Assembly: GCF_000284415.1 (NCBI RefSeq) | Contig: NC_017059.1 | Coordinates: 3,506,841-3,526,741 of the forward strand | DNA from: Pararhodospirillum photometricum DSM 122 | GTDB lineage: Bacteria > Pseudomonadota > Alphaproteobacteria > Rhodospirillales > Rhodospirillaceae | Direction: 5' to 3' | DNA: 19,901 bases | Shown: positions 1 to 19,901 of the stretch, one piece after another | Numbering within the stretch: position 1 is the first letter of the stretch | How the letters are laid out: each line of letters begins with the position of its first letter | Made by a program: the position numbers and the translations under genes | Notes under the pieces: model-generated | Told to the model about the DNA's origin: nothing | The model's database searches: none | What the model saw: only the letters and a program-made list of their open reading frames with translations

Positions 1-22
1 CTGGGGAGGCGAGCCTCCCCAG
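1..22 (+). repeat. Copy 1 of the palindromic terminator-like repeat
   Basis: A perfect inverted repeat, CTGGGGAGGC / GCCTCCCCAG with a 2-base loop, is followed on the + strand by CCTTTCTTTTT. The order of stem then T-rich tract makes it an intrinsic-terminator-like hairpin for a + strand gene that would lie outside the window. It ends about 30 bases before the start codon of the CHAT remnant. Any conserved tail on its other side would be cut off by the window edge. Confidence 0.8.
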
Positions 23-53
23 CCTTTCTTTTTCGGGCCTGACGGGAGACAGC

Positions 54-533
54 ATGAAAGCCAGCCTTCAAATCTACGGCACGGATGTCCTGCGCCGTGC
101 AGGGTGTCGTGAGCTTCGGTTGCCGCTGTCCGACGCGTTGGCGCGGATGAAGGCGTGGGCGCAGCGGTATGGCGGGGCGGTTCGGGCCCGGGATCAGGGC
201 GCGGTTCTTGCGGTTGGACGGGAGATGGCCGACTGGCTGGACCGGGATGGCTGGTTGACGGCATGGACCGAGGAGGGGGGGGCCCGTGAGCTGGAAATCT
301 TCAGTCACACGGCTACGCCGACCTCTGAGGAGGCGGCTCTGCTTGATTTGCCATGGGAGGTGCTGGCGACGCGGGACGGTTTTTTGGCGGCTGATCCCAA
401 AGAGTGTTGGCATCCGGCACAGCATCGCCCGGCCCCAGGCCGCAGAACCGCATCCAACTCAGCCGGTCGCGCACTAGGTACGTCGTCCGACCCAGCGCCA
501 GACCGTGCAGCGACTGCAAAACCAGCATTTTGA
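54..533 (+). pseudogene. 5' remnant of a CHAT-domain protease gene, truncated at an IS5-type fragment
   Basis: The first ~112 codons (54 to about 393) read as the N-terminal part of a CHAT (caspase-like, HetF-associated) protein. They end in LLDLPWEVL and GFLAADP, which match the conserved Leu-Pro-Trp-Glu stretch that opens CHAT protease domains. Nothing of the catalytic His or Cys region remains. From about 390 on, the frame reads antisense through transposase sequence to a chance stop at 533, so the 159-codon open frame is a chimera. The ATG at 54 has a GGGAG ribosome site a few bases upstream. Base composition is GC-rich like the chromosome, unlike the second CHAT gene at 1057. The CHAT assignment rests on the short motif and is moderately sure; the truncation is clearer because the transposase on the other strand is easy to recognise. 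Confidence 0.6.
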
Positions 534-723
534 ATTTCAAAACCGCGTCGAAGCCGGGCCGACCGCCCTTCGAGGGCGCACTCCGTCGCCGGACCGCACG
601 CTCCAGAACCGGCCGGAACAGTTCGAAATCCACCGTCTTCGACAGCGTCTCCAGCGGATCGCCCTCCGCCGAAAGTTCCTCCAGACGACGCTCGACATCC
701 CAGAACCCAATCTGAACCGCCAT
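391..723 (-). mobile_element. IS5-family transposase, N-terminal fragment (broken)
   Basis: Read on the - strand from ATG 723, about 110 residues match the N-terminus of IS5-group transposases. Recognisable stretches are GFWDVERRLEEL, the TVDFELFRPVLERA segment, KGGRPGFDAVLKFKMLVLQ, RDRLSWMRFCGLGPGD and VPDANTLWD. Family members are usually about 300 or more residues and carry the DDE catalytic core in the missing part, so this remnant cannot encode an active enzyme. Similarity stops near 391, where the CHAT remnant on the + strand begins; the literal - strand frame runs on to 313. I could not identify a terminal inverted repeat with confidence, so the outer IS end, expected somewhere in 724-830, is not marked. 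Confidence 0.75.
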
Positions 724-1056
724 TGCCGCCCCCCAATAGCCGATCGCCTATGGAATCACGAACCAGACCCAGACGCCAGTTTCCGGAGGTGTCCAAATGG
801 TGGAACCAGTGGATCACGACAGGCCCTATAGGGGAATTCCATGCGAGTCACTTCTGATGTCGGGCGATATAAAAATTCCCGACGGACTCTACAATGGGAC
901 CCAATCAGGAGCGTCGTCTCCGATGCGTTCCGTATTATCAATAGGGACAGCTTCTGGTTAATGGTGTGATAGTGATGTAATTTATCTTTAGGTGTGCTAT
1001 GGTGCACCTTAGGAGGTTATTGGATGCTCTGAAGGCGTTTTTTGTTTTAAGTAGAC
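724..1056. other. Spacer between the IS remnant and the CHAT cassette
   Basis: I see no convincing gene here. The left ~100 bases are probably the non-coding end of the IS element and contain a perfect 10-bp palindrome CCCTATAGGG (824-833). From about 835 rightward the DNA becomes AT-rich and probably holds the promoter of the CHAT cassette, but I cannot assign -35 and -10 boxes. At 1011-1016 there is a textbook AGGAGG, followed 7 bases later by ATG (1024). That ATG meets an in-frame TGA at 1030 and a TAA at 1048. An 83-codon frame on the - strand (756-1007) resembles nothing I know and is most likely chance. Confidence 0.5.
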
Positions 1057-4000
1057 GTGCGGATGTTTTGCGGGAGAAACAACGGTCGGTCGGTGGCGGG
1101 GGTCTTGGCCGCCGAGCAATTTTGTCGAAAAACTTTGGAGTTTTATACTGTGCTGAGATTTATCTCTAGGTTGTTTTGTCGTCGAACCAAAAGGCAACAT
1201 CGGGTGCGGGGGGCGGACGCGATAGCTGTAGGCCTGCGGCGTAACTCTAGCCGCGACCCAGCCCCGGAACCAGCGGAAGAATTCCGCCCCATCCAAAACG
1301 ATCTGGTGGCGGCCTGCTACAAGGCGCTGGCTGACGTCGAAAGGCGTGCTAAGGAGAAAATGGCAAATCCTGGCTATTGGCACAATGTTGGCTTTGTGGA
1401 AGGTGCTGCTTATGACTTATGCGTCTTAACGAACGAGATCATGCCCCGCTTCGACGACCTAGGCCGCCAGCGGCAGGTTGGCGAGATCTACATGCTCCGG
1501 GCTAAGGAGGTTTACCGCAGATACTTCGATGATTATGACGAAGACGGTTACGGTCTGAGCATTTTCAATATATTCATCGAGATATTTCATTCGGCCGATA
1601 AGACGTCAGTCCCCTTTTATGACAACCTTGCCCTATCGAACACCCCCTGGAAGGAGCGGGTCGATGTACGTCCCGACGCGCCGACTGTATTTGATGCTCC
1701 CTGGGATGGTGTCATCCTTGACCGGATGATGTTGTCTGTGACGAGCGCCGATGCCCGCGCGGTGATGGAGCGGTTGATGGTTTGGTGTCGCGACCTATCA
1801 AATAGTATTTTCTCAGTATTGTATGGTCCTATGGTTGACGAATATATGCGAGAATATGAGACGTTGTTGTCAAAGGGCAGCGATGTAAATTTTTTGGCGT
1901 TTTTAGTTTTTCGGCGCGCGTTATTTTCTATCACTCTGCTGAATCTTTCGGGATTGGCTCTCCATCCCTTGCGCCTGGAGGCATTGCGAATACTGCAGGC
2001 GGTGGTCAATATCCACATAATTCTTCCGTCGTTAAGCCAGATCGACCCCTTGGCTGCGATGGCGGCGAGAGCGGAAATGCTTTGTCACGCGGCCCAGATT
2101 GATGCGCAGTTCGTCAAGGTAACCAATGACAGTTCAGACCTCGCGCGGGCCGCTATGATGGCCATTCATCACGGACTCTATTTTTCAGGTATTGACCTAC
2201 TGGACAACCCGATAATTGATATTAAGAAAGAATGCTGCTGCCTTAGGAAAAAACTGATCTACGGCCTCAGTATTCCCCATTATATTCCAGATATTGTTGA
2301 GGAATTGCATGATCTAGTTGGACGGAGCGCGCTGGAGCGCACCGAGCGACTGCCAATCATAACACCTACCGGCTGGATGGTGTTGTGGCGCCGCCTAGCC
2401 GAATTGGATTGCGACTTCAGTAATCAGGCAGGCGGTCCGCCAGACAGAGAGGTGCGGGCGGGACGTCTTCAGCGGGGGTTGGCCACCATGGCCGATGTAA
2501 CCAAGATCGCTGTTGAGCAAATTGCAGGTACTGGCTACCTATTAAGAGAGGATTTCCGCCTAGATGAATCCTGCATTGAAGGAATTATCGGCGTCGTATC
2601 CATACTTTTAACCGAAGCTAGGGAAAATCTTATTTTTTTGACACGCAGACCCATGAAGAATATTTTATGGAGAATTTGCGCCCTGCGCGATTATATCCGC
2701 ACGGGCAGCACCGACTTAACATGTACTCCTTCCGGTTTGGACGGGGAAGAAGGGGCCTGCGTGACTATCGTCGTATACTTCCGGATTCTGGACTATTTCA
2801 GCGCATGGAAGAGCCGGACCTATATGTTGACCATGCTAAGCGTCGATATGCGTGCAGACATGCAAATGCAAGAAAAAATAGACGTCTTGAAATTCATAAA
2901 AGAGGGTGGAGACCCGAGTGAGGCTTTTGAATACATCAAGAAGCAGAGACTGGAAAACGCCCAAAATACAAACCAAGAAAATTTTTTTAAATATGTACAA
3001 TTTGATGTGTCACTCGACAGTGGGGCTGCCTGTTTTCGTCCCATCGGCGCTAGCGCGGAGATCGACCGCATGATTTCCGATTTTCGTGGCTGGATACTTG
3101 GGCAGGAAGGAGCCGAGGAGCGTGCGAGTTTGATCCCTCCCAAGATCATCGACGTAATCATTTTCCAAGGATCGAGCAATCCGGTTGGCGAAAGCTCTGA
3201 CCAAAAGGATAAGTTTTGGGCGAAGCATAAATGCAATCGGGTAGCGAAACAGCTTTTCGCGGCGATAGATATGACTAAAATATTTTATATTGTTCCAGAC
3301 GGAGAGATGTTTCGCCTTCCGTGGGACGCAATTATTCAAAGCTTCGATGATAACAAGAGGGGCCCTTATCTCTATTCTTCGGTCGCCTACAGCTTACGTC
3401 AATGCGCATCCTGGTCCAGAATTGTTTCTCCGGAAGGTTCCACAAGGGGAGTTGTCGTTGATAGCCCGGACTATGATCTCGCCGGGAAGCACCCTTGCGC
3501 CCTGGATCCCCTTGTCCATGCCGCTGACGAGGCGGAGAGCGTCGCCCGCTATTTTGAAATTGAGCGCCTCACCGGCCGAAGAGCGCACAAGCAAGCTCTT
3601 GCGGCCTTGAGCAATCCCCTGTTCCTACACATCATCACCCATATGGGTGTGCGCGACGAGCGCTTGATTAAGCCCGACGAAGATGCGTTGTTCGTCGGAG
3701 TGTACAGCGGCACACCGACAAAAAAGGAGGCCGAGTTGCAACGAATGATCGCCCTAACCGGGGCCGGTCGCAGTTTGGTTGGCTCCGCAGAGGAGTACGC
3801 CGATTTTTTCGGCAATGGAATTTTAAATGGTGACGATTTTCAAAGGCTTAATCTTCACCAGACCATGCTTGTGGTCCTTTCCGGCTGCGAGAGCATACAG
3901 GTCACTATCGACCATGCCGGGAGGCTGCACAGCTTCGGTCTCGACGTATTCCGAGCGGGCGCACAAGCCGTTATCGGCTCGGTATGGAAAAGTGACGACA

Positions 4001-4203
4001 GGGCAACCGGGATATTCATGTCCAGGCTTTATGAACGCTTAGCCGATGGCGCAGTATTGGGCGCAGCTTTTCATGACGCCAGGGAATTGGCTCGCCTTCA
4101 GACCGAGCGGTTCGATCAATGGAGCCCGTTTGTACTATTGGGAAACCCCAACATCACCTTAAAGGAACATCATGAGGCTAAAAATAATCTCACCACGCTA
4201 TAG
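1057..4203 (+). CDS. Large CHAT-domain (caspase-like) protease with long unrecognised N-terminal region
   Basis: The C-terminal ~350 residues (about 695-1045) form a CHAT domain, the caspase-like fold also found in TPR-CHAT (Csx29) and separase-like proteases. Visible landmarks are VPDGEMFRLPWDA (from V746), the catalytic His in HIITHM (H862), the catalytic Cys in VVLSGCES (C944), AGAQAVIGSVWKSDD and a final WSPFVLLGNP. The dyad is intact, so proteolytic activity is likely; the substrate is unknown. The ~600 residues before it look helix-rich with no motif I recognise and could be a sensor or substrate-binding region. The start is unresolved: GTG 1057 opens the longest frame but lacks a ribosome site, while GTG 1150 has GGAG at 1137-1140, 9 bases upstream, and would give 1,017 residues. 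The first ~70 residues are low in family character. The gene is visibly AT-richer than its neighbours and uses TTA, ATA and AGA-type codons freely, suggesting transfer. It overlaps the next gene by 32 bp. Confidence 0.85.
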   Translation: MRMFCGRNNGRSVAGVLAAEQFCRKTLEFYTVLRFISRLFCRRTKRQHRVRGADAIAVGLRRNSSRDPAPEPAEEFRPIQNDLVAACYKALADVERRAKEKMANPGYWHNVGFVEGAAYDLCVLTNEIMPRFDDLGRQRQVGEIYMLRAKEVYRRYFDDYDEDGYGLSIFNIFIEIFHSADKTSVPFYDNLALSNTPWKERVDVRPDAPTVFDAPWDGVILDRMMLSVTSADARAVMERLMVWCRDLSNSIFSVLYGPMVDEYMREYETLLSKGSDVNFLAFLVFRRALFSITLLNLSGLALHPLRLEALRILQAVVNIHIILPSLSQIDPLAAMAARAEMLCHAAQIDAQFVKVTNDSSDLARAAMMAIHHGLYFSGIDLLDNPIIDIKKECCCLRKKLIYGLSIPHYIPDIVEELHDLVGRSALERTERLPIITPTGWMVLWRRLAELDCDFSNQAGGPPDREVRAGRLQRGLATMADVTKIAVEQIAGTGYLLREDFRLDESCIEGIIGVVSILLTEARENLIFLTRRPMKNILWRICALRDYIRTGSTDLTCTPSGLDGEEGACVTIVVYFRILDYFSAWKSRTYMLTMLSVDMRADMQMQEKIDVLKFIKEGGDPSEAFEYIKKQRLENAQNTNQENFFKYVQFDVSLDSGAACFRPIGASAEIDRMISDFRGWILGQEGAEERASLIPPKIIDVIIFQGSSNPVGESSDQKDKFWAKHKCNRVAKQLFAAIDMTKIFYIVPDGEMFRLPWDAIIQSFDDNKRGPYLYSSVAYSLRQCASWSRIVSPEGSTRGVVVDSPDYDLAGKHPCALDPLVHAADEAESVARYFEIERLTGRRAHKQALAALSNPLFLHIITHMGVRDERLIKPDEDALFVGVYSGTPTKKEAELQRMIALTGAGRSLVGSAEEYADFFGNGILNGDDFQRLNLHQTMLVVLSGCESIQVTIDHAGRLHSFGLDVFRAGAQAVIGSVWKSDDRATGIFMSRLYERLADGAVLGAAFHDARELARLQTERFDQWSPFVLLGNPNITLKEHHEAKNNLTTL

Positions 4204-4528
4204 CGAAGCGCAGCTCCGCAGCATGCTTGCCGAAATCGAGGTGAGTTCGGAGAAGTCCGGTGCCATTCAGGTCTTGGGGCGCCCAGGCGCGACACGACAA
4301 CTCGAAACCGAAGTGATTCTCAAGCTGGTCGAGGTTGGTGGCGAGACGTTAACCGCGCTAATAGCCGGGCTGTCCGCATGGTTAGTTGCACACAGGGGCA
4401 AGACGATCGTTATCCAGGATCAATACGGAAACAGGATCGAAGCGCCTGCGGGTGTTTCAGACGCAGATCTTGACAATTGCCGACGTGTTCTGGAGCGTAT
4501 GCAATCGCCGACGATCCGCTTAGAATAG
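4172..4528 (+). CDS. EACC1-like small protein coupled to the CHAT protease
   Basis: This is a 118-residue protein whose ATG lies inside the end of the CHAT gene, 5 bases after AAAGGA (4161-4166), so the two genes are translationally coupled. It has a short amphipathic start, a charged middle, a hydrophobic helix around residues 52-73 (GGETLTALIAGLSAWLVAHR) and a beta-like end with TIVIQDQYGNRIEAPAG. Order, size and the helix-W-L-(K/R)-strand-GN/DG pattern resemble effector-associated constant component 1 (EACC1). That family is described beside caspase- or trypsin-like effectors in NTP-dependent bacterial conflict systems. The assignment is from pattern memory and needs a profile search. Its role in such systems is not settled; from its position it could be an adaptor, inhibitor or membrane anchor for the CHAT protease. 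No NTPase (STAND or similar) gene lies next to it in the window. Confidence 0.6.
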   Translation: MRLKIISPRYSEAQLRSMLAEIEVSSEKSGAIQVLGRPGATRQLETEVILKLVEVGGETLTALIAGLSAWLVAHRGKTIVIQDQYGNRIEAPAGVSDADLDNCRRVLERMQSPTIRLE

Positions 4529-4545
4529 TCTCTTGGAAAGTATTC

Positions 4546-4577
4546 GAATTTTCTTGTTCACCTAACCGAGAAAATTC
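4546..4577 (+). terminator. Possible weak terminator after the CHAT cassette
   Basis: A 9-bp inverted repeat GAATTTTCT / AGAAAATTC with a 14-base loop lies 18 bases after the EACC1-like stop. It is AT-rich and followed by only short T runs, so it would be a weak intrinsic terminator at best. Confidence 0.3.
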
Positions 4578-4721
4578 TTCGCTCCGATTTTCCCTATTTC
4601 CAGAGATCTAGTCGGGATTGTCTGGTGGGGTTCTGCGGATTATAAGTGGATCACCTGCCGGTTTCCGCTTGGTTTTGCCCCTGGCGGCCTCATGGAGGGA
4701 GGGCGTAGCCCGACCGAAATG

Positions 4722-4741
4722 AGGCCCGCCTCCCCAGCCTT
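4722..4741 (+). repeat. Degenerate copy 2 of the palindromic repeat
   Basis: The right arm GCCTCCCCAG and the following CCTTGCCTTCCCC tract are conserved, but the left arm is reduced to GAGGC and the DNA before it (through 4680) does not match the other copies. It sits between the convergent EACC1-like gene (+) and pncC (-). It has the same orientation as copy 1, so repeat copies lie at both sides of the CHAT/IS region. The damaged arm marks a possible rearrangement boundary. Confidence 0.6.
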
Positions 4742-4775
4742 GCCTTCCCCTTCCTCCCTCTCCCTTCCCCTTCCC

Positions 4776-5297
4776 CTAAAGCGCCGACACCCCCTCCAAC
4801 GACCGCAGAACCATTTCGAACGCGGCGTTGACGGTGGCGTGGCGGATGTCGTGGCGGTTGCCGGCGAAGACTTGGCGGCGGACGGTGACGGGGCCGTCGC
4901 TGAGGGCGCAGGCCATGAACACGAGGCCGACGGGTTTTTCGGCGGATCCGCCATCGGGGCCGGCGATGCCAGTGACGGCGAGGGCGAGGCCGGCGTCGGA
5001 TTCGCGCAGGGCGCCTTCGGCCATGGCGCGGGCGACTTCGGCGCTGACGGCGCCGTGGGTGGCGAGGAGGGCTTCGGGGACGCCGAGCATGCGCATTTTG
5101 GCGGCGTTGGAGTAGGTGACAAAGCCTCGATCGAGCACGGCGCTGGCGCCGGGGATGGCGGTGAGGGCGGCGCTGATCATGCCGCCGGTGCATGATTCGG
5201 CGGTGGCGAGCATGAGGCCGGCGCCGCGCAGGGCGGTGAGGACGGCGTCGGCCTGATCGAGGAAGTCGCGGGGGAAGGGGGCGGGCAGGGGGGGCAT
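4776..5297 (-). CDS. pncC: CinA-family nicotinamide-nucleotide amidohydrolase (PncC)
   Basis: This 173-residue protein consists of only the C-terminal CinA domain, which deamidates nicotinamide mononucleotide to nicotinate mononucleotide in NAD salvage. The active-site pattern is present: ATAESCTGG with the nucleophile Ser35, then VTYSNAAK with Tyr62 and Lys67, and the glycine-rich TGIAGPDGGSAEKPVG. No N-terminal competence-type (COG1058) domain precedes it, as is common for stand-alone PncC. The start is ATG 5297, 29 bases after the pgpA stop, so it is probably the second gene of a pgpA-pncC operon. That arrangement recurs in alphaproteobacteria. The 3' end stops just short of the degenerate repeat at 4722. 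Confidence 0.92.
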   Translation of the reverse strand: MPPLPAPFPRDFLDQADAVLTALRGAGLMLATAESCTGGMISAALTAIPGASAVLDRGFVTYSNAAKMRMLGVPEALLATHGAVSAEVARAMAEGALRESDAGLALAVTGIAGPDGGSAEKPVGLVFMACALSDGPVTVRRQVFAGNRHDIRHATVNAAFEMVLRSLEGVSAL

Positions 5298-5326
5298 GGG
5301 CAGCGCTCGGTCAGAGGAATGCCGGG

Positions 5327-5797
5327 TCAGGCGGGGACCAGGGCGTGAAGCAAGGCGAGGATCGCCGAGGCATAGACCGCTGCTGCCACGTCGTCCAGCA
5401 TGATTCCCAGTCCGCCTGAGAGCTTGCGGTCAAAAAAGCTGACGGGCCAAGGCTTGGTGATATCAAACAGGCGGAACAAGCCGAAGCCGACGAGATAGCT
5501 TAGGGGATCGAGGGGGGCGGGCACCAGGGTAAACCACTGGCCGGCGACTTCGTCGATGACGATGCGGCCGGGGTCGGCTTCGCCGGTGGCCTGGACGTGG
5601 CGCTCGCTGGCCCAGATGCCGACGAGGGTGATGAGGACGGCGGCGATGAACAGGCCCCAGGGGCCGGTGGCCCAGGTGATGATCCAGGCGAAGGGCAGGG
5701 CGGCGAGGCTGCCCATGGTGCCGGGGGCCTTGGGGCTGAGGCCGGCGCCGAACCATGTGGTGAGCAGCCAGATGGGGCGGGAGGGCAGAGGGGGCAT
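5327..5797 (-). CDS. pgpA: Phosphatidylglycerophosphatase A
   Basis: This 156-residue membrane protein removes phosphate from phosphatidylglycerol phosphate, the last step of phosphatidylglycerol synthesis, at the inner membrane. Family signatures are the N-terminal TWFGAGLSPKAPGTMGSLAA, the acidic VIDEVAGQW that carries the metal-binding Asp-Glu, FRLFDITKPWP, and the closing GGLGIMLDDVAAA. Several hydrophobic stretches lie between them. I place the start at ATG 5797 (MPPLPSRPIW) because similarity begins there; the frame is open much further upstream, antisense to the M23 gene, which is not credible coding. It is first in a two-gene unit with pncC. The 291-bp gap to the divergent M23 gene should hold both promoters, but I see no clear boxes. 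Confidence 0.93.
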   Translation of the reverse strand: MPPLPSRPIWLLTTWFGAGLSPKAPGTMGSLAALPFAWIITWATGPWGLFIAAVLITLVGIWASERHVQATGEADPGRIVIDEVAGQWFTLVPAPLDPLSYLVGFGLFRLFDITKPWPVSFFDRKLSGGLGIMLDDVAAAVYASAILALLHALVPA

Positions 5798-6088
5798 GGT
5801 CTGGGCCTTGGGCGAGAGGGGGGGGGAGGCCTCTTGTTCCGGCCCCCGATGTAGCGCACGGCGCTTGAAAGAACGAGACCCGAAAGCGAGAGGGAGGGGT
5901 GTGCGCTGGGAGGGCCTGGTCTGGGGGACTGTCCCTTGGCAGGTGATCTCGCACGCGGTTCCACCCGGAATAGCTGATTTTTGCTTGTGTCCGTGCCCCG
6001 CGAATTTTAAGACAAGCACTCGGCGGCATCTAACCTTCGCGGCCGGGCTTTCCTGTGGGGGAGCAAGAGCGACAAGAAGGGTGAGCGT

Positions 6089-7412
6089 ATGTCGGAGTTT
6101 GACCCCCAGGAACGAGCCCTCTCCGCATGGCGTCGCCGGGTGCGCCGCTGGGTGCCCGAGCGGCATTTCCTGGTGCGCTCGATCCATGGCACGCGCGGCA
6201 TCACCTTGACCAGCGCGCACCAGATTGGCATGGGCTTGGCTGGGCTGGCCGTTTTTGGCGTGCTGACCTCCAGCGCGATTGCCTTGGTGCGCATGGACGC
6301 GGTTCTTGGCGCCCGGGAGGCGCGGATCGCCGATGCCAATCAGGCCTATAAGGATCTGCTGGCCGAGGTCAGTGTTTACAAGGGCAATGTGGCCGACATT
6401 ACCCGGGCCTTGGAGGCCAATCGCGCCCAGTTTCGCACGTTGGTGGAGGCCGCGTCGCCCGCTGCCCCGGCTCACTTGGCCGCCGGGACCGGGCGCGACA
6501 GCGAGGCGGGCTTGGACGAGGAGCAGCGCCGCTTCGACCGCGAGCAGCAAACCTTGGTGGCGCGGTTGGCGACCTTGGACCAGGGTCTGCAAGACCTGTC
6601 CCAAGCCCGTCTTTTGCTCAGTGAGTTTGACGGCCTGGAAGTGGAACTGCGCAAGGTGGTGCTCCAGCGCGATTTGGCGCAAACCGAGACCCGGGAGCTG
6701 CACGGGCGGATCGCCAGCCTGGAAGACCATGTGCGGGCCATGGAAGGCGTGCAGCAGGGCCTTGTCGAGCAGTTTGCCGACGTTGCCGAAGGCCGTATTG
6801 GCGAGATCCGCACGACCTTGGAAAAGACCGGCCTCAAGGTGGATCCCCTGATGTCGCAGGCGCGGGGCTCCGGGGCGGGGTCTGGGGGGCAAGGGGGGCC
6901 GTTCTTGCCTGTTGCGCCGGGGGCTGCTTCTGCCGCCGAGGCCCGGCTGAGTGATCACCTTGACCAATGGGCGCGGTTGCGCGCGGTGGTCCTTAGCTTG
7001 CCGCTGACCCGCCCGTTCGCCCCCCGATTATGACATCACGTCGATTTTTGGCGTGCGGCCCGACCCGATGAACGGTCTTCTCTCGCTACACGAGGGGGCC
7101 GACATGGGGGCGCCGCCTGGAACACCCATCAAAGTCACCGCGCCCGGAAAGGTGGTTTACGCCGGATGGCGCGGGCGGTATGGTCGTGTGATTGAAGTTG
7201 ATCATGGCATGGGGATTTCGACCCGCTATGCCCACCTGAATTCTTTTGGTGTCGTTCTGGGGCAGTCCGTCAAACGGGGCGAGGTTATCGGCACGGTTGG
7301 TAATAGTGGCCGCAGCACCGGGCCTCACCTCCATTACGAAATCCGAGTCAACGGCAAGCCGTTCGATCCGGTGGACTTCATGAAAGCGGGGATCAATGTT
7401 CTCAAAGGCTAA
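6089..7412 (+). CDS. M23 (LytM) family peptidoglycan endopeptidase, split by a frameshift
   Basis: Two adjacent open frames (6089-7033 and 7053-7412) are halves of one ~440-residue protein. The first half has a basic cytoplasmic N-terminus, one membrane helix at about 46-68 and a long coiled coil (about 75-260). It ends in ...LPLTRPFA, followed by a premature stop. The second half, read from 7023 as PDYDITSIFGVRPDPMN, is a complete LytM domain: zinc ligands in HEGAD (codons from 7089) and GPHLHYEI, plus GNSGRSTGPHLH. All ligands are kept. A single extra C in the C6 run at 7020-7025 explains the break. Such membrane-anchored coiled-coil M23 proteins are encoded beside bactofilins (LmdC-type) and help set cell shape. 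The stop overlaps the bactofilin start by 17 bp. I judge the gene likely intact in the organism. Confidence 0.88.
7020..7025 (+). other. Frameshift site (C6 run) in the M23 gene
   Basis: The frame before this run ends ...FAPRL-stop; the frame one base later gives PDYDITSIFG, the expected entry into the LytM domain. Removing one C restores a single gene. A homopolymer miscount is the simplest explanation. Confidence 0.8.
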
Positions 7413-7860
7413 CAGGCAGGCGGCGGAGAACGGAAAAAATGCCAAGGCGGATGCTGCGGGGGATCGCAGCGTGCCCTCCATTATCAGCGCCGATCTTACC
7501 ATTACTGGCGATCTTGCCAGCGCCGGCGAAATCCAGATTGATGGCCGGGTGGAGGGGGACATTCGCTGTGTCACCCTGATTATCGGCATTTCCGGCTCCG
7601 TGACCGGCGAGATCCGGGCCGAGCGGCTGCGCATGCACGGCTCGGTCAACGGGCAGGTCAATGCCAAGTCGGTGTTCCTGGCCTCGACCGCCCGCATGAC
7701 CGGCGACATCGTCCATGAAAGCCTCGCCATCGAACCCGGCGCCTACATGGAAGGCCATTGCCGCCGCTTGCCGGTGCCGGCCGAAGTCGTGGTCGCCGAC
7801 TCCTCGGCCAACAAGCGCCTGGAAAAAATCGACGGCGCTGCCCTAACCGTCGCCTCCTAA
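7396..7860 (+). CDS. Bactofilin family cytoskeletal protein
   Basis: This 154-residue protein has the bactofilin plan. A short polar N-terminal tail (1-26) is followed by a right-handed beta-helix core of about 28-130 with repeating G-x-I/V turns ([66 protein letters not shown]), then a charged tail. Bactofilins polymerise without nucleotide and form membrane-associated scaffolds that localise wall enzymes. ATG 7396 lies within the last codons of the M23 gene, so the pair is coupled. This matches the BacA-LmdC type of arrangement, in which the peptidase and scaffold shape the cell together. Transcription probably ends at the repeat hairpin at 7887. Confidence 0.93.
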
Positions 7861-7886
7861 CTTCCCCCTCTTTGTGGAAGAGGGGT

Positions 7887-7928
7887 CTGGGGAGGCCCGC
7901 CTCCCCAGCCTTACCTTTGTTAGTTTTT
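7887..7928 (+). terminator. Copy 3 of the palindromic repeat, terminator of the bactofilin gene
   Basis: CTGGGGAGGC (7887-7896) pairs with GCCTCCCCAG (7899-7908) and is followed on + by a T-rich tract through TTTTT at 7924-7928. It lies 27 bases after the bactofilin stop. On its left is ACCCCTCTTCC (read on -), a variant of the family tail. The T-tract overlaps the proposed end of tex on the other strand. Confidence 0.75.
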
Positions 7929-10228
7929 CCGCGCCCGCGCAAACGCCTCGGCCAACGCATTCCCCGCACTGGATGCCTCCGGCTTGCCCCCCTCTTGGCG
8001 GCATTCTTGGCAACCGGAGCAGTATCACGGGCCATCTTGCTCCGATCCTGACCCGGTTCATCCGACAGACGCATCGACAAGCCAACGCGCTTGCGTGGCA
8101 GATCGACCTCCATCACCTTGACCTTGACGATATCGCCGGGCTTGACCACCTCGCGCGGGTCCTTGACGAAGCGCTCCGAGAGGGCCGAGACGTGCACCAG
8201 GCCATCTTGGTGGACGCCAATGTCCACGAAGGCGCCAAACGCCGCCACGTTGGAAACCACGCCCTCCAGGATCATCCCGGGCCTCAGATCCTCCAGGGTC
8301 TCGACCCCGTCCTTGAACGCCGCCACCTGGAAGGCCGGACGGGGGTCGCGGCCGGGCTTTTCCAGTTCCTTCAAGATATCGCGCACGGTGGGCACGCCGA
8401 AGGTCTCGTCGGTGAAGCGCTCGGGATCCAGGCTGCGCACCAGGGCGGTGTTGCCGATCAGCTCATGAATCGTCGTCTTGGTGGCGGCCAGGATCCGACG
8501 CACCACCGGGTAGGCATCGGGGTGCACCCCGGAGCGATCCAGGGGATCCTCGCCGTCTTGAATGCGCAAGAAGCCGGCCGCCTGCTCGAACGCCTTGGGC
8601 CCCAGGCGCGACACCTCGCGCAACTGAGCCCGGCGCCGGAAGGGGCCGTTGGCATCACGCCACGCGACAATGTTGCGCGCCAAGCTCTCGCTCAGGCCCG
8701 ACACCCGGGCCAGCAAGGGAACCGAGGCCGTATTCACCTCGACACCCACCGCGTTCACCGCGTCCTCGACCACGCCGTCCAGGGCGCGGGCCAGCTTGCT
8801 CTGGCTGACGTCGTGCTGATACTGCCCAACGCCGATGCTCTTGGGCTCGATCTTGACCAGGGCGGCCAGGGGGTCTTGCAGCCGCTGGCCGATGGACACG
8901 GCGCCGCGCAGGGTCACGTCCAACTCCGGGTATTCCCGGGCCGCCAGTTCGGAAGCCGAGTAAACCGACGCGCCCGCCTCGGACACCACCACCTTGACCA
9001 CGCCCAGATCGGGATGGCGCTTGATTAGGTCGGCCGCCAAGCGGTCGGTCTCGCGGCTGGCGGTGCCGTTGCCAATGGCGATCAACTCGATCTTGTGGGC
9101 CCGGCACAACTGGGCCAGGGCGGCGATGCTCTGATCCCACTGACGCTTGGGCTCGTGGGGATACAAGGCCCCGGTTGCCAGGACCTTGCCCGTGGCGTCC
9201 ATCGCCGCCACCTTGACGCCGGTACGGTAGCCGGGGTCGAGGGCCAGGGTCGGGCGCATGCCGGCCGGCGCGGCCAGCAGGAGATCGCGTAGATTGCGGG
9301 CGAACACCGTGATCGCCTCTTCCTCGGCCCGCTCGAACAGGCGGCCCATCAGGTCAAGCTCGATATGCAGGGCCATCTTGACCCGCCACGTCCAGCGGGC
9401 TGTCTCGATGAGCCAAGCGTCGGCCGGGCGGCCGGTGTCGCTGATGCCAAAACGGTGGGCCACGGCGCTCTCGAAGGCGGCGCGGCCCGGTCCGCCGTCC
9501 GCCTCGTCAATCGACACCGTCAGGGTCAGAACTTCTTCCTTGCGGCCACGGAACAAGGCCATGGCGCGGTGCGAGGGAATCTTGTGCAGGGGCTCGGACC
9601 AATCGAAGTAATCCGAGAACTTGGCTCCCTCTTTTTCCTTGCCCTCGACGACGCGCGACTTGAGGCGGGCCTCGGTCCACACCCGCTCGCGCAACGCCCC
9701 CACCAAGCTGGCATCCTCGGCAAAGCGCTCCATCAGAATCTGCCGGGCGCCGTCCAGGGCAGCCTTGACGTCGGCCACCCCCTTGTCGGCATCGACAAAG
9801 CCCTGGGCGGTGGCCTCGGGGGACTGGCGGGGATCGGTGAGGAGGGTATCGGCCAGCGGCTCCAGGCCTTGCTCGCGGGCGATCATCGCCTTGGTGCGGC
9901 GCTTGGGGCGATAGGGGAGGTACAGGTCTTCCAGGCGGGCCTTGGTGTCGGCGGTCTCAATCTGGGCGCGCAGGTCGTCGGTGAGCTTTCCTTGCTCTTC
10001 GATCGACGTCAGGATGGTTTTGCGCCGGTCTTCCATCTCGCGCAAGTAGGAGAGGCGTTCTTCCAGGGTTCGCAGCTGGGTATCGTCCAGGCCGCCGGTC
10101 GCTTCTTTGCGGTAGCGGGCGATGAAGGGAACGGTGGCGTTGCCGTCGAGCAACTCAATGGTGGCGGCAACCTGGGCCTCGCGGACCCCAAGATCGTCGG
10201 CGATGATCTGGGCAATGGAACGACGCAC
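7920..10228 (-). CDS. tex: Tex-like RNA-binding transcription accessory protein, C-terminus frameshifted
   Basis: Tex/YhgF is a ~770-residue S1-domain protein that associates with RNA polymerase and nucleic acid. The order seen is an N-terminal helical region ([31 protein letters not shown]), a YqgF/RNase-H-like domain ([14 protein letters not shown]), helix-hairpin-helix repeats ([16 protein letters not shown]), and an S1 domain ([31 protein letters not shown]). The literal frame continues to 7658 as 856 codons through the repeat and antisense to bactofilin, which is not credible. Adding one base to the G6 run at 7987-7992 turns the end into [17 protein letters not shown], then ARARKN and a stop at 7920-7922, a typical Tex tail, giving about 769 residues. 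The start is GTG 10228, supported by similarity from the first residues. It stands alone between the two convergent or flanking repeat terminators. Confidence 0.93.
7987..7992 (-). other. Frameshift site (G6 run) near the end of tex
   Basis: On the - strand the present frame reads [14 protein letters not shown], while one extra G gives [14 protein letters not shown] and a stop at 7920 that matches Tex family length and tail. One G is apparently missing from the run. Confidence 0.8.
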
Positions 10229-10319
10229 GGGCAGAGTCTCCCTACGAAAAGGCGAGGGCGGGGTTTACCCAAGCCACGCTTCAAAGGCCAGAGGGAAACG
10301 TGGACGCCGGTGGTCGGGC

Positions 10320-10372
10320 ACGGAAAAAGAGGAAGGCTGGGGAGGCGCGGCCTCCCCAGACCCCTCGGTCCC
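10320..10372 (-). terminator. Copy 4 of the palindromic repeat, terminator of the small secreted protein gene
   Basis: Arms CTGGGGAGGC (10337-10346) and GCCTCCCCAG (10350-10359) have a 3-base loop. Read on -, the hairpin is followed by CCTTCCTCTTTTTCC, and the conserved tail (GGGACCGAGGGGT on -) precedes it. It lies about 75 bases after the stop of the gene at 10435-10701 and upstream of tex, separating the two. Confidence 0.75.
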
Positions 10373-10434
10373 ATTGGGCAGAAAGAAGGGGGGGCCGTTT
10401 CCCTCGAAGCGCCCAGGAGGCAAACGGCAAAGCC

Positions 10435-10701
10435 CTATTTCCAGCCAGCGACGGCGTCACATTCTTTTTGTTCGGCAGGGTGGGTCTTTTCCCACTGGGT
10501 AATGCTTTGGGTTTCGTTATCGTCCATCTTGCTGTTCATACACGAACAATATTTGGTGATGGTTTCGACGGGGACGTTGGCGCTCGCATTATCCTGGAGG
10601 CATTGGGAGATCCATTTGGCATCGTCCGCGCCAGCGGCGGCGGGGCCGGCGGCACAGAGGAGGCCCAGGATCATCGCGGTGGACAGAGCAGCATACCTCA
10701 T
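10435..10701 (-). CDS. Small secreted four-cysteine protein of unknown function
   Basis: An 88-residue protein that starts with a clear Sec signal peptide (MRYAALSTAMILGLLCAAGPAAA, then a probable cut before GADDAK). The mature part, about 65 residues, is acidic and helical and holds four cysteines in the order ISQC, YCSC, KEC. In the oxidising periplasm these could form two disulfides. CSCM resembles the YCxCM/V pattern of small alphaproteobacterial periplasmic proteins of unknown function, but I cannot name a family. It is not a c-type cytochrome, because no CxxCH is present. The gene stands alone with its own repeat-type terminator at 10337. ATG 10701 is the only start that gives a complete signal peptide. 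Confidence 0.8.
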   Translation of the reverse strand: MRYAALSTAMILGLLCAAGPAAAGADDAKWISQCLQDNASANVPVETITKYCSCMNSKMDDNETQSITQWEKTHPAEQKECDAVAGWK

Positions 10702-10811
10702 CGATCTAACCTTTCTTGAGAAGGCGAGGGGGAAGGGAAGCGCTTCAGTCCAAGGTGTACACTCTTTTGTCAGAAATCTCCATCCTTGGAATGGTTCTAG
10801 CGGGTAAAAGG

Positions 10812-10868
10812 AGGGAGACAGAGGAGAGAAAGACTGGGGAGGCGGGCCTCCCCAGACCCCTCGGTTCC
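10812..10868 (-). terminator. Copy 5 of the palindromic repeat, terminator of the argG/lipoprotein operon
   Basis: Arms CTGGGGAGGC (10834-10843) and GCCTCCCCAG (10846-10855) have a 2-base loop. Read on -, a CTTTCTCTCCTCTG tract follows. The tail ACCCCTCGGTTCC (+ strand, 10856-10868) lies only 5 bases from the lipoprotein stop codon at 10874. Confidence 0.75.
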
Positions 10869-10873
10869 TAGAG

Positions 10874-11491
10874 TTATTCGCGCAAGACCAGGGAGCGGAG
10901 GAGGGTAATGAGGGCGGCGCGCACGTCGATGGTGGGGGGCTGGCACCACGCGCCGCGCAAGGTGGCGTCCCAGGTGCCGGGGGGGGCGTCTTTGCCCACA
11001 CGCAAGGGGGCGAAAAAGGCGACGCAGCCGACCTTGGCGCCACGCGCTTCGAGAAGGTGGGCGGTGCCAAAGGGCAGCTCGGCCGCGCTCTTTTGGACCT
11101 GCTTGTCCGGGATCCCGGTGCGTTGGGCCAAGGGGCGGCGATACAGGCTGTCGGCCAGGGCGGGCGGTTCGACTCGGGTCGGAAGGTGGGCGGTCTCGAC
11201 GTAGCGGGCATAGAGGATGGCGCCATCGTCGAGCTTTTGCACAAACACGCCCCGGGCCGGCAAGGCGGTATAGCGCAGACCCCGATTGTGGTCGGGCGGT
11301 ACGGCCAGCAACAGCCGGCTCAACTCGGGACCGATCACCTGCATGGGCTCCGGCGGGCCGGTCAGCCAGGGCTCGGTCGGGGTCAGGCCAGCCTCGGGAT
11401 CGGGGCGGCTGGCGCAACTGGCCAGCACCAGGCCCAGCAGCACCACACCGGCCAGAGTCGGGGGCCGAAGCCCCCGAGCACGCGGGCTCAT
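10874..11491 (-). CDS. Predicted outer-envelope lipoprotein, unknown function
   Basis: This 205-residue protein has a lipoprotein signal: basic N-terminus, hydrophobic [14 protein letters not shown] and lipobox Leu-Ala-Ser-Cys26. After Cys26 come Ala-Ser, with no Asp at +2, so sorting to the outer membrane is expected. The mature part has no motif that I recognise. It contains [36 protein letters not shown] and two later cysteines (VGCVAFF and GAWCQPP) that might pair. Its ATG overlaps the argG TGA in ATGA, so it is translationally coupled to argG, an odd partner for an envelope protein. The repeat hairpin at 10834 ends the unit. I do not assign a function. Confidence 0.8.
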
Positions 11492-12702
11492 CCGTTGCGG
11501 GCCATGGCGCCCAGGCGCAGGCGCAGGGCATTGAGCTTGATGAAGCCTTCCGCGTCCTTCTGGTTGTAGACAGCGTCTTCCTCGAAGGTCACGTAGTCCA
11601 TGCGGTACAGCGGGCGCGGTGCCTTGCGGCCGATGGTGGTCACGTTGCCCTTGTAGAGCTTAAGGCGGGCCGTGCCGGTTACGCGCTCCTGGCTCTGGTC
11701 GATCAGGGCCTGGAGCATCTCGCGCTCGGGGGCAAACCAGAAGCCGTTGTAGATCAGGCGGGCATAGCGCGGCATGATGTCGTCGCGCAGGGCCTGGGCT
11801 TCCCGATCCAGGGTCAGGCTTTCCACCGCCCGGTGGGCGGCCAGCATGATGGTGCCGCCCGGGGTTTCATAAACGCCCCGGCTCTTCATGCCGACGAAGC
11901 GGTTTTCAACGAGATCGAGGCGGCCGATGCCATGACGCCCGCCCAGCTCGTTAAGCTTGGTCAGGAGGGCGGCCGGGCTCAGGCGCTCGCCGTTGACGGC
12001 GACCGGGTTGCCTGCCTCGTAGTCGATCTCGATGATTTCCGGGGTATCGGGCGCCGACTCGGGGCTGACGGTCAGGCGGAACATGTCCTCCGAGGGAGCC
12101 ACCCACGGATCTTCCAGCGCCTTGCCCTCATAGGAGATGTGCAGCAGGTTGGCGTCCATGGAATAGGGCGCCTCGCCGTGCTTGTCCTTGGGCACGGGGA
12201 TCTGGTGCTGGAGGGCATAGTCGATCAACTTGGTGCGGCTGGTCAGGTCCCATTCGCGCCAGGGGGCGATGACCTTGATGTCGGGCTTGAGGGCATAGGC
12301 CGTCAGTTCAAAGCGGACCTGATCGTTGCCCTTGCCGGTAGCGCCGTGGGCAATGGCGTCGGCGCCGGTCTCGTTGGCGATCTCGATCAGGCGCTTGGCG
12401 ATCAGCGGCCGGGCGATCGAGGTGCCCAGGAGGTAGGTGCCCTCGTACAAGGTGTTGGCGCGGAACATGGGGAACACGAAGTCCCGCACGAACTCCTCGC
12501 GCAGGTCGTCGATGTAGATCTCCTTGATCCCCATCAACCGGGCCTTCTCGCGGGCCGGCTCCAACTCCTCGCCCTGGCCGATATCGGCGGTGAAGGTCAC
12601 CACCTCGCAGTCGTAGGCGTCGCGCAGCCAGCGCAGGATGATCGAGGTGTCGAGGCCGCCGGAATAGGCCAGCACCACCTTCTTGATGTCACTCTTGCTC
12701 AT
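11488..12702 (-). CDS. argG: Argininosuccinate synthase
   Basis: Joins citrulline and aspartate with ATP to make argininosuccinate, the penultimate step of arginine synthesis, in the cytoplasm. The 404-residue length is standard. The ATP pyrophosphatase P-loop is at 12-20 (AYSGGLDTS). Further signatures are [33 protein letters not shown] and WREWDLTSR. The ATG at 12702 is 16 bases after the ychF stop, and the stop overlaps the next lipoprotein gene, so argG appears to be the third gene of pth-ychF-argG-lipoprotein. No arginine-pathway gene is adjacent, and the short gap leaves little room for a private promoter or ARG box. Confidence 0.98.
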
Positions 12703-12718
12703 CGGAGGCCTTTCTCAC

Positions 12719-13822
12719 TCAAACATTGAAGCGAAACAGCAGCACATCGCCGTCCCGCACCACATATTCCTTGCCTTCCGAGCGCAGACGGCCGGCCTCG
12801 CGGGCCCCCGCCTCGCCGCCGAAGGCGATGTAATCCTCATAGGCAATGGTCTCGGCACGGATGAAGCCGCGCTCGAAGTCGGAGTGGATCACCCCGGCCG
12901 CCTGCGGGGCGCGCGAGCCCTTCATCACCGTCCAGGCCCGGGCCTCCTTGGGGCCGCAGGTAAAGAAGGTGAGGAGGTTGAGCAACTCGTAGCCGGCGCG
13001 AATCACCCGGGACAGCCCAGTTTCCTCCAGCCCTAGGCTGGTCAGAAACTCGGCCTTGTCCGCCGGGTCGTCAAGCTGGGCCACCTCGGACTCGATGGCG
13101 GCACTGATCACCACAGAGACGGCGCCCTCGGCCTGCGCCTTTTCGGCCACCTTCTGCGACAACGCGTTGCCTGTGGCCGCTGCGCTTTCCTCGACGTTGC
13201 AAACATACAACACCGGCTTGGAGGTCAAAAGCTGCAACTGGCGGAACAAGCGCAGCGCCTCGGGCTCGGTCGGCGTGGCGACCCGGGCCGGCTGGCCGGC
13301 GCGCAGGGCCTCCAGGGCCGGCTCCATCACCGCCAGGAAGGCCTTGGAGTCGGCGTCGCCGCCCTTGGCCTTTTTGGCGGTGGCGACCACGCGCTTTTCC
13401 AGGCTGTCGAGGTCGGCCAGCATCAGCTCGGTCTCGACCGTCTCGGCATCGCGCAAGGGGTCAACGGCGCCATCGACGTGGGTGATGTCGTCGTCTTCAA
13501 AACAGCGCAGCACGTGGACGATGGCATCGACCTCGCGGATGTTGGCCAAAAACTGGTTACCCAGTCCTTCGCCCTTGCTGGCGCCCCGGACCAAGCCGGC
13601 GATGTCCACGAACTCCAACTGGGTCGGCACCATGCTGGCGCTTTTGCCCACCTGGACCAAGCGCTCCAGCCGGGGATCCGGCACCGCCACCCGGCCCACG
13701 TTGGGCTCGATGGTGCAAAACGGAAAGTTAGCGGCCTGGGCGGCAGCCGTTGAGGTCAGGGCGTTGAACAAAGTGGACTTGCCCACGTTGGGCAGTCCCA
13801 CGATACCGCATTGGAAACCCAT
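12719..13822 (-). CDS. ychF: YchF/OLA1-type redox-regulated ATPase (Obg family)
   Basis: This 367-residue P-loop protein of the Obg group prefers ATP in characterised members and binds ribosomes. The G1 loop is GLPNVGKS at 9-16, G3 is VDIAGLVRGASKGEGLGNQFL, and the G4 position is NVEE instead of NKxD, the mark of the YchF branch. A coiled-coil insertion is seen around 130-200. The C-terminal TGS-type domain runs from FFTCGPKEARAWT to the end, with HSDFERGFIRAET and the closing DGDVLLFRFNV. It starts 3 bases after the pth stop, a pth-ychF order common in bacteria, and precedes argG by 16 bases. Confidence 0.97.
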   Translation of the reverse strand: MGFQCGIVGLPNVGKSTLFNALTSTAAAQAANFPFCTIEPNVGRVAVPDPRLERLVQVGKSASMVPTQLEFVDIAGLVRGASKGEGLGNQFLANIREVDAIVHVLRCFEDDDITHVDGAVDPLRDAETVETELMLADLDSLEKRVVATAKKAKGGDADSKAFLAVMEPALEALRAGQPARVATPTEPEALRLFRQLQLLTSKPVLYVCNVEESAAATGNALSQKVAEKAQAEGAVSVVISAAIESEVAQLDDPADKAEFLTSLGLEETGLSRVIRAGYELLNLLTFFTCGPKEARAWTVMKGSRAPQAAGVIHSDFERGFIRAETIAYEDYIAFGGEAGAREAGRLRSEGKEYVVRDGDVLLFRFNV

Positions 13823-13825
13823 GGG

Positions 13826-14545
13826 TCAGCCGGTCCCTTTCTGGTTCTTGGAGTCGAGGGCCCGGGCCAGGGCGGCCGCCAGACCCGTGTCGGGAGGAGA
13901 AGAGGCCCCAGGGGCCAGCGGGGCAGCGCGGCGCGGGGCCTGGGCAGGCTCGGCCGGCTTGGGGGGATGGGGACGGGGCGGTGTCAAGGTCGCAGCGATC
14001 TTGCTCATAGCGTCCGACGCCCGGCCTTGTAGGACCAGCGCCAAGGTATCGGCCACCGCATCAAGCAAGGGATCCAGCCAGACCTGCTCGGCTTTGGCAA
14101 AGTCCGAGAGAACGTAGTCGCTCACCTTGTCCTTATGGCCAGGGTGGCCAACGCCCAGGCGGATGCGCCAGTACTCGGGACCCAGGTGGGCGTCGATATT
14201 GCGCAAGCCATTATGGCCGCCGTGCCCCCCGCCTTGCTTGATCTTGACTTTTCCGGGCGCCAGATCGAGATCATCGTGCAGCACCACCACGTCGGCCAGC
14301 GCGATCTTGTGAAAGCGCACGGCCTCGGCGACCGATTGGCCCGAGAGGTTCATGTAGGTCTCGGGCAACAGCAGCAAGGCGCGCTGACCTTCCAGGCTGC
14401 CCTCGGCGATCCGGCCTTGAAACTTGCTGCGAAACGGCCCCAGGCCCAGGCGGCGGGCCACGCGGTCCACAGCCATCGCCCCGATGTTGTGGCGGTTTGC
14501 GCTGTAGCGCGGGCCGGGATTGCCAAGACCCACAACCAGTTTCAT
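13826..14545 (-). CDS. pth: Peptidyl-tRNA hydrolase with proline-rich C-terminal extension
   Basis: Releases peptides from prematurely dropped peptidyl-tRNA so the tRNA can be reused. The core (1 to about 185) has the canonical VVGLGNPGPRYSANRHNIG with Asn9 and the catalytic His19, PETYMNLSGQSV, and HDDLDLAPGKVKIKQGGGHGGHNGLR. At 239 residues it is some 45-50 longer than the usual enzyme; the extra C-terminus is rich in Pro and Ala (PPRPHPPKPAEPAQAPRRAA) and probably disordered, as seen in some other alphaproteobacterial Pth proteins. Upstream of ATG 14545 I see no strong ribosome site. The repeat hairpin at 14580 separates it from rplY, so it may be transcribed both from its own promoter and by read-through. 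Confidence 0.97.
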   Translation of the reverse strand: MKLVVGLGNPGPRYSANRHNIGAMAVDRVARRLGLGPFRSKFQGRIAEGSLEGQRALLLLPETYMNLSGQSVAEAVRFHKIALADVVVLHDDLDLAPGKVKIKQGGGHGGHNGLRNIDAHLGPEYWRIRLGVGHPGHKDKVSDYVLSDFAKAEQVWLDPLLDAVADTLALVLQGRASDAMSKIAATLTPPRPHPPKPAEPAQAPRRAAPLAPGASSPPDTGLAAALARALDSKNQKGTG

Positions 14546-14564
14546 GTCTTTGGCTCTGTTTGCG

Positions 14565-14615
14565 AGGGAAAACGCAAGGCCGGGGAGGCGAGGCCTCCCC
14601 GGACCCCTCGGTTCC
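14565..14615 (-). terminator. Copy 6 of the palindromic repeat, terminator after rplY
   Basis: Arms CCGGGGAGGC (14580-14589) and GCCTCCCCGG (14593-14602) carry a compensating C-G change at the outer pair, which supports selection on the stem. The tail ACCCCTCGGTTCC follows on +. Read on -, CCTTGCGTTTTCCC follows the stem. It lies about 50 bases after the rplY stop and ahead of pth. Confidence 0.75.
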
Positions 14616-14665
14616 TCAGGGACCCAAGACGCGGACGCTTTAGGAGCCCCCGCGTCGTCGAGGGG

Positions 14666-15268
14666 TTAGGCCTCGGTCGTCTCGCTGTCGGCCTTGAGGA
14701 CCGACGGCGCGGCGATGGTGCACAGGGTGAAGTCGCGCTCGGTGATGGTCGGGCGCACGCCGGCCGGAATGGCGACGGCGCTGATGTGCACCGAGTCGCT
14801 GATCTCCAGGCCGGTCAGGTCCACCTCAAGGGCGGCGGGCAGCAGGTCGGGCTTGCCCACCACTTCCACCTCGTGGCGCACGATATTCAAAACGCCGCCG
14901 CGCTTGAGGCCGGGCGAACGGGTTTCATTGATGAAGTGGACGGGCACCTCGACGGTGACCTCGGTTTCGGCATCCACGCGCAGGAAGTCGGCGTGGATGG
15001 GCATGTCGGTCACCGGGTGCATCTGCACGTCGTGGATCATCACGCGGCCCGCGCTCTCGCCATCCACGAGGATGTCGAACAGGCGGGTGGAAAAGCCGGC
15101 GCGCTTCATTTCGCCAAGAACAACGCGCGGGTCGATCGCGACCAGCGCAGGCGCCTGCCGGCCACCATAGATCACGCCCGGGATCAGGCCTTCTCTACGC
15201 GTGGCGCGGGCTGCCCCCTTACCGGCCCGGTCGCGACCCTTGACGGCAAGGGTTCCGATATCGGTCAT
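14666..15268 (-). CDS. rplY: 50S ribosomal protein L25/general stress protein Ctc
   Basis: A 200-residue long-form L25 (CTC/TL5 type) that binds 5S rRNA in the large subunit. The N-terminal L25 domain (about 1-95) includes LAVKGRDRAGKGAARATRREG, IPGVIYGG and the VQMHPVTDMPIHADFLRV strand pair. The C-terminal TL5-type beta domain (about 97-180) includes VPVHFINETRSPGLKRGGVLN and LEVDLTGLEISDSVHISA. I place the start at ATG 15268 (MTDIGTLAVKG), where family similarity begins; the open frame upstream to 15451 is unsupported. A GGAG ribosome site, 15281-15278 on -, lies about 10 bases before the ATG and could be folded into a CTCC-GTT-GGAG mini-hairpin. It starts the rplY / pth-ychF gene run. Confidence 0.97.
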   Translation of the reverse strand: MTDIGTLAVKGRDRAGKGAARATRREGLIPGVIYGGRQAPALVAIDPRVVLGEMKRAGFSTRLFDILVDGESAGRVMIHDVQMHPVTDMPIHADFLRVDAETEVTVEVPVHFINETRSPGLKRGGVLNIVRHEVEVVGKPDLLPAALEVDLTGLEISDSVHISAVAIPAGVRPTITERDFTLCTIAAPSVLKADSETTEA

Positions 15269-15709
15269 TATCTTACTCTCCAACGGAGCTAAAAAGGATT
15301 CGGCCCGGCCTCCAGGGGTGCCAGCACCGACCGCGCCGCCGGATGTCCGGCGGCGGGAGAGCGGGTGTACACCCGGATGTCCTGCTTGGCAAGGCCCGGG
15401 GAACGGGGCCTTGCGGGGGCGGCGAAGGCAGAAGGACAGGCAGGCGCCCATCCCCTTGCGAAGGACACAAAGGCCAAGGCGTGTCTGACCGAGGGGAAAT
15501 GGATGCGACTCCGAGGGGCGCCGGGCGGAAAAAGCCGAGCCGCACCAGGGCTGTGGTTCTTGTGCAACAGTGTTTGCCGAATGACACGCCCAGGCTCAGG
15601 GCTCGATTGACCGGGGAGGGGGATTGGTGGCTAACTCGCCGTGGGCCTTGAGATGGGCGTTGGCGATAAAAAAGCGCCAAGCTCCGGAACTGGTGAAGAG
15701 GACACGGTT
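15269..15709. other. Divergent intergenic region between rplY and the first porin, rich in hairpins
   Basis: No credible gene is seen; short frames on both strands resemble nothing. On the rplY leader side there are three inverted repeats: a perfect 9-bp stem CGCCGCCGG / CCGGCGGCG with a 4-base loop (15334-15355), a 14-base perfect palindrome CGGGTGTACACCCG (15362-15375), and a 7-bp stem AAGGCCC / GGGCCTT near 15391-15412. None is followed by a T run in either direction. The right part should hold the porin promoter. TTGACC at 15607-15612 is a possible -35, but the best -10 (TAACTC, 15632) is 19 bases away, so I do not call it. Confidence 0.5.
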
Positions 15710-16834
15710 ATGAAAAAGATTTTGGCTGGGACGACGGCTCTGGTTGCCCTGACCCTGGTGGGGGGCAACGCTTTCGCCGCTGACAAGATCGCTTTGTCGT
15801 TGGGCGGCAAGCAGGAAGTCTACTTCGGCGGCATCGGCTCCTTCGATGACGGCAACGTGAAGGACGGCGACGGTCTCGGCATGGACACCGACACCGAGGT
15901 GTACGTGACCGGCAGCACCAAGCTCGACAACGGCATCGCCATCAAGGCGATGATCCAGATGGAAGCCGAAGCCAACCGCAACGGCGCCCGCAATGTGGAC
16001 GAGCAGTGGATTGAGGCCTCCGGTGCCTTCGGTGCCCTTCGACTGGGTGAGAAGGAAGGCGTGATGGACCGCTTCGCGGTGCGCGCCCCCCTGGCCGACG
16101 ACTACCTCGGCTACTTCTCGATGGTGAATGCGGCCGATTGGCTGAAGACCCCGCTGACCTCCACCGGTGGTTCCACCGCCAACTACTTCGCGGCCCTGGA
16201 CACCCGTCCGGCTGACGACACCCTGCGCGTGACCTACGTCACCCCGGCGTTCTGGGGCGTTCAGGCCGGCGTGTCCTACGCTCCGAACCGCGACATCACC
16301 CGTTCCAACCTGTCCACCCCGGGCTCGGCCTCGGGTGCCACGGGCGTTCCCACCGGCGAGACGGGTCGCGACGAAGTCCAGGTCGGTCTGGCTCTGAACA
16401 AGGAATTCTCCGGCGTGAAGGTGTTCGCCGACGGGTCGTTCTCGACCCTGGTGGACGATGGCGACGAGTGGCTGTACCGCGGTGGCCTGGGCGTGAACTA
16501 CGCTGGCTTCACCCTGAGCGGCAGCTACATGGGGCGCTCGGGCGAGGACGTTCCCAACGGTTCCGCGACCAACCCGGGTGAATACTCCATTTGGGAAGCG
16601 GGTCTGCACTACGCCACCGGTCCTTACGGCGTGGGCTTCTCCTATGCCCAGAACGACGCCGAGTCCGGCGCCTCGCGCACCGTCTACAATCTGGGCGGCA
16701 CCTACACCATGGGCCCGGGCATCAACGTGATCGGCCATGTGTTCTACGCCGACAACACGGTTGAGCGTAGCGGCGCCAAAGATTGGAGCCGCGACGGTAT
16801 CGGCGCCGTGACCGGTCTGGTTCTGGCGTTCTAA
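15710..16834 (+). CDS. General outer-membrane porin (first of a tandem pair)
   Basis: A 374-residue trimeric general porin of the Rhodobacter/Rhodospirillum type, for passive diffusion of small polar solutes. The signal peptide is MKKILAGTTALVALTLVGGNAFA, cut before ADKIAL. The mature part alternates short beta strands and Gly/Asp-rich loops (LGGKQEVYFGG, DTDTEVYVTGSTKLDNG, GGLGVNYAGFTLSGSYMG) and ends in GLVLAF, with the C-terminal Phe recognised by the BAM complex. I chose ATG 15710, since it starts the signal peptide and follows GAAGAGGA by 8 bases. The frame upstream to 15641 is not needed. It is closely related to the next gene, with insertions mainly in loops. A terminator follows at 16849, so the two porins are probably separate transcripts. 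Confidence 0.95.
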   Translation: MKKILAGTTALVALTLVGGNAFAADKIALSLGGKQEVYFGGIGSFDDGNVKDGDGLGMDTDTEVYVTGSTKLDNGIAIKAMIQMEAEANRNGARNVDEQWIEASGAFGALRLGEKEGVMDRFAVRAPLADDYLGYFSMVNAADWLKTPLTSTGGSTANYFAALDTRPADDTLRVTYVTPAFWGVQAGVSYAPNRDITRSNLSTPGSASGATGVPTGETGRDEVQVGLALNKEFSGVKVFADGSFSTLVDDGDEWLYRGGLGVNYAGFTLSGSYMGRSGEDVPNGSATNPGEYSIWEAGLHYATGPYGVGFSYAQNDAESGASRTVYNLGGTYTMGPGINVIGHVFYADNTVERSGAKDWSRDGIGAVTGLVLAF

Positions 16835-16848
16835 AAGTCTGGAAGAGG

Positions 16849-16890
16849 CCGGGGGTCAGCGCCTCACTCGTTCCCCCGGTTTCTTCTTCC
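16849..16890 (+). terminator. Intrinsic terminator of the first porin gene
   Basis: A 7-bp stem CCGGGGG (16849-16855) / CCCCCGG (16873-16879) is followed by TTTCTTCTTCC and begins 14 bases after the porin stop. The loop is long (17 bases), but the position and T-rich tract support termination. It is not a member of the dispersed repeat family. Confidence 0.65.
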
Positions 16891-17121
16891 AGGGCCGCTT
16901 CGGCGGCTCTGGTCCTTCCTGCGGAGCCGGGGGTTGACCTCGGGTCCGAACCGTCGCGGGACAACGCGCCGGGTGCTGGTCCGTTCACGCTTCCTGTCTC
17001 TCTGCCCGGGGGAGGGGAATCGGGGACGGGGTAGCTCCCCCTGGCTCTCTTTGAACCGGCGCTGAACGACGGAAATTTCTAGTTTCGTACCTTTAGCAAG
17101 TCTGATCAAGAGGATAGGCAG

Positions 17122-18168
17122 ATGAAGAAGATTCTTTTCGGGACGACGACCCTGGTGGCCGTTGGTCTCCTTGCTGGCGGCGCTTCCGCTGCCGACAAGA
17201 TTAAGCTGTCCCTGGGCGGCAAGCAGGAAGTCTACTTCGGTGGCTTCGGCACCTTCGAAGACGGCGGCGTCAAGAACAGCGACGGCTTCGGCATGGACAC
17301 CGACACGGAAGTGTACGTGAAGGGCTCCACCAAGCTGGACAACGGCCTGACCGTTTCCGCCCTGATCCAGTTTGAGTCCGAGGCCAACGAAAACGGTGGC
17401 CGCAACGTTGACGAGCAGCACATCGACGTGTCCGGCGCCTTCGGCAAGCTGGTCCTCGGTGAGCGCTACGGCGTGTTCGCCGATGGCCTCCGCGCTCCGA
17501 ACGTTGGTGAAGTCTCCCCCGACGACACCATTTCGATCTGGCTGCTGAACAACGGCAACTCCGGGGCTCACTACGGCCTCGACACCACCTTGGATGACGA
17601 CTCGCTGCGCGTCTCCTACTACACCCCGGCCTTCTACGGCTTTAGCGCCGGCATGTCCTACGCGCCGAAGCCCAACCAGCCGGGCATTGGTAGCCGTAGC
17701 GGCGCCAGCGTTCCGACCGGCGAATACTTCCGCGACGAAGTCCAGGCCGCCGTGTCCTACGACAACACCTTCGGTGGCGTTGGCCTCAAGGCCGATGGCT
17801 CGTTCATCACCGACCTGGCCAAGGACGAGTCCTGGGCCTACCGTGGCGGCTTGGCCGTGTCCTACGCCGGCTTCGAGGTTGGCGGTAGCTACATGGGCCT
17901 GACCAGCGACAACACCAAGAACGCCGAGCGTTCGGTGTGGGAAGCCGGCGCCTCCTACGCCACTGGCCCCTACGCTGTCAGCTTCACCTACGCTCAGTCT
18001 GACGCCAACATCTCCGCCACCTCCTACATCCTGGGCGGCGCTTACGAGATGGGCCCGGGCGTGAAGGTGGTCGGCAACGTGTTCTACGGCAACGTGGACG
18101 ACGACACCGCCGCCAACACCTACCGTTCTGGCGCTGGCGCCGTCACCGGCATGGTTCTGTCGTTCTAA
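17122..18168 (+). CDS. General outer-membrane porin (second of a tandem pair)
   Basis: A 348-residue paralogue of the upstream porin. The signal peptide is MKKILFGTTTLVAVGLLAGGASA, cut before ADKIKL. The same LSLGGKQEVYFGG, GMDTDTEVYVKGSTKLDNG and RNVDEQ blocks follow, then YRGGLAVSYAGFEVGGSYMG, and it ends in GMVLSF with terminal Phe. It lacks some loop residues present in the first copy, notably in the middle (after the ADGLRAPN region) and in the last third, so pore size or selectivity may differ. AGAGGA lies 7 bases before the ATG. It is separated from porin 1 by 287 bp with a terminator, which suggests independent control, and is followed by a strong terminator at 18201. Confidence 0.95.
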   Translation: MKKILFGTTTLVAVGLLAGGASAADKIKLSLGGKQEVYFGGFGTFEDGGVKNSDGFGMDTDTEVYVKGSTKLDNGLTVSALIQFESEANENGGRNVDEQHIDVSGAFGKLVLGERYGVFADGLRAPNVGEVSPDDTISIWLLNNGNSGAHYGLDTTLDDDSLRVSYYTPAFYGFSAGMSYAPKPNQPGIGSRSGASVPTGEYFRDEVQAAVSYDNTFGGVGLKADGSFITDLAKDESWAYRGGLAVSYAGFEVGGSYMGLTSDNTKNAERSVWEAGASYATGPYAVSFTYAQSDANISATSYILGGAYEMGPGVKVVGNVFYGNVDDDTAANTYRSGAGAVTGMVLSF

Positions 18169-18200
18169 TCCAACGACAGTCTCCGGTTTTCCGGCAAGAG

Positions 18201-18228
18201 GGGGTGGCCTGCGGGCCATCCCCTTTTT
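18201..18228 (+). terminator. Strong intrinsic terminator of the second porin gene
   Basis: A GGGGTGGCC (18201-18209) / GGCCATCCCC (18214-18223) hairpin with a 4-base loop runs straight into TTTTT (18224-18228), 32 bases after the stop codon. A single unpaired A interrupts the right arm. This is a conventional terminator, not the dispersed repeat. Confidence 0.85.
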
Positions 18229-18322
18229 GTTGGCGCGAGCCCGGGCTTGCGGTGCGGCGTGGGGAGGGGTAGTGTCCGGCGCTTCAAACGATCCGGGAAC
18301 GGCATCGCAAGGGAGACCGGGC

Positions 18323-18607
18323 ATGGATGTGCTAGAAGGTGAGGCCCCGACCAGCGGGCAGGGGCCCGTGGATATCGATGGCGTCGCTGTCGATCAGTTG
18401 CGGGCCTTCGTGGCGCGTATCGAGCGGCTGGAAGAAGAGAAGGCGAATATCGCCAACGACATCAAAGAAGTGTACGCCGAGGCCAAGTCGTCCGGCTTCG
18501 ATGTCAAGATTTTGCGCAAGCTGATTTCCATGCGCAAGCGCAGCAAGCATGATTTGGCGGAAGAAGAGGAACTGCTGGCCATTTATCGGGCGGCGGTGGG
18601 GCTCTAG
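18323..18607 (+). CDS. gapR: GapR-family nucleoid-associated protein (DUF2312)
   Basis: A 94-residue protein of the DUF2312 family, typical of alphaproteobacteria. In Caulobacter, GapR binds overtwisted, AT-rich DNA ahead of replication and transcription and stimulates gyrase and topoisomerase IV. The conserved core, about residues 20-92, is present: VDQLRAFVARIERLEEEKANIANDIKEVYAEAK, then SSGFDVKILRKLISMRKR and an acidic end (LAEEEELLAIYRAAVGL). The N-terminal ~20 residues are variable and Asp/Gly-rich. I chose ATG 18323 because the open frame upstream to 18227 crosses the terminator and has no family similarity. The TAG stop overlaps the GTG of mepA by one base. Confidence 0.93.
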   Translation: MDVLEGEAPTSGQGPVDIDGVAVDQLRAFVARIERLEEEKANIANDIKEVYAEAKSSGFDVKILRKLISMRKRSKHDLAEEEELLAIYRAAVGL

Positions 18608-19590
18608 TGAGCCAGTTTTTACGAAGTCTGAACCACGGCGCTCGGGTAAAAAAGAAAGGCCGGGGAGGCGCAGCCTCCCCAGACCCCTCGATTCCCCGGG
18701 GAAAACGCGTCGGGCGGGCGGTCTGGGGCGCGGTGGTTTTGGGAGCGGTGTTGGCGGTCAGTGGTCCCGGGTGGGGCGCTGATCCGTTGGCGTGGTCCAA
18801 GGTAACGCAGCCCACGGCGGGGCCGGCTCGGGTCATTGGCGGCGCGGCCCAGGGCTGCGTCCAAGGGGCGGTGACGGTCGCGGTGCCGGGGCGCGATGAT
18901 CTGGTGGTCTTGCGGCCGCAGCGCAATCGGATCTGGGGTCATCCGGCCCTCGCGGCCTTTCTGGCTGATCTCACCGCGTGGCGGCGGGCTACAGGAGACG
19001 GGCCGGTGTTGCTGGGGGATGCCGGGCAGCCCCGGGGTGGACCCATGCCCGGGGGGCACCAGAGCCACATGAACGGCCTGGACGCCGATCTATGGTTCGC
19101 CGGCGATCGCGGGCCGCCGTGGTCGGCGGCGTGGCGGCAGGCACCCAAGGCGCGTTCCGCTCTGACTCCCGATGGTCAGCGGGTGGATCACCGGGTTTTC
19201 ACGCCTGCTGTCGAGCGGTTGATTATGCACATGGCCGCTGATCCCCGGGTCGAGCGCCTGTTTGTTCACCCTCGGCTCAAGGAAGCTTTGTGCCGCTCCC
19301 AGGCCTCTCGCCCCGGCATGACCGCCGTTTTGGGGCGGGTGCGGCCGTGGTGGGGGCATGACAGCCATGTCCATGTCCGCCTGACCTGTCCGGCCGACTC
19401 TCCTGACTGTCGCCCGGGAAAGCCGGTGCCGCAGGGGGATGGCTGTGACGCCGAGACCTTGGCGCCATGGCTGGGTCGGGCCAAGACCGAGGCCGAGTTG
19501 GTTGCGTCCTCCAAGCCTTCCTCCAGGACCTTGCCAGAGGCCTGTTTTCGGGTGCTCGGAGGCGAAACCAATACCCTTTTGGCTGAATGA
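18607..19590 (+). CDS. mepA: Penicillin-insensitive murein endopeptidase MepA, with an in-frame repeat near the N-terminus
   Basis: A LAS-family zinc endopeptidase that cuts peptide cross-links of peptidoglycan in the periplasm. Matches start at GGAAQGCVQGAV, then LRPQRNRIWGHP, LLGDAGQPRGGPMPGGHQSHMNGLDADLW with ligands His154 and Asp161, and WWGHDSHVHVRLTCP with the third His. Paired cysteines of the family are present (GCVQ, LTCP, DGCD, EACF). The signal peptide core is about residues 33-58 (KRVGRAVWGAVVLGAVLAVSGPGWGA). No ATG exists upstream in frame; GTG 18607 overlaps the gapR stop and is the only credible start that leaves the basic n-region. This places copy 7 of the dispersed repeat inside the coding region as about 17 extra residues (18-34). 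A start inside the signal core (GTG at codon 43) would lack positive charge. Confidence 0.9.
   Translation: MSQFLRSLNHGARVKKKGRGGAASPDPSIPRGKRVGRAVWGAVVLGAVLAVSGPGWGADPLAWSKVTQPTAGPARVIGGAAQGCVQGAVTVAVPGRDDLVVLRPQRNRIWGHPALAAFLADLTAWRRATGDGPVLLGDAGQPRGGPMPGGHQSHMNGLDADLWFAGDRGPPWSAAWRQAPKARSALTPDGQRVDHRVFTPAVERLIMHMAADPRVERLFVHPRLKEALCRSQASRPGMTAVLGRVRPWWGHDSHVHVRLTCPADSPDCRPGKPVPQGDGCDAETLAPWLGRAKTEAELVASSKPSSRTLPEACFRVLGGETNTLLAE
18646..18696 (-). repeat. Copy 7 of the palindromic repeat, inside the 5' end of mepA
   Basis: Arms CCGGGGAGGC (18660-18669) and GCCTCCCCAG (18673-18682) are followed by ACCCCTCGATTCC on +. The T-rich tract (CCTTTCTTTTTTACC) is downstream only when read on -, opposite to gapR and mepA, so this copy should not stop mepA transcription. 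It reads in the mepA frame as GRGGAASPDPSIPRG without a stop codon. Confidence 0.8.
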
Positions 19591-19603
19591 TCCCCACCCT
19601 AAT

Positions 19604-19622
19604 GCCCGGGACGGGCGTTTTT
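19604..19622 (+). terminator. Short intrinsic terminator after mepA
   Basis: GCCCG (19604-19608) pairs with CGGGC (19612-19616) across a 3-base loop, followed by GTTTTT. It begins 14 bases after the mepA stop and precedes the DUF882 gene. Confidence 0.6.
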
Positions 19623-19712
19623 CCGGGTTGCCTCAAGGGGCACCCCCTGTGTACAAAAACAGCAAAACCGATACTCCGACGACGCTCTTGGATTGGAAAG
19701 GAGGCACGGGAC

Positions 19713-19901
19713 GTGTCAATGAAGCGATCCGCGCATTCCACCGTCACCCGCCGCGGCTTTGTGGGCCTTTTAGGCGGCGCCGCCGCGGCGCTCTACTCCC
19801 CCAGCGCTTTTGCCAGCAAAACAGGGTCCTTCGAAAGGACCCTTTCTCTTGAGAACATTCACACCGGGGAGCGCATCCGCCGGGTCTACTGGGCTAACGG
19901 T
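19713..19901 (+). CDS. Tat-exported DUF882 (YcbK-like, M15-type) protein, partial
   Basis: The first 63 codons of a gene that runs off the window. The N-terminus has a twin-arginine signal (STVTRRGFVGLLGG) followed by an Ala-rich hydrophobic stretch and a probable cut after SAFA. Next comes SFERTLSLENIHTGERIRRVYWANG, the opening of DUF882 proteins, which are related to M15 peptidoglycan carboxypeptidases and usually carry this Tat signal in alphaproteobacteria. I prefer GTG 19713 because AAAGGAGG ends at 19704, an 8-base spacing; ATG 19719 in the same frame would be 14 bases away. It follows mepA, another peptidoglycan hydrolase, across a short terminator. The catalytic part is outside the window, so activity cannot be judged. 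Confidence 0.85.
   Translation, partial: MSMKRSAHSTVTRRGFVGLLGGAAAALYSPSAFASKTGSFERTLSLENIHTGERIRRVYWANG

Follow-up and report, generated by a model that had tools for sequence, protein, structure and literature searches.

The window, a 19,901-nucleotide stretch of the Pararhodospirillum photometricum DSM 122 chromosome, carries a two-gene cassette comprising (i) a gene for a long protein with a C-terminal CHAT protease domain and (ii) an overlapping downstream gene for a small EACC1-like protein. Judging from sequence and gene context, we put at about one half (0.5) the probability that the pair is a horizontally acquired conflict unit, in which the EACC1-like protein would hold the CHAT protease and then release it upon infection or stress. 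With the function so predicted, we infer the pair to be a rare CHAT version of the two-gene peptidase conflict systems.

The gene pair and its second copy

The CHAT gene comes first and the small gene second on the same strand, with both frames uninterrupted (Table 1). A search of 5.8 billion proteins, word-based, of limited sensitivity and reaching fairly close relatives only, returned for the small protein one relative besides its own record, P0002 (84% identity over 100% of the length), and for the CHAT protein one full-length relative, P0004 (70% identity over 97% of the length); eight further matches of the CHAT protein cover 21-29% of its length, roughly the size of the CHAT domain. The genes of P0002 and P0004 are very likely linked on one contig, because the contigs recorded for them are equal in length (14,231 bases) and share their source.

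The small protein was not found outside its own genome among 317 genomes of the order. In a set of 61 genomes, comprising the host's own and those of relatives, the full-length CHAT protein was confined to the host, and three other genomes match it in part only, from residue 726 on. A scan of 84,980 species for wider relatives of the CHAT pair, performed with two patterns only, matched 115 stretches, none of them a relative.

Table 1. Features of the cassette and its left flank, in window coordinates
Feature	Position	Strand	Basis
Stump (~113 aa), N-terminus of another CHAT-AAA-TPR protein	54..393	+	Resembles L083 (44% identity; single comparison, E 1e-16)
Insertion sequence remnant, 402 of ~1325 bp	394..795	-	Comparison of chromosomal copies
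A+T-rich leader (47.7% G+C) between IS end and CHAT gene	796..1149		Composition
GGAG, likely ribosome-binding site of CHAT gene	1137..1140	+	Sequence; nine bases before GTG 1150
CHAT protein	ORF 1057-4203 (1048 aa); likely 1150..4203 (~1017 aa, GTG start)	+	ORF list, Pfam, P0004
N-terminal region, ~690 aa, predicted all-helical (low confidence)	1150..3219	+	Only relative found, P0004
CHAT protease domain, residues 744-1030 of the 1048-aa ORF	3286..4146	+	Pfam PF12770
His862 codon, predicted catalytic histidine	3640..3642	+	Invariant in 10/10 aligned CHAT proteins
Cys944 codon, predicted catalytic cysteine	3886..3888	+	Invariant in 10/10 aligned CHAT proteins
AAGGA, likely ribosome-binding site of small gene, inside CHAT gene	4162..4166	+	Sequence; precedes ATG of small gene
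Overlap of CHAT gene and small gene, 32 bp	4172..4203	+	ORF coordinates
Small EACC1-like protein, 118 aa	4172-4528	+	PF19953, below Pfam cut-off
Hydrophobic helix of small protein, residues 57-75 in low-confidence model	4340..4396	+	AlphaFold model, hydropathy

The CHAT protease

The open reading frame of the CHAT gene opens at GTG 1057, which is probably not the true start; the sequence points instead to GTG 1150, because the homologue P0004 begins there and a GGAG motif precedes it. P0004 starts MLGFISRLLGRR, which visual alignment places against VLRFISRLFCRR in the window. With this start the protein would therefore comprise ~1017 residues; residue numbers given here refer to the 1048-residue frame. 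The PF12770 match (E 2.8e-31; 109.5 bits versus a curated cut-off of 24) makes the large protein, by sequence, a certain member of the CHAT family. The original prediction of a ~1,000-residue CHAT protein with an intact His862/Cys944 dyad, overlapping by 32 bp the gene of a 118-residue protein, is confirmed: the two frames exist at these coordinates, and both residues are invariant in an alignment of 10 CHAT proteins.

The AlphaFold model of the protein is poor (mean pLDDT 45) and was used only for the CHAT core and the rough topology. The core displays a caspase/separase-like fold; it resembles separase, several of the matched structure entries being separase solved with its inhibitor securin, and also matches the Csx29-type TPR-CHAT protease. 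The ~690 residues that precede it have no relative among PDB sequences and no Pfam TPR match at E up to 1, and the whole protein gives no Pfam match besides CHAT, with neither a C14 nor a SAVED domain detected. TPR matches returned for the N-terminal region by a 10-row profile were rejected and ascribed to the TPR rows of other proteins, because the CHAT protein alone gives none. In PADLOC, the protein has no convincing match, BovA alone appearing at E 0.016 over 60 residues.

In an improbable alternative, the CHAT protein would be a regulatory protease and not a killer: by cleaving an inhibitor, for example an anti-sigma factor, it would set off a stress programme, which is what Csx29 reportedly does, or else it would be a non-lethal signalling platform, the latter version being suggested by the DdvA fold. 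No sigma or anti-sigma gene is present among the proteins scanned here, and the foreign composition and patchy occurrence of the pair fit conflict genes better.

The EACC1-like partner

The small protein matches PF19953 (EACC1) from residue 12 to 110, covering profile positions 6-106 of 107 (E 5.9e-4), with a score of 20.2 bits that lies below the curated cut-off of 23.6; its homologue P0002 reaches 20.4 bits over profile positions 8-106, also below 23.6. The protein is named EACC1-like, and not EACC1, because this full-length match scores below the cut-off and the other evidence is mixed. The three EACC1 genes found in the class score 50.0, 30.7, and 29.0 bits. Sub-threshold matches of 19.9-23.0 bits occur in seven other genomes, at least some of them inside larger membrane proteins, and the bit score of the small protein is no better than theirs. 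Six of these seven matches start at profile position 28 or later and end by position 85, most covering the helix only, and the seventh covers positions 6-83; the full extent of the match of the small protein, by contrast, speaks for homology. An hhalign comparison of the small protein and P0002 with the three EACC1 proteins gave a probability of 1.3%, from very thin profiles of two and three rows.

The mean hydropathy of the central helix is 1.45 in the window and 1.57 in P0002 on a first scale, compared with 1.86-2.13 in the three EACC1 proteins, whereas on a second scale the values of 4.1 and 3.7 fall within the EACC1 range of 1.4-4.4. Two glycines (GG) occupy positions 56-57. The AlphaFold model, poor at a mean pLDDT of 48, comprises a helix, a long hydrophobic helix, two strands, and a helix. 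No PDB sequence is related to the small protein (E up to 10), and PADLOC gives no match for it. A search of its own genome with PF19953 missed it and listed another frame (E 0.46), so that this first pass was not fully sensitive. Of the two Pfam profiles proposed as a check, CHAT scores above its cut-off and EACC1 below, and the claim of an EACC1-like partner retains the weak full-length match on its side, with the score, the hhalign result, and the less hydrophobic helix on the first scale on the other.

These mixed data are also where a rather unlikely alternative enters, namely that the small protein is unrelated to EACC1 and instead serves the protease as its own inhibitor or chaperone, the two forming a protease toxin and its antitoxin. 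Securin plays the part of inhibitor or chaperone for separase. The weak full-length EACC1 match in both copies speaks against such a role, as does the hydrophobic helix, which we judge unusual for a soluble antitoxin; it is favoured by the overlap of the genes, the small one standing second with its own ribosome-binding site, by the EACC1 score below the cut-off, and by the likeness of the CHAT core to separase, solved with securin in several of the matched entries.

The topology of the small protein in its low-confidence model would fit the EACC1 description in PMC7159879 (Kaur et al. 2020, System 4), according to which the EACC1 small protein has short flanks on either side of one central hydrophobic helix that bears a Gly patch.

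Base composition and chromosomal setting

The window occupies positions 3,506,841-3,526,741 of a 3,876,289-bp chromosome in one contig. The cassette (1150-4528) has a G+C content of 51.8%, compared with a mean of 64.6% (sd 4.4) in 578 equal-length comparison windows from 17 stretches of the same chromosome, ten of which are as low or lower. Its third-position G+C is 57% versus a mean of 75% in 181 ORFs, 6.6% of which are equally low, some of these probably non-genes. The original prediction that the base composition would differ from that of the neighbours therefore holds, and the probable foreign origin it proposed is supported by the composition together with the absence of the pair from relatives; the pair was likely acquired horizontally.

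A phage and a plasmid source were considered and rejected. For a phage origin, neither protein matches in 50,697 phage records and no PHROG was assigned; three scans of viral contigs, with two to six short patterns each and so limited to close relatives, gave no match. Among plasmid records, none matches the small protein, and the 23 that match the CHAT protein do so, in every case, from residue 663 on, at ~24-37% identity.

To the right of the cassette lie the housekeeping genes cinA, pgpA, tex, argG, ychF, pth, and L25. The genes cinA, pgpA, and the next one stay together in four relatives, and neither the cassette nor any other left-hand query protein matches beside cinA in those four, so that a clean empty site cannot be named. 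To the left, partly outside the window and on the same strand, are genes for a 150-residue membrane protein and a 695-residue AAA/STAND-TPR protein, the latter with AAA_16 (E 1.6e-5) and nSTAND5 (E 1.6e-4) matches below the Pfam cut-offs and TPR matches above. The STAND-TPR gene stops 31 bases short of the window's left edge and is separated from the cassette by ~1.2 kb, with a CHAT stump and an insertion sequence (IS) remnant in between, which contradicts the earlier statement that the pair has no STAND NTPase beside it.

The stump resembles the N-terminus of L083, a CHAT-AAA-TPR protein from another genome of the class, and is cut at position 394 by the IS. Seven other places in the chromosome match the IS remnant over 322-412 bp at 89-99%, and four of these copies share ~1,325 bp with one another; from the common end of the four, the end of the remnant at 795, facing the cassette, is intact. 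The frame of the remnant carries the transposase domain DUF772. Scans for promoters and terminators yielded no more than shuffled sequences would give, and Rfam has no match in the window. The overall impression is that of an acquired region with STAND, TPR, and CHAT genes, which an IS has disrupted in part.

Such surroundings raise the question of decay. The truncated CHAT gene and the truncated IS adjoining the cassette would suit the view that it is a functionless leftover of a larger STAND/CHAT island, which we regard as very unlikely, given that both genes are uninterrupted, that the ribosome-binding-site sequences are kept, and that the two proteins still align with those of the second copy at 70% and 84% identity, with 97% and 100% of their length covered.

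CHAT and EACC1 genes elsewhere

The CHAT domain is common, being present in 80 of the 385 genomes of the class. The survey of its neighbours started from a list of 128 CHAT places, fragments left off, of which 60 were taken with longer flanks; 30 further loci had 1.5-kb flanks, too short to show what precedes a long CHAT gene. Once duplicates and loci without a CHAT frame by profile had been dropped, there were 82 CHAT loci besides that of the window, including six plasmid records and one other CHAT gene of the host. Of the small ORFs near these genes (80-190 residues, same strand), 69 were scanned with Pfam, and none matches EACC1 in the scan in which the small protein of the window does. The pair is called rare because EACC1 beside CHAT does not recur among the loci sampled: within this sample, EACC1-like plus CHAT is one rare pair. 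The survey covers mostly one class, whereas actinobacteria are named as the group richest in EACC1 (PMC7159879). As for the conserved pairing looked for in homologues, the second copy probably retains it, and the 69 small ORFs scanned beside the 82 other CHAT genes do not show it.

Matches to EACC1 at E 0.001 occur in six of the 385 genomes of the class, and in three of these the score exceeds the cut-off. In 3/3 of the above-cut-off cases the next gene encodes a protein with a caspase C14 domain by Pfam; in all three EACC1 genes found, EACC1 comes first and the C14 domain leads the next protein. The search in 398 genomes of the phylum returned four EACC1 matches, all below the cut-off. In addition, a five-row profile run against the 385 genomes recovered the window's own copy and the three EACC1 rows used to build it, and its seven further matches (17.6-21.9 bits) resemble noise.

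Proposed mechanism

By analogy with the EACC1-caspase systems, the small protein would control the protease, its hydrophobic helix placing the complex at the membrane or masking the protease, and the N-terminal region, helical in the low-confidence model, would sense the trigger or dock a partner. The activated His862/Cys944 dyad would cut one or a few cell proteins, and this cleavage would stop growth or kill the cell before a phage matures. The system would work as the EACC1-caspase systems do, with CHAT replacing the caspase and with the gene and domain order reversed, and an allosteric release of the Csx29 kind would suit the helical region ahead of CHAT. Weighing against the conflict-unit reading are the EACC1 score below its cut-off, the hhalign probability of 1.3%, the lack of recurrence (0/69), and PADLOC, which offered nothing convincing.

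Tentatively, and with the odds rather against it, the pair may represent a new class of two-gene suicide switch, in which a CHAT protease bears a 690-residue helical sensor not seen before and is governed by an EACC1-like partner in reversed arrangement. If this were true, control by an EACC1 module would extend to CHAT proteases and to peptidases placed at the C-terminus. Such a version, built on CHAT and reversed in order, would indicate that caspase-like peptidases can exchange the control module, and its N-terminal region, for which no relatives were detected, would add a new candidate to the known sensors.

Comparison with known systems

As described by Kaur et al., the partner of EACC1 is either a cNMP cyclase or a second protein that carries a caspase-superfamily peptidase at its N-terminus, and activation of the peptidase is proposed to come from a membrane sensor (PMC7159879). 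To the extent of that description, the pair of the window shares with it two adjacent genes, a small protein with a hydrophobic helix, and a caspase-like peptidase joined to a large additional region. The differences are that (i) the peptidase is CHAT here and caspase C14 there; (ii) the protease is C-terminal here and N-terminal there, so that the second protein's N-terminal caspase-superfamily domain has no counterpart, CHAT being caspase-like but C-terminal; (iii) the peptidase gene comes first here, whereas the EACC1 gene lies 5' of the peptidase gene there; and (iv) the small protein scores below the EACC1 cut-off.

With Csx29, the TPR-CHAT protein of type III-E CRISPR (Craspase), the large protein shares a C-terminal CHAT domain with a His/Cys dyad, placed behind an N-terminal part that a low-confidence model shows as helical in the window's protein. 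In Csx29, target RNA that binds at a distance from the active site re-positions the His/Cys pair (PMC10028731). The cassette differs in that Pfam detects no TPR and a small overlapping partner is present instead; no Cas gene was found near the pair among the proteins scanned. SAVED-CHAT is a filament-forming CHAT protease, whereas here CHAT is the sole Pfam match, with no SAVED domain detected. Separase-securin has in common with the pair a C-terminal clan-CD protease core behind a long N-terminus and a separate partner protein; on the other hand, the small protein is without relatives among PDB sequences, and inhibition by it is a guess.

In the titles and main-text passages of the open literature covered, no description of a CHAT-EACC1 pair was found. 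Of 5.39 million open papers, 13 contain the word EACC1, and two of these deal with the subject by their titles; CHAT is absent from the main text of one and appears in the other only within author names. CHAT occurs in diversified (DGR) conflict proteins (PMC10907252), a paper that is not one of the 13 naming EACC1. The term 'caspase-superfamily' in the EACC1 paper (PMC7159879) may itself cover CHAT.

Genomic surroundings of the cassette

The 150-residue membrane protein and the neighbouring STAND-TPR protein encoded on the host chromosome share a common motif, SALVNGSVKGSVTQT in one and SAVVNGPVSGIVIQT in the other, with an alignment score of 71 that none of 5000 shuffles reached (best shuffle, 57). 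The two motif copies resemble bacterial amyloid signalling motifs and may be such a pair. The IS remnant preceding the cassette is matched at seven other chromosomal places, over 322-412 bp. Further left, Type I restriction-modification genes lie ~14 kb from the cassette, with housekeeping genes in between.

Features flanking the cassette
Feature	Left stretch (L116)	Host chromosome (G000:C1)	Window	Remark
Type I restriction-modification methylase end and specificity gene	11-1671	3492010-3493670		
150-aa membrane protein and adjoining STAND-TPR protein	12255-14810	3504254-3506809		just left of the window
CHAT-AAA-TPR protein stump plus IS remnant			54-795	stump interrupted by the remnant

CHAT genes at other loci

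The host chromosome carries a second CHAT gene ~106 kb away (G000:C1:3400865-3401671), the product of which matches the CHAT protein of the window weakly, with 25% identity over ~110 residues. In another genome (G110), a 121-residue protein with a hydrophobic stretch (L081:3515-3880) is encoded 18 bp before a CHAT-nSTAND-TPR gene; a Pfam scan of this small protein returned no match, and the two genes perhaps represent a parallel layout of small partner plus CHAT protein. On a Rhizobium plasmid, a CHAT gene is flanked by two caspase-family genes, located a few genes off on each side (L114; CP140872.1 531744-542052), and the locus is another caspase-like peptidase cluster.
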